From assembly GCF_023721415.1 (NCBI RefSeq), contig NZ_JAMQVC010000001.1, forward strand, positions 1,054,001 to 1,118,000: a stretch of DNA of 64,000 bases, read 5' to 3'. The stretch comes from Galbibacter mesophilus. GTDB lineage: Bacteria; Bacteroidota; Bacteroidia; Flavobacteriales; Flavobacteriaceae. The translations under genes and the position numbers were made by a program. A model generated the notes under the pieces. It did not search any database. It was not told the DNA's origin and saw only the letters and a program-made list of their open reading frames with translations. The first letter of the stretch is position 1; each line of letters opens with the position of its first letter. Positions 1 through 64,000 of this stretch are shown one piece after another.

Positions 1-288
1 TTCCCATTCAGAAAAATTCAAAACAAACTTTCCTTGATTAATATTTTGTGTGATGTACCAATTAATGGGCACAACCTCATCGTACCATTTGTAATGGGTG
101 TTGTTGGAGTGGCAGTCGTAACAGGCGTTTAAAAATAAATCACTTATTTCTTTAGGTGCTGAGGTGCTATATAAAAAATCAGCGGTATTGTTAATCTCTT
201 CGGAAGTATTTTTAGTGTACCGAAACAATTGCAATCCCAGAAATAGAATTAATAAAATAAATAGTGATACCGCAGTACGACTTGTCAT
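1..288 (-). CDS. Haem-binding domain protein, 3' part missing (window edge)
   Basis: Reading leftward from an ATG at 286-288 gives an open frame running off the window start (96 codons seen). The N terminus (MTSRTAVSLFILLILF) is a membrane anchor or signal segment. Further on there is a CYDCHS motif, a single CxxCH c-type haem attachment site, followed by a tryptophan-rich stretch (KWYDEVVPINWYI) and an NFSEWE motif where the frame is cut. This order matches the short Haem_bd family common in Bacteroidota, usually about 140-160 residues, so roughly a third is missing. The likely location is the periplasmic face of the inner membrane. Electron partner and role are not visible from the sequence. 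The family call is by motif recognition; the CxxCH motif is seen directly. Confidence 0.75.
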   Translation of the reverse strand, partial: MTSRTAVSLFILLILFLGLQLFRYTKNTSEEINNTADFLYSTSAPKEISDLFLNACYDCHSNNTHYKWYDEVVPINWYITQNINQGKFVLNFSEWE

Positions 289-487
289 TTGATGTAAGTT
301 TTTTGTTATTTTCCTCTCCCTAACCATTATTTGAAGGCAGATTTAGGGGTTGTCCTATATTCTAATACGAATATAAAATATCTTGACTTATAAAGTAAAT
401 AATCTATATATTAATTGCTGAAGAATACTGGAAAGGAAAGGATAGAGAAATACTACTCTTCATCTTATTTCTTTTTTAATACTATTT
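289..487. other. Intergenic, no gene seen
   Basis: AT-rich spacer between the leftward haem-binding gene and the 3' end of the leftward serine hydrolase. I see no open frame of substance, no strong hairpin and no -7 box on the minus strand that clearly serves the haem-binding gene. Confidence 0.5.
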
Positions 488-1897
488 CTACTCTATCGCC
501 TCAGCTATACCGCTTAAAAAGCCATTAAAGTCGAAAGCGTCTCCAGAGGCAAGTCCCATTCTCACTACAACTAAATCTTTGGAAGGGACAATGTAGACAC
601 GTTGCCCTTGGAAACCGTCTGCGAAATAAGTATCGGTAGGGGCATCGGGAAGTTTTTTGGAGGCATTGAGCCAAAAATGACCGCCATACATGCCTTCGGA
701 ATTTGGTGCGGGAGTGGACACATAATCCACCCAATCTTTATCAAATAATTGATCGCCGTTCCAATAGCCATTGTGCAAATATAGGAGTCCGAATTTCCCC
801 CAATCACGCGTTGTGGCCCATCCGTAGGAAGAGCCTACGAAATTCCCGGCGGCATCGGTTTCCAACACCATACTCTTCATCCCAATACGATCAATGAGTT
901 TTTGGTAAGGAAAGTTTAGGTATTCTTCATAAGTACTGAATTCCTTCCGAAGCAAACCGGATAATAAATTGGAGGTTCCTGAAGAGTAGTTCCATTGTTC
1001 ATTCGGTTTGGCATCTGCTTCCTTATTCGCTTGTGCAGCGCTCATATCTTCAGCTAAAAAAAGCATTTTAGTAACATCAGAAATGGTGGCATAATCTTCC
1101 TCCCATTCCAAACCACTATTCATTTGAAGTAAATTGCTATAGGTGATATTTTTACGGCTATCTGTTTGCCAAGCATCCACCGGGGCGGGGTTGCTAACTT
1201 TCAATTTTCCTTCGCATTGCAGAATTCCGTACAGCGTTGCCATGACGCTTTTAGTCATGGACCAACCCAACAATTTTGAATCCCTGTTTAAGGAATCACC
1301 ATATTTTTCAGCAACAATCTGGTCTTTATAAATCACCAAAACCGACCGTGTTTTTTGTACATCGTTATTGGAAAAGGCTTCTTCTACCGCTTTGTCTATT
1401 TGTTGGTAGTTTACATTGGCAAAAACCGTGTCTTTTTGAGGCAACTCTCCGTACGGATAGGGCAAATTAGTCTGTTTTTGCCATCGAGAAGGCGCTGTTG
1501 CAGCACTTATCGTTTCCAAATCTGCTTTTTTAGGTACCAACACGCATCCTAAGCCTTCCCTGTAAACGGCAATCCTTTCTTGGAGTCCGTAAACACTGGA
1601 TGTTGCGAGTTTATCTGCTTCGTCCACTTTGTTTTTCGCGAGATTTACAGGGGAAAAGTTATTGTCGTGTTTTTCGGTAAATTCTATAGTCCGATTATCG
1701 AGAAAATTGCACGAACATACATTTTTTGCTGCGTAGCCGCTTATGATATTCAGTTTTGGATAGTTGAAATAAAATACGGCAACAAGGGCAAAACATATAA
1801 GGAGAATCGTATAGAGGGCGAAGCGTTTGAAGTTTTTCACAATATATGAGTTTGTATTATCGACGAATAAAGATAAAAAATACTTTCCTCTAGGCAT
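488..1897 (-). CDS. Serine hydrolase, beta-lactamase / NylB-like, membrane anchored
   Basis: A 469-residue protein of the serine beta-lactamase / penicillin-binding fold. An uncleaved-looking membrane segment lies near residues 24-44 (FALYTILLICFALVAVFYF), so the catalytic domain should face the periplasm. The nucleophile motif SxxK is SMTK at residues 213-216, the Tyr motif is YSS at about 304, and the third motif reads GFQGQ near the C terminus rather than HTG or KTG. That combination (Tyr-Ser-Ser plus a G-x-x-G-Q third box) is typical of 6-aminohexanoate-dimer-hydrolase-like (NylB-like) esterases and amidases rather than true class C beta-lactamases. Substrate is unknown. It is divergent from sufS with a 90-base gap and shares no evident pathway with it. 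A start further downstream is possible, since the first 20 residues are charged and unusual for a signal-anchor protein. Confidence 0.85.
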   Translation of the reverse strand: MPRGKYFLSLFVDNTNSYIVKNFKRFALYTILLICFALVAVFYFNYPKLNIISGYAAKNVCSCNFLDNRTIEFTEKHDNNFSPVNLAKNKVDEADKLATSSVYGLQERIAVYREGLGCVLVPKKADLETISAATAPSRWQKQTNLPYPYGELPQKDTVFANVNYQQIDKAVEEAFSNNDVQKTRSVLVIYKDQIVAEKYGDSLNRDSKLLGWSMTKSVMATLYGILQCEGKLKVSNPAPVDAWQTDSRKNITYSNLLQMNSGLEWEEDYATISDVTKMLFLAEDMSAAQANKEADAKPNEQWNYSSGTSNLLSGLLRKEFSTYEEYLNFPYQKLIDRIGMKSMVLETDAAGNFVGSSYGWATTRDWGKFGLLYLHNGYWNGDQLFDKDWVDYVSTPAPNSEGMYGGHFWLNASKKLPDAPTDTYFADGFQGQRVYIVPSKDLVVVRMGLASGDAFDFNGFLSGIAEAIE

Positions 1898-1951
1898 CTC
1901 CCTTTAAACAAAACTTTCCCGCCTTCTCTTTTTAAGCTTCCAACTTTACCG

Positions 1952-1959
1952 TACTTTTG
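1952..1959 (+). promoter_or_regulatory. -7 box for sufS
   Basis: TACTTTTG matches the Bacteroidota -7 consensus TAnnTTTG and lies 28 bases before the preferred sufS ATG. No convincing TTG -33 element is seen at the usual spacing, so this is a moderate call. Confidence 0.5.
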
Positions 1960-1986
1960 TGCTTTATCTTTTTAGTAAGAACCACT

Positions 1987-3201
1987 ATGATTGATGTACA
2001 AAAAATACGTAAAGACTTTCCCATTTTACAACGAAAAGTAAACGGGTATCCTTTAATTTATTTTGATAATGCTGCCACTTCACAAACACCGCAGCAGGTA
2101 ATCGATTGTATTGTTGATTATTACTCCAACTTTAACGCCAACATACACCGCGGCGTACACACGCTTTCCCAAGAAGCTACCGATAAATATGAGCAGGCGC
2201 GTATTAAAATTCAAGAACATTTTAACGCCAAGAAAGCCAAAGAAATTATTTACACTTCGGGAACTACGCACGCTATCAATTTAGTGGCAAACGGTTTTTC
2301 TTCATTGCTGAAAAAAGATGATGAGCTCATTGTTTCTGCACTGGAACACCACTCAAACATCGTTCCTTGGCAGATGCTTTGCGAGCGAACAGGAGCAAAG
2401 TTGAAGGTTATCCCCATGAACGACGATGGTCAGTTGATGATGGAAGCGTATGCTGAATTGCTTTCTGAAAAAACAAAACTGGTTTTCTGCAACCATATCT
2501 CCAATGCTTTGGGGGTTATCAACCCAATTGAAGAAATTATTGAAAAAGCACATGCGGTTGGTGCCGCTGTTTTAGTGGATGGCGCACAAGCGTGTCCGCA
2601 CCTAAAACCCGATGTTCAAGCGCTGGATGTAGATTTCTATGTGGCTTCTGCCCATAAAATGTGTGGCCCAACCGGGGTTGGTATTCTTTACGGAAAAGAA
2701 GAATGGCTCACCAAATTGCCGCCCTATCAAGGAGGTGGTGAAATGATTGCTGAAGTTACTTTTGAAAAAACTACCTATGCCGACTTACCCCACAAATTTG
2801 AAGCGGGAACACCAAACATTTGCGGCGGAATTGCTTTTGGCGCTGCTATTGATTATATGAACAGCATTGGTTTTGAAAACATTTTGGCATACGAAAATGA
2901 ACTGCTTGCCTACGGAACTGAAAAGTTAAACGAGATAGACGGACTAAAAATTTACGGGAATACTAGCAAGAAAGCATCCGTAATTTCTTTTAATATCGAA
3001 GGTATTCATCCATACGATATTGGTACCATTGTAGACAAACTAGGTATTGCCGTGCGTACCGGCCACCATTGCGCCCAACCTATAATGGATTTCTTTAAAA
3101 TTCCGGGTACCGTTAGGGCGAGTTTTGCTTTTTACAATACCAAAGAAGAGATAGACGGCTTGGTTGAAGCAGTTAAAAAAGCAAAAATGATGCTTTCATA
3201 A
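1987..3201 (+). CDS. sufS: SufS-type cysteine desulfurase
   Basis: A PLP-dependent class V aminotransferase-fold enzyme of 404 residues that removes sulfur from L-cysteine for Fe-S cluster assembly. The PLP lysine is seen at residue 224 in SAHKMCGP, and the persulfide-bearing catalytic Cys at residue 362 in RTGHHCAQP, which is the group II (SufS/CsdA) context. Length and both motifs match SufS. The frame is open ten codons further upstream, but ATG at 1987 (MIDVQKIRKDFP) gives the family's normal N terminus and fits the -7 box at 1952. Unlike classic suf operons, no sufB, sufC or sufD neighbour is present here: the gene stands between a serine hydrolase and a toxin-antitoxin pair. Cytosolic. 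Confidence 0.95.
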   Translation: MIDVQKIRKDFPILQRKVNGYPLIYFDNAATSQTPQQVIDCIVDYYSNFNANIHRGVHTLSQEATDKYEQARIKIQEHFNAKKAKEIIYTSGTTHAINLVANGFSSLLKKDDELIVSALEHHSNIVPWQMLCERTGAKLKVIPMNDDGQLMMEAYAELLSEKTKLVFCNHISNALGVINPIEEIIEKAHAVGAAVLVDGAQACPHLKPDVQALDVDFYVASAHKMCGPTGVGILYGKEEWLTKLPPYQGGGEMIAEVTFEKTTYADLPHKFEAGTPNICGGIAFGAAIDYMNSIGFENILAYENELLAYGTEKLNEIDGLKIYGNTSKKASVISFNIEGIHPYDIGTIVDKLGIAVRTGHHCAQPIMDFFKIPGTVRASFAFYNTKEEIDGLVEAVKKAKMMLS

Positions 3202-3224
3202 GTAATTTCGAGATGTCTAGAATA

Positions 3225-3527
3225 TTAAATTTCCAATGACAATTTTAGACTACCGCCCAGACCTTCGTGAATGATTCGCATTAGTGTAGAAAGCCGAATG
3301 TCACTGGCGTTATTTTCAATTCTCGAAATATAATTTTTGGTAGTCCCAGCCTTGTCGGCAAGTTGTTGTTGAGTTAATTGCTGTCTTTTGCGAGCCTCTT
3401 GAATTAGAACCCCAATTTTAAAAGCTTCAAATTCTTCTTCAAACTTTTTCCTTGATTCGGTTCCAATTTCGCCATATTGCTCATTGAGATGGTCATCAAA
3501 TGAAGTTAGTTTTTTATTTGCTTTCAT
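3225..3527 (-). CDS. HigA-type antitoxin, Xre-family HTH protein
   Basis: About 100 residues. The C-terminal half carries a classical helix-turn-helix of the Xre/Cro type (LTQQQLADKAGTTKNYISRI), and the N-terminal half is charged and helical, as expected for toxin-binding and DNA-binding antitoxins. The frame stays open 25 codons further upstream, but that extension lies inside the toxin gene and is lysine-rich; the ATG at 3525-3527 (MKANKKLTSF) overlaps the toxin stop by only 14 bases and is the better start. The toxin gene precedes it, the order typical of higBA modules. It should bind the inverted repeat at 3879-3896 and repress its own promoter. Cytosolic. HTH family certain; pairing inferred from overlap. 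Confidence 0.85.
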   Translation of the reverse strand: MKANKKLTSFDDHLNEQYGEIGTESRKKFEEEFEAFKIGVLIQEARKRQQLTQQQLADKAGTTKNYISRIENNASDIRLSTLMRIIHEGLGGSLKLSLEI

Positions 3528-3855
3528 AATATTCTTTTTTAAGTCTTTCTGCTCTTTTAATTTCCTTTTTAGGTGTTTTCTGAGTTTTCTTCTGAAACCC
3601 ACTTAATAATACGATAAGATTTCCTTCATCGAAAAAACAAAAAATTCTAAAAATCCCTTTTCCTGCGGAAACACGTACTTCCCAAAGTCCATCGGTATTG
3701 GTTAAATGCTTTAAGAATTTTTGTGGTACTACTTTAGTCCTTTTTATAAATAATAAAGTCCAGTCTATTTTATTTCTCACTACCAGCGGCTGCTTTTTGT
3801 AAAAGTCCATAAAATGGTTTTCATAAAAGCCTATTTGTCTATTAAAATCACTCAA
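3514..3855 (-). CDS. HigB/RelE-superfamily toxin (phage-derived Gp49-like)
   Basis: A 113-residue basic protein with the layout of the Gp49/HigB group of RelE-fold ribosome-dependent mRNA interferases: an N-terminal helical stretch, the segment LTNTDGLWEVRVSAGKGIFR where the Trp-Glu-Val-Arg and the later Arg are the conserved strand, then FFDEGNLIVLLSGFQKKTQ and a lysine-rich C-terminal helix with TPKKEI. These features match the family's usual HGFxKKTQKTPxxEI ending. It is translationally coupled to the downstream antitoxin through a 14-base overlap. A promoter and overlapping operator sit 20 bases upstream. Likely a functional type II toxin-antitoxin unit; no truncation is visible. Confidence 0.87.
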   Translation of the reverse strand: MSDFNRQIGFYENHFMDFYKKQPLVVRNKIDWTLLFIKRTKVVPQKFLKHLTNTDGLWEVRVSAGKGIFRIFCFFDEGNLIVLLSGFQKKTQKTPKKEIKRAERLKKEYYESK

Positions 3856-3874
3856 TCCTACCGCTATTTTTTAC

Positions 3875-3905
3875 CAAAGTTACCTAAAAAGGTAACATTT
3901 TGCAA
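3875..3905 (-). promoter_or_regulatory. higBA promoter
   Basis: On the minus strand TTG (bases 3905-3903) is followed after 20 bases by TAACTTTG (bases 3882-3875), matching the Bacteroidota TTG-N17-23-TAnnTTTG promoter. The -7 box ends 19 bases before the toxin ATG. Confidence 0.65.
3879..3896. promoter_or_regulatory. Inverted-repeat operator of the toxin-antitoxin pair
   Basis: GTTACC-TAAAAA-GGTAAC is a perfect 6-bp dyad with a 6-base spacer. It lies in the promoter spacer and overlaps the first bases of the -7 box, an ideal position for autorepression by the HTH antitoxin. The dyad is seen directly; its use is inferred. Confidence 0.6.
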
Positions 3906-3979
3906 GTACTTATTGGTGCTCTATAATTTTACTGACTCACTTGACTTTCAAATCCCTTTCCTTATTCAAGCAATAACTG

Positions 3980-3987
3980 TATTTTTG
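3980..3987 (+). promoter_or_regulatory. -7 box for leuS
   Basis: TATTTTTG fits TAnnTTTG and would start transcription about 55-60 bases before leuS. Confidence 0.5.
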
Positions 3988-4050
3988 CAACTTCTTAGAC
4001 GGATTCTCAATCCCGAAGATTTGGGAGAGTTTCACTAAAAAAACAACGTG

Positions 4051-6945
4051 ATGAAGTACAATTTCAATGAAATTGAAGCCAAATGGCAAAAATATTGGTC
4101 GAAAAACCAAACATTTAAAGCAAACAATAATTCAGATAAACCTAAATATTATGTGTTGGACATGTTTCCTTATCCGTCTGGAGCAGGATTGCATGTAGGG
4201 CATCCGTTAGGGTATATTGCAAGTGATATTTATGCACGTTACAAACGTCATAAAGGCTTTAATGTGCTTCATCCCATGGGATACGATAGTTTTGGATTGC
4301 CAGCAGAGCAATATGCCATTCAAACAGGGCAACATCCTGCTATTACTACGGAAACAAATATTAAAAGATACCGTGAGCAGTTAGATAAAATAGGATTTTC
4401 TTTTGATTGGAGTCGGGAAGTCCGCACATCCAATCCAGAATATTACAAATGGACGCAGTGGATTTTCATTCAGCTTTTCAATTCATGGTACAACAACGAT
4501 ACCGATAAAGCTGAAAATATTGAGACGCTTATTTCTAAATTTGAAGCCGAAGGGAATTCAGCAGTAAATGCCGTTCATGATGAAACGGTAGCTACTTTTT
4601 CTGCGGAAGAATGGAAAAATTTTACTTCCGAAGAAAAACAGGAAATATTACTTAAATACCGACTTACCTACTTGGCTGAAACGGAAGTGAATTGGTGCCC
4701 TGCTTTGGGTACGGTTTTAGCCAATGATGAAATTGTAAATGGTGTTTCCGAGCGTGGTGGCCATCCCGTTGTTCGTAAAAAAATGAAGCAATGGAGCATG
4801 CGTATTTCTGCTTATGCCGAACGTTTGTTGCAAGGTTTGGAAAAAGTAGATTGGCCAGAGCCGCTAAAAGAAATTCAACGTAATTGGATAGGAAAGTCTG
4901 TTGGTGCTTCAGTTGATTTTAATGTTCTTTCAAATGATGATGTCACTTCGAGCGCCCGCCTACCTGAGTATTTCGGGCAGGCAGTCGAGAAGTCACAATC
5001 CATTTCCGTTTTCACCACCCGTCCTGATACTATTTTCGGGGTTTCGTTTATGACACTTGCTCCAGAGCACGAATTGGTAAGTAAAATAACTACTCCGGAA
5101 CAAAAAGAAGCTGTAGAAACCTACATTGAAGCCACTGCAAAACGTAGCGAGCGCGAACGTATGGCTGATGTTAAAACCATTAGCGGAGTGTTCACCGGTG
5201 CCTATGCTGAACATCCTTTTACCAAAGAGCCTGTTCCTATTTGGATTGGCGATTATGTATTGGCGGGTTATGGAACGGGAGCTGTAATGGCCGTGCCTTG
5301 TGGTGACCAACGTGATTACGATTTTGCAAAACACTTTGGGATTGATATTCCTAATATTTTTGAAGGTGTAGATATAAGCGAAGAGGCTTTTGCTGATAAA
5401 GAAAATACGGTGATTGCCAATAGCGATTTCTTAAATGGTTTGGGCTACAAAGAAGCTACCAAGAAAGCGATTGAAAAATTAGAAGAAATTGGGCAAGGGA
5501 AAGGAAAAATAAACTACCGCCTTCGCGATGCCGTTTTTTCGAGACAACGCTATTGGGGGGAACCTTTTCCAGTATATTACGTAAACGGACTCCCACAAAT
5601 GATAGACGCAAAACATTTGCCTATTGAATTGCCGGAAGTGGAAAAATACCTTCCCACAGAAACCGGCGAACCACCACTAGGCAATGCTACCGAATGGGCG
5701 TGGGATTCGGTAAACAATAAAGTCGTTTCTAATGACCTTTGTCATGCTGAGCCTGTCGAAGCATCGCAAAATGGAATTTACCCTCTCGAACTCAACACCA
5801 TGCCAGGTTGGGCAGGAAGTTCATGGTATTTTAACCGCTATATGGATGCTGGAAATACCGAAGAATTTGCCTCTCAGGAAGCACTCAACTATTGGCAAGA
5901 TGTAGATTTATACATTGGCGGTAGCGAACACGCCACCGGACACTTACTGTATGCCCGTTTTTGGCAGAAATTTTTGTTCGACCAAGGATTGCTTCCCGTA
6001 GATGAGTTTGCTAAAAAACTTATCAACCAAGGGATGATTTTAGGAACAAGTGCGTTTGTGTATCGCTTGGAAAACGAAAATACGTTTGTATCAAAAAATC
6101 AAATTGGCGATAAAAAAGTATTACCGATTCATGCAGATGTATCCTTTGTGAATACTTCGGAAGAATTAGACATGGAAGCCTTTAAAAATTGGCGTCCTGA
6201 GTTTAAAGATGCTAAGTTCATCACAGAAGAAGATGGAACTTTCAAAGTCTCTCGGGAAGTCGAAAAAATGTCGAAGTCGAAATACAACGTCGTAAATCCG
6301 GATGAGATTTGTGAAAATTACGGCGCTGATACACTTCGGATGTATGAAATGTTCCTTGGTCCGTTAGAGCAAGCCAAGCCTTGGAATACAGCCGGAATTA
6401 CCGGAGTTCATGGTTTCCTTAAAAAACTATGGAAATTGTATTTTGATGATAACGGACTAAAAGTTACCGATAGCGAACCTTCCGCAGAGAGTTTAAAGAG
6501 TTTGCACAAAACCATTAAAAAAGTTGAGGAAGATATCGAGAATTTCTCGTTCAACACATCGGTTTCTACTTTTATGATTTGCGTTAACGAACTCACCGCA
6601 CAAAAGTGTACCAGTAAAGCTATTTTGGAGCCATTAGCGGTCCTTATTTCACCTTATGCTCCACATATTGCAGAAGAGCTTTGGAGTGCGCTTGGAAACA
6701 GCGAATCGATTGCTACTGCTCCTTTCCCTGCATTTGAAGAGAAATATTTGGTGGAGAGCATGAAAACTTATCCAATATCTTTTAATGGGAAAATGCGTTT
6801 TACGCTTGATTTACCTATGGATATGAGCAAGGAGGATATTGAAAAAGTGGTTATGGAACATGCCAAAACCCAAGCACAACTGGAAGGAAGAACTCCGAAG
6901 AAAATAATTATCGTTCCCGGAAAAATTGTTAACATAGTAGGATAA
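4051..6945 (+). CDS. leuS: Leucyl-tRNA synthetase
   Basis: A class Ia aminoacyl-tRNA synthetase of 964 residues that charges tRNA-Leu. The HIGH signature is HVGH at residues 48-51 and the KMSKS loop is KMSKS at 739-743. The CP1 editing domain lies between, with VFTTRPDTIFG visible around residues 325-335. The frame starts with GTG directly before ATG; ATG at 4051 is preferred. Two stretches interrupt the family alignment and are clearly translated REP-like DNA: residues about 297-315 (DVTSSARLPEYFGQAVEKSQ) and about 561-573 (NDLCHAEPVEASQ). Both keep the frame and lie outside the catalytic motifs. Monocistronic, ending at a strong terminator hairpin. Cytosolic and essential, so the insertions must be tolerated. 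Confidence 0.97.
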   Translation: MKYNFNEIEAKWQKYWSKNQTFKANNNSDKPKYYVLDMFPYPSGAGLHVGHPLGYIASDIYARYKRHKGFNVLHPMGYDSFGLPAEQYAIQTGQHPAITTETNIKRYREQLDKIGFSFDWSREVRTSNPEYYKWTQWIFIQLFNSWYNNDTDKAENIETLISKFEAEGNSAVNAVHDETVATFSAEEWKNFTSEEKQEILLKYRLTYLAETEVNWCPALGTVLANDEIVNGVSERGGHPVVRKKMKQWSMRISAYAERLLQGLEKVDWPEPLKEIQRNWIGKSVGASVDFNVLSNDDVTSSARLPEYFGQAVEKSQSISVFTTRPDTIFGVSFMTLAPEHELVSKITTPEQKEAVETYIEATAKRSERERMADVKTISGVFTGAYAEHPFTKEPVPIWIGDYVLAGYGTGAVMAVPCGDQRDYDFAKHFGIDIPNIFEGVDISEEAFADKENTVIANSDFLNGLGYKEATKKAIEKLEEIGQGKGKINYRLRDAVFSRQRYWGEPFPVYYVNGLPQMIDAKHLPIELPEVEKYLPTETGEPPLGNATEWAWDSVNNKVVSNDLCHAEPVEASQNGIYPLELNTMPGWAGSSWYFNRYMDAGNTEEFASQEALNYWQDVDLYIGGSEHATGHLLYARFWQKFLFDQGLLPVDEFAKKLINQGMILGTSAFVYRLENENTFVSKNQIGDKKVLPIHADVSFVNTSEELDMEAFKNWRPEFKDAKFITEEDGTFKVSREVEKMSKSKYNVVNPDEICENYGADTLRMYEMFLGPLEQAKPWNTAGITGVHGFLKKLWKLYFDDNGLKVTDSEPSAESLKSLHKTIKKVEEDIENFSFNTSVSTFMICVNELTAQKCTSKAILEPLAVLISPYAPHIAEELWSALGNSESIATAPFPAFEEKYLVESMKTYPISFNGKMRFTLDLPMDMSKEDIEKVVMEHAKTQAQLEGRTPKKIIIVPGKIVNIVG
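4942..4995. repeat. REP-like palindrome inside leuS, with a nested hairpin
   Basis: The outer arms GTCACTTCGAG and GTCGAGAAGTCAC form an imperfect dyad of a repeat family also seen near 12311-12341. Between the arms lies a second dyad, GCCCGCC ... GGGCAGGC, matching an insert seen at about 10329 and 20232. The whole element is multiple-of-three compatible and translated. Confidence 0.7.
5738..5768. repeat. REP-like element inside leuS
   Basis: The bases encoding CHAEPVEAS are a copy of an intergenic repeat whose reverse complement (CTTCGACA..GCTCAGC.TGAC) recurs at 12276-12299 and, expanded, at 15578-15626. It is in frame and adds about ten residues. Confidence 0.75.
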
Positions 6946-6946
6946 T

Positions 6947-6982
6947 CTAAACACCAAAGGTTTTTAAGCCTTTGGTGTTTAG
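6947..6982 (+). terminator. leuS terminator hairpin
   Basis: A perfect 14-bp stem (6947-6960 with 6969-6982) with an 8-base loop, starting three bases after the leuS stop. The stem core ACCAAAGG/CCTTTGGT belongs to a hairpin family repeated downstream of several genes in the window. The following T-tract is weak. Confidence 0.75.
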
Positions 6983-6997
6983 TCCTTAAGCTAGTGT

Positions 6998-7020
6998 CTT
7001 ACTGAACCTATCGAAGTACA
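6998..7020. repeat. Degenerate REP-like remnant
   Basis: CTTACTGAACCTATCGAAGT resembles the repeat translated in leuS (CTGAGCCTGTCGAAG) with several changes. It is intergenic and probably decayed. Confidence 0.4.
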
Positions 7021-7142
7021 ATAAACTTTAAAATAGTGCGTCTTGAACACGCGCTGACTGACTATAATTTCAATAAATAAATTCCTTTTCACTTTATAGA
7101 AATTTAACATAAATATTATGTGTTTATTTTCTATGTTTTTAG

Positions 7143-7150
7143 TATGTTTG
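7143..7150 (+). promoter_or_regulatory. -7 box for the small lipoprotein gene
   Basis: TATGTTTG fits TAnnTTTG and lies 26 bases before the ATG at 7177. Confidence 0.5.
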
Positions 7151-7176
7151 ATATTGAACTTTAAACCCAAATTACC

Positions 7177-7650
7177 ATGAAAAAAACGTACTTAGCAATT
7201 ACACTTGCCTTTTTAGCATTAACCATTTCTTCCTGTTCAAGTGATGATGATAGCAGTGGCAACGACGAAATTACCTTTGATACTTTGAGTGGAAAAGTCC
7301 ACGGAGATAATTTTACTGCCATGGGTGGTATTGCTTTTTATACAAATGAAGAAACACTTTCCATTGATATTACGAATGTTGAAGCAGGCTGTGAATCTGA
7401 TAATTTATCCTACGAACATTATGTTTCTGTTGTAAAAGTAGCAGCAGCAGAAGGTACTTATTCAACCAACGTTGCTTTTGGAAAAAAAGGAGAAACCCCA
7501 TATAATAGCTTACAGTCCACTGTCATTATAGATTCAATTAATGATTCAAATGTTTCTTTAAGACTGAAGGTTGGTTATGGAAAAGAGGAAGGTTTTGATA
7601 ATGACGATTTTATAGTAGAAGGTGCCTTTACCGTTCCTATCTGTCAATAA
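7177..7650 (+). CDS. Small outer-membrane lipoprotein, function unknown
   Basis: 157 residues. The N terminus is a lipoprotein signal peptide (lysines, a hydrophobic run, lipobox TISSC with Cys at residue 20). The Cys is followed by SSDDDSSG, the Ser/acid tract that acts as a surface-export signal for lipoproteins in Bacteroidota. The mature part of about 135 residues is acidic with beta-strand-like alternation and two Cys residues (about 69 and 156) that could form a disulfide. I do not recognise a named domain. Isolated gene between leuS and a zinc peptidase, with its own -7 box and terminator. The role stays open; surface exposure is inferred from the signal. Confidence 0.8.
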   Translation: MKKTYLAITLAFLALTISSCSSDDDSSGNDEITFDTLSGKVHGDNFTAMGGIAFYTNEETLSIDITNVEAGCESDNLSYEHYVSVVKVAAAEGTYSTNVAFGKKGETPYNSLQSTVIIDSINDSNVSLRLKVGYGKEEGFDNDDFIVEGAFTVPICQ

Positions 7651-7686
7651 AATCTTTAAAAATACTGTCGTAACGTCAGCTGTTAA

Positions 7687-7714
7687 AACCCTGCTAAATT
7701 TGGCGGGGTTTTTG
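7687..7714 (+). terminator. Terminator after the small lipoprotein
   Basis: Stem AACCCTGC (7687-7694) with GCGGGGTT (7703-7710), including one G-T pair, an 8-base loop and a following run of T. Confidence 0.75.
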
Positions 7715-7756
7715 CTTTTTATATCGTAATTTTAGTATTCAGAAAAAATAAAAATC

Positions 7757-8449
7757 ATGGGAATAGGATATTGGATTTTAATCGGTGCAATCGGACTTTT
7801 AAGTATGTACGTAAGTTCGAAACTGAAAAGCAAGTTTAAGCATTACTCTAAAGTTCATTTAAGAAATGGAATGAGCGGGGCTGAAATAGCACGTAAAATG
7901 TTGGAAGATAATGGCATTTTTGATGTAGATGTAATTTCCACGCCAGGAATGTTGACAGACCATTACAATCCTGCCAAGAAAACCGTAAACCTTAGCGAAG
8001 GTGTTTACAACCAACGCAACGCAGCAGCCGCAGCTGTTGCCGCCCACGAATGTGGACACGCAGTGCAGCATGCCAAAGGGTATGAATGGTTGCAAATGCG
8101 TTCCAAACTGGTGCCCGTTGTAAGTGTGGCTTCCGGAATGTCGGTTTGGGTAATCTTTGGTGGTTTGGTATTGGGTGCTACTTCTGGTTTGGGCTATACG
8201 GTGGCGGTAATCGGACTTATTATGTTTGCCATGGGAACGTTATTCAGTTTTGTAACTCTTCCTGTGGAATACGATGCCAGTAACCGTGCACTGGCATGGC
8301 TAAAAAATAAAAACATGCTCGCCCCTGATGAATACAAAGGCGCAGAGGATTCCTTAAAATGGGCTGCTCGAACGTATGTGGTGGCTGCAGTAGGTTCTTT
8401 GGCTACACTCTTGTACTTCGCGATGCAAGTTTTTGGAGGGCGTGATTAA
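7757..8449 (+). CDS. Zinc-dependent membrane peptidase (Zn_peptidase_2 family)
   Basis: 230 residues. Residues about 3-20 form an N-terminal membrane segment. The zinc motif HECGH (HExxH) is at residues 97-101, in AAHECGHAVQHAKGYEW. Two further membrane segments follow at roughly 120-140 and 145-170, then the conserved LPVEYDASNRALAWL, which brings the third zinc ligand in this family, and a last hydrophobic helix. This layout matches the YugP-like neutral zinc metallopeptidases. The active site probably lies at the membrane, and substrates are unknown. Single gene with a terminator behind it. Family assignment is firm; function in the cell is not. Confidence 0.9.
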   Translation: MGIGYWILIGAIGLLSMYVSSKLKSKFKHYSKVHLRNGMSGAEIARKMLEDNGIFDVDVISTPGMLTDHYNPAKKTVNLSEGVYNQRNAAAAAVAAHECGHAVQHAKGYEWLQMRSKLVPVVSVASGMSVWVIFGGLVLGATSGLGYTVAVIGLIMFAMGTLFSFVTLPVEYDASNRALAWLKNKNMLAPDEYKGAEDSLKWAARTYVVAAVGSLATLLYFAMQVFGGRD

Positions 8450-8472
8450 TAAGAGATTATTAAATTATAGAC

Positions 8473-8506
8473 CCCAAGGGTTTTTGAAACCTTTGGGTTT
8501 TTTTTT
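8473..8506 (+). terminator. Terminator between the zinc peptidase and the convergent Lrp gene
   Basis: An 11-bp stem (8473-8483 with 8487-8497, one G-T pair), 3-base loop and a run of nine T. It belongs to the recurring CCCAAAGG/CCTTTGGG hairpin family. It sits at the convergent gene end and could serve both strands. Confidence 0.85.
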
Positions 8507-8975
8507 ATATACTTATTTGTCGTTCAATCTGTTGGTTTAATGAAATAAACGTTTCTGTACGGGAAACACCCTCTATCGATTGTATTTTGTGATTTAAGAC
8601 ATTCATTAAATGTTCATTGTCTTTACAAAGTATTTTAATTAGGATGGACCAATTTCCAGTTGTATAATGGCATTCCAGCACTTCGGGGATTTCTTTTAAC
8701 TGTTTTACCGCCTCGGGGTTTCGCATGGCTTTATCTAAGTAAATACCAATAAATGCCATGGTGTGATAGCCTAATAAACGCGGGTTTATAACAAATTTAG
8801 AACCTGAAATAAGTCCGGAGTTTTCTAATTTTCGCAAGCGTTGATGAATCGCCGCACCGGAGATTCCAATTTTTCGCGCTATTTCTAAAATGGGTTTTCG
8901 GGCATCTTCCATCAAATTTCTTAGGATTTCTTTGTCGATACCGTCTATTTCTACTATTTCGTTAGTGAATTTCAT
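8505..8975 (-). CDS. Lrp/AsnC-family transcription regulator
   Basis: 156 residues. The N-terminal part has the winged helix-turn-helix typical of Lrp/AsnC proteins (about residues 12-60: IDGIDKEILRNLMEDARKP, then IARKIGISGAAIHQRLRKLE). The rest, about 70-150, is the RAM ligand-binding domain (PEVLECHYTTGNWSILIKI and GVSRTETFISL). Such proteins form octamers and often respond to amino acids. A -7 box TATTTTTG lies 22-29 bases upstream on the minus strand. The nearby leftward saccharopine-dehydrogenase-like gene (lysine metabolism) makes an amino-acid link attractive but unproven. Confidence 0.93.
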   Translation of the reverse strand: MKFTNEIVEIDGIDKEILRNLMEDARKPILEIARKIGISGAAIHQRLRKLENSGLISGSKFVINPRLLGYHTMAFIGIYLDKAMRNPEAVKQLKEIPEVLECHYTTGNWSILIKILCKDNEHLMNVLNHKIQSIEGVSRTETFISLNQQIERQISI

Positions 8976-8996
8976 TTATACAGTTTTGGATACTAA

Positions 8997-9004
8997 CAAA
9001 AATA
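8997..9004 (-). promoter_or_regulatory. -7 box for the Lrp-type regulator
   Basis: TATTTTTG on the minus strand, 21 bases before the ATG; fits TAnnTTTG. No -33 TTG is seen at normal spacing. Confidence 0.45.
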
Positions 9005-9046
9005 GCTAAATAAACAATAAATTGTAACCTGCAGATTAAGTTAAAT

Positions 9047-10144
9047 CTACTCCAAAATTTCAAACAACAAAAATTGGTTTACTTGTGGATCAAGTTTGTT
9101 AAAATTATTATCCGAAATAAGCAACACCGTTTTATGACCATTTTCTAATGTTGGTCCGAAACAAATTCCTTCAATATTATCAATACTTTTTGAAGTCAAT
9201 TTTTTGCGGAGTGATGCCAAATCGAATACCAATTTCTTTTCTACAGTTTCTATTTTTTCTTCAGAAAGATTTTCCTTCTCTAGAGAATTTTCAGCATTGG
9301 TTATATTGATTTCATATATTTTGAGTCCGTTTGCCTTTTTACCCCAACCGGAAGAATACGATCGCTCTAAAACCAACATTTTTTCAGTAGAAACCATAAA
9401 AATTTCCGAGACTCCGTTTACGGCAAAATCGCCTTTTGGCCGTTTATCAATTTTATCTAACTGATATATAAATTGCCTTTGCGGATTTTCATTTTCCCAA
9501 TTGTAATAGGTAATTCGCACAGGCGAATACGTTTCAGTTGTTTTGGGTTCTTCCCCATCCTTTTTCAAAGGAAGTTCTGTAGCTACCCAAAATCCGTCGT
9601 TATTAAAACTTCGTGCTAACCCTTCAAACGTGCCGTTGTGTCTTGGCCCCTGTTCGCTTTCCGCATAAAAATAAGATGGTATGGAGTAACTGTTTACAAA
9701 ACTTCCTTCGGCAGTAGTTTTAAACAAAGATGGATCTCTTTTGTCTTTAATATTCCCTTCCGAAGAAAATAAAAGTTCTTCCGAAACTTCACGATACAAA
9801 ACTGATTCTAAATCAAAAAAAGTAGTTTCCATAAAAGGGTCATCCAAACTGAATTCAACAACCTTTTGAAAAATAACCGTGTCTATCAAAGTATTATTTA
9901 TCTGAACATCGGCCATGTAAAACCTCGGGTTTTTAGAATCATCACAAACCAAAACATATTTATCTTCATAAGAATCGATGCCCGAAAGTCCACCAATTTC
10001 GGTGTTGTTTAGCATTATTTTATTCGGAAAAATATATTCATCCAGAAACACCATTTTAGTATCCGCAGTAGGCTTGTTTTTAGTAGAAGAACAGCTGTAA
10101 ATAGCGGCAAGACCTATGAAAAGAAAAAGATTATAAACTTTCAT
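9047..10144 (-). CDS. Phytase-like esterase-domain lipoprotein
   Basis: 365 residues with a lipoprotein signal (lipobox AIYSC, Cys about 18). The mature protein shows the hallmarks of the esterase-like-phytase family, a beta-propeller-like fold: GGLSGIDSYEDKYVLVCDDS near residue 53, a FDLESVLY motif, EGLARSFNNDGFWVATEL in the middle, and IEGICFGPTLENGHKTVLLI before the end. These repeated G-L-S-G and E-G-I/L boxes are typical. Catalytic activity is not established for most members, so the name describes homology rather than function. Likely anchored in the outer or inner membrane facing the periplasm. It follows the leftward saccharopine-dehydrogenase-like gene after a repeat-containing gap, so co-transcription is uncertain. 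Confidence 0.82.
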   Translation of the reverse strand: MKVYNLFLFIGLAAIYSCSSTKNKPTADTKMVFLDEYIFPNKIMLNNTEIGGLSGIDSYEDKYVLVCDDSKNPRFYMADVQINNTLIDTVIFQKVVEFSLDDPFMETTFFDLESVLYREVSEELLFSSEGNIKDKRDPSLFKTTAEGSFVNSYSIPSYFYAESEQGPRHNGTFEGLARSFNNDGFWVATELPLKKDGEEPKTTETYSPVRITYYNWENENPQRQFIYQLDKIDKRPKGDFAVNGVSEIFMVSTEKMLVLERSYSSGWGKKANGLKIYEINITNAENSLEKENLSEEKIETVEKKLVFDLASLRKKLTSKSIDNIEGICFGPTLENGHKTVLLISDNNFNKLDPQVNQFLLFEILE

Positions 10145-10428
10145 TTTACATGGATTAATTAAGCGATTTCGGTTTTAAGAATAACTTGAAATGAATTGTT
10201 CTTAAAGATATTACTCTCCCTTAAATTTAGTATTAAAATCACGTTATATTTTACTCCATAAGCGAGATTTAAATGCTCCGACGCTTGCGTCGAAATTAAA
10301 CTTGAATTTCCTTTCAATGCTTCAGGGGCCCGCCTTTGCCGGTCAGGCAGGATCGCCCCGAGGTAGTTTGCCTCAATTACTTGTCTCCTGGCAGACCCCA
10401 TAAAGATTTTGCAGGAATACTTCTTTAA
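10145..10428. other. Repeat-bearing intergenic region
   Basis: No credible gene. It holds a perfect 6-bp hairpin CGACGC-TT-GCGTCG (10279-10292) and a compound palindrome at about 10323-10365. A weak 80-codon leftward frame across it is mostly repeat DNA. Confidence 0.6.
10323..10365. repeat. Compound palindrome: GGGGC/GCCCC arms around a GCCCGCC/GGCAGG hairpin
   Basis: Outer arms AGGGGC and GCCCCG bracket GCCCGCCTTTGCCGG and TCAGGCAGG. The inner dyad is the same short element seen nested within leuS (about 4953-4984) and at about 20232. Confidence 0.6.
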
Positions 10429-11799
10429 TTATCCAGCAACGTTATTAGGGTTATAACCCATGTAAGGGACTTCTTTTTCAGTAAATTTTATGTCGTGGTT
10501 TTCAAGTTCATTAAGAACGGGCTCATAAATGTCCTTATGAATGGGTATAACAACACCCGTAGCTGTAATTTCCTTGTTTAAAATTTTCAAGGCGGCAATT
10601 CCCAATGGCAATCCCACGGTTTTAGACATAGCTGTATAGATTTTATCTTCGCCAATGGCCACCATGCTCGAATCGATTTGGTGTTTTTTACCGTTTAGTT
10701 CGTATCCAAATTTATGGTACATTACAATCATATCTTTGTCTTCTTCGTGAAGCAGCCAGTGGTCTTCCAAAATTTTCTGTAAAGCTTGGGCTGGAGTGGC
10801 ATTTTTAATCCCGATTTTCTTTTGGGTATCGAAAAGATCCAGTTCTACCAGCTTTTCCCACATAATATCGTCTTGGTCAATCTTAAGGTAATGACGAAGT
10901 TTTAATTCCACGGAATCAGTCGGGGAGTAAGGTAAAAAGGAGTTAACAAACTCGCGATAACTCATGTTTTCAGAATCTTCTAAAGCAAAACTATCGTCTG
11001 TCATTCCCAATTGAACAAACATATTCCAGGCTTTGGAAAAGCCAACCCGCCGAATCGTTCCGCGGTAAAGCGTTAGCACGTTTTCCAAACCATAAGCACT
11101 TCGGTATTTTAGCGAATCCCTGTTTGCGTAGCCCTCAAACTTTCCGTAACCTTCAATCTCTAAAAACTCAGTACGCCTGAATAGTTTATGGTACGGGATG
11201 TATTTATAAGTTCCTTCCTGAATAAATTTAGCGGTTCCCCCCTGCCCTGCTACTACTACGTTTCGTGGGTTCCAAGTGAATTTGTAATTCCATAAATTAG
11301 TGTCGCTTTCGGGGGCCACCAAACCACCAGTAAAAGATTCGAATAAAATCATTTTCCCACCTTTGCTTCGAATGTGGTCTATCACTTTCATCGCACTCAT
11401 GTGGTCGATGCCCGGGTCTACCCCTATTTCATTTAAAAAAATTAGTCCTTTTTGCTTTACCTCAGCATCCAATGCTTCCATTTCGTTGCTTACGTAGGAC
11501 GCCGTTACCATATTCTTGTTAAAATGAAGACAATCTTTTGCTACTTCTATATGAAATCTCGCAGGGAGCATGGAAATAACCAAATCAGCTTTTTTTATTG
11601 CCTTTTTGCGTTCGTCCTCATCAAAAATATCTAATTTTATAGCGGTGCAATTCGGTTTTCCACTTATAAGATTTTGGGCATTTGCTAAGTTGATATCGCC
11701 AATTTCAATATGAAGATTTTCAGCTTTTGCTTTATCGCAAAGAAATTGTAAAAGATGTGAAGTGGATTTACCGGCTCCAATTAATAAGATAGTTCGCAT
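10429..11799 (-). CDS. Saccharopine dehydrogenase family protein
   Basis: 456 residues. The first about 130 form a Rossmann NAD(P)-binding domain (MRTILLIGAGKSTSHLLQFL, then IEIGDINLANA and VISMLPARFH). The larger C-terminal catalytic domain shows NEIGVDPGIDHMSAMKVID and SFTGGLVAPES, which are typical of saccharopine-reductase-type enzymes (LYS9-like; glutamate-forming or saccharopine-cleaving). Length equals the family norm. The reaction in vivo could be in lysine degradation, or a related amino-acid step, since bacterial members vary. It lies leftward and separate from the Lrp-type regulator 1.5 kb away. Cytosolic. Confidence 0.88.
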   Translation of the reverse strand: MRTILLIGAGKSTSHLLQFLCDKAKAENLHIEIGDINLANAQNLISGKPNCTAIKLDIFDEDERKKAIKKADLVISMLPARFHIEVAKDCLHFNKNMVTASYVSNEMEALDAEVKQKGLIFLNEIGVDPGIDHMSAMKVIDHIRSKGGKMILFESFTGGLVAPESDTNLWNYKFTWNPRNVVVAGQGGTAKFIQEGTYKYIPYHKLFRRTEFLEIEGYGKFEGYANRDSLKYRSAYGLENVLTLYRGTIRRVGFSKAWNMFVQLGMTDDSFALEDSENMSYREFVNSFLPYSPTDSVELKLRHYLKIDQDDIMWEKLVELDLFDTQKKIGIKNATPAQALQKILEDHWLLHEEDKDMIVMYHKFGYELNGKKHQIDSSMVAIGEDKIYTAMSKTVGLPLGIAALKILNKEITATGVVIPIHKDIYEPVLNELENHDIKFTEKEVPYMGYNPNNVAG

Positions 11800-11879
11800 A
11801 CGGTTGGGCTTATAATTTTATAACACTAATGTATTAAAATGTTATAAATACAACAATAAGAATCATAAAAAGTTTACAA

Positions 11880-12266
11880 ATGAACAAAGAAATATTGGTC
11901 GCTGGTGCGATTCTCGGATTTTTAGCGGTGATTTTAGGTGCTTTTGGTGCACATGCTTTAAAAAATGCTTTGGATGCTGAAGCGATAAAAACGTTTGAAA
12001 CCGGAGTTAAATATCAAATGTACCATGCGCTGCTTCTCCTTTTTGTTGGCAGTTCTACCATGCTTTCTTCCGGTACCAAAAGCACGATTCTGTATTTGGT
12101 GGTTATTGGGGTAATTTTATTTTCTGGCTCTATTTACGGACTGGCAACTAATGCTCTTACCTCTTTCAACTTTAAAAAAATAGGATTTGTAACGCCTATT
12201 GGCGGAACGCTTTTAATTATTTCTTGGGGAATCCTTATTTATAAGTTTATACGGTTGAAGGTTTAG
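11880..12266 (+). CDS. DUF423 membrane protein (YgdD-like)
   Basis: 128 residues with four predicted membrane segments. The N terminus reads LVAGAILGFLAVILGAFGAHAL, the characteristic DUF423 signature with its G-A-F-G-A-H-A motif, followed by KTFETGVKYQMYHALLLL, also conserved. Function is unknown in the family; inner-membrane location is predicted. Single gene, divergent from the saccharopine-dehydrogenase-like gene. Confidence 0.9.
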   Translation: MNKEILVAGAILGFLAVILGAFGAHALKNALDAEAIKTFETGVKYQMYHALLLLFVGSSTMLSSGTKSTILYLVVIGVILFSGSIYGLATNALTSFNFKKIGFVTPIGGTLLIISWGILIYKFIRLKV

Positions 12267-12275
12267 CTTTGGTTA

Positions 12276-12475
12276 GGCTTCGACAAGCTCAGCCTGACAA
12301 AGAGAAAAGAAGTCACATCGACCGTAGGGAGATGTCACATTAACTTACTCTTGACGTTATTTCGACCTTCGATCAAGTAGAAATTGAACACAAAAAGATG
12401 AGCAAAGAACCAAGAACTTGAAACTTAAAACCTGAAACCATTTCGACATCTAGCTTCGGTCATCCTGCGTCTTTG
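12276..12475. repeat. Cluster of REP-like elements
   Basis: Several palindromic fragments lie together: CTTCGACAAGCTCAGCCTGA (about 12279), GTCACATCGACC...GGGAGATGTCAC (about 12312-12338), TTTCGACCTTCGATCAAG (about 12360) and TTTCGACATCTAGCTTCGGT (about 12441). They belong to the same families as the two leuS insertions. The 220-base gap holds no gene. Confidence 0.65.
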
Positions 12476-12486
12476 CAAATAAAGAA

Positions 12487-13650
12487 TTAATTCAAATTAG
12501 AGACAGCACGGTATTCGTTGTTTTCGTCTTTTACCGTAGCCAGAAATTCCAGCATTTCTTCTGTAAACAATAATTGGTTCTGTTTTTCCCAGAAATCCGG
12601 ATTGTAGGGATACTTCAGTTTAAAAATATCTCGCTTTTCGGAAACATTTGAGTTGGTATTTAGGTAGTTAAAATTGTCTTGACTCGTAAGAATATAACTG
12701 CAGGTGTAGAAATCTTTTTTTTCTGTTTTTGAGTTGACCACTTCTGTTTTAAAATCTACTCTGGAATTTTTAATAAAATAGCGTCCGTTTTCATGTTGAC
12801 TGAAAATAGTATTAACTGCGAAAAATGGTGTCCAATAGCGGTATGGCCCGCTCTTATTGTATTCAATTCTTGTCCTATTGGAGCTGATCATCCCTTCAAG
12901 AATAGCATGATTCGTAGTGTTTATCATCCAATATCCCTCAATTCTATCACCGTCTGCCTTAAATACGGAATCTTTGGTTGCAAAATCAATTTTAACCGTA
13001 TTTTCATTAATAGCCTTAATATTGGTATCCACATATTTTCTGGAAACAAATAACATGTTAAACCAGCGGAAAATTTCATTAAAATCGTTCAACTTAAATT
13101 CAACATCTTCTTCTTCCAAACCTGCTTTTCGCATATTTAACAACTCTATTTCGAAGTTCTTCTTGGGAAAAGGGAACTCCTTAGTTGCTAACAGCTGTTG
13201 TCTTTTCACTTTTCCTGAAAGATCCTCGATTTTTAAAATGCTGTCGTTCTTTTTTAACACCGCCCGAAGCATAAAGCGTTCTTCAAAAGGTCTAAAAGGG
13301 TAATTGGAAGGAATGGCTTTGTTTATTTTATCGAAAATGCTGCTTTCGTTGGTTACCACAACTTCATCTAAAGCAATGGAAGCTTCCGATAGAAAAATAT
13401 GCTTTTTATTTTGAAGCTTTTCAAAGGTTGTTCGAAGCTCTTTATACCCCAATTTTTTCAGTATAACGGAATCTCCTTCAGAAAGGAAAAGAAAAGAACC
13501 GTCGGCGTTGGTTATAGTATAATCATAGCGATTGTAAACATCTACAAATTCCAAAGGTCTTTTTGAAGCGCTATCCAAAATAACACCGCCAAGTTGATTT
13601 TGAGCGGTAACCGATAGCGAAATGAATAATAAAAGTAACGTAAAACGCAT
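12487..13650 (-). CDS. Secreted carboxypeptidase-regulatory-domain protein
   Basis: 387 residues starting with a Sec signal peptide (MRFTLLLLFISLSVTAQ). The first about 90 mature residues are a CarboxypepD_reg-like beta-sandwich (GGVILDSASKRPLEFVDVYN, TITNADGSFLFLSEGD, EVVVTNES), the same module that starts TonB-dependent receptors, but no plug or barrel follows. The remaining 270 residues look like a stand-alone beta-rich periplasmic domain common in Flavobacteriaceae with unknown role. It follows ribE after 52 bases on the same strand, so it may be co-transcribed, although no functional tie is evident. Confidence 0.8.
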   Translation of the reverse strand: MRFTLLLLFISLSVTAQNQLGGVILDSASKRPLEFVDVYNRYDYTITNADGSFLFLSEGDSVILKKLGYKELRTTFEKLQNKKHIFLSEASIALDEVVVTNESSIFDKINKAIPSNYPFRPFEERFMLRAVLKKNDSILKIEDLSGKVKRQQLLATKEFPFPKKNFEIELLNMRKAGLEEEDVEFKLNDFNEIFRWFNMLFVSRKYVDTNIKAINENTVKIDFATKDSVFKADGDRIEGYWMINTTNHAILEGMISSNRTRIEYNKSGPYRYWTPFFAVNTIFSQHENGRYFIKNSRVDFKTEVVNSKTEKKDFYTCSYILTSQDNFNYLNTNSNVSEKRDIFKLKYPYNPDFWEKQNQLLFTEEMLEFLATVKDENNEYRAVSNLN

Positions 13651-13702
13651 GGTTGGTTATTTAAAACCAAAATAATGAATTTAATCCATACGGCAACACT
13701 TC

Positions 13703-14293
13703 TTATTTATGCAGCTCCAACAATCTAGCAACATATTTTCCAATAACATCGAACTCTAAATTAACCTCATCACCGATACGGTAGTTTTTAAATCGGGTAT
13801 GCTGGTAGGTATAGGGAATAATGGCTACGCTAAACTCATCTTTTTTAGAATCTACCACCGTTAAACTGGTGCCGTCTATCGTGATGGAGCCTTTTTCTAT
13901 GGTTACGTTGTTTTTAGAAGCATCATAAGTAAAAGTGAAACGCCAGCTACCGTCTTCTTCAGCGATGTTTTTGCAAATTCCGGTTTGGTCAACATGACCT
14001 TGAACAATATGTCCGTCTAAACGGGTTCCCATTTTCATGGCTCGTTCTAAGTTTATTTCATCACCAATTTGTAAACTGCCAATTGCTGTTTTATCGAGTG
14101 TTTCTTTAATTGCCGTTACGGTATATTCTTCGCCATCAATAGAAACTACGGTAAGGCACACACCGTTGTGCGCCACGCTTTGGTCTATTTTAAGTTCATT
14201 GGTAATAGCACTTTTTACAGAGATGTCTATATTTTCTCCATTCTTCACAATATTGGTAACTACTGCCAACTCTTCTATAATTCCCGTAAACAT
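13703..14293 (-). CDS. ribE: Riboflavin synthase, alpha subunit
   Basis: 196 residues starting with the invariant MFTGIIEE. The protein has two tandem lumazine-binding barrels: residues about 1-90 (AHNGVCLTVVS) and about 97-190 (LDGHIVQGHVDQTG, then DGTSLTVVDSKKDEFSVAIIPYT). It joins two 6,7-dimethyl-8-ribityllumazine molecules into riboflavin. Length matches the family. Divergent from pdxA with a 106-base intergenic region that carries a -7 box on each strand. Another member of the riboflavin pathway is not present in the window. Cytosolic trimer. Confidence 0.95.
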   Translation of the reverse strand: MFTGIIEELAVVTNIVKNGENIDISVKSAITNELKIDQSVAHNGVCLTVVSIDGEEYTVTAIKETLDKTAIGSLQIGDEINLERAMKMGTRLDGHIVQGHVDQTGICKNIAEEDGSWRFTFTYDASKNNVTIEKGSITIDGTSLTVVDSKKDEFSVAIIPYTYQHTRFKNYRIGDEVNLEFDVIGKYVARLLELHK

Positions 14294-14309
14294 TTCTATA
14301 TTTATTAAT

Positions 14310-14342
14310 TAAATTTGTATGACATTGCTATCTACAAAGGTA
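14310..14342. promoter_or_regulatory. Divergent -7 boxes between ribE and pdxA
   Basis: TAAATTTG (plus strand, 14310-14317) faces pdxA at some distance, and TACCTTTG (minus strand, 14342-14335) lies 42 bases before ribE. Both fit TAnnTTTG; -33 elements are not clear. Confidence 0.4.
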
Positions 14343-14399
14343 CATAAACCTACCTAAGAATTATAAATTCGCATAGCGGTATTAAACTAACAAATTATT

Positions 14400-15443
14400 A
14401 TGAGTACAGATAACAGCATACGGGTTGGAATTTCAATAGGGGATTTAAATGGGATTGGTTGTGAGGTAATTCTTAAAACCTTTGAAGACAGCCGAATGCT
14501 GGAATTTTGCACCCCCATTATTTTTGGCTCTACCAAGGTGATTAATTACCAACGGAAAATGCTAAAAATGGAGATTGCTTACAACGGTATTGATGCTGCC
14601 AACAAAGCGGTGGATGGAAAGTTAAATGTAGTAAATGTATGGCGCGAAACGCCCAATATAGAACCAGGTAAAGAAACCGAAGAAGGTGGTAAATATGCAT
14701 TTTTGTCGTTGAAGGCTGCTGTGGAGTCTTTAAAGAATGATGAAATAGACGTGTTGGTGACCGCTCCTATTAATAAACACAACATACAGTCAGACGATTT
14801 TAAATTTCCAGGTCATACTGATTATTTAGCCCAAGAGCTGCAGGGTGAAGCGCTTATGTTTATGGTTACCGATGACTTAAAGGTAGGTCTTTTAACCGAC
14901 CACGTACCGGTGAAGGATGTAAGCAAGAAGATTACTGCTAAATTAGTTGAAAATAAGGTAAAGAAGATTTATCAGTCATTAGTGGAAGATTTTAAGGTTC
15001 GGAAACCCAAAATTGCTGTACTGGGAATTAATCCGCATACGGGTGACAATGGCGTAATAGGCAAAGAGGACGATGATGTATTGCGCCCAGTTATCAACAA
15101 AATAAATGAAAGCGGTAAGTTAGTTTATGGTCCGTATGCAGCGGACAGTTTTTTCGGGTCTGGTAACCATCATAATTTTGATGCTATTTTAGCTTCATAC
15201 CACGACCAAGGGTTAATTCCATTTAAGACACTTTCTTTTGGAAAAGGCGTTAATTATACCGCCGGCCTTTCTAAAGTGCGTACTTCTCCCGACCATGGAA
15301 CCGCTTTTGAAATTGCCGGAAAAGGTGAAGCTAACCATAAATCTTTTGAAGAAGCCGTTTTTACCGCTATTCATATTTTTAAAAATAGGGAAGAGTATAA
15401 AGAACTAACCAGTAATCAGCTTAAGAAACAATCGCGTAGGTAG
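14400..15443 (+). CDS. pdxA: 4-hydroxythreonine-4-phosphate dehydrogenase
   Basis: 347 residues. The enzyme oxidises 4-phosphohydroxy-L-threonine in the pyridoxal-phosphate (vitamin B6) pathway. Metal-binding histidines are visible at 139 (FPGHTDYLAQ), 213 (GINPHTGDNG) and 268 (ASYHDQGLIP), with the late motif TSPDHGTAFEIAG. The N-terminal GISIGDLNGIGCEVILKTF is also characteristic. Ends in a lysine/arginine-rich tail. Unlike in some flavobacteria, no DUF177 or rpmF gene follows here; an AT-rich spacer leads into the blaI operator region instead. Cytosolic homodimer. Confidence 0.95.
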   Translation: MSTDNSIRVGISIGDLNGIGCEVILKTFEDSRMLEFCTPIIFGSTKVINYQRKMLKMEIAYNGIDAANKAVDGKLNVVNVWRETPNIEPGKETEEGGKYAFLSLKAAVESLKNDEIDVLVTAPINKHNIQSDDFKFPGHTDYLAQELQGEALMFMVTDDLKVGLLTDHVPVKDVSKKITAKLVENKVKKIYQSLVEDFKVRKPKIAVLGINPHTGDNGVIGKEDDDVLRPVINKINESGKLVYGPYAADSFFGSGNHHNFDAILASYHDQGLIPFKTLSFGKGVNYTAGLSKVRTSPDHGTAFEIAGKGEANHKSFEEAVFTAIHIFKNREEYKELTSNQLKKQSRR

Positions 15444-15504
15444 TTAAAATAGAGATAATTACTTATTTAAATTCATCAAAAGTATCAAGCATTTAAATTT
15501 TTTA

Positions 15505-15573
15505 AACTAAATTATTAGTTTAAACTATATTTTTAGTTATATTTGTATAAACAATTCAACTAAAAAATTAGTT
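15505..15573. promoter_or_regulatory. blaI promoter with paired BlaI-type operators
   Basis: Two identical perfect dyads AACTAA-N4-TTAGTT lie at 15505-15520 and 15558-15573. A further palindrome TAGTTTAAACTA (15516-15527) shares arm sequence with the first. Between them is the -7 box TATATTTG (15538-15545). The first site covers the -33 region and the second the expected start of transcription, so a dimeric repressor could block both. The dyads are seen; binding by the downstream BlaI-like protein is inferred. Confidence 0.7.
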
Positions 15574-15577
15574 AAAA

Positions 15578-15626
15578 CCCTTCGACATACTGAAGCTATG
15601 TTCAGCAGAGCCGCTCAGGGTGACAG
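15578..15626. repeat. REP-like element with an internal hairpin in the blaI leader
   Basis: CCCTTCGACAT and GCTCAGGGTGACA are the two halves of a REP-like repeat, separated by about 24 bases containing CTGAA-GCTATG-TTCAG, itself a small hairpin. It lies in the 5' leader of blaI. Confidence 0.6.
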
Positions 15627-15648
15627 AAAGTATAAAATTTATAAATAG

Positions 15649-16014
15649 ATGAAACAACTTACCAAAGCAGAAGAAGAAGTAATGCAGGTTTTATGGCAAT
15701 TGGAGCGAGCCAACGTGGCGGCCATTATAGACCAACTCCCTACTCCCAAACCGGCTTACAACACCATTTCTACCATTGTTCGCATTTTGGAAAGCAAGGG
15801 TTATGTTGACCATGTGCAGGAAGGCCGAGGCTATATTTATTATCCTACAATGAAAAAGTCTGAATACAGTCACCAATCCATCAACAAATTGGTAGACGGC
15901 TATTTCCAAGGTTCTTTTAAAAGTATGGTTTCCTTTTTCGTAAAGAAAAACGACATCAGCATAAAAGAGATGGAAGCAATTTTAAAGGAAATTGAAAACG
16001 ATAAAGACCAGTAA
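15649..16014 (+). CDS. BlaI/MecI-family repressor
   Basis: 121 residues. The N-terminal winged helix (LTKAEEEVMQVLWQLERANV, then YNTISTIVRILESKGYVDH, then GRGYIYYPTMKKSEY) is the standard BlaI/MecI/CopY fold; the C-terminal part (ISIKEMEAILKEIEND) is the dimerisation helix where the family is cleaved when its sensor is active. Start ATG at 15649 gives the usual N terminus. It is two bases ahead of the M56 peptidase gene and should repress the operon from the paired dyads at 15505-15573. In Bacteroidota such pairs are frequent without any beta-lactamase, as here. Confidence 0.93.
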   Translation: MKQLTKAEEEVMQVLWQLERANVAAIIDQLPTPKPAYNTISTIVRILESKGYVDHVQEGRGYIYYPTMKKSEYSHQSINKLVDGYFQGSFKSMVSFFVKKNDISIKEMEAILKEIENDKDQ

Positions 16015-16016
16015 TT

Positions 16017-17423
16017 ATGTCCTACATTATCCAAACCATCACCTTTCAATTAATTTTTTTGGTAATTTATGATTTATTTCTGAAGAAAGAAACGTTCTTC
16101 AACTGGAACAGAATGTACTTAATAGCAACGCCCATGCTTTCGTTCTTGCTTCCATTCATAAAAATTGAACAGTTTAAAAGCACCGTTTCTGAGGATTCTA
16201 TTTTTTTATTACCCGAAGTTGTAGTGGGAAATTCTTCAGAAACAATTGAAAGTAACACAGTCAATTTTATAAGTTCAATTGCTGTTTGGGAATGGGTTTT
16301 AATTGCTGGAAGTTTTATAAGTGTTTGTTGGTTTTTATATAAACTTATACAGCTTCATCAACTTAAAAATCAGGGGGATATTCATTATTTTCAGAGATAC
16401 CGAAGAGTTTCAGTAGACAGAGAAGTGGCGTTTTCGTTTTTCAATACCATTTTTATCGGTAAAAAAATCTTACAAAAACCGCATGACCATATTATTGAGC
16501 ACGAATTGGTTCATATAAAAGAAAAACACACATGGGATTTACTTTTTTTTGAAGTTATTCGCATTGTATTTTGGTTCAATCCGCTTATTTACATCTACCA
16601 ATCTAGAATTACCGAACTGCACGAGTTCATCGCCGATGCCAAAACGGTAAAAAACAATAAAAAGGAGCATTATAACCGCCTGCTTGAAGAAGTATTTAAG
16701 ACGGAACGTATCTCCTTTGTCAATCAATTTTTTAATCATTCATTAATCAAAAAACGAATCGTTATGTTACAAAAATCGAAATCTAAAAAAGTGTGGCAAC
16801 TGAAGTATTTATTGCTATTTCCATTGGTTTTAGGGATGCTTTTTTATACATCCTGTGAAAAAGAGGAAACCACTGTGGTGGAAAATCAGAAAATGTCTTT
16901 GGAAGAGCAAATCCAACAACTGGAAACTACTTTGGCAAGTGAAAGCGAAGCTATTTCCCCAGATTTAAGAAAACGAATTTTTTCACTCTCGGTAAAGGCA
17001 TCCAAAGGGAAATTTACTTCCAAAGGAGAATTTGATGCGAACAAACTAGATCAAGGAGCTGACGTACCTTTTACCGTTATTCCACAAAAGCCGATGTTTA
17101 CAGATTGCGACGGCGTTGCTCAAGAGAACCAATTTGATTGTTTTAAGGAAAAGTTGGATAGCCATGTACGGGCAACTTTTAAATACCCAGAAGAAGCAAA
17201 GGCTAATGGTGAACAAGGACGCGTTTACATTAACTTTAGGATAAATACCGACGGAAGTGTTACGGTGTTAAATACTAGGGCTCCTGCGGCTTCCTTGGAC
17301 GCCGAAGGGAAAAGAATTATTGAAGCGTTGCCAACACTTATTCCGGGAAAAGACCAAAACGGGAATCTGCACCCCGTAACTTTTGCCTATCCCATTGTTT
17401 TTAAACTGGGAGATGATAAATAA
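16017..17423 (+). CDS. BlaR1-like M56 membrane peptidase with C-terminal TonB-like domain
   Basis: 468 residues. Four membrane helices (about 1-20, 32-45, 88-108 and 265-285) hold the M56 domain, with the zinc motif HELVH at residues 162-166 followed by FFEVIRIVFWFNPLIYIYQ. After the last helix (LLLFPLVLGMLFYTSCEKEE) there is no penicillin-binding sensor; instead a linker and, at about 355-468, a TonB_C-like domain (DSHVRATFKYPEEAKANG, GRVYINFRINTDGSV). The signal sensed is therefore unknown. A CD...CF motif (FTDCDG...DCF) precedes the TonB-like domain. It should cleave or inactivate the adjoining BlaI-like repressor. Inner membrane. No beta-lactamase gene is nearby. Confidence 0.9.
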   Translation: MSYIIQTITFQLIFLVIYDLFLKKETFFNWNRMYLIATPMLSFLLPFIKIEQFKSTVSEDSIFLLPEVVVGNSSETIESNTVNFISSIAVWEWVLIAGSFISVCWFLYKLIQLHQLKNQGDIHYFQRYRRVSVDREVAFSFFNTIFIGKKILQKPHDHIIEHELVHIKEKHTWDLLFFEVIRIVFWFNPLIYIYQSRITELHEFIADAKTVKNNKKEHYNRLLEEVFKTERISFVNQFFNHSLIKKRIVMLQKSKSKKVWQLKYLLLFPLVLGMLFYTSCEKEETTVVENQKMSLEEQIQQLETTLASESEAISPDLRKRIFSLSVKASKGKFTSKGEFDANKLDQGADVPFTVIPQKPMFTDCDGVAQENQFDCFKEKLDSHVRATFKYPEEAKANGEQGRVYINFRINTDGSVTVLNTRAPAASLDAEGKRIIEALPTLIPGKDQNGNLHPVTFAYPIVFKLGDDK

Positions 17424-17442
17424 GAGATTTTAACTGAATCTA

Positions 17443-17471
17443 ACCCCAAAGTTTTTTGAAATCTTTGGGGT
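17443..17471 (+). terminator. Hairpin between the M56 peptidase and TPR genes
   Basis: Stem ACCCCAAAG (17443-17451) with CTTTGGGGT (17463-17471). It belongs to the recurrent hairpin family but lacks a T-run, so it may only attenuate transcription into the TPR gene 15 bases further on. Confidence 0.5.
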
Positions 17472-17485
17472 ACAAATAACAGATT

Positions 17486-18622
17486 ATGTTTAAACCATTT
17501 ATCCTTATTTTACTCCTTAGCGTAATTAATGTTGGTGCCCAATCCGCTGCATTTAATTCCGCACAAATTGACTACCAAAAAGGAAATTATGTAAAAGCGA
17601 TAAATTTATTTGCTGAAGATCCCTCGCCGGAATCTCAACTACAGATAGCCCGTGCCTACCAAGCCCTGGGAAATTACGATAAGGCCGAAAAACAATATTT
17701 AGCTGTTATTGAATTAGACAGCACTCTTTTTATTGCACAAAATGAATTGGGAATGCTGTATTTTAAGATTTCTGAATTTAAAAAAGCACGTTTGACTTAT
17801 TACAAACTGGTAACAGCAGAGAATACCAATCCTTTTTATTACTATCAACTGGGTCGCATTGAAAACATAGATAAACAACCATTTAAAGCAATAAGCTATT
17901 TTAAATCTTCTTACCAACTTGATAGCACCAACATTAAAAACATTTATGAAATTGGGAAGCATCATCTTCAACAGAGGCAGTTGGATTCTGTTCACAAATA
18001 TGCAGATATTGGTCTGGAAATGGCACCTAATTCTATTGATTTAAACAATCTTAAGGCCTTAGCGTATTTTAACAACGGCGAGAAAGAACCCGCCATTCCA
18101 TATTTTGAAAAGCTATTGGATCTTAATCAACATAAAACATACATTTATAAAAGTTTAGCAGAGTGCTATGAATTTAAATGGGAATATGAAAAAGCTTTTG
18201 ATTGTTATAAAACAGTCATACAGCTTGATAATGGAGATCCAGAGGGGTATCGTGGTCTCGGTCATTTATACGCAAGGGAGAAAAAATGGGACAGTGCAAA
18301 AATTAATTATAAAACCGCTATTGAAGTACAGAAAGTAAATTTCAACACAGAATATATGGCTTTAGCCAACATAACGATAGAAGAAAAAAACATAAAGACT
18401 GCTATCAACTATTATCAGCAAGCTTACGACCAAGATCCTAAAAACTACTACGCTTTATTTAATGTTTGCCGTGAATCAGACAATTATTATAAAGACAAAA
18501 ACTATGTTTTAAATTTATATAAAAACTATGTGGATGTATTTCCTGATAATTTGTATACCAAACTTGCCAAAAACCGCATTTCTGAATTGAAAAAGGAAAT
18601 ACATCTTGCTGCGAACAACTAA
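17486..18622 (+). CDS. Periplasmic TPR-repeat protein
   Basis: 378 residues with a Sec signal peptide (MFKPFILILLLSVINVGAQ). The rest is about eight or nine tetratricopeptide repeats, visible from spacing such as ARAYQALGNYDKAEKQYLAV, LGMLYFKISEFKKARLTYYK, KALAYFNNGEKEPAIPYFEKL, LAECYEFKWEYEKAFDCYKT, RGLGHLYAREKKWDSAKINY and LANITIEEKNIKTAINYYQQ. TPR domains mediate protein contacts. Being directly downstream of the blaI-blaR1-like pair it may be part of the same transcript, and such arrangements recur in Bacteroidota. No enzymatic motif is seen. Confidence 0.9.
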   Translation: MFKPFILILLLSVINVGAQSAAFNSAQIDYQKGNYVKAINLFAEDPSPESQLQIARAYQALGNYDKAEKQYLAVIELDSTLFIAQNELGMLYFKISEFKKARLTYYKLVTAENTNPFYYYQLGRIENIDKQPFKAISYFKSSYQLDSTNIKNIYEIGKHHLQQRQLDSVHKYADIGLEMAPNSIDLNNLKALAYFNNGEKEPAIPYFEKLLDLNQHKTYIYKSLAECYEFKWEYEKAFDCYKTVIQLDNGDPEGYRGLGHLYAREKKWDSAKINYKTAIEVQKVNFNTEYMALANITIEEKNIKTAINYYQQAYDQDPKNYYALFNVCRESDNYYKDKNYVLNLYKNYVDVFPDNLYTKLAKNRISELKKEIHLAANN

Positions 18623-18630
18623 ACCTCAAT

Positions 18631-18668
18631 AAACCCCAAAGGTTTTGGAAACCTTTGGGGTTTTTCGA
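18631..18668 (+). terminator. Strong terminator after the TPR gene
   Basis: A perfect 15-bp stem (18631-18645 with 18649-18663), 3-base loop, then T-tract. This is the cleanest copy of the AAACCCCAAAGG hairpin family. Confidence 0.88.
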
Positions 18669-18776
18669 TTAATGAATTCTTGATTAGAAAAGAAAAATCA
18701 CTTTTTACAATACTAATTCGCTCCGATAGCCCGTATAACTCCAAAAAAATTGTAATTTTCAGTTTAAAATATTTTC

Positions 18777-19253
18777 ATGCGGAAAATTGGGGTCATTCTG
18801 TGCTGTTTTCTACTGGTTTCTTGTGAGTTTTTTACCTCTAAAAAAGAAACCAAAGAAGCCATTGTAGAAAGGGAACGGAAAAGCATCAATTGGAACGATG
18901 TAGACCAATATCCGCTTTTTGAAACTTGTGACGAAACAGCTTCAAGAAACGAACAAATTGCTTGTTTTCAAGAAACATTTACTGCCCATTTTTTAGCTAC
19001 TTTAGCCGACAATCATTTAGTAAGTCACACACATTTGCACGATACTATTAATGTTCACCTACTCATTGGAAAAGAGGGGCACGTAACTATTCTTCAGATT
19101 AAAAAAAATAAAAAAGTTGCTAAAGAAATCCCAGAAATAGATACCTTAATTGCCAATAGCGTGGAAACGTTACCAAGGGTTTATCCAGCACTTAAAAGAA
19201 ATATTCCCGTGAATATGAAAATACAGCTTCCTATTATTATAAAAGTAGAGTAG
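18777..19253 (+). CDS. Lipoprotein with TonB-like C-terminal domain
   Basis: 158 residues. Lipobox LVSC with Cys at about 16. The mature part starts with a charged stretch, then FETCDE..QIACFQETF, which aligns by eye with FTDCDG..FDCFKEKL in the BlaR1-like protein upstream, and the remainder (INVHLLIGKEGHVTIL, then VETLPRVYPALKRNIPV) parallels its TonB_C-like domain. So this gene appears to be a free-standing, lipid-anchored relative of that tail. It lies 154 bases after the TPR gene's terminator region. Role unknown; the shared Cys pair suggests a disulfide. Envelope location. Confidence 0.75.
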   Translation: MRKIGVILCCFLLVSCEFFTSKKETKEAIVERERKSINWNDVDQYPLFETCDETASRNEQIACFQETFTAHFLATLADNHLVSHTHLHDTINVHLLIGKEGHVTILQIKKNKKVAKEIPEIDTLIANSVETLPRVYPALKRNIPVNMKIQLPIIIKVE

Positions 19254-19285
19254 TTTGTACATTAGCACTTCTAAAAAAAGCCAAT

Positions 19286-19843
19286 TTGTCTCAAAAAGAA
19301 CGAATAATATTAGGAATTGACCCCGGGACTACCATCATGGGTTTCGGACTCATAAAATGTGTGGGGTCGGACATGAAAATCATTCAATTGGATGAGCTTA
19401 TTCTAAAAAAATATAGTGATCATTACCTTAAACTTCAGAAGATATTTGAGCATACCATCGGACTTATAGAGGCTCATCACCCAGATGAAATTGCTATTGA
19501 GGCTCCTTTTTTTGGTAAAAACGTGCAATCCATGCTTAAACTGGGCAGGGCGCAAGGGGTGGCTATGGCGGCCGGACTTTCAAGGCAAATTCCTATTACG
19601 GAATATTCCCCGAAAAAAATAAAAATGGCCATTACCGGTAACGGAAGTGCCAGTAAGGAACAAGTGGCTAAAATGCTGCAAAGTATTTTAACACTTAAAA
19701 AATTGCCCGACAATCTAGATGCAACCGATGGCTTGGCCGCAGCAGTTTGTCATTTCTACAATAGTGGAAAAATAGTGTCCGGTAAAAGCTATTCGGGTTG
19801 GGATGCGTTTGTGAAACAGAATGAATCTAGAGTGAAAAAATGA
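19286..19843 (+). CDS. ruvC: Holliday junction resolvase RuvC
   Basis: 185 residues. The RNase H-like fold is recognised from GIDPGTTIMGFG (catalytic Asp 12), AIEAPFFGKN (Glu 72) and NLDATDGLAAAVCH (Asp 145 and 148). RuvC cuts Holliday junctions moved by RuvAB during recombination. The start is TTG at 19286; the next in-frame ATG lies after the first catalytic Asp and would destroy the enzyme, so the TTG is chosen. The stop overlaps the next gene's ATG (ATGA), indicating translational coupling. ruvA and ruvB are not in the window. Cytosolic. Confidence 0.95.
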   Translation: MSQKERIILGIDPGTTIMGFGLIKCVGSDMKIIQLDELILKKYSDHYLKLQKIFEHTIGLIEAHHPDEIAIEAPFFGKNVQSMLKLGRAQGVAMAAGLSRQIPITEYSPKKIKMAITGNGSASKEQVAKMLQSILTLKKLPDNLDATDGLAAAVCHFYNSGKIVSGKSYSGWDAFVKQNESRVKK

Positions 19844-20193
19844 AATCGGACTTTTTAAATAGCACTGAACTTTTACAGGTTGCTTCGGAAGAAAAACTGT
19901 TTAAAAAGTTGATTCTTCAGCTGAATAAAGATTTGAAGCTGGCCAATCTAGAAGAAGAATTTTCATTGGATGTTTCTGCTGAAAAACTAAAACGTGACTT
20001 GCATGAAATCATTTTTATTTTGATAAATGAGCGCTTCGCCGACTACTTGAATTTCCTTTATATCATAGATGTTCCCGAATCACAAGTAAAAGCCTTGGAC
20101 GGTAGCGATGTGGTACAACTTTCCGAAGAAGTTACCTTTTTGGTGCTGAAAAGGGAATGGCAGAAGGTATGGTTTAAGAATAAGTATCGGTAG
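19840..20193 (+). CDS. Conserved small protein coupled to ruvC, unknown function
   Basis: 117 residues, no signal peptide or membrane segment. It is predicted mostly helical and acidic with a basic end (REWQKVWFKNKYR). Its ATG overlaps the ruvC stop in an ATGA junction, so it is almost certainly co-translated with ruvC. I do not recognise a named domain. Coupling suggests but does not prove a part in recombination or DNA repair. Confidence 0.75.
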   Translation: MKSDFLNSTELLQVASEEKLFKKLILQLNKDLKLANLEEEFSLDVSAEKLKRDLHEIIFILINERFADYLNFLYIIDVPESQVKALDGSDVVQLSEEVTFLVLKREWQKVWFKNKYR

Positions 20194-20228
20194 ATTTTTG
20201 GTTTGATTTTTTTTTTTTTGCCACGAAC

Positions 20229-20248
20229 CTTGCCTGCAGAAGGCAGGT
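20229..20248. repeat. GCCTGC/GCAGGC-type nested palindrome
   Basis: Stem TTGCCTG / AGGCAGG around CAGA. It interrupts a CACGAA/CACGAATG direct repeat, which looks like an insertion of the same short element seen in leuS and at about 10329. Confidence 0.55.
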
Positions 20249-20374
20249 ACACGAATGTTGGTTTCTTGGGTGTTGGCCCTTTGGTTTTGGGGTTTGGGGT
20301 GTTTCTTTTTTCTAGTTTGAAATAAAAACGAACAATTTTTCCCTCTTCGCTTTTTTCAAATTAACAAAAACTCT

Positions 20375-20402
20375 GCCTATTGCGTAAAGCATAAAGCCTA
20401 CT
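20375..20402. repeat. Dispersed intergenic repeat, copy 1
   Basis: GCCTATTGCGTAAAGC followed by a near-identical ATAAAGCCTACT; copy 2 is at 39805-39832. Confidence 0.6.
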
Positions 20403-20459
20403 TTGCCTCTTTGAACCTTTGCAACTTAACAAATTACCTCTTTCACCATTTACCAATAA

Positions 20460-21371
20460 CTAATCCTGTACAATAAAATCTTTAGCGTCTTCTTTATTAA
20501 ATTCGGGTTGAATATTTACGTGGTTAATACCAAATTTATCGTGCAAAACTGTTTCCACTTCAGCTAAAACTTCATTAAATTCACTTAAACTTATGTCTTT
20601 TTTAAAGTCCAAATGCGCTTCTAAATGAAGCTCTTCATCATTTAGACACCAAACATGAATATGGTGCAGTTTATTTACGGTGGGAATTTTATGCACTTCT
20701 TTCACCACTTCTTTAATATCTATTTCCGGAGGGGTAAAAAGCATCAACATTCTAGTGGAGTTCTTCAGCAAATCAAAACCAACGTATACCAAATACACCG
20801 CAATTAAAAAAGTAAGAACGCTATCTACCCAAAATAATTGGTAGAATTTCATTAGAAGTCCGCCAACCAATACCGCAATGCTCGCCAACATATCTGTTAA
20901 CAGATGTGCATAAGCCGATTTCATATTGATATTTTTCTTGGCATCGTTTTTCAGTAGAAAGACACTCAATCCGTTTGCCAAGATTCCAAATAGAGAAAGC
21001 CAAATAACCAATTCCGAAGCAATAGTTTGCGGATTGAAAAATCGTTTAATGGCTTCAATAATCAATAGAACTGCAATAACGATTAGCGTGGAAGCATTCA
21101 CAAAAGCAGCTATAAGTTCTGCCCTTTTATAGCCAAAAGTTTTATTGGTAGATGCTTTTTTTCCGCTCAATCGGTTGGCAATGTAACTTATAACCAACGA
21201 AATAACATCGGTTAGATTATGCAGTGCGTCGGAAAGCAATGCTAAACTACCTGATACCAATCCGCCAATAACTTGAGAAACGGTTATAAGAATATTTAGA
21301 ACAATGGAGATAAGTAAATTTGTTCCTTTTAAAGGGGTGTGGGAATGGTTGTGAGAATGAGAGTGGCCCAT
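20460..21371 (-). CDS. Cation diffusion facilitator (zinc-type metal exporter)
   Basis: 303 residues. A His-rich N terminus (MGHSHSHNHSHTPLKG) precedes six membrane helices. The CDF metal sites are visible as ALLSDALHNLTDV (helix 2) and AYAHLLTDMLASIAVL (helix 5), and the C-terminal cytosolic domain carries VNKLHHIHVWCLNDEELHLEAHL, characteristic of ZitB/CzcD-like exporters of zinc or similar metals by proton exchange. The frame is open 18 codons upstream, but ATG at 21369-21371 gives the expected start and sits one base after rpiB, so the two genes form an operon. Inner membrane. Confidence 0.93.
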   Translation of the reverse strand: MGHSHSHNHSHTPLKGTNLLISIVLNILITVSQVIGGLVSGSLALLSDALHNLTDVISLVISYIANRLSGKKASTNKTFGYKRAELIAAFVNASTLIVIAVLLIIEAIKRFFNPQTIASELVIWLSLFGILANGLSVFLLKNDAKKNINMKSAYAHLLTDMLASIAVLVGGLLMKFYQLFWVDSVLTFLIAVYLVYVGFDLLKNSTRMLMLFTPPEIDIKEVVKEVHKIPTVNKLHHIHVWCLNDEELHLEAHLDFKKDISLSEFNEVLAEVETVLHDKFGINHVNIQPEFNKEDAKDFIVQD

Positions 21372-21372
21372 A

Positions 21373-21807
21373 CTAACAGTGCAGCGGTATTTTACTAATT
21401 CGGTTTTGGTGTCTGCCACCCTCAAACTTAGTATTTAAAAATACTTCTACCATTTCTATTGCCTGTTCCACCGCTGTAAACCGAGCGGGAATACACAAAA
21501 TATTGGCGTTATTATGAGCACGAATAAGTGTCACAATTTCTTTACTCCAGCACAAACCTGCACGAACTTCTGGATATTTATTTGCTGTCATTGCAACGCC
21601 ATTTCCACTTCCGCAAATTAGAATTCCCAAATCTACTGTTTTCCCTGTTACTGCTTGCGCAACGGGATGTACAAAATCTGGGTAATCCACACTGGAAGAT
21701 TCGTCTGTACCGTGGTTAATAACTTCTATTCCCTTGTTTTTCAAGTATTCTGAAACCGCGAATTTATATTGTGTACCTGCGTGGTCGTTTCCTATAGCTA
21801 TTTTCAT
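21373..21807 (-). CDS. rpiB: Ribose-5-phosphate isomerase B
   Basis: 144 residues. IAIGNDHAGTQYKFAV at the start, GILICGSGNGVAMTANK around residue 65-80 (catalytic Cys in ICGSGNG) and NNANILCIPARF near 105 are family signatures. It interconverts ribose-5-phosphate and ribulose-5-phosphate. The frame is open upstream but ATG at 21805-21807 (MKIAIGNDH) is the family start. Ends with a short extra basic tail (RHQNRISKIPLHC). A -7 box TACCTTTG lies 22-29 bases upstream. First gene of an operon with the CDF exporter. It points away from the AT-rich candidate origin. Confidence 0.95.
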   Translation of the reverse strand: MKIAIGNDHAGTQYKFAVSEYLKNKGIEVINHGTDESSSVDYPDFVHPVAQAVTGKTVDLGILICGSGNGVAMTANKYPEVRAGLCWSKEIVTLIRAHNNANILCIPARFTAVEQAIEMVEVFLNTKFEGGRHQNRISKIPLHC

Positions 21808-21819
21808 TTTTTCGAGTTT

Positions 21820-22340
21820 TGTTGATAACAAAGGTACTAAATAGTAGATTTTATAATTATAAACACCATTGTTAATTTAATTTTACAATTACTTAATTTT
21901 CAGTTAATTATAAAAATCAATAAATTGTTGATATTTATATGCTTAATTCTATTAAAAAAATTTGGTTATATAAATCTGGGTATCAATTTGTAAAAATAAT
22001 TGGTTTTCGCAAGCAGTTTCTTTGCTTTTTAGTTTACATTTCATCAACCACTTTTCAACAGTTATCAACAGAAATTTTATAGGTGAATTATTAAATTTTT
22101 CCTGTTAGTTGAGTTGTTGACAACTGTGAAGAAAATCTTAAAATTTATTCTTTCTCAGTCATTTATATTTTTAATAACTGTTGATAGTTTTTTATAACTC
22201 CATTTATTTTAGGATAACTACTAAAGCGGAATAAACTTTTACCTACTATCAACACCCTATTATAATAATCAATTTTATTTTAAATTTTAAAAAAGAAAAA
22301 GATATATATGTTTATATAGTTAATAACTAAAATTTTTTAT
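21820..22340. other. Candidate chromosomal replication origin (oriC)
   Basis: A gene-free, very AT-rich stretch between the leftward rpiB operon and the rightward rnr gene. Seven 9-mers close to DnaA boxes occur: TTATCAACA (21820-21828 minus; 22062-22070 plus), ATATCAACA (21926-21934 minus), TTTTCAACA (22052-22060 plus), TTGTCAACA (22115-22123 minus) and CTATCAACA (22179-22187 minus; 22246-22254 plus). A run rich in TATATA follows at about 22300, a possible unwinding element. Clustering, AT content and divergence of flanking genes support an origin. The boxes share CAACA rather than the textbook CCACA, so the call is inference. Confidence 0.5.
21829..21836 (-). promoter_or_regulatory. -7 box for rpiB
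   Basis: TACCTTTG on the minus strand, 21 bases before the ATG, immediately next to a TTATCAACA motif (21820-21828). Confidence 0.5.
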
Positions 22341-22488
22341 TGAATTGAGTTGGATGTATGAGTCTAGAAATTTTGAAGGTTTTCTGGTTTGAAATTTTTT
22401 AGCCACGACCGATGCATGTCTCTTGGATGTAAGGTTTTGGGTGTTTTTTTTCAGGGTTAAAAACGAACTACTTTTCGCTCATACCTAA

Positions 22489-22731
22489 TTAAACAATTTT
22501 TAAATGCGAGTCTGGTTTATCGAGGTCTTTTATTACTTCTTTTACGTAGTTTGCGTATTCTTTGTGTACGTATAGTTTTATTCCGCCGATAGCATTGGAG
22601 TAAAATGGTGAAATTCCTATCATGGTTTCATTTTCAAAAAAGAAAGGAATGTCTTCATCTTTCAATAAAAACTTAAGTACCATATATTCATGCGAATAGG
22701 TGTATGTAGCAACCAGAACAAAATTTTTCAT
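22489..22731 (-). CDS. DUF2007 family protein
   Basis: 80 residues. The fold signature runs through FVLVATYTYSHEYMVLKFLL, where the residues VATY...E...LKFLL match the DUF2007 (putative signal-transducing) family, and then IGGIKLYVHKEYANYVKEVI. No membrane segment. Single small gene on the leftward strand between the candidate origin and a tiny membrane protein. Function unknown in the family. Confidence 0.8.
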   Translation of the reverse strand: MKNFVLVATYTYSHEYMVLKFLLKDEDIPFFFENETMIGISPFYSNAIGGIKLYVHKEYANYVKEVIKDLDKPDSHLKIV

Positions 22732-22793
22732 TCTGAAATGGATTAATTCGCTTAGAAAAGCGCGTTGTCAATAAAAATAGCTAAAATTTCTTT

Positions 22794-22970
22794 TTAAAGG
22801 AAGAAAAAAGATTTGAACCTATTGTATTTTTTAGAGTTCATTTCCATCGACTTGGCAGTTTCCGTTTTTTCTTTTTTCTCCAAAGAATAATCGATGTAGC
22901 TGGCAAAGGAAACCACTCCCAAAATAAATAGGAGAATAAAAAAAAGGACTATTTTATAAAACTTTTTCAA
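22794..22970 (-). CDS. Small membrane protein, about 58 residues
   Basis: A short leftward frame not tagged by a normal ATG: TTG at 22968-22970 begins KKFYKIVLFFILLFILGVVS, a lysine-rich start and one membrane helix, followed by a charged tail (SLEKKEKTETAKSMEMNSKK). A -7 box TATTTTTG lies 36-43 bases upstream (23006-23013 minus). The composition (basic start, one hydrophobic helix, charged tail) looks like a real single-pass protein. No family recognised. Confidence 0.5.
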   Translation of the reverse strand: MKKFYKIVLFFILLFILGVVSFASYIDYSLEKKEKTETAKSMEMNSKKYNRFKSFFFL

Positions 22971-23005
22971 TGTTATAATGTGTGCTACTTTCTTAATAGA
23001 CGATG

Positions 23006-23013
23006 CAAAAATA
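23006..23013 (-). promoter_or_regulatory. -7 box for the small membrane protein
   Basis: TATTTTTG on the minus strand fits TAnnTTTG, upstream of the frame starting at 22970. Confidence 0.4.
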
Positions 23014-23222
23014 CTATTGTTACAGATTATTTAATAAAATTTTAACTTTTTTAATTTCTACTGAAGCTATTTAGTAAACCAAATCATAATGTTCTAAATA
23101 ATAATACTTTATGAATTATTGAAATGAATATTTTTCAGAAATTGGTTAGAAGAATTTAGTAACACAAAATTAATTGGATAGGTAGTATAATAATTTGTAC
23201 TTTACTGGAAGAAATAAAATTT

Positions 23223-25412
23223 ATGACGAAAAGAAAAAAAAGAGCCCAAAAGCAACAGAAGAATGAGATTACAAAGGGCATTTTTACGGTATTGGAAAGT
23301 AACCGGGACCAGAGTTTTAACTACAAACAAATTGCTGCAAAACTGGATATAAAAGATACGAGTAGTAGGAATTTGTTGATTAAGAGATTAGGTCAACTTA
23401 AAGAAAAAAACAGAATAGAAGAAGTAGAAAGAGGAAAATACAAAGCTATAAAATCACAAAATTACTACGAAGGAGTAGTCGACATGACCGGTCGAAACAA
23501 TGCATACGTGATTTGTGATGAATTGGATAGTGATGTTTTCGTCCCGTTTAATTTATTGAATAAAGCGCTGCACGGTGATGTTGTAGAGGTATATGTTTTC
23601 CCTAGAAGACGTAGTGGTAAAAAGCTTGAAGGTGAAATTACGAAGATTATAGAGCGAAAGAAAACCGCTTTCGTTGGGATTGTTCAAATGCAAAAGAATT
23701 TCGCTTTTGTAAATCCGACTGATTTTAAAATGTACACCGATATTTTTGTTCCGAAGAATAAAATTGGTGATGCACAACATGGCGAAAAGGTGATTGTAGA
23801 AATACAAGATTGGCCTAAGAATGCAGATTCGCCTTACGGAAAAATAGTAAAAGTGTTGGGTGTTCCAGGTGAACACGATACCGAGATACATGCTATTTTA
23901 GCCGAATATGGCTTGCCATATAGTTTTCCTGAAGAGGTGGAACATTATGCCAATAAGCTCGATACATCCATAACCGAAGAGGAAATTGCCAAACGAAGGG
24001 ACATGCGGGATGTGCCTACATTTACCATAGACCCAAAAGATGCAAAGGATTTTGATGATGCGCTTTCCTTTCAAATCTTGGAAGATGGTAATTTTGAAGT
24101 AGGTATTCATATCGCTGATGTTTCACATTATGTAACTCCCGATTCTATTCTAGATGAAGAAGCCTATAATCGTGCTACTTCGGTGTATTTGGTAGATAGG
24201 GTAGTACCTATGTTACCGGAAATACTTTCCAACAATGCATGTTCCTTACGCCCGAACGAGGAGAAGTACACATTCTCTGCAGTGTTTAAAATGAACAAAG
24301 ATGCGCAGGTATTGGATCAATGGTTTGGTAGAACGGTTACGTATTCCGATAGACGCTTTGCTTATGAAGAAGCGCAAGCGATGATTGAAAATGAAAACAA
24401 TATAGTTCCGGAAGATGTTTCTCTTACAGGGAATACTTATGAAGTCGAACAGCACATTTCTGATGCCATAATTACTTTGGATAAAATGGCAAAGCTCATG
24501 CGCGCAAGAAGACTTGCAGCGGGTGCCATTTCTTTTGATAAAGTGGAGGTTAAATTTCAATTAAATGATAAAAATGAACCGATTGGGGTTTATTTTAAAA
24601 CCGCCAAAGATGCCAATAAACTCATTGAAGAATTTATGTTATTGGCCAACAAAAAGGTAGCGGAGTTTATCGGGAAGCAAAAGAAAACATTTGTTTACCG
24701 TGTACACGATGAACCGGATGAGGAAAAATTAATGCTATTACAGGGAGTTATATCCAAATTTGGTTATGGTATTAATATGAAGAGTAAAAAGACCATTACA
24801 AGCTCTTTAAATAGCTTATTGGAAGATGTTCAAGGAAGAAAAGAGCAAAATTTAGTAGATACTTTGACTATCCGGACCATGAGCAAAGCCATCTACACAA
24901 CAGATAATATTGGTCACTACGGATTAGGATTTGACTATTATACTCATTTTACCTCGCCCATTCGTCGTTATCCAGACGTTATGGTGCATCGTTTGTTACA
25001 GCATTATTTGGATAAAGGTGCTTCTGTAAGTGAAGAAAAATTTGAGGAGAAATGCAAACATTCTTCCAGCATGGAATATTTGGCTACTAGTGCAGAAAGG
25101 GATTCCATTAAGTACATGCAGATTAAATTTATGGAAGGTCGATACGATGAGGAGTTCTTGGGAGTTATTTCCGGTGTAACCGAATGGGGAATATATGTTG
25201 AGTTGGTTGAAAACAAATGCGAGGGAATGATTCGTACACGCGACATAAAAGATGATTATTATGTTTTTGATGAAAAGCAGTACGCTTTGGTTGGGGAAGT
25301 AACTAAAAACACTTATCAATTAGGGGATGAAGTCTTTGTAAAGTTGAAGAGTACAGATTTGGTAAAAAGACATTTGGATTTCGAATTAACTGGAAAGAAA
25401 GTCAACAGTTAG
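23223..25412 (+). CDS. rnr: Ribonuclease R
   Basis: 729 residues, a 3'-to-5' exoribonuclease that degrades structured RNA. A basic N terminus and helix-turn-helix domain (about 15-75) is followed by cold-shock OB domains (about 80-230), the catalytic RNB domain with TIDPKDAKDFDDALS at about 268-282 (the magnesium-binding aspartates) and the later THFTSPIRRYPDVMVHRLL, and a C-terminal S1 domain (about 645-725: GVISGVTEWGIYVELVENKCEG). Length is normal. No consensus -7 box was found upstream. It points away from the candidate origin. Cytosolic. Confidence 0.96.
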   Translation: MTKRKKRAQKQQKNEITKGIFTVLESNRDQSFNYKQIAAKLDIKDTSSRNLLIKRLGQLKEKNRIEEVERGKYKAIKSQNYYEGVVDMTGRNNAYVICDELDSDVFVPFNLLNKALHGDVVEVYVFPRRRSGKKLEGEITKIIERKKTAFVGIVQMQKNFAFVNPTDFKMYTDIFVPKNKIGDAQHGEKVIVEIQDWPKNADSPYGKIVKVLGVPGEHDTEIHAILAEYGLPYSFPEEVEHYANKLDTSITEEEIAKRRDMRDVPTFTIDPKDAKDFDDALSFQILEDGNFEVGIHIADVSHYVTPDSILDEEAYNRATSVYLVDRVVPMLPEILSNNACSLRPNEEKYTFSAVFKMNKDAQVLDQWFGRTVTYSDRRFAYEEAQAMIENENNIVPEDVSLTGNTYEVEQHISDAIITLDKMAKLMRARRLAAGAISFDKVEVKFQLNDKNEPIGVYFKTAKDANKLIEEFMLLANKKVAEFIGKQKKTFVYRVHDEPDEEKLMLLQGVISKFGYGINMKSKKTITSSLNSLLEDVQGRKEQNLVDTLTIRTMSKAIYTTDNIGHYGLGFDYYTHFTSPIRRYPDVMVHRLLQHYLDKGASVSEEKFEEKCKHSSSMEYLATSAERDSIKYMQIKFMEGRYDEEFLGVISGVTEWGIYVELVENKCEGMIRTRDIKDDYYVFDEKQYALVGEVTKNTYQLGDEVFVKLKSTDLVKRHLDFELTGKKVNS

Positions 25413-25506
25413 AACGTTTAATGCTTTAACAATTTTTATCATTTTTAATTTTAACAGGTGGAAATTTCTCAAGTATCTTTATGAAAAATTACAAACAAAG
25501 TTTAAA

Positions 25507-26187
25507 ATGATGAAACATATAATTTTAGGTGCTTTCTTTTTATTTACTGGAATTTTATCAGCTCAAAAGGAAGTTACAAAGGAAGTAGGAGAGTACCATG
25601 AAGTGAAAGCTTATGACGGACTCTCAATCAAGATCAAAAAATCCAATGAAAACAAAGCAGTTATCACTGGTAAGCATGCCAATGATGTTGTTTTTGTTAA
25701 TAAGAAAGGGAAGCTCAAAGTACGAATGAAGATTAATGAAGTTTTCAAAGGATACAATACGTTCGTTGTTTTACATTCAAAGGATTTAATACATAGTTTG
25801 GATGCCAATGAAAATGCATTTATTTCTTCTGATGAAAAATTTAAGCAAGTAGATTTGGAATTGAATGCTCAAGAGGGCGCTAAAATAGATTTGGATGTTG
25901 ATATCCAACGTTTAAATTCTAAAGCTAGTACGGGTGGAATTATTACACTTATTGGAACTGCTAAAAATCAAGAAGTTTCTATTAATACAGGTGGACGCTT
26001 TGAAGGTGGAGAGTTGATTTCTGAACAGGCGGAAGTAGATGTTAAAGCAGGTGGTGTTGCAGATGTAAATGCTACAGAATTTCTGGACGCCGATGTTAAA
26101 GTAGGTGGAACCATCAACGTATATGGAAATCCAAAAGTACTCGAAAAACAGACTTTTGTTGGAGGTACCATCAACGAAAACCCATAG
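25507..26187 (+). CDS. GIN-domain (DUF2807-type) secreted protein
   Basis: 226 residues with a Sec signal peptide (ILGAFFLFTGILSAQ). Two ATG codons in a row; either may be used. The mature part is a right-handed beta-helix-like repeat with regular glycines and alternating hydrophobics (LSIKIKKS, LELNAQEGAKIDLDVDI, SINTGGRFEGGEL, DVKAGGVADVNATEF), characteristic of head-GIN proteins. Function unknown in the family; envelope or periplasm. Single gene 94 bases after rnr, ending in a terminator. Confidence 0.83.
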   Translation: MMKHIILGAFFLFTGILSAQKEVTKEVGEYHEVKAYDGLSIKIKKSNENKAVITGKHANDVVFVNKKGKLKVRMKINEVFKGYNTFVVLHSKDLIHSLDANENAFISSDEKFKQVDLELNAQEGAKIDLDVDIQRLNSKASTGGIITLIGTAKNQEVSINTGGRFEGGELISEQAEVDVKAGGVADVNATEFLDADVKVGGTINVYGNPKVLEKQTFVGGTINENP

Positions 26188-26210
26188 AACAGAACAAACT
26201 TAAATATATT

Positions 26211-26250
26211 AAATCATCATAATCGTAAAAAAGTTATGATGATTTTTTAT
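26211..26250 (+). terminator. Terminator after the GIN-domain gene
   Basis: A 12-bp stem AAATCATCATAA (26211-26222) with its complement (26234-26245), then T-tract. Confidence 0.75.
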
Positions 26251-26331
26251 TTTTGAATAGTTAACCACATTAATAGCCTGTACCAACTTTAATTTCTGGA
26301 GTTTAAACGTCCATGTAATTATTCTTTGTAA

Positions 26332-27027
26332 ATGATTGAAGATATCTTTTCTGCCATACCATTGGGAATTCTCTTGGCTTTTACTATAGGTCCGGTTTTC
26401 TTTGTTTTATTGGAAACAGGGGCCATTAAAGGGTTTAGGGCAGCATTTAGTTTTGATGTGGGAGTAGTGTTGGGCGATGTGGCTTTCATTTTAATTGCTT
26501 ACTACAGTACCAATAGAATTCTGCATAAAATTAAAGATGACCCATCTTTATTTGTTTTTGGGGGAATGTTGTTGGTAACCTACGGAGTTATTTCCTTTCT
26601 TAAGAATAAAAGTGATTATAAAAAAGATATTAGAAAGGCCATTAAGGAAGTAATGAGCAGAAACGATTATGTTCGGTTATTTTTAAAAGGTTTTCTTCTT
26701 AACTTCATCAATGTTGGTGTTCTGGGTTTTTGGTTGGGAATTATCATTATTTTCGGACCAAAGCTGGAAATGAATCAAGACAGAATCTTCGTTTTTATCG
26801 CTACTATCTTAACCACTTATTTAATTGTAGACTGTATTAAAATATTGTTGGCTAAGCAGTTAAGAAGTAAATTAACACCAAAACGTATTTTTAAAATAAA
26901 AAGGGTAATTAGCATAATTCTTATTGTTTTTGGAGTTGTTTTAATGTTGCAAGGCTTTTTTCCTGAAGAAAAGGAAAGAATAGAAAATGTTATTGAAGGT
27001 TTAACCAATTTAGATTATGGAGTTTAG
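26332..27027 (+). CDS. LysE-family exporter
   Basis: 231 residues, six predicted membrane helices. The first helix reads AIPLGILLAFTIGPVFFVLLETGAIKGF, matching the LysE/RhtB signature (G-x-x-P-G/V-P...G...G), and the second begins with AAFSFDVGVVLGDVAFI. Such proteins export amino acids or related small molecules by proton exchange. Substrate not readable. The next gene overlaps its end by 11 bases, so they are co-translated. Inner membrane. Confidence 0.88.
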   Translation: MIEDIFSAIPLGILLAFTIGPVFFVLLETGAIKGFRAAFSFDVGVVLGDVAFILIAYYSTNRILHKIKDDPSLFVFGGMLLVTYGVISFLKNKSDYKKDIRKAIKEVMSRNDYVRLFLKGFLLNFINVGVLGFWLGIIIIFGPKLEMNQDRIFVFIATILTTYLIVDCIKILLAKQLRSKLTPKRIFKIKRVISIILIVFGVVLMLQGFFPEEKERIENVIEGLTNLDYGV

Positions 27028-27421
27028 CAAACAGTTACCGGTTATTTGTTTGTTACTATTTATTGCAATAACTTTTTTGTTTAGTTTTTGGGACAAAGTA
27101 AGCGACTGGAAGGGAAATATTTCTTTTTTAAAGGAACATTTTAAAAATACATTTGTTGCAAGTATCGTTCCGATTAGTTTATTTATTATTACATTTCTAG
27201 AGTTGTTGGCTGGAATTGGGGCAGTGGTTGGTATTTTTAATTATCTAAAGGGGAGTAATGGAGTAGGAGTGATGGCTTGTTTAATGGCCATTATAGTTTT
27301 ATTTATATTTTTAATAGGCCAGCGTATCGCAAAAGATTTTGATGGAGCCATGAAAATAGTAGTCTATCTTATACCAACAATTTTTTGCTTATATCTGCTA
27401 ACAAACGGAATCAATTTATAA
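27017..27421 (+). CDS. DoxX-like four-helix membrane protein
   Basis: 134 residues, four hydrophobic helices (about 8-24, 45-75, 82-100, 113-130), with WDKVSDWKGNISFLKEH in the first loop, resembling the DoxX/DoxD group. It overlaps the LysE-family gene by 11 bases and converges on the AsmA-like gene by six bases at its end. Partner function with the exporter is inferred from overlap only. Confidence 0.7.
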   Translation: MEFSKQLPVICLLLFIAITFLFSFWDKVSDWKGNISFLKEHFKNTFVASIVPISLFIITFLELLAGIGAVVGIFNYLKGSNGVGVMACLMAIIVLFIFLIGQRIAKDFDGAMKIVVYLIPTIFCLYLLTNGINL

Positions 27422-28894
27422 GAAAGTTTGTTTTACACCTTCCCTTACGGATAACCAAAAATAATTAAAGAAGGATTTTTCTTTATTCCGTTCTATTTCT
27501 ATGTGAACTTTCTTGCTTTTATGTTTGTCCTTCGGGATAAAAATATTAGCAATAGAAGTTACAAATTTGTTGACTACCTTTTTATCCTTCTGAAGGATGG
27601 ATAGTTTAAAATGATCATATTGCATTAGGAAAGTCCCTGTTGCATTATCTTCGTTAGCAAATAAATCAAATATAATACTATCAATAGAACCTTCAGTAAT
27701 TACATTCATATTGGGTTTAACAAATTCATTAATCTTTTCGGCATTTAAACGTTTCATATTCCCGTGCAGGGTAAAATAATCGTTTTCATTGTTAATGTCA
27801 AAATCCCAAAGAAGTTCAAAATCTGCGTCACCCATGAATTTAGACGTGATATCTATTTCTGTTTTTCCAGAATTTTCTAAGGTATTTAAGTGGGCAATAC
27901 TGCTATTTATTTCTGTAAATACGATGCTTCCAGGTTTATCATGATTTTTAACGCGTTCGGCGTATTTTATTTTCGTGTCATGTATAAGAATACTATCTAT
28001 TTTTAAGTCGAAGGGAAGTTGGCGTAAGGCTTTGCTATAAAGTGGTTTATATTTGTTGGGTGGAGGAAGGAGTTTATTCTTATAAATTTCTAAATCGCCT
28101 GAATATATTCCGATTCTAGGTGATTTAAATAGGTCTCGTGCACCGTTTTTATCTTTTTTAAATTCATCAATTGTAATTGAATCTATCGATAACGCAATCC
28201 AATCGGTTTGAACTTTTACATGCTTCTGTAATTCTTGTTTTGAATATAGAGTTGTAATTCCGGAATGGGAAAACTTTATTCGGTCATTAGTTGCTGAAAT
28301 ATTTTCAGTAGTAAAATTTAAATGTTCATTAATAGGGAGCAAAAGTGAATCGCAGGATAAAGTTATTTCATCAAAATTAAATTTCGATTGTGAATCTATT
28401 TCGGAATCAAAAAGAAAGTCACTGATGTAAAAAGCTATATTTTTTACCGAAATAGGATCCTTAATGGTATCAGTTTTATATTTAATTTCTGAATTTTCTA
28501 CTTGTATGTTTTCAATGGAAATCTTAAAGGGTTTAGCTGAATTCTTCTTCGTTGATTTTTCTTTTTTCTGAAGAAATCCTTTAGCGTTATTTACGTATAC
28601 AGTTCCTATTTTAAAAGTATCTGGTTTAAAGAGATTTTGAAGGGCTATGCTTTCAATATCAATATTTTCAATAAAGGCGGAGTCTTTTTTTTCATTTGAA
28701 ATATGAACGTCTTCAAAGGAAATGTTTCTGGTAAGCACATTCACGTATGTTTTTCCAATGTCCAAGTTATACTCGGAAACCTGTTTTCTAATTTTCTTTT
28801 CTATAAAACTGGGAAGTAGGAGGTTTGCTGATATTATTAAAATGGCTAGAATGCCGAAGGATATCAGAAGCGTGTAAAGTAGTTTCTTTTTCAA
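27416..28894 (-). CDS. AsmA/DUF748-like envelope protein
   Basis: 492 residues. N-terminal membrane anchor (LLYTLLISFGILAILIISANLLLPSFI) followed by a long beta-rich periplasmic part. The repeated pattern (IGKTYVNVLTRNISFEDVHIS, IENIDIESIALQNLF, IGTVYVNNAKG, IDSIIFDLF) is the alternating-strand repeat of AsmA/DUF748 proteins that form a groove for lipids or glycolipids in the periplasm. Function in this organism is unknown. It stands alone leftward and follows the Skp/OmpH-like gene. Confidence 0.78.
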   Translation of the reverse strand: MKKKLLYTLLISFGILAILIISANLLLPSFIEKKIRKQVSEYNLDIGKTYVNVLTRNISFEDVHISNEKKDSAFIENIDIESIALQNLFKPDTFKIGTVYVNNAKGFLQKKEKSTKKNSAKPFKISIENIQVENSEIKYKTDTIKDPISVKNIAFYISDFLFDSEIDSQSKFNFDEITLSCDSLLLPINEHLNFTTENISATNDRIKFSHSGITTLYSKQELQKHVKVQTDWIALSIDSITIDEFKKDKNGARDLFKSPRIGIYSGDLEIYKNKLLPPPNKYKPLYSKALRQLPFDLKIDSILIHDTKIKYAERVKNHDKPGSIVFTEINSSIAHLNTLENSGKTEIDITSKFMGDADFELLWDFDINNENDYFTLHGNMKRLNAEKINEFVKPNMNVITEGSIDSIIFDLFANEDNATGTFLMQYDHFKLSILQKDKKVVNKFVTSIANIFIPKDKHKSKKVHIEIERNKEKSFFNYFWLSVREGVKQTFL

Positions 28895-28930
28895 AAATTA
28901 AAATTATTAGTAAACCGATAAGGTAAGGTA

Positions 28931-28959
28931 CAAAAAAAGGCGCTTTATTAAAGCGCCTT
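28931..28959 (-). terminator. Terminator after the Skp/OmpH-like gene
   Basis: Stem AAGGCGCTTT (28937-28946) with AAAGCGCCTT (28950-28959), 3-base loop, followed on the minus strand by a run of T. Confidence 0.85.
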
Positions 28960-28983
28960 AACTTATTATTGGGTATTTAGGTT

Positions 28984-29496
28984 TTATTTAGCCTTGTAAT
29001 CGTCGTTAATAGCCTTTAAAACATCAGAAGTAATATCTTTACTTTCTTCTCCATAAAGTACGCTACCAGCTTCGTTAGAACCTAAAACAAACGTATAACC
29101 TTTTTCTTTCGCGTAATCTTTTACAAAACTTCTTACTTTTTTAATTAGGCTATCGATCTCTTTCTGACTTTCTTGTGAAAGTTGTTGCTCTTCCATTTGC
29201 AATTGCTGACTCATAGCTTGTCTTTTTTGCAATAAAGCATTGTACTTTTCTTGTGCTTTCATTTGAGAAAGACTTTTCGCTTCAGCTTCAAAAGATTGTG
29301 CTTCACTTTGAAAAGCTCTAGAAAGACTGTCCGTTTTTTTGTCGAACTTTTCAATCTTGTTTTTGTATTTAGCTTCTATATCGATTTTCTCCTGATATTC
29401 ATTTATCAATTTTGTATTATCTACAAAGGCAATTTTATTTTGTTCACAAGAAATGGCAGCAAGAGCAATTGCGGCTACTAATAGTATTTTTTTCAT
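28984..29496 (-). CDS. Skp/OmpH-like periplasmic chaperone, lipoprotein
   Basis: 170 residues. The N terminus is a lipoprotein signal (lipobox AISC, Cys about 17), then a long coiled-coil from about 35 to 130 rich in K, E and Q (KIDIEAKYKNKIEKFDKK and AMSQQLQMEEQQLSQESQ), and a C-terminal small sheet region (KGYTFVLGSNEAGSVLYGEE). This is the OmpH/Skp fold, whose members hold unfolded outer-membrane proteins in the periplasm; here it is lipid-anchored. A -7 box TATTTTTG lies 27-34 bases upstream (29523-29530 minus). Ends with a strong terminator. Confidence 0.88.
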   Translation of the reverse strand: MKKILLVAAIALAAISCEQNKIAFVDNTKLINEYQEKIDIEAKYKNKIEKFDKKTDSLSRAFQSEAQSFEAEAKSLSQMKAQEKYNALLQKRQAMSQQLQMEEQQLSQESQKEIDSLIKKVRSFVKDYAKEKGYTFVLGSNEAGSVLYGEESKDITSDVLKAINDDYKAK

Positions 29497-29522
29497 TATA
29501 AGTTAGAATTTTTTGTTTCAGA

Positions 29523-29530
29523 CAAAAATA
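29523..29530 (-). promoter_or_regulatory. -7 box for the Skp/OmpH-like gene
   Basis: TATTTTTG on the minus strand, 26 bases before the ATG; fits TAnnTTTG. Confidence 0.5.
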
Positions 29531-29728
29531 GAAAAGTAAACCGATTTTTAGGTTTTTTCTATTGTGTTTATAAATTATAAGTATTTACAATTATAATTCT
29601 TAATACTATAATTTTAAATGATAATGAACTGATTTTTTAAAGCTATTTTAAAGAGTTATCGATGTGTTTCCTTAGTACTCTTGTATCAAAGGGAATAAAA
29701 CTGCCTTAAATCGCTTCAAAATTCGTTT

Positions 29729-30577
29729 TTAGTCCTTTTTAGCTATGTAAATTAGAGATGAATGATTTTTTGAAGCTTTTGCCTTTAAATTTGATTTCAA
29801 ACCGATAAAAAATGACTTTAGTAAATTTTGTTTACCAGTTTTATTTTTTTCTGAAAGAAGACTAATATAAAAGGAGTCGAAAATCAAAGGTAGGATTTTT
29901 ACTACAAAAAAAGATTGTTTTTGGAGTAGTGATTTCATAGCTGTTTTATTAAAATGCCAAAGATGTCGTGGAACATCATAAGCCGCCCAATCTTCTTGAT
30001 AGTATTTTGCGTCGTAAGATTCGTAATTGGGAACAGCAATTATTAATACTCCATTTTTGTTTAGAAGAGTATTTATCTTTTCAATTTGAGAATCTATATC
30101 GTGAACGTGTTCTAAAACGTGCCACATCATGATAACGTCAAATTTGTTGTTTTCAATATCTTCTAAACTTTTAAAAACGGTATTTCCTTTTGTTTGTGAA
30201 ATGTTGCGAGCTTTATCATTGGGTTCTGTCCCGTAACAGGAATAATCGTTTTTTAAATATGAAATCAAATCACCAGTTCCGCTGCCGATGTCTAAAATAT
30301 ATTTTGCAGAAGAATGATATTTTCTAATTATTTTTTTCTTCTTACCTAAGGAAATCTTTTTTACAGTTTGATAGATTTTATCGAGGAAGGTTTCTTTTGA
30401 ATCGGTGTGGGAAATGTATTCTTCACTTTCGTAATATTTACCAATTTCTGTTGGTGGAGGAGTGGGGATTGTTCTTAGTAATCCTTTTTCTTCAGTAGTT
30501 ACAATCTTAAAAACTTCCTTCGTTACTAAATTATCTTGGACGGTAATAAAGGTTCTATTTGGAGTATGTGATTTCAT
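29729..30577 (-). CDS. Class I SAM-dependent methyltransferase
   Basis: 282 residues. The SAM-binding motif I is ILDIGSGTGDLISYLK at about 93-108, followed by CYGTEPNDKARNIS (acidic residue after strand 2) and FDVIMMWHVLEHVHDID (motif near strand 4), typical of Ubi-like class I enzymes. The C-terminal third is basic and hydrophobic. Substrate unknown; the N-terminal insert (EIGKYYESEEYISHTD) is shared with a methyltransferase group in Bacteroidota linked to cell-surface lipid or polysaccharide work, but that is only inferred. Isolated leftward gene between the Skp-like and mnmG genes. Confidence 0.85.
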   Translation of the reverse strand: MKSHTPNRTFITVQDNLVTKEVFKIVTTEEKGLLRTIPTPPPTEIGKYYESEEYISHTDSKETFLDKIYQTVKKISLGKKKKIIRKYHSSAKYILDIGSGTGDLISYLKNDYSCYGTEPNDKARNISQTKGNTVFKSLEDIENNKFDVIMMWHVLEHVHDIDSQIEKINTLLNKNGVLIIAVPNYESYDAKYYQEDWAAYDVPRHLWHFNKTAMKSLLQKQSFFVVKILPLIFDSFYISLLSEKNKTGKQNLLKSFFIGLKSNLKAKASKNHSSLIYIAKKD

Positions 30578-30764
30578 CTGTTTTTCTTAGACTCATTTAA
30601 GTCAGAATGTTTTCGCTATTCAATTTTTTTATTGAAATCGAGGTAACTATTATGACTCATTTCATAAGTTATTTAAACCGCCAAGATACTATTTTATTGT
30701 AATCCGTTTATTGCGTTATTAAACTTTTGAGTTGTTTTATTGATGGAAATTTGTATCAATAAAT

Positions 30765-30788
30765 AAAGGGTTCCACGTGGAACCCTTT
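30765..30788. other. parS-like site, also a possible mnmG terminator
   Basis: A perfect 24-bp palindrome with core GGTTCCACGTGGAACC (30769-30784), matching the CACGTG-centred parS sites bound by ParB (textbook TGTTTCACGTGAAACA). It sits 24 bases after mnmG. It could also fold as a hairpin terminator for mnmG, as the following minus-strand sequence is A/T-rich. Confidence 0.6.
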
Positions 30789-30812
30789 TAATAAAATTTA
30801 TTTTATTGATTT

Positions 30813-32684
30813 TTATCTACCCATATAAACGAGCATAACACTAATATCGCTTGGAGAAACACCACTGATTCTTGAAGCTTGTGAAAGAGTTCTTGGTTTA
30901 ATTTTTCTTAGTTTCTCTGCCGCTTCAAAGGATAAAGATTTGAGTTTACTGTAATCGAAATTTTCTGGAATTTTAATTTCCTCTAGACGATTCAATTTAT
31001 CAGCATTGTTCTTTTCCTTTTCTATGTACCCAGAATATTTAACTTGTATCTCAGTTTGGTCCAAAACTTCTTGGTCTAATTCATTTTCTTGAATGTAAGT
31101 TTCTACCTCTTCAACTTGTCTTAAGTGTTCTAAAGTTACATTTGGACGGGCGAATATTTTGAACATTTTATCCGATTGTTTCATAGGTGCAGAATTAACT
31201 TCTTCTAAAATAGGATTAATTACTTCTGGTTTAACGCTCGTATCTTTAAAGAAATTTACAAATGCATTCGATAGATTTTCTTTCTCTTCCATCCTTTTCA
31301 ATTGCTCTTCCGTGGCTAGACCTATTTCAAAACTTTTTGGAGTAAGACGTAGATCGGCATTATCTTGTCGTAACAAGGTTCTGTACTCAGCACGGGAAGT
31401 AAACATTCTGTAAGGTTCTTCTGTTCCTTTTGTAATTAAATCATCAATTAAAACGCCAATGTAAGCTTCGTTTCTTTGTAGAATAAATGGATCTCTTTCC
31501 TGTACTTTTAAACTTGCATTGATTCCAGCCATTAAACCTTGAGATGCTGCTTCTTCATATCCAGTAGTTCCATTTATCTGACCAGCGAAATATAAACCTT
31601 CCACCAATTTCGTTTCAAGGGTATGTTTTAACTGCGTAGGAGGGAAGTAATCATATTCAATAGCGTAACCAGGTCTGAAGAATTTCACATTTTCAAAACC
31701 TGCTACAGATCGCAAAGCTTTAAATTGAACATCCTCTGGAAGGGAAGTAGAAAAACCATTTACATAATATTCAACCGTATCCCATCCCTCTGGTTCAACA
31801 AATATTTGATGTCTGTCTTTATCAGCAAACCTGTTAATTTTATCTTCAATGGAAGGGCAGTATCGCGGACCAATACTTTTTATTCTTCCATTGAACATTG
31901 GTGAACGGTCAAAACCTTCACGAAGTAAATCATGAACTTCATTACTGGTATAAGTCATATGACAATCCCGTTGATGATTTAACGGTTTTGTTTTGTCTGA
32001 ATATGAAAATTTCTCCGGTTTATCATCACCTGGTTGCACGGTCATTTTACTAAAATCCAATGAACGTCCATCTACTCTGGGTGGTGTTCCCGTTTTCATT
32101 CTTCCTGCTTCAAAACCACAATTAATTAAATCTTCGGTAATTCCAGTGGCTGCTCTTTCACCGGCACGGCCACCACCAAATTGCTTTTCACCAATATGTA
32201 TGAGTCCGTTTAAAAATGTTCCATTGGTAAGCACAACCGATTTACATTTAACTTCGATGCCTAAAGAGGTTCTAACCCCGGTTATTTTTCCGTCTTTTAT
32301 AACTAATCCAGAAACCATTTCTTGGTAAAAATCTAGATTTGGAGTCTGTTCTAACATGAGGCGCCATTCTTCTGCGAAACGCATTCGGTCACTTTGGGCC
32401 CTTGGCGACCACATTGCTGGACCTTTGGATTTGTTAAGCATCTTAAATTGAATAGCCGTTCTGTCAGTAACAATACCAGAATAGCCGCCCATGGCATCAA
32501 TTTCTCGAACTATTTGACCTTTTGCAATACCTCCCATGGCCGGATTGCACGACATTTGGGCTATATTTTGCAAATTCATTGTGATGAGTAGGGTAGAAGA
32601 ACCCATATTTGCAGCAGCAGCAGCAGCTTCAGATCCTGCATGTCCGCCTCCAACAACAATCACATCATATTCTTTATCAAACAT
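30813..32684 (-). CDS. mnmG: tRNA uridine-5-carboxymethylaminomethyl modification enzyme MnmG
   Basis: 623 residues. FAD-binding [14 protein letters not shown] at about 11-24, [19 protein letters not shown], a [13 protein letters not shown] motif, [21 protein letters not shown] (second FAD contact) and the C-terminal [29 protein letters not shown] tail are all characteristic of MnmG (GidA), which with MnmE modifies wobble uridine 34. Last gene of a leftward set (DUF4175, ybeY, mnmG). The name GidA comes from its origin-proximal location in many bacteria, which fits the parS-like sites on both sides. Cytosolic. Confidence 0.97.
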
Positions 32685-32872
32685 AAAAAATGGTTTTCTA
32701 TATTAATTTTTTTTGAGGGTTTTCAGTATCGACATCAAAAGCCGAATTGAGTTATTTATTAAAATTTACTATCGTGGAATATTACGACGTGGTAAGTTGG
32801 TTCCACGTGAAACAGCTTTCTTAAACCTCGCCGTTTCTAGGTTCTTTATGTAGAATAACCGAATGGAAAGAT
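32685..32872. other. mnmG-ybeY intergenic, with a parS-like site
   Basis: 188 bases without a gene; holds the parS-like palindrome at 32799-32814. No clear -7 box for mnmG is seen on the minus strand. Confidence 0.5.
32799..32814. other. parS-like site between ybeY and mnmG
   Basis: GGTTCCACGTGAAACA differs from the textbook parS TGTTTCACGTGAAACA at two positions (first base and the fifth). The right half is perfect. It is the second such site within 2.1 kb. Confidence 0.6.
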
Positions 32873-33289
32873 CTAATCTTTTTTAAAGAGCGCGATTTTT
32901 TCTTCCTCTTTTGCACGCATAATTTTTGTATCTTCTTCGGTTTTGTCTTTATATCCGCAGTAATGAAGCAAACCATGAGCCATCACTCTTTTTAATTCAG
33001 TTTCAAAAGCTACGTTGTATTCGTCGGCATTTTCTTCAACCCTTTCAACAGAGATAAAAATATCACCGGAAATTGTTTTGGCATCAGAATAATCAAAACT
33101 TATTATATCTGTTAAGGTGTCGTGGTTTAAAAAATCAACATTTATCTTATGCAAGTAAGCATCGTTGCAAAAAATGTAGTTGATATCTCCTTCCATTTTT
33201 TTCTCAGATTGTAAAATGGAAGCAATCCAAGACACATAATCTTCTTCATTTTTAATTTTAAATTCCGTCTCGTAATTAAAACTAATCAT
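32873..33289 (-). CDS. ybeY: rRNA maturation endoribonuclease YbeY
   Basis: 138 residues. The metal motif HGLLHYCGYKD is at residues 105-115 (His 105 and His 109). The usual third ligand His in the family's GYDH is replaced here by Asp (GYKD), as in many Bacteroidota. Other marks are NVDFLNHDTLTDIISFDY and SGDIFISVERVEENA. It processes rRNA 3' ends and takes part in ribosome quality control. Its start overlaps the end of the DUF4175 gene by eight bases. Cytosolic. Confidence 0.93.
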   Translation of the reverse strand: MISFNYETEFKIKNEEDYVSWIASILQSEKKMEGDINYIFCNDAYLHKINVDFLNHDTLTDIISFDYSDAKTISGDIFISVERVEENADEYNVAFETELKRVMAHGLLHYCGYKDKTEEDTKIMRAKEEEKIALFKKD

Positions 33290-36200
33290 CTTCCTTAAAA
33301 TAAGCGTTTACTTTTTGCTTGTAATTTTGCCGCAAAGGTAAGGCTTGTCTATTTAATATTTCAACTTCATTAAAATATTGTTGTATCTCTTGTAAATTAT
33401 TTGTAGAAGAATTAGAATATTCCTTGGTGTTTGTATTGCTTTCACGTTCTTCTTTTTGCCCTTGTTCAAATGCGGCGTTCTCCAATTTCAATAATTGATG
33501 TTGCAATTGTATCATTTTTTGCTCCGTCGCATTGGTAAACCCTTTTTCCAATAAATCGTTTTCAATTTGTTCCATTTGCTTCGCTAAAGATTTTGCTCTT
33601 TGTTGTTGGCTCGGACTATTCAAATTTTTCAATTGTTCCTCCAATGCATTTCTAAGTTGTTGCTGTTGCTTGTAAATTTCAAAGAGTTCTTCAGACATTT
33701 GTTCGCCTCCAAAACTTTTATTGTCGGTTTCACCATCCTTTTGCCCGTCCTTTTTTTGGACTCCGTTTTCACCGTTTTTTTCACCATTTTTACCTTTTTC
33801 GGAATTCTGTTTACTCTTTTCGCCTTTTTTCATTCCTTCCTGCATTTGTTGGTTAAGCTGTTCTTGGGATTGAATAATATCCGGCAATTGAAAATCTTTA
33901 GAGCTGCCGCCCGAACTTCCACTGCTACTCATACTTTCTTGCATATTGTCAAGTGCGTCACTTAAAAAATCAGCGAGTTCGTTCGCTGCCGTCAAAGTAT
34001 ATTGCTGGTTAGCAACTCCTTGGTACAATTCATTTTCAGCAAATTGTTCCAAGGTCTTGTCGATATGGTAATATACATTCGTAATGTTCTCATTTATTTT
34101 TTCTGAAATTTTTGGTTGGCGTAAGGAGAGTGCGAAAAGACTGTCATCAATGTGCTCAAACAAAGTCCGTAATTCATTCTGCTTTTTTAAATATACCGAA
34201 AGGTTTGATATTTCTGAATTGTACTGCTGAATGCGTTCCATGACGGTTTCTTGGTCGAAAGAAAAGACCAATAAATTATCCAGAATTTGACGTAACATTT
34301 CCATATCTTCCTGCATTCCTTCTTGACCGCCGGCCTGCATAGAAGCCCCCATTTTTTTACCCATTTCCTTCATTTTTTGGGCTGCATTTCGCTGCTTTTG
34401 TTTGGCTTCCTTTTCTGATTTTTGAGAACTATCTTCTTTATTCTGGTCGGTTGATTGGTCCTGTTTTTTTTGTTCAAGTTTGTCTTTGGCTTCTTGCTGG
34501 TTTTGTTCCACTTCCTTTTCCAAATCTGGGTCTGTGCCCAATTCCATAGGCTTTTGCAATTCCTTATTTTGTTTTTCTAGTGCATCCAATTCCTTTTGAA
34601 TGTCTTTGAATTTCTTGTTTAAAGAATCTTGCTTTTCGGCATTGTTTTCGTCGCCCTCCTTTTTAGAAAGTTCTTCCTGTTCTTTGGCTAGTTCTTCTAA
34701 ATCTTGTTTTACCTTTTCTGCTTTCGCAGAAGTGTAATATCTTTTTGTGAGTTCTAATACTTGCTCAAGACTGCGGTTGTCTTTTTTCTGTTGTTTGGCT
34801 AGTTGTTCTAAGCGATTGGCCAACTCTTCTTTATTTATTTTGTCAGAAATTTCTTTCAGTTCTTCCATTAATTTTTCATTCTTTTCCAACTCTTTTTTCT
34901 GACGTTCCAAGCGTTCTTGCAGTAGTTCATTAAAATCGGATTCTTCCTTATTTTCTTTTTGAAATTCTTCCAAGTTTTCTTTAAGTTCATCGTGGAACCT
35001 TTTCATCATTTCATCCTGCTGTTGCTGTCGCTCTAAATAATTCTCTATTTTCTTCTTATCGTTGAAATTCAGCTGACTTTTTTGCTTATTAGTTTCGGTA
35101 ATTTCTTGAAGCTCCTTTTGCGATTTATTAGCATCGTTTAGCGATTTTTGTATATCTTCAATGTTTTCCTGCTGTTGCTGAAGTTGGAGTTCCTTTACTT
35201 CGCTGTCGGTAAGTTTTCGGTAGGAAAACACACTACTTTTAGTCGATTTACCTCCGTGAATAGCATCGTTGTCGGTAACCTCAAAATAATATTCGTAAGA
35301 AGTTCCTTTTTCCAAATTCAAGTCACCTGGAAAAGCATATCCAAATTCGTCAAAGCTTCCTTTTTTTATAGTAATTTCAAGTCGTTGTAAACTGTCACTT
35401 TTCTGTTTGAAATAAACAAGTTCGACTTTTTTTACCGCATAATCATCGGAGACTTGTCCGAGATATAATTTTCTGTTCAACTGTGTAGAATCTGTTCTTT
35501 CAGAAATTTTTATTTCGGGATATTGATCTTTTACAACTGCGATGGAATAACCCAGTTTCTCGTAATCCTTTAAGAATTCATTGCTTGTAGCGATACTGTA
35601 GTCAAAATTTTGATAAACACGCTTTGCGAGCTCAAATTGCGAATCGTTTTTTTCAAATTGCAAAGATGTATCTTTCAGCTGAAGTGCAACGGATACTGTT
35701 TTTTTCGTTTCCAACATCCATTCAATTTGACTGCCCTCCGGAACGGTTGCATTTCCTGTGCTTTCCAAAATTTTCGATTCGCCGCCGGTGTAAGCGGGAT
35801 GGGTAACTTTCATTTTAAAAGAAATCAACGAAGGAGTGGGAATCACCCTTAAATTGTAAGGGCGCGAATTCACGTTGTTGGCCGATAATGAAAACGCTAC
35901 ATTTTCCTTTGGTTGGTTAAAGGTGTATGAAAACGCCCCCATTTTTGCCTGCTTCAAAAAGAAAGTATTTCCATCAATATTAATTTGAGCGTTTTCTGGA
36001 ATGAGTTCGCCAGCTGTATTTACTTTCAGAATAAAATTTTCTCCTTCTACCGCTGTTAATGAATCATTCAGAATAAAAAACTGAAATGGAGCAGGAGGTT
36101 CATAGGCCGTTTTGTAATCTACGACACGCTTATAACTATCAGTAAACAAGCTCACTTTTCCTAAAAATATAACAATCAGTATAATCGAGATAGGTATTAG

Positions 36201-36668
36201 AGCGTACCAAGCATAACGCAGGTTACTTCGGAAATTGATAGCTGTTTGAAAGGGAATAGGAGTAAGTTTCGCACTCTTTTGTTCTATACTCGCTAGTAGC
36301 AAATCCGATTTTTGATGATTTTCGGAAAGCTGCAAAAGGTTCAACAGTTTGTCGTTAACTTCTGGAAAATGGTTACCGATAATTTCTGAAGCTTTTTTAT
36401 AATCAATCCCTCTTCTTATTTGAGATAGATAAAGGATTGGCACGATGATAAACTTAACGAAAAGAATAGTTTCCACACCTACGAAAAGCCAAAATAGAAT
36501 AAGCCTTCCAGTAGTTCCTAACCATAAGAAATATTCCAAAAAAACGGTAATAATAAAATACAGCAAACCTATCCCAACGAACAACAAAGCACCTTTTACG
36601 AGTTCATTGGTATAATATTTACGCAAAAAACCTTCCAGTTTTTTCTTTATGATAGTGAATGTAGACAT
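33282..36668 (-). CDS. DUF4175 family membrane protein, large coiled-coil
   Basis: 1128 residues. Two membrane segments near the N terminus (about 25-45 and 50-75), another near 155-175, then a long region of about 380-1000 dominated by Gln, Glu and Lys, forming long coiled-coils (QQQQENIEDIQKSLNDANKS, LERQKKELEKNEKLMEELKE, KQQQQLRNALEEQLKNLNSP). This is the DUF4175 layout common in Bacteroidota. Function unknown. Located upstream of ybeY with an overlap and with mnmG after it, so probably one transcription unit. Inner membrane with a large cytoplasmic or periplasmic coil. Confidence 0.8.
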   Translation of the reverse strand: MSTFTIIKKKLEGFLRKYYTNELVKGALLFVGIGLLYFIITVFLEYFLWLGTTGRLILFWLFVGVETILFVKFIIVPILYLSQIRRGIDYKKASEIIGNHFPEVNDKLLNLLQLSENHQKSDLLLASIEQKSAKLTPIPFQTAINFRSNLRYAWYALIPISIILIVIFLGKVSLFTDSYKRVVDYKTAYEPPAPFQFFILNDSLTAVEGENFILKVNTAGELIPENAQINIDGNTFFLKQAKMGAFSYTFNQPKENVAFSLSANNVNSRPYNLRVIPTPSLISFKMKVTHPAYTGGESKILESTGNATVPEGSQIEWMLETKKTVSVALQLKDTSLQFEKNDSQFELAKRVYQNFDYSIATSNEFLKDYEKLGYSIAVVKDQYPEIKISERTDSTQLNRKLYLGQVSDDYAVKKVELVYFKQKSDSLQRLEITIKKGSFDEFGYAFPGDLNLEKGTSYEYYFEVTDNDAIHGGKSTKSSVFSYRKLTDSEVKELQLQQQQENIEDIQKSLNDANKSQKELQEITETNKQKSQLNFNDKKKIENYLERQQQQDEMMKRFHDELKENLEEFQKENKEESDFNELLQERLERQKKELEKNEKLMEELKEISDKINKEELANRLEQLAKQQKKDNRSLEQVLELTKRYYTSAKAEKVKQDLEELAKEQEELSKKEGDENNAEKQDSLNKKFKDIQKELDALEKQNKELQKPMELGTDPDLEKEVEQNQQEAKDKLEQKKQDQSTDQNKEDSSQKSEKEAKQKQRNAAQKMKEMGKKMGASMQAGGQEGMQEDMEMLRQILDNLLVFSFDQETVMERIQQYNSEISNLSVYLKKQNELRTLFEHIDDSLFALSLRQPKISEKINENITNVYYHIDKTLEQFAENELYQGVANQQYTLTAANELADFLSDALDNMQESMSSSGSSGGSSKDFQLPDIIQSQEQLNQQMQEGMKKGEKSKQNSEKGKNGEKNGENGVQKKDGQKDGETDNKSFGGEQMSEELFEIYKQQQQLRNALEEQLKNLNSPSQQQRAKSLAKQMEQIENDLLEKGFTNATEQKMIQLQHQLLKLENAAFEQGQKEERESNTNTKEYSNSSTNNLQEIQQYFNEVEILNRQALPLRQNYKQKVNAYFKEDD

Positions 36669-36860
36669 ACAATTTTTCTTCTTAGCAATTCTGCAGGTAC
36701 GTAAAAATACAATTTGTTTTTTATTAATAATCAGTCACTTCTATCGCTACGAATTAAATTTATCTCCAGTTCGATGCCGTGAAATATTTTAGAACTTAAT
36801 AAACTAAAAACCTTTTCTCTTTTTTTATTATCTTTAATAGGTTGATAATCAATTGATAAA

Positions 36861-37916
36861 ATGAAATCGGATTTTAAATATCTAATGGCATTCACCATTC
36901 CTATCTCCGCGGCGGTTGGAATTTACCTCGGTGGAGTTTTTACATTTCTAACTCCTTTTTATTCCTTTGTTCTTATCCCAATACTTGAAATTATCCTGCG
37001 ACAGGATGCAAGTAATTATAGCCCGAAGGAGATAGAATCGCGTTCCAAATCTAAATTTTTTGATTCGCTTTTATACCTTAACGTTCCCATAGTTTTTGGA
37101 ATTTTGTTTGCCGCTTTACAAATGATTACCTCGGAAGCTTATTCAACTACAGAATTTATAGGATTAGTTTTTACAGTTGGTATTGTATTAGGTTCCAATG
37201 GAATAAACGTTGCACATGAATTGGGCCATCGACAGGGGAAAATTGCAAGATTTTTTGCCAAACTTTTACTATTGCCTTCTCATTATATGCATTTTTATAT
37301 TGAGCATAACTTTGGTCATCACGTTAATGCCGCAACTCATGAAGACCCAGCTACCGCTAGATACAATCAAAACATTTATAATTTTTGGATACAGTCGATT
37401 GTGCACCAATACATTAGTGCTTGGAAAATTCAATTAAAACTGCTTCGAAGAGAGGATAAATCTTTTTTTGCCATTCAAAATGATATGCTTTGGTATCTCT
37501 GCGCGCAAATGATTTATCTTGTAACCATATTTCTACTCTTCCAAGGTATAGGTTTGCTTTTTGCAGTCTTAAGTGGAGTAGTAGGTTTCTTACTTTTGGA
37601 AACTACTAATTACATTGAGCACTACGGATTGATACGCCTGAAAAAAGACTCCGGAAGATACGAACGAGTTAAGGAAATACATTCTTGGAATTCCAATCAC
37701 GTCTTGGGCCGTATGATGTTGTACGAATTAACGCGTCATAGCGATCACCACTACCGATCATCAAAAAAATACCAAATTTTGGAATACCACGATATAAGTC
37801 CGCAAATGCCTTATGGTTATCCTACGTCAATGGTTTTGGCGCTCATTCCACCGCTTTGGTTTAAAATTATGAATCCCAGAATTCCTTCGGAGATGAAACC
37901 CAGTATCGCCGCGTAA
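36861..37916 (+). CDS. alkB: AlkB-type alkane 1-monooxygenase
   Basis: 351 residues, six membrane helices. All di-iron histidine boxes are visible: HELGHR at 119-124 (the usual HE..HK), EHNFGHH at 148-154, NYIEHYG at 250-256, and RHSDHH at 292-297. These match the integral-membrane hydroxylase family that oxidises alkanes or alkyl chains using rubredoxin as electron donor. A rubredoxin gene is not adjacent. Only a near-match -7 (TATCTTTA) is present upstream. Substrate (alkanes, or fatty-acid-like chains) cannot be read from sequence. Inner membrane. Confidence 0.9.
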   Translation: MKSDFKYLMAFTIPISAAVGIYLGGVFTFLTPFYSFVLIPILEIILRQDASNYSPKEIESRSKSKFFDSLLYLNVPIVFGILFAALQMITSEAYSTTEFIGLVFTVGIVLGSNGINVAHELGHRQGKIARFFAKLLLLPSHYMHFYIEHNFGHHVNAATHEDPATARYNQNIYNFWIQSIVHQYISAWKIQLKLLRREDKSFFAIQNDMLWYLCAQMIYLVTIFLLFQGIGLLFAVLSGVVGFLLLETTNYIEHYGLIRLKKDSGRYERVKEIHSWNSNHVLGRMMLYELTRHSDHHYRSSKKYQILEYHDISPQMPYGYPTSMVLALIPPLWFKIMNPRIPSEMKPSIAA

Positions 37917-38189
37917 AATCTATAAGTATTCTGTTGAAACGTTAAAATATTGGACGAGGAGGATTTAGAATTTAAGGTTTTAACCTGAAAAAAGGGTCTT
38001 TGAATCAAAAAACATCATCATTTTACCTTAACGACCATTGAAAAAAACATTTTTAATTTTATTTCATTTAGGTGGGTTTTGATTTCCATCTGAAAGTTTT
38101 AGATTATCGACTTCAAAAAATTAAAACATTACCATTAGGATTTAATCTTAACATTCCACTATTTTTATACTGAATTTTAAATTTTTACC

Positions 38190-39065
38190 ATGGCATCAGG
38201 AATTTTAGCAATTCTAGACGATATAGCTACGTTAATGGATGACGTAGCCGCAATGAGCAAAGTTGCTGCCAAAAAAACGGCAGGTATATTAGGGGATGAT
38301 TTGGCAGTAAATGCTGAAAAGGCTTCGGGCTTTGCTTCCGCAAGGGAAATACCGGTTTTATGGGCTATAAGTAAAGGGTCACTGCTCAATAAAGTTATAA
38401 TTCTACCGGTTGCATTTCTTCTGAGTGCATTCCTTCCCGTTGCCATTACCGTGATACTTCTGCTGGGAGGAATTTATCTTGCTTTTGAGGGTGCCGAAAA
38501 AATCTATCATTATTTTGTGCCTCACCACGATTCTAAAGCTGAAAAAATAAAAGAAGTTCAAACAAAAGAAGAAATTCTAGCTATTGAAAAAGAACGTATA
38601 AAATCAGCCATCATTACCGACTTTATTCTTTCCGTAGAAATAGTAATTATTGCCCTTGGTACAGTAGTAGAAGAAAACATTTGGACACAAGTAATGGTTG
38701 TAACGGTTATTGCTTTAATTGCAACGGTTGGTGTGTATGGAATTGTGGCATTAATTGTTAGAATGGATGAAGCTGGATTAAAACTTATGGCGAAAAGTAA
38801 AAGTGAAACTAGTTTTTTGCATAAGTTGGGTGAATTCTTAGTGAATGCCTTACCAAAAGTCATTAAAGGACTTACCATCATTGGAACCATTGCGTTATTG
38901 TTGGTATCGGGTGGTATTTTTACACATAGCATTGATTATCTGCATCATATTTTTCCGTGGATGCCTGGTATGATTAAGGATTTTCTAGTTGGATTGATTG
39001 TAGGCTTTTTGGCATTACTGGTTTTCAGCGGATTTTCAAAAGTCTATAAAGCAATAAGAAAGTAA
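38190..39065 (+). CDS. DUF808 family membrane protein (YedI-like)
   Basis: 291 residues. The start MASGILAILDDIATLMDDVA, then AKKTAGILGDDLAVNAEKA, and VLWAISKGSLLNKVIILPVA are the standard DUF808 signature. About five membrane helices with a charged middle loop (HDSKAEKIKEVQTKEEILAI). Function unknown. The 270-base gap before it shows no gene or clear promoter. Confidence 0.9.
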   Translation: MASGILAILDDIATLMDDVAAMSKVAAKKTAGILGDDLAVNAEKASGFASAREIPVLWAISKGSLLNKVIILPVAFLLSAFLPVAITVILLLGGIYLAFEGAEKIYHYFVPHHDSKAEKIKEVQTKEEILAIEKERIKSAIITDFILSVEIVIIALGTVVEENIWTQVMVVTVIALIATVGVYGIVALIVRMDEAGLKLMAKSKSETSFLHKLGEFLVNALPKVIKGLTIIGTIALLLVSGGIFTHSIDYLHHIFPWMPGMIKDFLVGLIVGFLALLVFSGFSKVYKAIRK

Positions 39066-39073
39066 TTGAAGCT

Positions 39074-39140
39074 TGAAGCTGGAATTAGTAGCCAGTGGTC
39101 AGTATTCAGTTGGCAGGAATTTTCGGTTGTCTGTGAAAAA
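39074..39140. repeat. Direct repeat, copy A
   Basis: A block including AGTAGCCAGTGGTCAGTAT and CAGTTGGCAGGAATTTT; copy B is at 39695-39765 in the same orientation, roughly 620 bases on. Confidence 0.7.
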
Positions 39141-39225
39141 TGAGCACCGATTGACAGTCAACAAACAACGAAACTTTTGCCCACTTTGCCACTCATCATT
39201 TGAACAACTTTTCGACTCAACAACC

Positions 39226-39522
39226 AATCATTTGGGTTTAAAAACCCACCGTTTAGACCAAATAACATTCCTTTTAGGTCTTAAAACGTAGTTATTAGGT
39301 CAAATCGGGCAATTTTTAGGTCCTGAAGCTAAATTTTTAGGTCCCGAACCTAAAATTTTAGGTCTTGAGGCTAAAACTTTAGGTTCAAAGCCTAAAACTT
39401 TAGGTAAAACACCTAAAAGTTTAAAAGAACAACCTAAACGTTTAGTTTTGCTACCTAAAACTTTGGGTGTACCACCTAAAAATATCATCGTTTAACCTAA
39501 AAAGTGGGTCATTTAGGGTGAA
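39226..39522. repeat. 21-bp tandem repeat array, about 13 units
   Basis: The period is exactly 21 bases in the clear part (TTAGG at 39316, 39337 and 39358, and on). Units keep TTTAGGT and CCTAAA with a variable centre. Translated rightward each unit reads like xxLGxxPK (KILGLEA, KTLGSKP, KTLGKTP), with one stop near 39289. Leftward a frame of 62 codons (39300-39488) reads LGxxPKV repeats too. No start context or promoter supports a gene. Confidence 0.75.
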
Positions 39523-39694
39523 AACTGTATTAAATAACTCAAATAGATGGGAGTTGGAAGACAGGAGACTGAAGACCGATGCTGGAAGTTTTTAATTTTG
39601 AAGCGGGTTTTTAGTTTAAAGTTTCTAGTTCTACCCGAGTAACGAACAACTTTGCCACTTTGCTACTTTGAACCTTTGTGACCTAATTGAATAC

Positions 39695-39765
39695 TGAAAG
39701 CTATAATTAGTAGCCAGTGGTCAGTATCCAGTTGGCAGGAATTTTGAGTTGTCTGGAAAAACGAA
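39695..39765. repeat. Direct repeat, copy B
   Basis: Near-identical to 39074-39140 (TAGTAGCCAGTGGTCAGTAT, CAGTTGGCAGGAATTTT), same orientation; the pair brackets the 21-bp array. Confidence 0.7.
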
Positions 39766-39804
39766 CAACTATCAACTATTAACGAGCAAATATTTCAAAA
39801 AAAA

Positions 39805-39832
39805 GCCTATTGCGTAAAGCTTAGAGCTTACT
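39805..39832. repeat. Dispersed intergenic repeat, copy 2
   Basis: GCCTATTGCGTAAAGC followed by TTAGAGCTTACT; copy 1 at 20375-20402. Confidence 0.6.
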
Positions 39833-40025
39833 ATAAAACAGCACCAAAAAAAACTTTTCCCCTCTGTCCCTTTACAACTTTGCAACCCGTGTAAATCCAC
39901 AATCAAACAATTCACAATAACATTAGTGAATCAGTGGCAACATAACCCACTACAAAAAATTATCATTAAACTAAAACTGCCCACTTTTAAAGCCAAACCC
40001 TCTTTACAACTACATCCAAAAAAAG

Positions 40026-40033
40026 TATCTTTG
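40026..40033 (+). promoter_or_regulatory. -7 box for gltX
   Basis: TATCTTTG fits TAnnTTTG, 15 bases before the ATG, giving a very short leader. Confidence 0.5.
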
Positions 40034-40048
40034 CTAAAAATTTAAGTG

Positions 40049-41578
40049 ATGAGTACAAAAGTGCGTGTGCGTTTTGCACCGAGTCCAACCGGACCGTTAC
40101 ATATTGGAGGGGTGAGAACCGCTTTGTTCAACTACTTATTTGCAAAAAAACACGGTGGTGATTTTCTGTTGAGAATTGAAGACACCGACCAAACCCGTTT
40201 TGTGGAAGGAGCAGAAAAGTATATAATTGACTCTTTAATTTGGCTGCAAATTCCTTACGATGAAGGGCCTGATTCCCCACGGGAAGTACAAGAAAAGTAC
40301 GGCCCGTTCCGTCAAAGTGAGCGCAAATATTTGTATGAAGATTATGCTAAAACCCTTATTGAAAATGGGTGGGCTTATTATGCTTTCGATACTCCTGAAG
40401 AACTGGACGAGCACCGAAAAAATCATGAAGAAAAGGGTAAAACCTTTATTTATAATTGGCATAACCGATTAAAATTGAAGAACTCGCTTTCCCTTTCTCC
40501 GGAAGAAGTTCAAAAGAAATTGGACGATAATGAGGATTATGTCATCCGATTTAAATGTCCGCAAGATGAAAAATTACAGCTTAAGGATATAATTCGCGGG
40601 GATATTGAAATAGATTCTAATATTCTAGATGATAAAGTACTTTTTAAGAGTGACGGAATGCCCACATATCACTTGGCAAACATTGTGGATGATCATTTAA
40701 TGGATATTACCCATGTAATTCGTGGGGAAGAGTGGTTGCCATCGTTAGCATTGCACGTTTTACTTTACAGAGCTTTCGATTGGAAAGCGCCGGAATTCGC
40801 TCACTTACCATTAATTTTAAAACCAACAGGAAAAGGAAAATTAAGTAAAAGGGATGGAGATAAATTAGGTTTTCCTGTTTTCCCGATGGAGTGGAAGGAC
40901 CCTAAAACCGGAGATGTTTCACGTGGATACAGAGAAGATGGTTATTTTCATGATGCAGTGATTAATTTCTTGGCCTTTTTAGGTTGGAATCCGGGAACGG
41001 AGCAGGAAATTTTTAGTCTCGATGAATTAGTAAACGCTTTTGAGCTGGAAAAGGTTCATAAAGGAGGCGCACGTTTTGACCCAGATAAAACCAAATGGTA
41101 TAATCATCAATATTTGCAGCAAAAGGATAATGAAATGTTAGCTTCAAAATTTGTTTCCATTCTTGGAGAGCAAGGCGTGAATACCAATTTGGAGTATGCT
41201 AGCCAAGTTGTCGGACTCATTAAAGAGCGAGCCGATTTTGTATCGGATTTTTGGGAATTGGCTAGTTTCTTCTTCGTTGCGCCAGATTCTTATGAAGAAA
41301 AAGCTGCCAAAAAGCAATGGAAAGAAAATACGAGCGAGTATATGAATCAAATCGCTGATGTAATTATAGGTATCGAGGATTTCTCTTCAGAAAATATAGA
41401 AACGGTTGTAAAGCAGTGGATTTCTGATAAAGAACTGGGCTTTGGAAAAGTAATGCCTCCATTGCGATTAGCACTTGTAGGAGAAATGAAAGGTCCGCAC
41501 GTTTTTGATATTATTGCCATGATAGGAAAAGATGAAACTGTTTCCCGTTTGAAAAAAGCAGTCGAAACACTTGGATAA
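40049..41578 (+). CDS. gltX: Glutamyl-tRNA synthetase
   Basis: 509 residues. Class I signature HIGG at 18-21 (FAPSPTGPLHIGGVRTALFN) and the KMSKS-type loop KLSKR at 264-268. IRGEEWLPSLALHVLLYRAF in the middle is typical. Charges tRNA-Glu. GTG directly precedes ATG; ATG at 40049 is chosen. An internal partial CACGTG match (40915-40930) lies in the gene. Monocistronic with its own terminator. Cytosolic. Confidence 0.97.
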   Translation: MSTKVRVRFAPSPTGPLHIGGVRTALFNYLFAKKHGGDFLLRIEDTDQTRFVEGAEKYIIDSLIWLQIPYDEGPDSPREVQEKYGPFRQSERKYLYEDYAKTLIENGWAYYAFDTPEELDEHRKNHEEKGKTFIYNWHNRLKLKNSLSLSPEEVQKKLDDNEDYVIRFKCPQDEKLQLKDIIRGDIEIDSNILDDKVLFKSDGMPTYHLANIVDDHLMDITHVIRGEEWLPSLALHVLLYRAFDWKAPEFAHLPLILKPTGKGKLSKRDGDKLGFPVFPMEWKDPKTGDVSRGYREDGYFHDAVINFLAFLGWNPGTEQEIFSLDELVNAFELEKVHKGGARFDPDKTKWYNHQYLQQKDNEMLASKFVSILGEQGVNTNLEYASQVVGLIKERADFVSDFWELASFFFVAPDSYEEKAAKKQWKENTSEYMNQIADVIIGIEDFSSENIETVVKQWISDKELGFGKVMPPLRLALVGEMKGPHVFDIIAMIGKDETVSRLKKAVETLG

Positions 41579-41605
41579 ATAGTAAACAGGCGTTTACATC
41601 CTATA

Positions 41606-41640
41606 TAAACCCCGAAGGTTTTCAAAACCTTTGGGGTTTA
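41606..41640 (+). terminator. gltX terminator
   Basis: A 17-base arm (41606-41622) with its complement (41624-41640), one G-T pair, same AAACCCC..AAGG family. Confidence 0.8.
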
Positions 41641-41745
41641 TGCTTCTTTATATTAGTTGAAAAGTCAATTATTTTCTTCACAACCCATAATGGTATAGGG
41701 ATAATTCGTAATTTACAGCATTAAACGTATTTAAATTAAAATGTT

Positions 41746-42672
41746 ATGATTTTTCTTGCACCTATTATTTTCTTCGGAATTATTATCCTATTTACGGGAT
41801 TTTTTATAGTGAAGCAGCAAACTGCCGTCGCCATCGAACGATTTGGTAAGTTTCATAGTATACGAAATTCCGGTCTGCACTTAAAGATTCCAATAGTAGA
41901 CCGTATTGCTGGACGGTTAAGCCTTAAAATTCAGCAGTTGGATGTTATTGTAGAAACAAAAACGTTAGATGATGTTTTTGTAAAACTTAAAATATCAGTT
42001 CAATATGTAGTGATACGAACTAAGGTTTACGAAGCTTTTTATCAGTTGGAGTATCCACACGAACAAATTACGTCATACGTTTTTGATGTGGTGCGGGCAG
42101 AAGTTCCAAAAATGAAATTGGACGATGTCTTCGTTAAAAAAGATGATATTGCCATTGCGGTAAAGACAGAATTGCAGGATGCAATGTTAGATTACGGTTT
42201 TGACATCATTAAAACGCTTGTAACGGACATTGACCCCGACGCACAGGTGAAAGCAGCCATGAACCGAATTAACGCCTCAGAACGCGAGAAAATAGCTGCA
42301 CAATTTGAAGGAGATGCCGCAAGAATACTTATTGTGGAAAAGGCTAAAGCTGAAGCGGAAAGCAAACGATTACAAGGACAAGGTATTGCCGACCAAAGAA
42401 GGGAAATTGCACGCGGACTGGAAGAATCAGTGGAAGTATTGAATAAGGTGGGTATCAATTCGCAAGAGGCTTCGGCGCTCATAGTGGTAACACAACATTA
42501 CGATACGTTACAATCAATTGGAGAAGAAACCAATAGTAATCTAATCTTACTTCCTAACTCACCTCAAGCTGGAAGTGATATGCTGAACAATATGGTTGCT
42601 TCTTTTACTGCAAGTAATCAAATAGGGGAGGCCATGAAACGCAAACGCAAGGAAGATTCCGGCGAAGCTTAA
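41746..42672 (+). CDS. SPFH-domain (stomatin/prohibitin-like) membrane protein
   Basis: 308 residues. One N-terminal membrane helix (FLAPIIFFGIIILFTGFFIV) then the SPFH domain (AVAIERFGKFHSIRNSGLHL, IPIVDRIAGRLSLKIQQLDV, DVFVKLKISVQYVVI) and a helical tail with alternating A and E (AAQFEGDAARILIVEKAKAE), as in stomatin/slipin proteins that organise membrane microdomains. No NfeD partner gene is next to it, unlike in many bacteria. Ends with a strong hairpin. Inner membrane. Confidence 0.92.
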   Translation: MIFLAPIIFFGIIILFTGFFIVKQQTAVAIERFGKFHSIRNSGLHLKIPIVDRIAGRLSLKIQQLDVIVETKTLDDVFVKLKISVQYVVIRTKVYEAFYQLEYPHEQITSYVFDVVRAEVPKMKLDDVFVKKDDIAIAVKTELQDAMLDYGFDIIKTLVTDIDPDAQVKAAMNRINASEREKIAAQFEGDAARILIVEKAKAEAESKRLQGQGIADQRREIARGLEESVEVLNKVGINSQEASALIVVTQHYDTLQSIGEETNSNLILLPNSPQAGSDMLNNMVASFTASNQIGEAMKRKRKEDSGEA

Positions 42673-42697
42673 AAGCTCACGAGTTCATAAAAAAATA

Positions 42698-42737
42698 AAA
42701 AGCGTTGCTGAAAATTACTTTCAGCAACGCTTTTCTT
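42698..42737 (+). terminator. Terminator after the SPFH gene
   Basis: A perfect 16-bp stem (42698-42713 with 42719-42734), 5-base loop, ending in a T-run. It may also help end the convergent leftward trio. Confidence 0.88.
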
Positions 42738-42786
42738 CTCCCGTCTTCGTTGGTATCAAACGGCATCTTAAGTCTGGGGAGATATC

Positions 42787-42990
42787 TTACTTAAAGAATT
42801 TTTGAAAAATTTTTAATGCTAAAGCTCTTCTAAGAATATAACTGGTAGTTCTACCCACCACATTCAAAAATCCAAGGTCCTCCTTCAAATCGTTGTAATT
42901 CAATTTAATTTCTTCTTTAGCAATGTCTTTCTGAAGCTTTAACACTTTCAGGTCTTTATCTATTTCTTCAAATGAAGTATATACTTTCAT
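42787..42990 (-). CDS. Small helical protein (DUF6327-like)
   Basis: 67 residues, mostly helical and charged (SFEEIDKDLKVLKLQKDIAK, then VGRTTSYILRRALALKIFQK). It lies 110 bases after the holin-X-like gene and on the same strand as the YtxH-domain gene, an order found in stress-response sets of flavobacteria. No membrane segment. Function unknown. Confidence 0.65.
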   Translation of the reverse strand: MKVYTSFEEIDKDLKVLKLQKDIAKEEIKLNYNDLKEDLGFLNVVGRTTSYILRRALALKIFQKFFK

Positions 42991-43099
42991 GTGCTAACGT
43001 TTGTTTTTTCAGAAGTAACACCTGTAAAACCTTCAACACTACTATAAATATAGGTGTAAAGGCAAATGTTTCTTCAGTTGGTTATTTTCGGATGGGTTA

Positions 43100-43459
43100 T
43101 TAAATGTCGTCTTCGTCAAAAAAATCCTTGGAAGCTTTAATAAGCACCTTTCGTTCTATACGTTTTTTAAATCCGAAGTAAACTATAAAGCACACAAGGA
43201 TATAAAATACGCCTAGTATTAAGAAGCCTAGTGCTAAATTGTCCAACCAAGCACCAATAAATAATGCCATGGCAAAGGTTAAAAGTAGCAGGGCTCCAAA
43301 CAGAACAGCTCCAATGATTATAAACATAATCATTGAAGTGGTTCCTTTGGTCAATTTCTTAAAAGCACTCAGTCGATAATATTCAATATTTCTATCTATA
43401 AAATCTTTCGAACTTTTTTGTAGTTCGCTGGCGCTTTCCGAGATATTATCAAATGCCAT
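43100..43459 (-). CDS. Holin-X-like (phage_holin_3_6-type) membrane protein
   Basis: 119 residues. Charged N terminus, then two membrane helices (about 42-65 and 75-95; MFIIIGAVLFGALLLLTFAM and LALGFLILGVFYILVCFIVY) and a basic, acidic-ending tail (KKRIERKVLIKASKDFFDED). Despite the family name it is chromosomal and not phage-linked here; six bases after the YtxH-domain gene, so co-transcribed. Confidence 0.75.
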   Translation of the reverse strand: MAFDNISESASELQKSSKDFIDRNIEYYRLSAFKKLTKGTTSMIMFIIIGAVLFGALLLLTFAMALFIGAWLDNLALGFLILGVFYILVCFIVYFGFKKRIERKVLIKASKDFFDEDDI

Positions 43460-43465
43460 ATATTA

Positions 43466-43843
43466 TTATTTAACTGCTTTAGCAACTTTGTTTTCTACAT
43501 TGCTAACAGTTGTATTTTTTTGAAGCTTAGCATTTTTCGCTCTCAAGTCTTCAAGTTTGTCTTCTAAGGCTAACAAAATATCATCAGCTTTATAACTCAT
43601 TGTCGAAAGTGTGTCCTCTAATTTAGATTCAAATTCAGCGCGAGCCTTATCAGCTTTCGTACCTAATTTAGAAGATGTTTTTTTCCATTGCTTCTCTAAC
43701 TCCTTTTGAGTTTTCTTAGCGTTCTTCTGAATTTTCTTTCGAGTATTATCTCCTTTGTCTGGAGCGTATAAAATTCCAATTCCGGCACCGATAGCTGCTC
43801 CTGTTAATAATGCTAATAACGTATTTCCTGTGTTGCTTGACAT
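43466..43843 (-). CDS. YtxH-domain protein
   Basis: 125 residues. A glycine-rich helix at the N terminus (NTLLALLTGAAIGAGIGILYAPDKG) is the YtxH signature, followed by a lysine-rich amphipathic coiled tail. Such proteins are linked to general stress. First gene of the leftward trio. A GTACC-TAA-GGTAC dyad lies 38 bases upstream (43882-43894), where a regulator could bind. Confidence 0.85.
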   Translation of the reverse strand: MSSNTGNTLLALLTGAAIGAGIGILYAPDKGDNTRKKIQKNAKKTQKELEKQWKKTSSKLGTKADKARAEFESKLEDTLSTMSYKADDILLALEDKLEDLRAKNAKLQKNTTVSNVENKVAKAVK

Positions 43844-43881
43844 AGTTTTATTTTTTTGAATTAATAATTTATTTATCAGTA

Positions 43882-43894
43882 GTACCTAAGGTAC
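43882..43894. promoter_or_regulatory. Small dyad upstream of the YtxH trio
   Basis: GTACC-TAA-GGTAC, perfect. Possible operator; no supporting -7 box is seen. Low confidence. Confidence 0.3.
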
Positions 43895-43963
43895 GCAAAA
43901 TGAAGGAATTTTACGAATAAAACGCCGTAATTAGTTTATTATTAACAGATTGTGTTAAGGAAA

Positions 43964-43993
43964 TAAAAAAGGGCATCTTGCTACGAGATGCCC
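43964..43993 (-). terminator. glnS terminator
   Basis: Stem GGGCATCT (43971-43978) with AGATGCCC (43986-43993), 7-base loop, T-run on the minus strand. Confidence 0.85.
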
Positions 43994-44021
43994 CCTATAA
44001 TAATATGGTGTAAAATATAAG

Positions 44022-45701
44022 TTATTTATCAATTTTCGCCCAACTGTCGCGCAATCCAACCGTTTTGTTGAAAACCATTTTTTCAGGTGTTGAATCTTTG
44101 TCAATATTAAAATACCCGATGCGTTGAAATTGAAAATGATCTCCAATTTTTGCATCTGCCACACTAGGCTCCACATACCCTTTGATTACATTTAGTGAAT
44201 CAGGATTTAAGAACTCCAAGAAGTCTTTACCTTCTTGACGGTCTGGTTCTGGAACAGTAAATAAACGGTCGTATTCCCTAACTTCCACCTCTTTGGCGTG
44301 TTTAATGGATACCCAATGCAAAGTTCCTTTCACTTTTCGCTGACTTTCAGGGGTGCCGCTGCCACTTTTACTCAAAGGATCATAAGTACAATGTACTTCG
44401 ATTACATTTCCTTCGTCGTCTTTTATGGCTTTTTCCGCTTTAATGATGTAGGCATTTTTCAAACGTACCTCACCACCTAATTTTAAACGGAAGAATTTTC
44501 TATTGGCTTCTTCCCTAAAATCCTCTTGCTCTATATAAAGTTCGCGTGAAAAAGGAACTTCTCTAAATGTAGGTACTTCTTCCTCTGGATTATTTTCCGC
44601 TTCTACATACTCTTCGGTATCTTCTGGGTAATTCGTGATAACCACCTTTAACGGATTCAAAACACCCATGATACGCGGCGCCTTTTTATTAAGATCTTCC
44701 CGCACATGAAATTCCAATAAAGAAACATCAATTAAATTGTCCCTTTTTGCAATACCAATAGTATGTGCAAAGTTTTTAATGGAATCCGGAGTATAGCCAC
44801 GTCTTCGCAAACCGGAAATGGTTGGCATTCTTGGATCGTCCCATCCATTTACAACGCCCTCTTCTACCAAACGTAGCAATTTTCGCTTACTTACCACGGT
44901 ATGACTCAAGTTTCTTCTGGCAAATTCGCGTTGTTTCGGTTGTACTTTTTTAGAATCGATAACTTGCTCTAAAAACCAATTGTATAATTCTCGGTGCATG
45001 GCAAATTCCAATGTACAGAAGGAATGCGAAACTTGCTCGATGTAATCGCTTTCACCGTGTGTCCAATCGTACATTGGGTAAATACACCAATCGGTATTTG
45101 TTCTGTGATGCGCTTTATGCAAAATTCGGTACATGATCGGATCTCTCATTAACATGTTAGAAGAAGCCATATCAATTTTGGCCCGTAATACATGAGCGCC
45201 GGAATCAAATTTTCCATCTTTCATTTGCTGAAAAAGCTCCAAATTCTCTTCAACGGAACGATTTCTATAAGGACTATCGGTTCCTGGCTTTGTAGGCGTT
45301 CCCTTTTGTTCTGCAATTGCTTCGGAAGGTTGACTATCCACATAGGCTTTTCGCTGTTTGATTAATTCAACCGCCCAGTCGTACAACTGTTGGAAATAAT
45401 CGGAGGCATAACGCTCTTCATCCCATTCATAACCCAACCAAGCAACATCACGTTTAATAGCATCAACATATTCCTGCTCTTCTTTTGCAGGGTTGGTATC
45501 ATCAAAACGTAAATTAACAGGCGCGTTGTATTTTTCACCTAAACCGAAGTTAAGACATATAGAACTGGCATGGCCAATATGCAGGTAACCATTGGGTTCT
45601 GGAGGAAAACGAAAACGTAAATTTTCTTTTGGAAAACCGGTTTTCAAATCGTCCTCAATGATATGCTCAATAAAATTTAATGATTTTGTTTCTTCTGCCA
45701 T
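44022..45701 (-). CDS. glnS: Glutaminyl-tRNA synthetase
   Basis: 559 residues. PEPNGYLHIGHASSICLNFG with HIGH at 41-44, and the KMSKS-type loop VVSKRKLL around 265-272 (SHTVVSKRKLLRLVEEG). The C-terminal anticodon-binding barrels follow (INDPLKVVITNY-type strand and VRLKNAYIIKAEK). Presence of both glnS and gltX shows glutamine is charged directly. A -7 box TAATTTTG lies 22-29 bases upstream (45723-45730 minus). Cytosolic. Confidence 0.96.
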   Translation of the reverse strand: MAEETKSLNFIEHIIEDDLKTGFPKENLRFRFPPEPNGYLHIGHASSICLNFGLGEKYNAPVNLRFDDTNPAKEEQEYVDAIKRDVAWLGYEWDEERYASDYFQQLYDWAVELIKQRKAYVDSQPSEAIAEQKGTPTKPGTDSPYRNRSVEENLELFQQMKDGKFDSGAHVLRAKIDMASSNMLMRDPIMYRILHKAHHRTNTDWCIYPMYDWTHGESDYIEQVSHSFCTLEFAMHRELYNWFLEQVIDSKKVQPKQREFARRNLSHTVVSKRKLLRLVEEGVVNGWDDPRMPTISGLRRRGYTPDSIKNFAHTIGIAKRDNLIDVSLLEFHVREDLNKKAPRIMGVLNPLKVVITNYPEDTEEYVEAENNPEEEVPTFREVPFSRELYIEQEDFREEANRKFFRLKLGGEVRLKNAYIIKAEKAIKDDEGNVIEVHCTYDPLSKSGSGTPESQRKVKGTLHWVSIKHAKEVEVREYDRLFTVPEPDRQEGKDFLEFLNPDSLNVIKGYVEPSVADAKIGDHFQFQRIGYFNIDKDSTPEKMVFNKTVGLRDSWAKIDK

Positions 45702-45722
45702 GTTTTTAAAAACTTAAAGTGG

Positions 45723-45730
45723 CAAAATTA
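45723..45730 (-). promoter_or_regulatory. -7 box for glnS
   Basis: TAATTTTG on the minus strand fits TAnnTTTG. Confidence 0.45.
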
Positions 45731-46136
45731 CGTAAATTTTGCAGTGTTTCGGGAATGATAGTCTGATTTATATTAGGAACATTACAACCTAAACCATTTA
45801 AAACGGCTTAGCGGTGAAACTAAATAGAAAATCGAGCTGAAACGGTGTTTAATTGTAACCGAAAATGGAAGTTATCAACAAAATTTTGCGTCATTTGAGT
45901 GACGCTACCAGAATTGATGGAATTTCCCTAAAACCCTAATTTTACAGACAAAACAGCAAATACCAATAAGTATATTAAGGTTTGTAATTGTGAATAACTT
46001 TATAAAAAACCTACTTGGCATATAAAAATCGGTGTTTCACCACAAAAGCTAAAATTTGTTTAAAAAAACTAATAACTTTGGTTTTCTATTTTAGAAAGTC
46101 GTTATTTTGTACGTACCCAAATTAAAACATGAACCA
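45731..46136. other. Intergenic region upstream of the spr locus
   Basis: No gene. AT-rich, with one TTATCAACA (about 45866) and the -7 box TAACTTTG at 46073-46080 (TTG 14 bases upstream is closer than usual). A very short frame (ATG-AAC-CAA-TGA) lies just before the sprC ATG. Confidence 0.5.
46073..46080 (+). promoter_or_regulatory. -7 box for the sprCDBF locus
   Basis: TAACTTTG fits TAnnTTTG; 56 bases before sprC. Confidence 0.5.
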
Positions 46137-48326
46137 ATGAATAGAACTTTACCCAAAAAATCTATTCGTCTTTGCCTGCTGTCGCTCTGTTTCAGTGCTG
46201 CAACAATGCAAGCTCAAGATTTGAAGAAACCCGTACTAGGGTTTTCAGATGCTTGTGCTTCCGAAGGCTACAATAGTTTTTCCGTACAATTTAAATGGGA
46301 TCCCACGCCAATCGTGGAATCCGACAACCAATTTATTCTCGAACTTTCCGATGCGAACGGCAGTTTCTCTTCCCCAACTACATTGGCAACCATCGCCGAT
46401 AAGAACACCACTTTCGACTTCCCGATTAATTTTAAAATGCCAAAAACTGTTCGTGGAGAAAATTACAAAGTTCGCGTAAGAAGTACCAATCCTGCTAAAA
46501 CCGGTAAAGAAAGTAATCCATTTGGAGCTTACTACCTGAATGTTGCAGAGCCTTTGGTAGTAAACAATTTTGAAGAAGCTTCCGTTTGTGAAGCTACTAC
46601 TGTTTTTCTAGAAGTTGATAATTATCCTAACGAAGAATCTTATAACTGGTACAAGGACATGGCGTTGATTCCAGGTGAAAACGGACCATCCATCGAAGTG
46701 TCCGAACCGGGAATTTATTTTGCTGAAATTGACTACGGAAGTTATTGTTCTACTTCCACCGCTTCAAATCTTGTAGAGGTTTATATAGAAAATTCAGTAG
46801 GCGTAGAACTAATCGGCGCTAAACAAGTGTCATTATGCGAAAGCCAAACCTATACACTTACCACCGATTTTGTTGACCCAACCGTTATTTATGCTTGGTA
46901 TAAAGACGGCGAACTATTAACTAAGAACAACAGCAATACCCTAGAGGTAAAAGGAAGCGACCCTGGCTTTGCAGGTGATTATTACGTGCAAATTGAAAGA
47001 CCTGGTGGTTGTAATGAAAAAACATCTACCGTTAGCATTCAAGCTGGAGGTTTTGATGTTGCCATAAATACTCCTAATGGTACGTTGGTATTACCCCAAC
47101 AGTCCATTGCCATAGAAGTAACTACAAATGCTGAAGGTGCTAGCTATGCTTGGTACAGAAATGGAACCGAATTGGCTGGTGAAACTAACAGTGTTTTACA
47201 AGTAAATGTTCCTGGCGAGTATGCGGCCAAAGTAACTCAAATTGAAGGTTGCCAAGCCAGCAGAACTACAGAGTCGATTACCGTTACAGAACCTTCTGAA
47301 TATATTGCTTCCATAAACGCAAGTAATTATTCGGCCTGTGAGAGCGCTTCTGCTACTCTTGCTTTAGATAAAATTGAAACAGAAGACAGTAATGGGAATC
47401 CTTACGAACTTCCTGAAAGCATGATGGCTACAGCATCATACCAATGGGTATATAACCAAAAGCCTTTAACTGGTGAAACCAATAGAACTATATCGGTTTC
47501 CAAAGCTTCGTTGAATGGAAAATATGCTTTGCAAGTTTCTTTGGAAGGTGGAAAGCAAATTACTTCCAATACTTTTGAAGTGAAATTGGGAATATCCGAA
47601 AATCCTCAAATTTCTGGGAATGGTTCGGTGACTTGTGATAATGGAAATTCTATAGAAATAGTATCCACTGTTAAAAAACCGGAGTACACCTACACTTGGT
47701 ATCGCAATGGCGTAGCTTTAACAGACAAGGGTACTTCATTTACAACAAACCTTTCCGGGAAGTATCAATTGAAGATTGAAGCTTACGGTTGTTCTGCCAT
47801 GTCTAATGAGTTTATTATTGAAGAATTCAATCCTTCCGTAGTAAGCTTGAATGTTTCAGAAATGGTAACAATACCAGAAGGGGATAGCAAAGTAGTTACC
47901 GCTTCAGGTGCGGATAGCTACCAGTGGTTCAATACAAAGAATGAATTAATGAGCAGCGATGCCACGGTTACCTTATCCGAAGAAGGTGAATATATGTTGT
48001 TAGCTTCTGTAGGCGACTGTCAAGTAACCAAAAAGGTGCAAGTTACCCACGCTGTTAGCTTTGTAGTGCCTAATATCGTAACGCCTAATGGAGATGGTTA
48101 TAACGATTTATGGGTTATACCGAAATCGTATGCCTACCAGAAAGACATTACCGTGAATATTTATGAGCAATCTGGAGCGACTGTATTTACTGCTACTGGA
48201 TACCAAAATAACTGGCCAGAGTCTTCCAGCATTACTCACACAGGTGGAAGACCTCCAATTTACTATTATCAAATAACCAAAGGAAAAGAAACCCTAAAAC
48301 AAGGAACAATAACCGTAATTAAGTAA
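46137..48326 (+). CDS. sprC: SprC-like gliding protein with Ig-like repeats and type B sorting domain
   Basis: 729 residues. Signal peptide (SIRLCLLSLCFSAATMQAQ). About five Ig-like segments follow, each with a W-Y motif (YNWYKDMAL, YAWYKDGEL, YAWYRNGTEL, YTWYRNGVAL, YQWFNTKNEL). The C terminus (about 643-729: VVPNIVTPNGDGYNDLWVIP ...) is the CHU_C-type domain that directs export by the type IX system. Position directly before sprD and sprB matches the sprCDBF order of Flavobacterium johnsoniae. The frame is open ten codons further up; ATG at 46137 is chosen. The name rests on synteny and architecture. Confidence 0.82.
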   Translation: MNRTLPKKSIRLCLLSLCFSAATMQAQDLKKPVLGFSDACASEGYNSFSVQFKWDPTPIVESDNQFILELSDANGSFSSPTTLATIADKNTTFDFPINFKMPKTVRGENYKVRVRSTNPAKTGKESNPFGAYYLNVAEPLVVNNFEEASVCEATTVFLEVDNYPNEESYNWYKDMALIPGENGPSIEVSEPGIYFAEIDYGSYCSTSTASNLVEVYIENSVGVELIGAKQVSLCESQTYTLTTDFVDPTVIYAWYKDGELLTKNNSNTLEVKGSDPGFAGDYYVQIERPGGCNEKTSTVSIQAGGFDVAINTPNGTLVLPQQSIAIEVTTNAEGASYAWYRNGTELAGETNSVLQVNVPGEYAAKVTQIEGCQASRTTESITVTEPSEYIASINASNYSACESASATLALDKIETEDSNGNPYELPESMMATASYQWVYNQKPLTGETNRTISVSKASLNGKYALQVSLEGGKQITSNTFEVKLGISENPQISGNGSVTCDNGNSIEIVSTVKKPEYTYTWYRNGVALTDKGTSFTTNLSGKYQLKIEAYGCSAMSNEFIIEEFNPSVVSLNVSEMVTIPEGDSKVVTASGADSYQWFNTKNELMSSDATVTLSEEGEYMLLASVGDCQVTKKVQVTHAVSFVVPNIVTPNGDGYNDLWVIPKSYAYQKDITVNIYEQSGATVFTATGYQNNWPESSSITHTGGRPPIYYYQITKGKETLKQGTITVIK

Positions 48327-50479
48327 TGAGAATTTACCCCGGAACCTTACTGCTACTTATGTTTTTATGGAGCACCTGTTTTTTTGCACAGGATGATGCT
48401 CCTGTGGCAGCTATTGACATTCCGGCGCAAAATCAACTTAAATTTGATCGGTTCTTAATCAACCCAACTTTTTCTACTGTAAATGAAGATTTCTCTTACC
48501 TAAACCTTTATCATAGAAATCAATGGGTAAGTTTCGAGGATAATTATCAAACCTATTTGGGAAGTTATTCCGGTAGAATTAGTGATCGTTCTGGAGTAGG
48601 GGTAAGTGTTTACCACCAGCGCTTTGGAACTATTTCCAACTTTGGTGCTATAGCGAATTATGCATACGGAATTCGTCTTTCAGAAATAAGTAATCTAACA
48701 TTTGGTTTCAATTTATCGTATTACAACAGTGGTGTAGACCAAAGTAATATCATTACGCCAGATCCGGATGATCCTACCATTGCCAATTTGGAAGATGGTA
48801 ATCTGATTTCTTTTCAACCAGGATTAAACCTTTCCATTGGGAAGTTTGATGTTGGGGTATATGCCGAAAATGCTTTTGATTACAACATTGATGAAGGAGA
48901 GCAATTAACTGAATTCGACGAGAAAACCTTCACGGGTCACTTAATGTATACCACTCGGTTTAAAAACGGACAAGGAATTATGGAGGATGCTAAATTAGCT
49001 GCACTTTCCAGAGCTCGCTTTGTACCAGACCGAGATGTTAACCTTTCCGGAAGTTTAATTCTCGACTTGCCTAAACTTGGTTGGGTACAAGCAGGATACG
49101 ACGATTATTACGGGGTGGCCGCTGGCGTTGGTTTCAATTTTACAAAACGTCTGTCTTTAGGATACACAATTGAAAAAGGAGTTAGCGGTCAAGTCGCTAA
49201 CTTTGGCGTTACTCACGAAATCAATTTTGCCTACGCTTTCCAACCTACCCTTAGTGAAAACAGAGTATTTGAAGATTTAGAAGAGGATGAAAATCTCTTG
49301 GTTTTGGAGGAAGAAGAACTTTTAGCTGAAGAAGAGGCAATAGATACCATAACAGACAAAAAAGCAGAGATTAAGCGGTTACGTTCTTTGGTTGCTGAAA
49401 ACAATATGATAATTGATGAAATGATGTTTAAGCAGGATTCCATGGAAGAGGCCCGCAAAAACGATATCAACAAGCGTTTTGCTTACATCATAAAATACGT
49501 AAACGATAACAAAGGGAAAGGTAACGAGGCGGAGGTTAAAAAGCGTGCCGTTGCCATGATGAAAGAAATTGATGAAGACGCTTACAATGAGGCGCAACAA
49601 AAATACGAGAGGGATTATAACAACATAGGTGCTTCCAACGAAAAACGTGCGTATGTTGCGAACAATCCAAAGCCGACAAAAAATAAAAATAGCATTGCAC
49701 AGAATAGCAATGAGGTTTCCCCAAAACCGAGCGTGGGCAATAAAGACGTAAGTTCCCAAAACAGAATAGCTGCATCAGCAACAACAAACCTAGCAAATGT
49801 AGACTCGGGAGCTTACGTTATTGCCAACGTGTACCAAGATGAAACGTACATGCACAAATTTATAGACGACCTTGAAAGCAAAGGTATCGAAGCAGGTTAC
49901 TTCGAGAAAAACGGACTTAAGTATGTGTATATAGACAAATACAATTCTGCTGCAGAAGCAAGCCTAGCCGGTAAATCCAATTTCAATGGAAAGTACAATG
50001 GAGAGGTTTGGGTAATGAATGTTAAGAATACAACAGATGCCGCTTTAAAAGAAGGAGCATATGCAAGCAATCAGAAAAGCATAAGAACTTCCAAGGAGAA
50101 AAGAAATATCCACCCAGATATTAATACCGATAGCGAACTTTTAAGCAATGGCTTAAGTTATTGTACCAATCGGTATGTAAATAGTATTTTAAATTCCGAT
50201 AAACTGGATTACGATGAAGCTATAACACAAAATGTTCCTCAACCAGAAAAAGGATATTATTTAATTGCGAATGTGTTTGCAAAAGATGATAACGCTTATC
50301 GGTATGTAAAAAAATTAAAAGATGAAGGTTTTGATGCTGACATCTATATTAACCCCAAAAACAATTACAAATATGTGTACCTAAGTAAGTATGAAAGTTG
50401 GAACAAAGCGATGGTATCTTACCGAAGCAGCATTAACTACAAAAATGATATTTGGATAATGCCGTTGAAACACACTTAG
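48326..50479 (+). CDS. sprD: SprD-like protein: PorP/SprF module, coiled-coil and two SPOR-like repeats
   Basis: 717 residues, its ATG overlapping the sprC stop by one base (TAATG). Signal peptide at the start. Residues about 25-310 are a PorP/SprF-type beta-barrel module (NPTFSTVNEDFSYLNLYHRN, ending with ISNFGAIANYAYGIRLSE). A coiled-coil (about 315-430) follows, and the tail has two SPOR-like repeats, residues about 493-568 (YVIANVYQDETYMHKFIDDL) and about 640-716 (YYLIANVFAKDDNAYRYVKK). SPOR domains bind peptidoglycan. The protein probably works at the outer membrane for adhesin transport. Name by synteny. Confidence 0.8.
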   Translation: MRIYPGTLLLLMFLWSTCFFAQDDAPVAAIDIPAQNQLKFDRFLINPTFSTVNEDFSYLNLYHRNQWVSFEDNYQTYLGSYSGRISDRSGVGVSVYHQRFGTISNFGAIANYAYGIRLSEISNLTFGFNLSYYNSGVDQSNIITPDPDDPTIANLEDGNLISFQPGLNLSIGKFDVGVYAENAFDYNIDEGEQLTEFDEKTFTGHLMYTTRFKNGQGIMEDAKLAALSRARFVPDRDVNLSGSLILDLPKLGWVQAGYDDYYGVAAGVGFNFTKRLSLGYTIEKGVSGQVANFGVTHEINFAYAFQPTLSENRVFEDLEEDENLLVLEEEELLAEEEAIDTITDKKAEIKRLRSLVAENNMIIDEMMFKQDSMEEARKNDINKRFAYIIKYVNDNKGKGNEAEVKKRAVAMMKEIDEDAYNEAQQKYERDYNNIGASNEKRAYVANNPKPTKNKNSIAQNSNEVSPKPSVGNKDVSSQNRIAASATTNLANVDSGAYVIANVYQDETYMHKFIDDLESKGIEAGYFEKNGLKYVYIDKYNSAAEASLAGKSNFNGKYNGEVWVMNVKNTTDAALKEGAYASNQKSIRTSKEKRNIHPDINTDSELLSNGLSYCTNRYVNSILNSDKLDYDEAITQNVPQPEKGYYLIANVFAKDDNAYRYVKKLKDEGFDADIYINPKNNYKYVYLSKYESWNKAMVSYRSSINYKNDIWIMPLKHT

Positions 50480-50540
50480 CACACATATTAAAACATAGCA
50501 AACAAAATTGAATAGTAACAAGTCCCCAAAGCTTAACACT

Positions 50541-53500
50541 ATGAAGAAAAACTACTTTACATTAAAATCATTCATCCTATTTGCGTGCATATTCTTTGCA
50601 GGCATTTCTGCGTTATCGGCGCAATTAGCGGTGCCTTTCTCTCCACGATTACCAGATGGTAGTATTCGAATAAAAGGGGATATTGTTCTCGTTGGAAATA
50701 ACATATTAAACCGAGCGCAACAAAACGACACAACTCAAGCAAATACTCCATACAATGGTAATGATAACAACAATAACCTTTGGATGGAATATATTGATAT
50801 TGATAATGATCCATCTACCTTTAGTTCTAGTAGCGCTGATTTGGAATTTCCACGTACGTGTGCCAAAATTGCCTATGCTGGGTTATATTGGGCATCTACC
50901 TATCCTAATGAAAGAAGTACAAATAAGGATGCTGCATTTGATGGAACACCGAGATACAGCTCTTGGAATCAAATAAAATTTAAATTGCCTGGTGGAAACT
51001 ATATAGACATAGTTGCGGATAACAATCCGGATCCAGAAGGAGAAGAAGACGATATTATTTTTGATGGTTATGATTATGACAACATTAATAATTCCTTTAA
51101 GGATTCTCCGGCAATTTGTTACAGAGATGTAACAGCTTTACTACAAACTTTACCTAATGCTCAAGGGACTTACACGGTTGCAAATATTAACGCTACAAGG
51201 GGAAGAAGAGTAGGGTCTAGTTCGGCGGGATGGATGCTAGTTATCATTTATGAAGATCCCTTAGAGCCAGGACGCTTTATTTCTACTTTTGATGGGTATG
51301 CTGGGGTACAGGGTAGTAATACTGCCGAAATTCCAGTACAAGGTTTTAGAACATTACCTCCTGGTTTTCCTGTTAATGCTAAATTAGGTGTAGGTGCTTT
51401 AGAAGGAGATGTAGGTATTAAGGGAGACCGACTTCAAATTAGATCGGATATTGCAGAAGCTAATGGAGATGGGTTCACAAATGTTACCAATGCTTTGAAT
51501 CCAGCGGATAACTTTTTTAATGCAACCATTACCAATGAAGGGCAACAGGTTTTAAACAGAAACCCGAATGGTACCAACACTTTGGGAGTGGATATTGATT
51601 TGGTTGACCTTAAGAATACAAATAACAAAATACTTCCAAATGATGAAACTGGGGCAACACTAAAACTTACCACCAGTGGAGATGGATATGGAGCTTTCTT
51701 TTCTTCTTTTTCCGTAGAGATTATTGAACCAATTATTCAAATTGCAAAGCAAGTAAAAGATGCTTCCAATGCAGTAGATATAGAAGGGGATCAAGTGGAG
51801 CTTGGTCAAACTATTAATTATATTTTGGAGTTTGATAACGTAGGTAATGACGATGGAACGCAATTTACCATTAGGGATATTCTACCTATTAATGTTGATT
51901 TAGATGATGTTTATTTCGACCCGAATCTCAATGGAGAAGTTACCTACACTCATGATCCAGCAACCAATGAAATTATATTCACTGTTCCCGATAAGTATGT
52001 AGAATTGGCAAGGGACAGCTATTGGATACGTATTGAAGTAACCGTACAACCTGATTGTGAAAAATTAAGGGATGCCTGTTCAGGAATCATACAGAATTTG
52101 GCATATGCAACATACCGAGGTGTTCTTAATGACACTGAAATTTCAGATGATCCAAGTTTTTATGGGTTTGATAACTGTAATTTCGGATTACCTGGATCTA
52201 CTAACTTTTTACCCAATTTGGATAGTTGTGGGGAATTTGAAAGAGTTCAGGAATTATGTGATGATACTGCTACGTTAACGGCTGGTTCAGGTTTCGACAG
52301 GTATCAGTGGTTCAAGGAGGATGCCGATGGAGAATTTATTAAACTAGATGGAGAAACTGGCCAAAGTTATGATGCAAACGATTTTGGTACTTATAAAGTA
52401 ATTAAACAATCTGATAAAGTTATTGTAGATCAGTTTGATCAAACGAGAAGCTTTGAATGTAAAGATTATGTTGAGATAATTACTTTACGTCAAAGAAATA
52501 CAGACCCTGAGAACCCCTTTATTTCGCAAGCTGATAAAAAGACCACCATCTGCCCTAATGATGGTTCAGTTCTTCCAGAGTTCTTCCTTTGTGGTGCAAA
52601 TGATGTAAGAAATTTAACGGTTAATTACAGTGGCATAAAATCTTTAGTGTGGGAAAAACTTGATGAAGGATGTGCAGACGAAGCCATTGAAAGTTGTCCA
52701 ACAAGAAGTAATAGTTGTACATGGAAACAAGTTGGAACCGGTAGTGCGTATAAGCTAGATGATAAAGGAGAGTATCGTTTGGTAGTAACCTATGAAGAAG
52801 GATGTTTTAATAGATTTCATTTTAAATCCTATCAAAACTCTGTATCTCCTGTCGCAGATGGCGAAGATATTTATTGTGAAACCCCAGGAAAAATAACTGT
52901 TTCGGGAGTAGGTTCTGCATATGAATTTGCTATAACGAATGACCCAGAAAATTTTGACAGAAGTTCTGCTAGCTGGACGGACAATAATGTTTTCGACAAT
53001 ATTACTACACCGGGAACTTATACGGTGTTTATTCAGCAAAAAAACATTTCCACAAATCCTCAGGACAGAAATCCTTGTTTATTTAAAACAGAAACGGTTC
53101 AAATTCAAGACCGTGAAATGGAATTGGTAGCTACTGAAATTAACAACCCTCGCTGTTTTGATGATAAGGGTTCTATAAGTGTTTCTGCTAATAATGTTAG
53201 ACCAGAATATACCTTCAACATTTATAGGGAAAACGATTTTACAAATAGAGTTAAATCGGAAATTAACACGAACGATAATTTTACAACGTTCACAGAATTA
53301 AACCCTGGAAAATATTCTATTACTGTTAGTTCTCAAGACCAATGTAAAGACACTATTAATGTTGAGCTAATTCGTCCCGAAAAACTAACCCTTAATGCAG
53401 AAGTTAAAAAAGATATAGCCTGTGACGATGGAATTATTGAACTAAATGCCGAAGGAGGTACACCAGATTATGATACATTTGCTGTATGGAAGTATACTGA

Positions 53501-56500
53501 TGCATCAGGAGTCGTACAAGTATCTTATGATATAAACGATCCTGTGGGAAGTTTACCTGAATCTGAATACAGGGACTTTGAGGACTCTGAACAAAATCCG
53601 ATTTCTATCAGTCCAGGAGAAGAAGGAACATATGAGTTTATAGTTTTCGATAAAAATAACTGCTTTGCGATTTCTCCTGCCGTTACCATAACCAACAATC
53701 CACCGGTTGATTGGACATTATCTGCGGATGACTTAAAATGTTTCCAATCTAATGATGGAGTAATAAAAGTAAACCATGGCGCACTAAATGGTTACGCATT
53801 AACATATGAACTTAAAAAACCAGATGGTACAATTGTAAATGATGGAGACGGGGAGTTCACCAGTCTTCCTGCTGGAAGAAATTATGTAGTAACCGTTACA
53901 CAGAATTTTGGAACAGAACAAGTTTGCGCAACAACAGATACCATTAGCCTTGCTGAACCAGATAGGTTAACGGCTTCAGCAGGTGTTTCTAAATTGCCTG
54001 GTTGTGATAGCTCGAACAACAAATTAGCTGAGGTAAGAATTACGAATCCACTTGGTGGAACACCTCCGTACGAGTATAGTTTTAGAGGCGGGGAATCGGG
54101 ATCATATAGTTCTTCTTCAACTGCTTTTTTAGAAGCTAACACGCATACATTATATATTAAAGATGCAGAAGGGTGTACTTACCAAATGGAAGTTACCATT
54201 CCTCCTTTACCAGAGGAACCAACTACCGAAGATTTAACCTATTCATACAATTGTGACGGTACTGGTAATATTCAATTGATTCCGAGTATTCCAGAATACA
54301 ATTATTCCTATGAAATAAATGGTGCGAGTTATTCAGGAGATACCCTCACAGTAGATGGATTATCGAATGGGTCTTATAAATTGGTTATAAATTATAACAA
54401 TCCAAATTACGTTACCTATTCCAATTTATTAAAAGAAGATTTTGGTCGTGGAGCAAATACTACGAGTCCGTACATAGATCCAGTATATTGTTATGAGTCT
54501 CAGTACAGTGGAGATTCAAGCACTTGCGATCCTAACGGCGAGTTCAATACTGATATTAACGATGGGGAATATTCCGTTACTTCAGAAATTACTACGAGTG
54601 TTGCTAATTTCTCGGGGTGGATTTCACCAAATGACCATACAGACCCTTCAGATGTTAACGGCCGATACATGGCCATTAATATTGGGGGAGTAGCTGGAAT
54701 TAACGGTGTTATCTTTAAAAAGAAAGTATTCGATGTTGTTCCAAATCAGGATATTAGTATTGAATTGGAGGCCTTCAACTTAATTAAAGAAGGAACGGTA
54801 AATAGGGACGATCCATTTTTGGTAATTCAATTGGTAGGAAACGATGGTAGTGTAATTACCCAAACCAGTACCGATAGAATACCACGACACATAGATGCAA
54901 ATAGTTGGCACAACTATGCAGTAGAATTGAACCCAGGTGCCAATACTGAATTAGATATTGTAATCCGCACCCAAAACGATGAGGTAAGCGGTAACGATAT
55001 TGCTATTGACGATATTTTGGCATACCAAATTCCTCAAATCTGCGACCTTACCAAAGAAATAGACATTGTTATTAATGGGGAAGCTTTTTCTGCTGAAAGA
55101 ACCGCAACGGGTACGGTTTCTTGTAATGGCGAAGACGATGGCAGCATTACATTTAGAGCTGAAAACTTTGATACTGCGCAAGGGTATCAATATTCCATAG
55201 ACAACAAAGTTAATTGGTCTGTAGTCCAAACTACTCCAACCGTAACTATTCCAGACTTAGCAGCTGGGACTTACACCGTTTGGGTACGGGACGTACGAGA
55301 CCAAAACGATCCATCCGCTTGTGAAGTTAGTTTCACTGCGGAAGTTACCGAGCCTGAAGCAGTTACAGTTAAAGCTAAAATAACAACGCCATTTTCTTGT
55401 AACAATATGGGAGCAACTATTGTAGCTGAGATAGCCCAAGGAGGAACATCTCCTTACGATTATCAGTTAGAAGACGAAGTGGGTAATGTAATTGCACCTT
55501 ACGATTTTGATGCCAACGGAGCAAATCGAACATTTAAAAACCTGCCAGCTGGAAAATATGTTGTTGCCGTAAGGGATGACAAAGATTGTTCGCAAGCAAA
55601 ATCGACGGTAATGGATGTGGTAGAGCCTAAAAATGTTACTTTCACAGCCTTACCTACCGATTGTTACAGTGGAAACAATGATGGGCAAATTGAAATTACC
55701 GCAACGGATGGAAATGGAGGCTACCAATTCCAAATAGATGGCGGTACTTGGCAAACTCCAAATCCAGCAAGTAACACTTTTACTTTTGATGGACTATCGG
55801 CTGGGACTTATAGCATCAACGTAAAAGATAAGTTGGGTTGTTCCGGAATGGCTATTTCGGTTACGATTGGTGGAAAGATTAATCCATCTGCTAAATTAGA
55901 TACTGATTTAACTTGCTTGGTAGATGCCCAAATAACCGTTTCTGCCACGGGAGGGGATGGAACTTACACCTACGCTTCAGGTACTTCAGATGCAGGACCT
56001 TTTACAGCAATGGCAAGCAATGTTTTTTCAACAGATACTGCTGGCACTTATTATTTTGAAGTCACAGACGGAAAAGGTTGTAAAGATGTCACTAAAGCTA
56101 TTACAGTAAATCCAGCAGATAATCCAGTGATAACGAGTGTAACTCCTACTGATATTTTATGTAATGGAAGCGAAACAGGTGAACTAGATATATTAATTGA
56201 TGAAACAGTTGGTTTAGCACCTTTTACCATAGAGATTTTTAATAATGATGGAACAGATAATCCTGGATCAATTTCTTACGGAAAGCAAACCACTAATTTA
56301 CCTGCTGGAGACTACGTTGTAGTAGTTACCGATGGTAAAGGTTGTGAGTCCGATCCTTATCCGGTGACTATCAATGAGCTTCCGGCAATTAATCCTAACG
56401 CTGTTAAAACAGATATAACATGTTCTGGAGATCCAATGATAGGAACGGTACTTGGAACAATTACTATAGATGCAACAGGAGGAACAGCACCTTATCAATA

Positions 56501-59500
56501 TTTTATAAAGAAAACAGATAATACTTTTTCAGATAGCTATAATGCAAGTGGACCTTCCTATTCTCATCCATTCACCGATTTGAAGTTTGGAGATTACGAA
56601 ATTAGAGTGGTAGATTCAGAGGGATGTGATAAAATTGAAAAAATTACGATTGCAAATCCACCAAACCTTATTTTATCTGCTTCAAGTATTGCTGGATGTT
56701 TACCGGGATCAGGACAATTAACCGTTGAAGCTAATACCACCAGTGGAGATTTAACCACAGGAAATTTCTATTTTGCAATATACACATCAACCTTGGCTCC
56801 TTTCGATCCTTCAGACCCAGATTGGCATGCTGCCACAGGAGATCCTAAAAGCCTAGGATTTAATACAGAATATACTTTTACAAATTTAGATCCAGGTGTA
56901 AAATACACGATTGTAGTTCATGACGCCGCTACTGGTTGTGAGTTTGTAGATGACGATATTGTGGTAGTGGATTCCGAATCAGACTTAATGGCAACATTAG
57001 ACGCTGAGTCAGATGTTACTTGTTTTGGAAGTAATGATGGAACGGTTACTTTTACAATAGATCCAGCGAGCACTGATGCTACATCTGTTAATTACGAAAT
57101 TTATAACAATAGCGAGTTTACAGGAATAGGCATTACCGGAACGGCAACTCCTGGAACAGTGGAAACGGCTACTGGAATTGCCCCTGGTCAATACTATATT
57201 TATTTTGAAGAAGTAGATGGTACTCATGTTGGTTGTAGGCAGGCATCAGATATTTTCTTAATTGAGGAAGCGCCTCAACTATTGGAATTAAAAGACCCTG
57301 TTGCAACAAATGATGACACTTGTAACGAGGATGGTACAGTAACGACTACTGCAAGATATGGAGCAGGTGGTTATTTATACCAAATTGAGAGTCAAGATGT
57401 TTCTACACCTGTTATACCAGATGCAACTACTTGGACGGGTACAAACACGTCGGGGTATTTCTCTAATCTTTCTGACGGTGATTACATTGTTTACGTTAAA
57501 GACATTAATAATTGTATTGTTTCAAAACCAATCACCGTCGGTCTTGACCCAGCACCAGTAATTACTGCAGCGATTGACGACAATTGTGCGGCAGAAGGCG
57601 AGTTTAGTGTAACGGTTACGCTTTCATCTCCTGGGATTCCGCCATATAGTATTAGTGTAGATGGTGGAGCTTATCAGAACATTGCTTTTGATAGTACAAC
57701 TAATGAATATCAAATAACAGGATTAAGTTCTGGATCGCACGACATAGTTGTGCAGGATCGGAACGGTTGTCCTTCCGGAACGGTAAATATTGATATTTAT
57801 CCTCCTTTAGAATTCAACGCTCAAATCACCAAATTACTCGATTGCCAGCCAGGAACCGCTGCAAACGCAGAAATTACCATTAAAAATTTGACAGGTTCTG
57901 GTAATTATGAATACGAAATTGACGGACCCGGCACTGTAGATCAAACTAGAACAGGACTTACTTTAACAGCTGGCGAGTTTGTTTGGACGGGTGCTAGTAT
58001 TGATGGACCTTATGTAATCACTATTTATGACATGGGTACGCCAGACGAATGTTCTAGACAAATTACTAGAACTGTATCTCAAGCTATTGAGCCAACCCTA
58101 ACTATCGACGATTTTGAGGATGTAAGTTGTTACAACGCTGCAAATGGAACTATTACCGTTTCTGCGGAAGACAACGGTTACGGTCCGTTTACATTCGAAA
58201 TCACAAGTGCTACAGATGCTAGTGTAACTACCCCTATTTTACCAATTGTGGAAGATGGTTACACTGCAACTTTTGAAAACTTAGCAGGCTCTGTAGCAGG
58301 AATCGATTATACCATAACAGTTACTTCTACTTCCAATAATTGTGAAGATGATATAGTTCAAAGAATTATACAACCAGAGGAAATTACTGGTTTGGATGCG
58401 ACAGTTACTGAATTTGCTTGTGCTGCTGGCACCAATTCCAGCCAAGTGGCTCGTGTTGATATCACGGGAACCGTAATTGGGGGTACAGTGGCTATAGCAG
58501 GGGATTATGTCTATGAATTTATCTACACGAATGGAAACCCTTCAGAAGATTATACCCAACGTTCAACAAGTACGGAATTCTTGGTTTCAAATCCAATTGG
58601 AGGAACGGTTACCATAAATGTTTATGATGACAATGGTTGTACGCCTGCCAGTATTACGAGAACCATCGAACCTTATGTTGGGTTGGAAGAGTTAAATACT
58701 TCGGTTATTCAACCTACTTGTAATGGTGCCGATGGTGAAATTACAGTGAACGCTACATTGGAGTCTCCAATTGGGGCAGCCACGTTTACCTATGTACTTC
58801 AAAAACCAGATGGTACTACAGAAACATCAGGATCGATTAATGCTGATACCTACACGTTCTCAGGATTAGATGTTGGAAGCTATGTGATTACAGTTACCAA
58901 TGATGCTACGAATTGTGAGCTAAAAACTTCTGCAGTACTTAACAATCCAAATACTTTCAAATTGGAGATTATTAAAGTACAAGATGTGGTTTGCCACGGA
59001 ACGGATACCGGAATTATAGATGTAAACCTAGTAGATGATGTATATACTGGTCCGTTTACTTGGACTATTTATAGAGCTTCGGATGATAGTTTGGTAAAAA
59101 CAGGAAATAATACCGACAATACTGGAATAAATTTGTTTGCTGGTGCGTATTATGTTGAAATTACTCAAACGGACACACCTTTCTGTACCAATAGAGGATT
59201 TTTCACGATTACGCAACCTCAAAATCCATTAGTGATAGATGCAGAAGTCTCCAAATTCATTTCTTGTACGGAATTGGGAGAAGTTACGGTGAGCGCCACA
59301 GGTGGTTACGGTTTCTATGAATTCGCTATGGTTCCGCAGGGACAAACACCAACGGATGCGCAGTATAGTGCTTCAAATACGGTATTTACAGACGTTTCAG
59401 CAGGAAGTTACGATGTTTATGTGCGTGATGAAGAAGGTTGTGACGAGATTTTTGAAACAGTTACACTTCAGCAACCAAATGATATAACTGCTTCAGCAAT

Positions 59501-61487
59501 ACAAGGAGATGTAATTTTATGTGAAGGTGATCCAACGGCTAGTATTTCAGTAGTAAACGTTACGGGAGGTAGACCAGAAATAGATCCTTCCTTAGATTAC
59601 TTGTATATTTTAAACAGATTGGATAGTAATGGAGTGATTGTCTCCAGTGCTGCTCCACAAACTACGGCGGTATTTACTAATCTTGCAGCTGGTCAGTACA
59701 GCGTAACCGTAACTGATAACTACGGTTGTAGTAGTGATACCAATCCAATAACAATTGGAGAACCCGATGAGGTCGTGGCTACGTTAAGTGTAGTTAAAAA
59801 CAACACTTGCGCTACTGGAGCACAAATAGAGTTAATTGCTAGCGGAGGTACAGAAACCGATTATGAGTACAGTACATCTCTCAGTGGTCCATGGACTCCT
59901 TTCGGAACCAATACCAACGATAATACAGTTACTATTGATGTTCCTGGCCCAGTGACTTCAGAAAGCACCTTCCAGTACTTTGTAAGGGATGCCAACTTGT
60001 GTGTATCCAAAGTTTCCAATTCAGTAACTATTCAACCGGTTCGTCCATTGGTAATAAGTCCGGATGTAGTTACTGATGTGAGCTGTTATGAAGATGCTAC
60101 TGGGTACATTAATGTAGATGTGACAGGTGGATTAGGAGACTATTTGTATTCTTTATATGATGTTTCAGGAACAAATGAAATTCGTCCGCAGCAAACAGAC
60201 AACACTTTTAACAGATTACCTGCCGGAGTGTATTTTGTTCAAGTAGACAGTAAAGATTGTTCGGAACAACTTCGTGTTGAAATCCTAGAAGGAATGGAAT
60301 TAACCTCTAAAGAGCCGGTTATTTATAATCCTATGTGCTCTGAGGATTTGGGTAGAATAGAATTGGAACTTCAAGGAGGTACAGGGGAATATCAATATGC
60401 GATTTCACCAAACTTAGATCAGTTCCAAAGCAAAAATGTATTTGAAGATCTAGAGCCTGGGAAATACACTATTATCGCTCAAGATTCCAAAGGTTGTAAC
60501 CCATTTGTTTACGAAAAAGATATTGTAGCTCCTAGTCCGCTTGCTGCAAAAGCCAGCGTAATGTCTCAGGAATATTGCGTGGGTGATAACACCGGTAGCT
60601 TTGAAGTTAACATAGCGGGAGGAACGGCTCCATATTCCACAGCTTTAAACACGCAAAACGATGCGGCTTTTGTGGAAGGAAGAACAACTTTCGATAATCT
60701 TAAAGGTGGTCAAACCTACGTTGTTTTTATTAAAGATGCCAACGGTTGTACTTCCAACGTAATTGTAACATTAGATGCGCCAGTAGATCTTGCTCCAAGA
60801 GCAGAAATAAACATGCTTTGTATTGATAACAGCGCAGCTAATGAAGTTGAAATAATGTTGGCTCAAGATTTAGATGATGTTATCTATTCTATAGACGGTG
60901 GTCCAGATCAATTTGAGAACAGATTTACCAACTTAGCTCCTGGAGACCATACGGTTACGGTTTCTTACTTCGGATGTCAAAGAACGGTGGACTTCACAAT
61001 TGATGCGATTGATCCATTAAACTTGGCGGTAGGCCAGAGTAATATCAATCAATTTACCATGGAGCCAACAGGAGGTGTGCCACCTTATCAATATTATGTA
61101 AATGATGAATCCCAAGGAAGCAATCCAACATACATCATTAGACGTAGCGGAATCTACGAAGTAAAGGTGATTGATGCGAATGGTTGTGAAGTGATAGCTC
61201 AAATAGAAATGGAATTTATTGATATCAATATCCCGAATGTATTTACACCGGATGGCGATAACAATAACGATACTTGGACACCAAAGAACACCTTGCATTT
61301 CCCAAATATTCTTACCAAAGTGTATGATCGCTACGGAAGACAGGTTGCAGAATTGAGAATTGGTGAAGAGTGGGATGGTCGCTACAATGGCGAGCAATTA
61401 CCAACAGGAGATTACTGGTATGTGGTGAAATTGAATGGAGAAGAAGACGATAGGGAATTTGTTGGTCATTTTACCTTGTATCGTTAA
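50541..61487 (+). CDS. sprB: SprB-like giant cell-surface gliding adhesin
   Basis: 3648 residues. Signal peptide (about 1-27, ISALSAQ). An N-terminal region (28-400) resembles DUF-type start domains of flavobacterial adhesins, then a DUF11-type domain (about 405-530: VELGQTINYILEFDNVGNDD). From about 860 to 3540 there are some 25 SprB-type repeats, recognised by D/Txxx-C-x-x-x..DGxI and Y-x-V-x-V-x-D..GC boxes. A lectin- or MAM-like module interrupts them at about 1295-1500. The C terminus (about 3563-3648: IPNVFTPDGDNNNDTWTPKN ...) is a type B sorting domain. ATG at 50541 is preferred over TTG at 50508. In Flavobacterium SprB moves along the cell surface to drive gliding. Confidence 0.92.
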   Translation: MKKNYFTLKSFILFACIFFAGISALSAQLAVPFSPRLPDGSIRIKGDIVLVGNNILNRAQQNDTTQANTPYNGNDNNNNLWMEYIDIDNDPSTFSSSSADLEFPRTCAKIAYAGLYWASTYPNERSTNKDAAFDGTPRYSSWNQIKFKLPGGNYIDIVADNNPDPEGEEDDIIFDGYDYDNINNSFKDSPAICYRDVTALLQTLPNAQGTYTVANINATRGRRVGSSSAGWMLVIIYEDPLEPGRFISTFDGYAGVQGSNTAEIPVQGFRTLPPGFPVNAKLGVGALEGDVGIKGDRLQIRSDIAEANGDGFTNVTNALNPADNFFNATITNEGQQVLNRNPNGTNTLGVDIDLVDLKNTNNKILPNDETGATLKLTTSGDGYGAFFSSFSVEIIEPIIQIAKQVKDASNAVDIEGDQVELGQTINYILEFDNVGNDDGTQFTIRDILPINVDLDDVYFDPNLNGEVTYTHDPATNEIIFTVPDKYVELARDSYWIRIEVTVQPDCEKLRDACSGIIQNLAYATYRGVLNDTEISDDPSFYGFDNCNFGLPGSTNFLPNLDSCGEFERVQELCDDTATLTAGSGFDRYQWFKEDADGEFIKLDGETGQSYDANDFGTYKVIKQSDKVIVDQFDQTRSFECKDYVEIITLRQRNTDPENPFISQADKKTTICPNDGSVLPEFFLCGANDVRNLTVNYSGIKSLVWEKLDEGCADEAIESCPTRSNSCTWKQVGTGSAYKLDDKGEYRLVVTYEEGCFNRFHFKSYQNSVSPVADGEDIYCETPGKITVSGVGSAYEFAITNDPENFDRSSASWTDNNVFDNITTPGTYTVFIQQKNISTNPQDRNPCLFKTETVQIQDREMELVATEINNPRCFDDKGSISVSANNVRPEYTFNIYRENDFTNRVKSEINTNDNFTTFTELNPGKYSITVSSQDQCKDTINVELIRPEKLTLNAEVKKDIACDDGIIELNAEGGTPDYDTFAVWKYTDASGVVQVSYDINDPVGSLPESEYRDFEDSEQNPISISPGEEGTYEFIVFDKNNCFAISPAVTITNNPPVDWTLSADDLKCFQSNDGVIKVNHGALNGYALTYELKKPDGTIVNDGDGEFTSLPAGRNYVVTVTQNFGTEQVCATTDTISLAEPDRLTASAGVSKLPGCDSSNNKLAEVRITNPLGGTPPYEYSFRGGESGSYSSSSTAFLEANTHTLYIKDAEGCTYQMEVTIPPLPEEPTTEDLTYSYNCDGTGNIQLIPSIPEYNYSYEINGASYSGDTLTVDGLSNGSYKLVINYNNPNYVTYSNLLKEDFGRGANTTSPYIDPVYCYESQYSGDSSTCDPNGEFNTDINDGEYSVTSEITTSVANFSGWISPNDHTDPSDVNGRYMAINIGGVAGINGVIFKKKVFDVVPNQDISIELEAFNLIKEGTVNRDDPFLVIQLVGNDGSVITQTSTDRIPRHIDANSWHNYAVELNPGANTELDIVIRTQNDEVSGNDIAIDDILAYQIPQICDLTKEIDIVINGEAFSAERTATGTVSCNGEDDGSITFRAENFDTAQGYQYSIDNKVNWSVVQTTPTVTIPDLAAGTYTVWVRDVRDQNDPSACEVSFTAEVTEPEAVTVKAKITTPFSCNNMGATIVAEIAQGGTSPYDYQLEDEVGNVIAPYDFDANGANRTFKNLPAGKYVVAVRDDKDCSQAKSTVMDVVEPKNVTFTALPTDCYSGNNDGQIEITATDGNGGYQFQIDGGTWQTPNPASNTFTFDGLSAGTYSINVKDKLGCSGMAISVTIGGKINPSAKLDTDLTCLVDAQITVSATGGDGTYTYASGTSDAGPFTAMASNVFSTDTAGTYYFEVTDGKGCKDVTKAITVNPADNPVITSVTPTDILCNGSETGELDILIDETVGLAPFTIEIFNNDGTDNPGSISYGKQTTNLPAGDYVVVVTDGKGCESDPYPVTINELPAINPNAVKTDITCSGDPMIGTVLGTITIDATGGTAPYQYFIKKTDNTFSDSYNASGPSYSHPFTDLKFGDYEIRVVDSEGCDKIEKITIANPPNLILSASSIAGCLPGSGQLTVEANTTSGDLTTGNFYFAIYTSTLAPFDPSDPDWHAATGDPKSLGFNTEYTFTNLDPGVKYTIVVHDAATGCEFVDDDIVVVDSESDLMATLDAESDVTCFGSNDGTVTFTIDPASTDATSVNYEIYNNSEFTGIGITGTATPGTVETATGIAPGQYYIYFEEVDGTHVGCRQASDIFLIEEAPQLLELKDPVATNDDTCNEDGTVTTTARYGAGGYLYQIESQDVSTPVIPDATTWTGTNTSGYFSNLSDGDYIVYVKDINNCIVSKPITVGLDPAPVITAAIDDNCAAEGEFSVTVTLSSPGIPPYSISVDGGAYQNIAFDSTTNEYQITGLSSGSHDIVVQDRNGCPSGTVNIDIYPPLEFNAQITKLLDCQPGTAANAEITIKNLTGSGNYEYEIDGPGTVDQTRTGLTLTAGEFVWTGASIDGPYVITIYDMGTPDECSRQITRTVSQAIEPTLTIDDFEDVSCYNAANGTITVSAEDNGYGPFTFEITSATDASVTTPILPIVEDGYTATFENLAGSVAGIDYTITVTSTSNNCEDDIVQRIIQPEEITGLDATVTEFACAAGTNSSQVARVDITGTVIGGTVAIAGDYVYEFIYTNGNPSEDYTQRSTSTEFLVSNPIGGTVTINVYDDNGCTPASITRTIEPYVGLEELNTSVIQPTCNGADGEITVNATLESPIGAATFTYVLQKPDGTTETSGSINADTYTFSGLDVGSYVITVTNDATNCELKTSAVLNNPNTFKLEIIKVQDVVCHGTDTGIIDVNLVDDVYTGPFTWTIYRASDDSLVKTGNNTDNTGINLFAGAYYVEITQTDTPFCTNRGFFTITQPQNPLVIDAEVSKFISCTELGEVTVSATGGYGFYEFAMVPQGQTPTDAQYSASNTVFTDVSAGSYDVYVRDEEGCDEIFETVTLQQPNDITASAIQGDVILCEGDPTASISVVNVTGGRPEIDPSLDYLYILNRLDSNGVIVSSAAPQTTAVFTNLAAGQYSVTVTDNYGCSSDTNPITIGEPDEVVATLSVVKNNTCATGAQIELIASGGTETDYEYSTSLSGPWTPFGTNTNDNTVTIDVPGPVTSESTFQYFVRDANLCVSKVSNSVTIQPVRPLVISPDVVTDVSCYEDATGYINVDVTGGLGDYLYSLYDVSGTNEIRPQQTDNTFNRLPAGVYFVQVDSKDCSEQLRVEILEGMELTSKEPVIYNPMCSEDLGRIELELQGGTGEYQYAISPNLDQFQSKNVFEDLEPGKYTIIAQDSKGCNPFVYEKDIVAPSPLAAKASVMSQEYCVGDNTGSFEVNIAGGTAPYSTALNTQNDAAFVEGRTTFDNLKGGQTYVVFIKDANGCTSNVIVTLDAPVDLAPRAEINMLCIDNSAANEVEIMLAQDLDDVIYSIDGGPDQFENRFTNLAPGDHTVTVSYFGCQRTVDFTIDAIDPLNLAVGQSNINQFTMEPTGGVPPYQYYVNDESQGSNPTYIIRRSGIYEVKVIDANGCEVIAQIEMEFIDINIPNVFTPDGDNNNDTWTPKNTLHFPNILTKVYDRYGRQVAELRIGEEWDGRYNGEQLPTGDYWYVVKLNGEEDDREFVGHFTLYR

Positions 61488-61541
61488 GAATATTTGTGCC
61501 CCAAATTAGAAATGAGAACGAATTTTGAATAGAAGAGAATC

Positions 61542-62507
61542 ATGAAAAAGTACCTACTTACGTTAGCCATGGCAGTTGCCCTTTCTGCTTCGGCACAGGA
61601 GTTAACGCTTCCTACGTTTACCCAATACTTGGCGGATAACGAATTTGTTATTTCACCAGCGTATGCAGGAATCGGTGACTACATAAAAATTAGGGCCAAC
61701 GGACTCACACAATGGGTAGGAATAGACGATGCTCCGGACACTCAAACGCTTGTTGGTGATGGCCGATTGGGACAAAAATCGGGGGTGGGTGCCTTGCTGT
61801 ACAACGATAAAAATGGAAATACACGCCAAATGGGTGCTAGAATCTCTTTTGCACACCACTTAACGTTGGACGCTACGGAAGACCGTTACCTTTCTTTCGG
61901 ACTCTCGTATAACCTCAACCAGTTTAGATTGGATACGAGCAATTTTGATACCGATGGAGACGGAATTCCAGATAATTCAGACCCAAGCATTACAGATGAC
62001 CGCGCAGTTACTAACCATAACTTTGATGTGGGAATGTTACTGCGTATGGGAAACTTTTTTGCGAGTGTTAACGCTTCAAATATCCTAAATAAAGAATTGA
62101 ACGTTTTCGCCATCAATGAGCCTAATAAACTGCGTAATTACTATTTGTACACAGGGTATCGGTACAAAAAGAACATCCGTTCCGATTGGGAATGGGAACC
62201 TTCTGTTTTTTACCAAATTTTTGAAAGTGATAAGCGTTCCAGTACGGATATAAACATGAAGGTACGCTATTGGGATTTTGAAGATTACTACTGGGCAGGT
62301 ATTAGCTACCGTTTCTTAAATGATCAGTTTTTAGATCCCTTAAATGTTGGTCCGATGGTTGGTCTTAAAAAAGGTGCTTTTTACTTTGCGTATTCTTACC
62401 AAGTTATTCTGAATGAAATTCAACTGTACAGTAGTGGAACACACATGATTACGGTGGGGATCGATATTTTCCAAGGATTAAGCAATTGCCGTTGTACCAT
62501 GCGTTAG
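61542..62507 (+). CDS. sprF: SprF-type PorP/SprF outer-membrane protein
   Basis: 321 residues. Signal peptide (YLLTLAMAVALSASAQ) then a PorP/SprF beta-barrel (LPTFTQYLADNEFVISPAYA, GIGDYIKIRANGLTQWVGID, and the end GLSNCRCTMR). It is needed for export of SprB in Flavobacterium and is the last gene of the locus, 54 bases after sprB. Contains a DTDGDGIPDNSD loop, a calcium-type acidic repeat. A terminator follows. Confidence 0.93.
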   Translation: MKKYLLTLAMAVALSASAQELTLPTFTQYLADNEFVISPAYAGIGDYIKIRANGLTQWVGIDDAPDTQTLVGDGRLGQKSGVGALLYNDKNGNTRQMGARISFAHHLTLDATEDRYLSFGLSYNLNQFRLDTSNFDTDGDGIPDNSDPSITDDRAVTNHNFDVGMLLRMGNFFASVNASNILNKELNVFAINEPNKLRNYYLYTGYRYKKNIRSDWEWEPSVFYQIFESDKRSSTDINMKVRYWDFEDYYWAGISYRFLNDQFLDPLNVGPMVGLKKGAFYFAYSYQVILNEIQLYSSGTHMITVGIDIFQGLSNCRCTMR

Positions 62508-62540
62508 TATTTAAAGGATACTGGATGCAGGAAAAAATAT

Positions 62541-62577
62541 AAACCTAGAAGGCTTCAAAACCTTTTAGGTTTTTTTA
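62541..62577 (+). terminator. Terminator after sprF
   Basis: A 12-bp stem (62541-62552 with 62561-62572, one G-T pair), then seven T. Same recurring hairpin family with CCTAGAAGG/CCTTTTAGG arms. Confidence 0.85.
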
Positions 62578-62605
62578 TGCTCAAGATTATTCTTCCGAAG
62601 ATATA

Positions 62606-63823
62606 CTAATTAAACTGAATAAGCTGTTTATTCACACGGTTGGCAGCAATTTTTGAAGCGATAAAGCCTAGCACAAAAATAGTAACAAAGACTACGGCAA
62701 CATTTCCCCACTGATATTCTACAGGATACGCCAAGGAAGGCGTTAATTTCAGCCATTGAAACGCAATTTGCGACCAAACCAATAATGAAGCCACCACAAT
62801 TCCTATGAGTCCGCCCACGGCGGTTACCAATAATCCTTGAAGGAAAAAGATACGCTTCAACTGTTTTATGGAAACACCCATGCTGTACAAAGTAGTAGCA
62901 TTTTCCTTTTTATCAAGAATCATCATAATGATGGCGCCCACCACATTAAAAAGCGCGATAATCAGTACCAATGTAAAGATGAGGTAGATTGCTAAGTTTT
63001 CGGTATTCAGCATTTTGTATAGGGAGTCGTTTAGCTGGGCCCGGGTTTTTACGGTAACTTTTCCATCTAGCGCTTCCGTAATTTTAGGAATCACCAAATC
63101 AGGATTGGCATTTGGGGTAAGCTTAAAATTAATCCCTGTAATTTGATTTTCATGTTTTTCTAAAAGTGGCTGAACCGTAGAAAGCCGTGCAAACACGTAT
63201 TTTTTATCCAATTCATCATTCACAGCATAAACACCCGAAAGCGTAACCGAAAGTTCGTTATATGGCTTCTTAGTGCCCGAAATTCCACTTGTGATACTTC
63301 CTTCTCCAGGTTTTGGCGCTAAAATCTTCAACGGATTCCTATAATCGTTAATTCCAAGACCTAAAATATTCGCAATTCCGAGTCCGGTAACTACTTGGTA
63401 AGGATCTTCATCCATCCATCCTCCGTAATAAATTAGGCTATCTACAGCGGTTACTTTCGTATAATTGCTATCTACCGCTTTAATGTATGCAATATGATTT
63501 TTCTGTTTAAAAGTTAGAAAGATACGTTCTTCAATTTCCTTGGAATAATCAGCAATACCTTCAATTTCATCGAGACGGATTTTATCATTTTCAGTAAAAT
63601 CAAAAAATTTTCCTTCCGAAGAAATTGCTTTTAAATCGGGATCGAACGAATTGGAGAAGGAAAGGCTAAGCGTTTTTAAACCAGCAAAAGCAGAAAGTAC
63701 CACAAATAACGATGCGGCACCAATAACGATTACCAAAAAAGTAACAAAATTGATGATATTTACCGCATTTTGGCTGCTTTTAGAAATGAGATACCGCTTG
63801 GCTATGTAGAGAGAAATATTCAA
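62606..63823 (-). CDS. LolE/FtsX-like ABC transporter permease
   Basis: 405 residues. N-terminal amphipathic start and helix 1 (VTFLVIVIGAASLFVVLSAF), a large periplasmic domain, and three C-terminal helices (IYLIFTLVLIIALFNVVGAI, FLQGLLVTAVGGLIGIVVAS, VAVVFVTIFVLGFIASKIAA), the MacB/FtsX permease layout of lipoprotein-release (LolCE) systems. The ATPase gene is not in the window. It starts four bases after rbfA on the same strand. Inner membrane. Confidence 0.88.
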   Translation of the reverse strand: MNISLYIAKRYLISKSSQNAVNIINFVTFLVIVIGAASLFVVLSAFAGLKTLSLSFSNSFDPDLKAISSEGKFFDFTENDKIRLDEIEGIADYSKEIEERIFLTFKQKNHIAYIKAVDSNYTKVTAVDSLIYYGGWMDEDPYQVVTGLGIANILGLGINDYRNPLKILAPKPGEGSITSGISGTKKPYNELSVTLSGVYAVNDELDKKYVFARLSTVQPLLEKHENQITGINFKLTPNANPDLVIPKITEALDGKVTVKTRAQLNDSLYKMLNTENLAIYLIFTLVLIIALFNVVGAIIMMILDKKENATTLYSMGVSIKQLKRIFFLQGLLVTAVGGLIGIVVASLLVWSQIAFQWLKLTPSLAYPVEYQWGNVAVVFVTIFVLGFIASKIAANRVNKQLIQFN

Positions 63824-63827
63824 AAAA

Positions 63828-64000
63828 TTACGACTTCTTTCTTTTATCTAACAAATCTCTATTTTCAATAGGGTTTTCGCTGCGTTTCAAGGATTTATCG
63901 ATACGGTCTATATATTCCAAAGAATCATCTATAAAAAATTCCAAATCCGGCACGCGACGAAGCTGATTTTTGGTTCGTTGCGAAAGTTCGTGCTTTATAA
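63828..64000 (-). CDS. rbfA: Ribosome-binding factor A, 3' end only
   Basis: 57 codons visible, 5' part beyond the window. The reading KHELSQRTKNQLRRVPDLEF and FIDDSLEYIDRIDKSL is the conserved C-terminal half of RbfA, which helps mature 16S rRNA in the small ribosomal subunit. Ends with a basic tail. The permease follows after four bases, so they form one operon. Confidence 0.88.
   Translation of the reverse strand, partial: IKHELSQRTKNQLRRVPDLEFFIDDSLEYIDRIDKSLKRSENPIENRDLLDKRKKS

Follow-up and report, generated by a model that had tools for sequence, protein, structure and literature searches.

The intergenic gap at positions 21808–22488 of the window, with its core at about 22237–22327, is very probably the chromosomal replication origin (oriC) of this genome. 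The window is the whole 64-kb stretch of DNA that was analysed (64,000 nucleotides, C1:1054001–1118000), from a 3.77-Mb genome in 8 contigs. An oriC had been proposed here in the preliminary description, and the proposal is supported by a cluster of DnaA-box-like sites beyond chance, by a switch of strand asymmetry in pooled data, by an AT-rich element beside a box, and by a core sequence that is conserved together with the gene order. Two features that are common at origins, but not defining, are absent: the exact canonical box TTATCCACA has no occurrence in the 64-kb window, and dnaA, said from the start not to be adjacent, is found on another contig (C3:138257).

The gap is bordered by rpiB on the left and faces rnr on the right (Table 1). 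These two genes diverge from it, as had been stated, but an open reading frame of 80 residues lies between them and points toward the AT-rich stretch. Of 80 relative loci, 14 gave a homologue of this frame (tblastn, E 1e-3). The rnr protein is 88–90% identical to its homologues in three Galbibacter and one Joostella, which places the genome in the Flavobacteriaceae. A search of positions 21300–23300 against Rfam gave no match at the gathering score. Elsewhere in the window, positions 50508–61487 hold a repeat-rich open reading frame of 3659 residues after two other large ones, and its C-terminal stretch resembles, by eye, gliding-motility-associated secreted proteins.

Table 1. Features of the rpiB–rnr gap and of the mnmG neighbourhood, in window positions
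Feature	Position	Strand	Basis or remark
rpiB, left flank	21373–21807	-	Pfam LacAB_rpiB, 3.5e-56
Box-like TTATCAACA	21820–21828	-	Overlaps rpiB promoter region; lacks conservation across the four closest aligned relatives
Probable rpiB promoter -7 element TACCTTTG	21829–21836	-	ACAAAGGTA in 39/77 gaps, adjoining the rpiB start in many
DnaA-box-like ATATCAACA	21926–21934	-	Identical in the window and 4 aligned close relatives
Tandem boxes TTTTCAACA-G-TTATCAACA	22052–22070	+	Second box is TTATTAACA in 3/4 close relatives
Palindromic double box GTTGTTGACAACTGT...	22113–22132	+	133 nt upstream of core; includes minus-strand box 22115–22123
Box CTATCAACA	22179–22187	-	Motif scan, alignment
Degenerate box just 5' of core box	22237–22245	+	TTAT in 76–94% of 62 non-redundant sites
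Putative core DnaA box CTATCAACA	22246–22254	+	Consensus scoring of gaps
3-nt periodic element CTATTATAATAATCAA (family consensus CTATNATAANCAYCAT)	22257–22272	+	A every third base, 90–100% of 62 sites
Putative A/T-rich unwinding element	22273–22317	.	Low-stability stretch
Inverted box TTATTAACT, closes core	22318–22326	-	TTATCAACA in many relatives
80-aa open reading frame	22489–22731	-	Without Pfam match
rnr (ribonuclease R), right flank	23223–25412	+	Pfam RNB, 4.5e-110
parS-like GGTTCCACGTGGAACC	30769–30784 (C1:1084769)	.	Downstream of mnmG; 2 mismatches
mnmG/gidA, rival origin marker	30813–32684	-	Flanked by the two parS-like sites
parS-like GGTTCCACGTGAAACA	32799–32814	.	Upstream of mnmG; 2 mismatches

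The seven 9-mers on both strands that had been pointed out in the gene-free, AT-rich gap were recovered as seven HTDTCAACA matches at 21820–22254, two of them exact copies of TTATCAACA (21820, minus strand; 22062, plus strand). They are 7 of the 19 matches in the whole window, where 9.75 are expected. When 21808–22488 was shuffled with its dinucleotides preserved, the mean was 0.15 matches and the maximum 2, and none of 1000 shuffles reached seven. Allowing up to one mismatch to TTATCAACA gave eight sites (shuffle mean 0.6, maximum 4; at least eight in 0 of 1000), and the next densest separate 600-bp cluster of the window has three one-mismatch sites. In regions of 200–280 kb from each of eight genomes, the densest 500-bp cluster of one-mismatch sites is the gap in seven. 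Exact TTATCAACA by itself is poor evidence of an origin, since the genome has 123 copies. The palindromic double box scores at least 15 in 37 of 96 gaps, compared with 1 of 300 random stretches, and lies 131–135 nt upstream of the core in 16 of those 37. Over 804 kb of the genome, the only comparable cluster of boxes was found at about 14.7 kb of C1 (7 per 500 bp). It was rejected as a second origin-like array, as it sits in direct repeats spaced 270–276 bp. Fifteen direct repeats, mostly with this spacing, occupy C1:14000–19000 (L002) and give rise to the false cluster.

Part of the gap is likely to serve transcription. The element TACCTTTG matches what we take to be the -7 promoter motif of Bacteroidota, TAnnTTTG, and judging from its sequence it is probably an rpiB promoter element; the overlapping box at 21820 probably falls outside the core origin. 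The sequence TGTTGATAACAAAGGTACTAAATAGTAG next to rpiB was considered as a basal unwinding system and rejected: what is conserved there is TACCTTTG, read on the rpiB strand and fitting the -7 motif, and the local box is not conserved. The putative promoter, and the box that overlaps it, would suit a gap that is altogether an rpiB/rnr regulatory region, with the TCAACA sequences either bound by transcription factors or arising by chance in AT-rich DNA; sigma-70-like matches number 14 against a shuffle mean of 10.5, which is no notable excess. Such a reading is extremely unlikely given that no shuffle attained the box count, that the core, both here and in many relatives, stands about 430 nt away from rpiB, and that the pooled skew described below switches at the gap.

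The core of the proposed origin has the layout TTATNAACA-NN-CTATNATAANCATCAT, then A/T-rich DNA, then the inverted box. The consensus was composed after inspection of six gaps and the window, all of which are among the 96 gaps scored (one duplicate genome was left out). With a threshold of at least 17 matches out of 22, the core was found in 89 of the 96 gaps; among 300 random stretches of 700 bp one reached it, as did one of the 96 gaps after shuffling. The best match has one orientation in 96/96. The other seven gaps score 14–16 (L026, L059, L031, L041 with masked bases, L075, L033 and L035). The core at the gap is the best site of the 200–280-kb region in seven of eight genomes; in the remaining one, G002, the gap contains masked bases. 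In this genome it scores 19, against a best of 17 in the other 620 kb sampled. Over 62 non-redundant sites, the core box is mostly [C/A/T]TAT[T/C]AACA, with A in 94% and C in 6% at position 6. The frequencies of the periodic A are 1.00, 0.98, 0.90, 0.97 and 0.97, and the DNA that follows is nearly free of C. The lowest stability of any 60-bp stretch in the window is that of 22258–22317, with a nearest-neighbour value of -55.8 kcal/mol compared with a mean of -76.0 kcal/mol.

Conservation in relatives, which had been put forward as a check, is borne out by the gene order and the boxes as well as by this longer core. Eighty rnr loci were collected from named genomes, four of which end before rpiB is visible; the remaining 76, which could be tested, all have rpiB divergent from rnr. 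An order-wide search supplied 20 more genomes of the family, and every one has this arrangement (one of these, G094, is apparently the same genome as G012). TTATCAACA or its complement occurs in 55 of 77 gaps, where about 3 occurrences are expected. Other families of the order contributed 29 loci, none of which has a divergent rpiB within the 1.5 kb examined upstream of rnr. In six loci of family f4 (L239, L240, L241, L244, L247 and L248) and one of family f8, rpiB precedes rnr in the same direction. In the same 29 loci, the core was scored at 17–18 out of 22 in three (L231, L242 and L249), which is near background, and was not found in the rest.

The strand asymmetry was examined at several scales. 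Twenty 20-kb samples of C1 were compared. Of the 12 that precede 1.0 Mb, 11 have negative skew; the sample at 1.02 Mb is near zero; and of the 7 beyond the window, 5 are positive. The preliminary description expected the minimum of the cumulative skew at the gap. The raw curve of this genome over ±100 kb fails in this respect: it has a wide trough between about -28 and +20 kb in window coordinates and is lowest at -25.6 kb. Raw cumulative skew of a single genome was discarded as a locator, being too noisy with strong coding-strand effects. The position of rRNA genes was also discarded as a marker, the single 16S match being on contig C7. To correct for coding strand, the skew was taken at fourfold sites, and open reading frames of the plus and of the minus strand were each given a fitted level of their own. 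For this genome alone, the best change-point was then 12–24 kb left of the gap. It was at C1:1052000 when distant samples were included (gap 4.0 and mnmG 10.2 log-likelihood units worse). With the fit confined to ±122 kb, it lay 12 kb to the left of the gap, the gap itself being 0.9 units worse and mnmG 5.0 units worse.

The corrected skew was pooled from eight genomes oriented on rnr, and here the switch does fall at the gap. The best position was 0 in all five spans and in all eight leave-one-out runs, with single-genome optima at -12, +16, +2, +12, +22, 0, +26 and 0 kb. A block bootstrap of the pooled change-point gave a median of 0 and a 95% interval of -4 to +4 kb, and was preferred to the likelihood differences, which overstate certainty because of the kinship among the eight genomes and the non-independence of sites in the same gene. 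In the complete Maribacter halichondriae record (G001:C1, L093), which starts at dnaA (DnaA pattern at 1321), the skew switches at about 1.85–1.86 Mb; the first base of a record is not necessarily at the origin.

The gene mnmG lies about 10–46 kb from the gap in the eight genomes measured. An origin adjoining it (about 30.7–32.9 kb of the window) was weighed, the boxes between rpiB and rnr being then an auxiliary DnaA-binding or titration site. By comparison with what we take to be the parS consensus, a pair of parS-like sites flanks mnmG in this genome (G000). Such sites adjoin the gene in G001, G002 and G003 as well, and therefore mnmG marks the neighbourhood of the origin; within it, the gap is what the core and the pooled skew point to. 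Several relatives have perfect TGTTCCACGTGGAACA sites in pairs, with about 2 kb between the two. In two published descriptions, of Mariniflexile litorale (PMC11278836) and Algorimicrobium (PMC12843772), oriC was placed at mnmG by Ori-Finder 2022 with GC skew said to agree; the legend of Figure 3 of PMC11278836 labels mnmG as ter, contradicting the text of that paper. The corrected skew of G003, with its optimum at +26 kb, slightly favours mnmG, by 2.1 units (-1.5 versus -3.6). Against these points, the gap fits the skew better in all six genomes in which mnmG is 34–46 kb away (G001, G002, G004, G005, G009 and G012; in G001 by only 1.6 units), and it was ahead of +34 kb in 200 of 200 bootstraps. 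The window has no dense box cluster at mnmG, and its least stable stretch falls in the gap. An origin at mnmG itself is on this evidence very unlikely. Among the matches listed in a search of mainly the open literature (DoriC being outside its scope), no Flavobacteriaceae oriC at rpiB–rnr was seen, nor TTATCAACA as its DnaA box.

The boxes of the gap have the form TTWTNAACA, compared with TTWTNCACA in E. coli, which amounts to a change of C to A at position 6. The CAACA ending had been suspected to be a local variant, and this is borne out by 76 relatives, in whose gaps TCAACA-type boxes are 9.7-fold denser than in the flanks, compared with 1.0-fold for TCCACA, 2.0-fold for TCGACA and 1.4-fold for TCTACA. 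The genome encodes one, complete DnaA. In a gapless alignment with the E. coli protein (1j1v), RDHATV replaces RDHTTV, which is T435A counted from R399, and SLASIG replaces SLPEIG, which is P423A; both replacements are in domain IV. In the portions of the literature that bear on these residues, the helix from residue 434 is described as reading TnCACA, with T435M defective (PMC5742627), the contacts listed are R399, P423, D433, H434, T435 and H439 (PMC7561715), and position 435 is among those that vary between classes (PMC5043019). From the sequences, the change at box position 6 is perhaps matched to the replacement of Thr435 and of Pro423 by Ala.

The distribution of Ala435 was followed through codon patterns. 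In a 99-genome sample of the phylum, comparison of positions put the exact RDHATV pattern inside dnaA for 8 of the 9 genomes of the family and for none of the 90 others. The pattern DHATV-x-HA was found in 38 of 39 family genomes (37 of 38 if G012 and G094 are the same) and in none of six f4 genomes, family membership being that of the tool assignment or the record name. A pattern for Thr or Ser (TCN) at 435 occurred in none of 45 genomes, including seven negative for the Ala435 pattern; a missing Ala435 pattern says nothing about the residue present, as Ala in another sequence context is possible. The 37 distinct pattern-positive genomes have 94 CAACA-type and 5 CCACA-type boxes, CAACA leading in 34, with a tie in G089 and the reverse in G079 and G128. 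The sole family genome without the pattern, G052, has no CAACA-type and five CCACA-type boxes. In the 1.4 kb upstream of rnr in family f4, exact TTATCCACA is present in five of six loci and exact TTATCAACA in the sixth, with neither in the last 460 nt upstream of rnr.

Ala435 does not force an A at position 6, because two of the 37 genomes favour CCACA, one ties, and the core box of G017 has TTCACA. The link between Ala435 and CAACA is thus a correlation at the level of the family, drawn from sequence comparison with one within-family contrast, and not proof of cause. The three exceptional Ala435 genomes, with CCACA at least equal to CAACA, and the AT-richness of the gaps would be accounted for if the gap were oriC and DnaA preferred the canonical CCACA even so, the CAACA excess being a by-product of AT pressure. 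This is rather unlikely in view of the contrast between the 9.7-fold density of TCAACA and those of the three other types, of the A in nearly all core boxes, and of the gap of G052, which is similarly AT-rich (0.76) and carries CCACA-type boxes. It is possible, if slightly less probable than its contrary, that the Flavobacteriaceae have rewritten the code between initiator and origin: the Thr435 contact would have been lost to Ala, with Pro423 likewise replaced by Ala in this genome, the boxes changed from TTWTNCACA to TTWTNAACA, and a trio-like array acquired with a different invariant base. G052, with its C-type boxes, would in that case let the switch be traced on a tree, and a causal link between residue and box would make this a natural change of initiator specificity.

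We infer the following course of events. DnaA, encoded elsewhere, would bind the array of family-specific TTWTNAACA boxes, and the tandem pair at 22237–22254 would direct it over the periodic element. The adjoining A/T stretch would open and the helicase would be loaded there, so that two forks would leave past rpiB and rnr. The parS-like sites around mnmG, 9–11 kb away, would serve segregation. Taken this way, the analysis provides a large family, for which two recent papers adopted software predictions at mnmG, with a probable origin and with a core motif that can be searched for.

DnaA-dependent origins of the E. coli, B. subtilis and H. pylori types are intergenic and have 9-bp boxes on both strands, an AT-rich neighbour and a skew switch. 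The gap resembles them in its two-strand box cluster, the adjacent AT-rich DNA, the skew switch and its intergenic place; it differs in lying away from dnaA, between divergent rpiB and rnr, and in its box, TTWTNAACA instead of TTWTNCACA. As with the basal unwinding system (BUS) with DnaA-trios outlined in the relevant part of PMC8287927, it has tandem boxes, a short spacer, a 3-nt periodic element and then A/T DNA, and its first triplet reads 3'-GAT-5' on the complement. The later triplets keep a T at their third position (3'-NNT-5'), where the trios in that account have a middle A. A BUS calls for a box or tandem boxes no more than 16 bp from at least three 3'-NAN-5' triplets. The periodic element begins 2 nt after the core box and its invariant T is at place 3, while AT-rich DNA readily satisfies 3'-NAN-5'. 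The core appears to follow the BUS layout, and is not called a member because the invariant base differs. The Ori-Finder calls at mnmG cited above, for Mariniflexile litorale and Algorimicrobium (PMC11278836, PMC12843772), concern the same family and seemingly the same chromosomal neighbourhood, whereas the pooled skew and the boxes of the eight genomes used here, which are of other species, favour the gap. Set beside these systems, the gap is probably an ordinary chromosomal origin in a place unreported among the papers listed, with a variant box and a probable change in the initiator.
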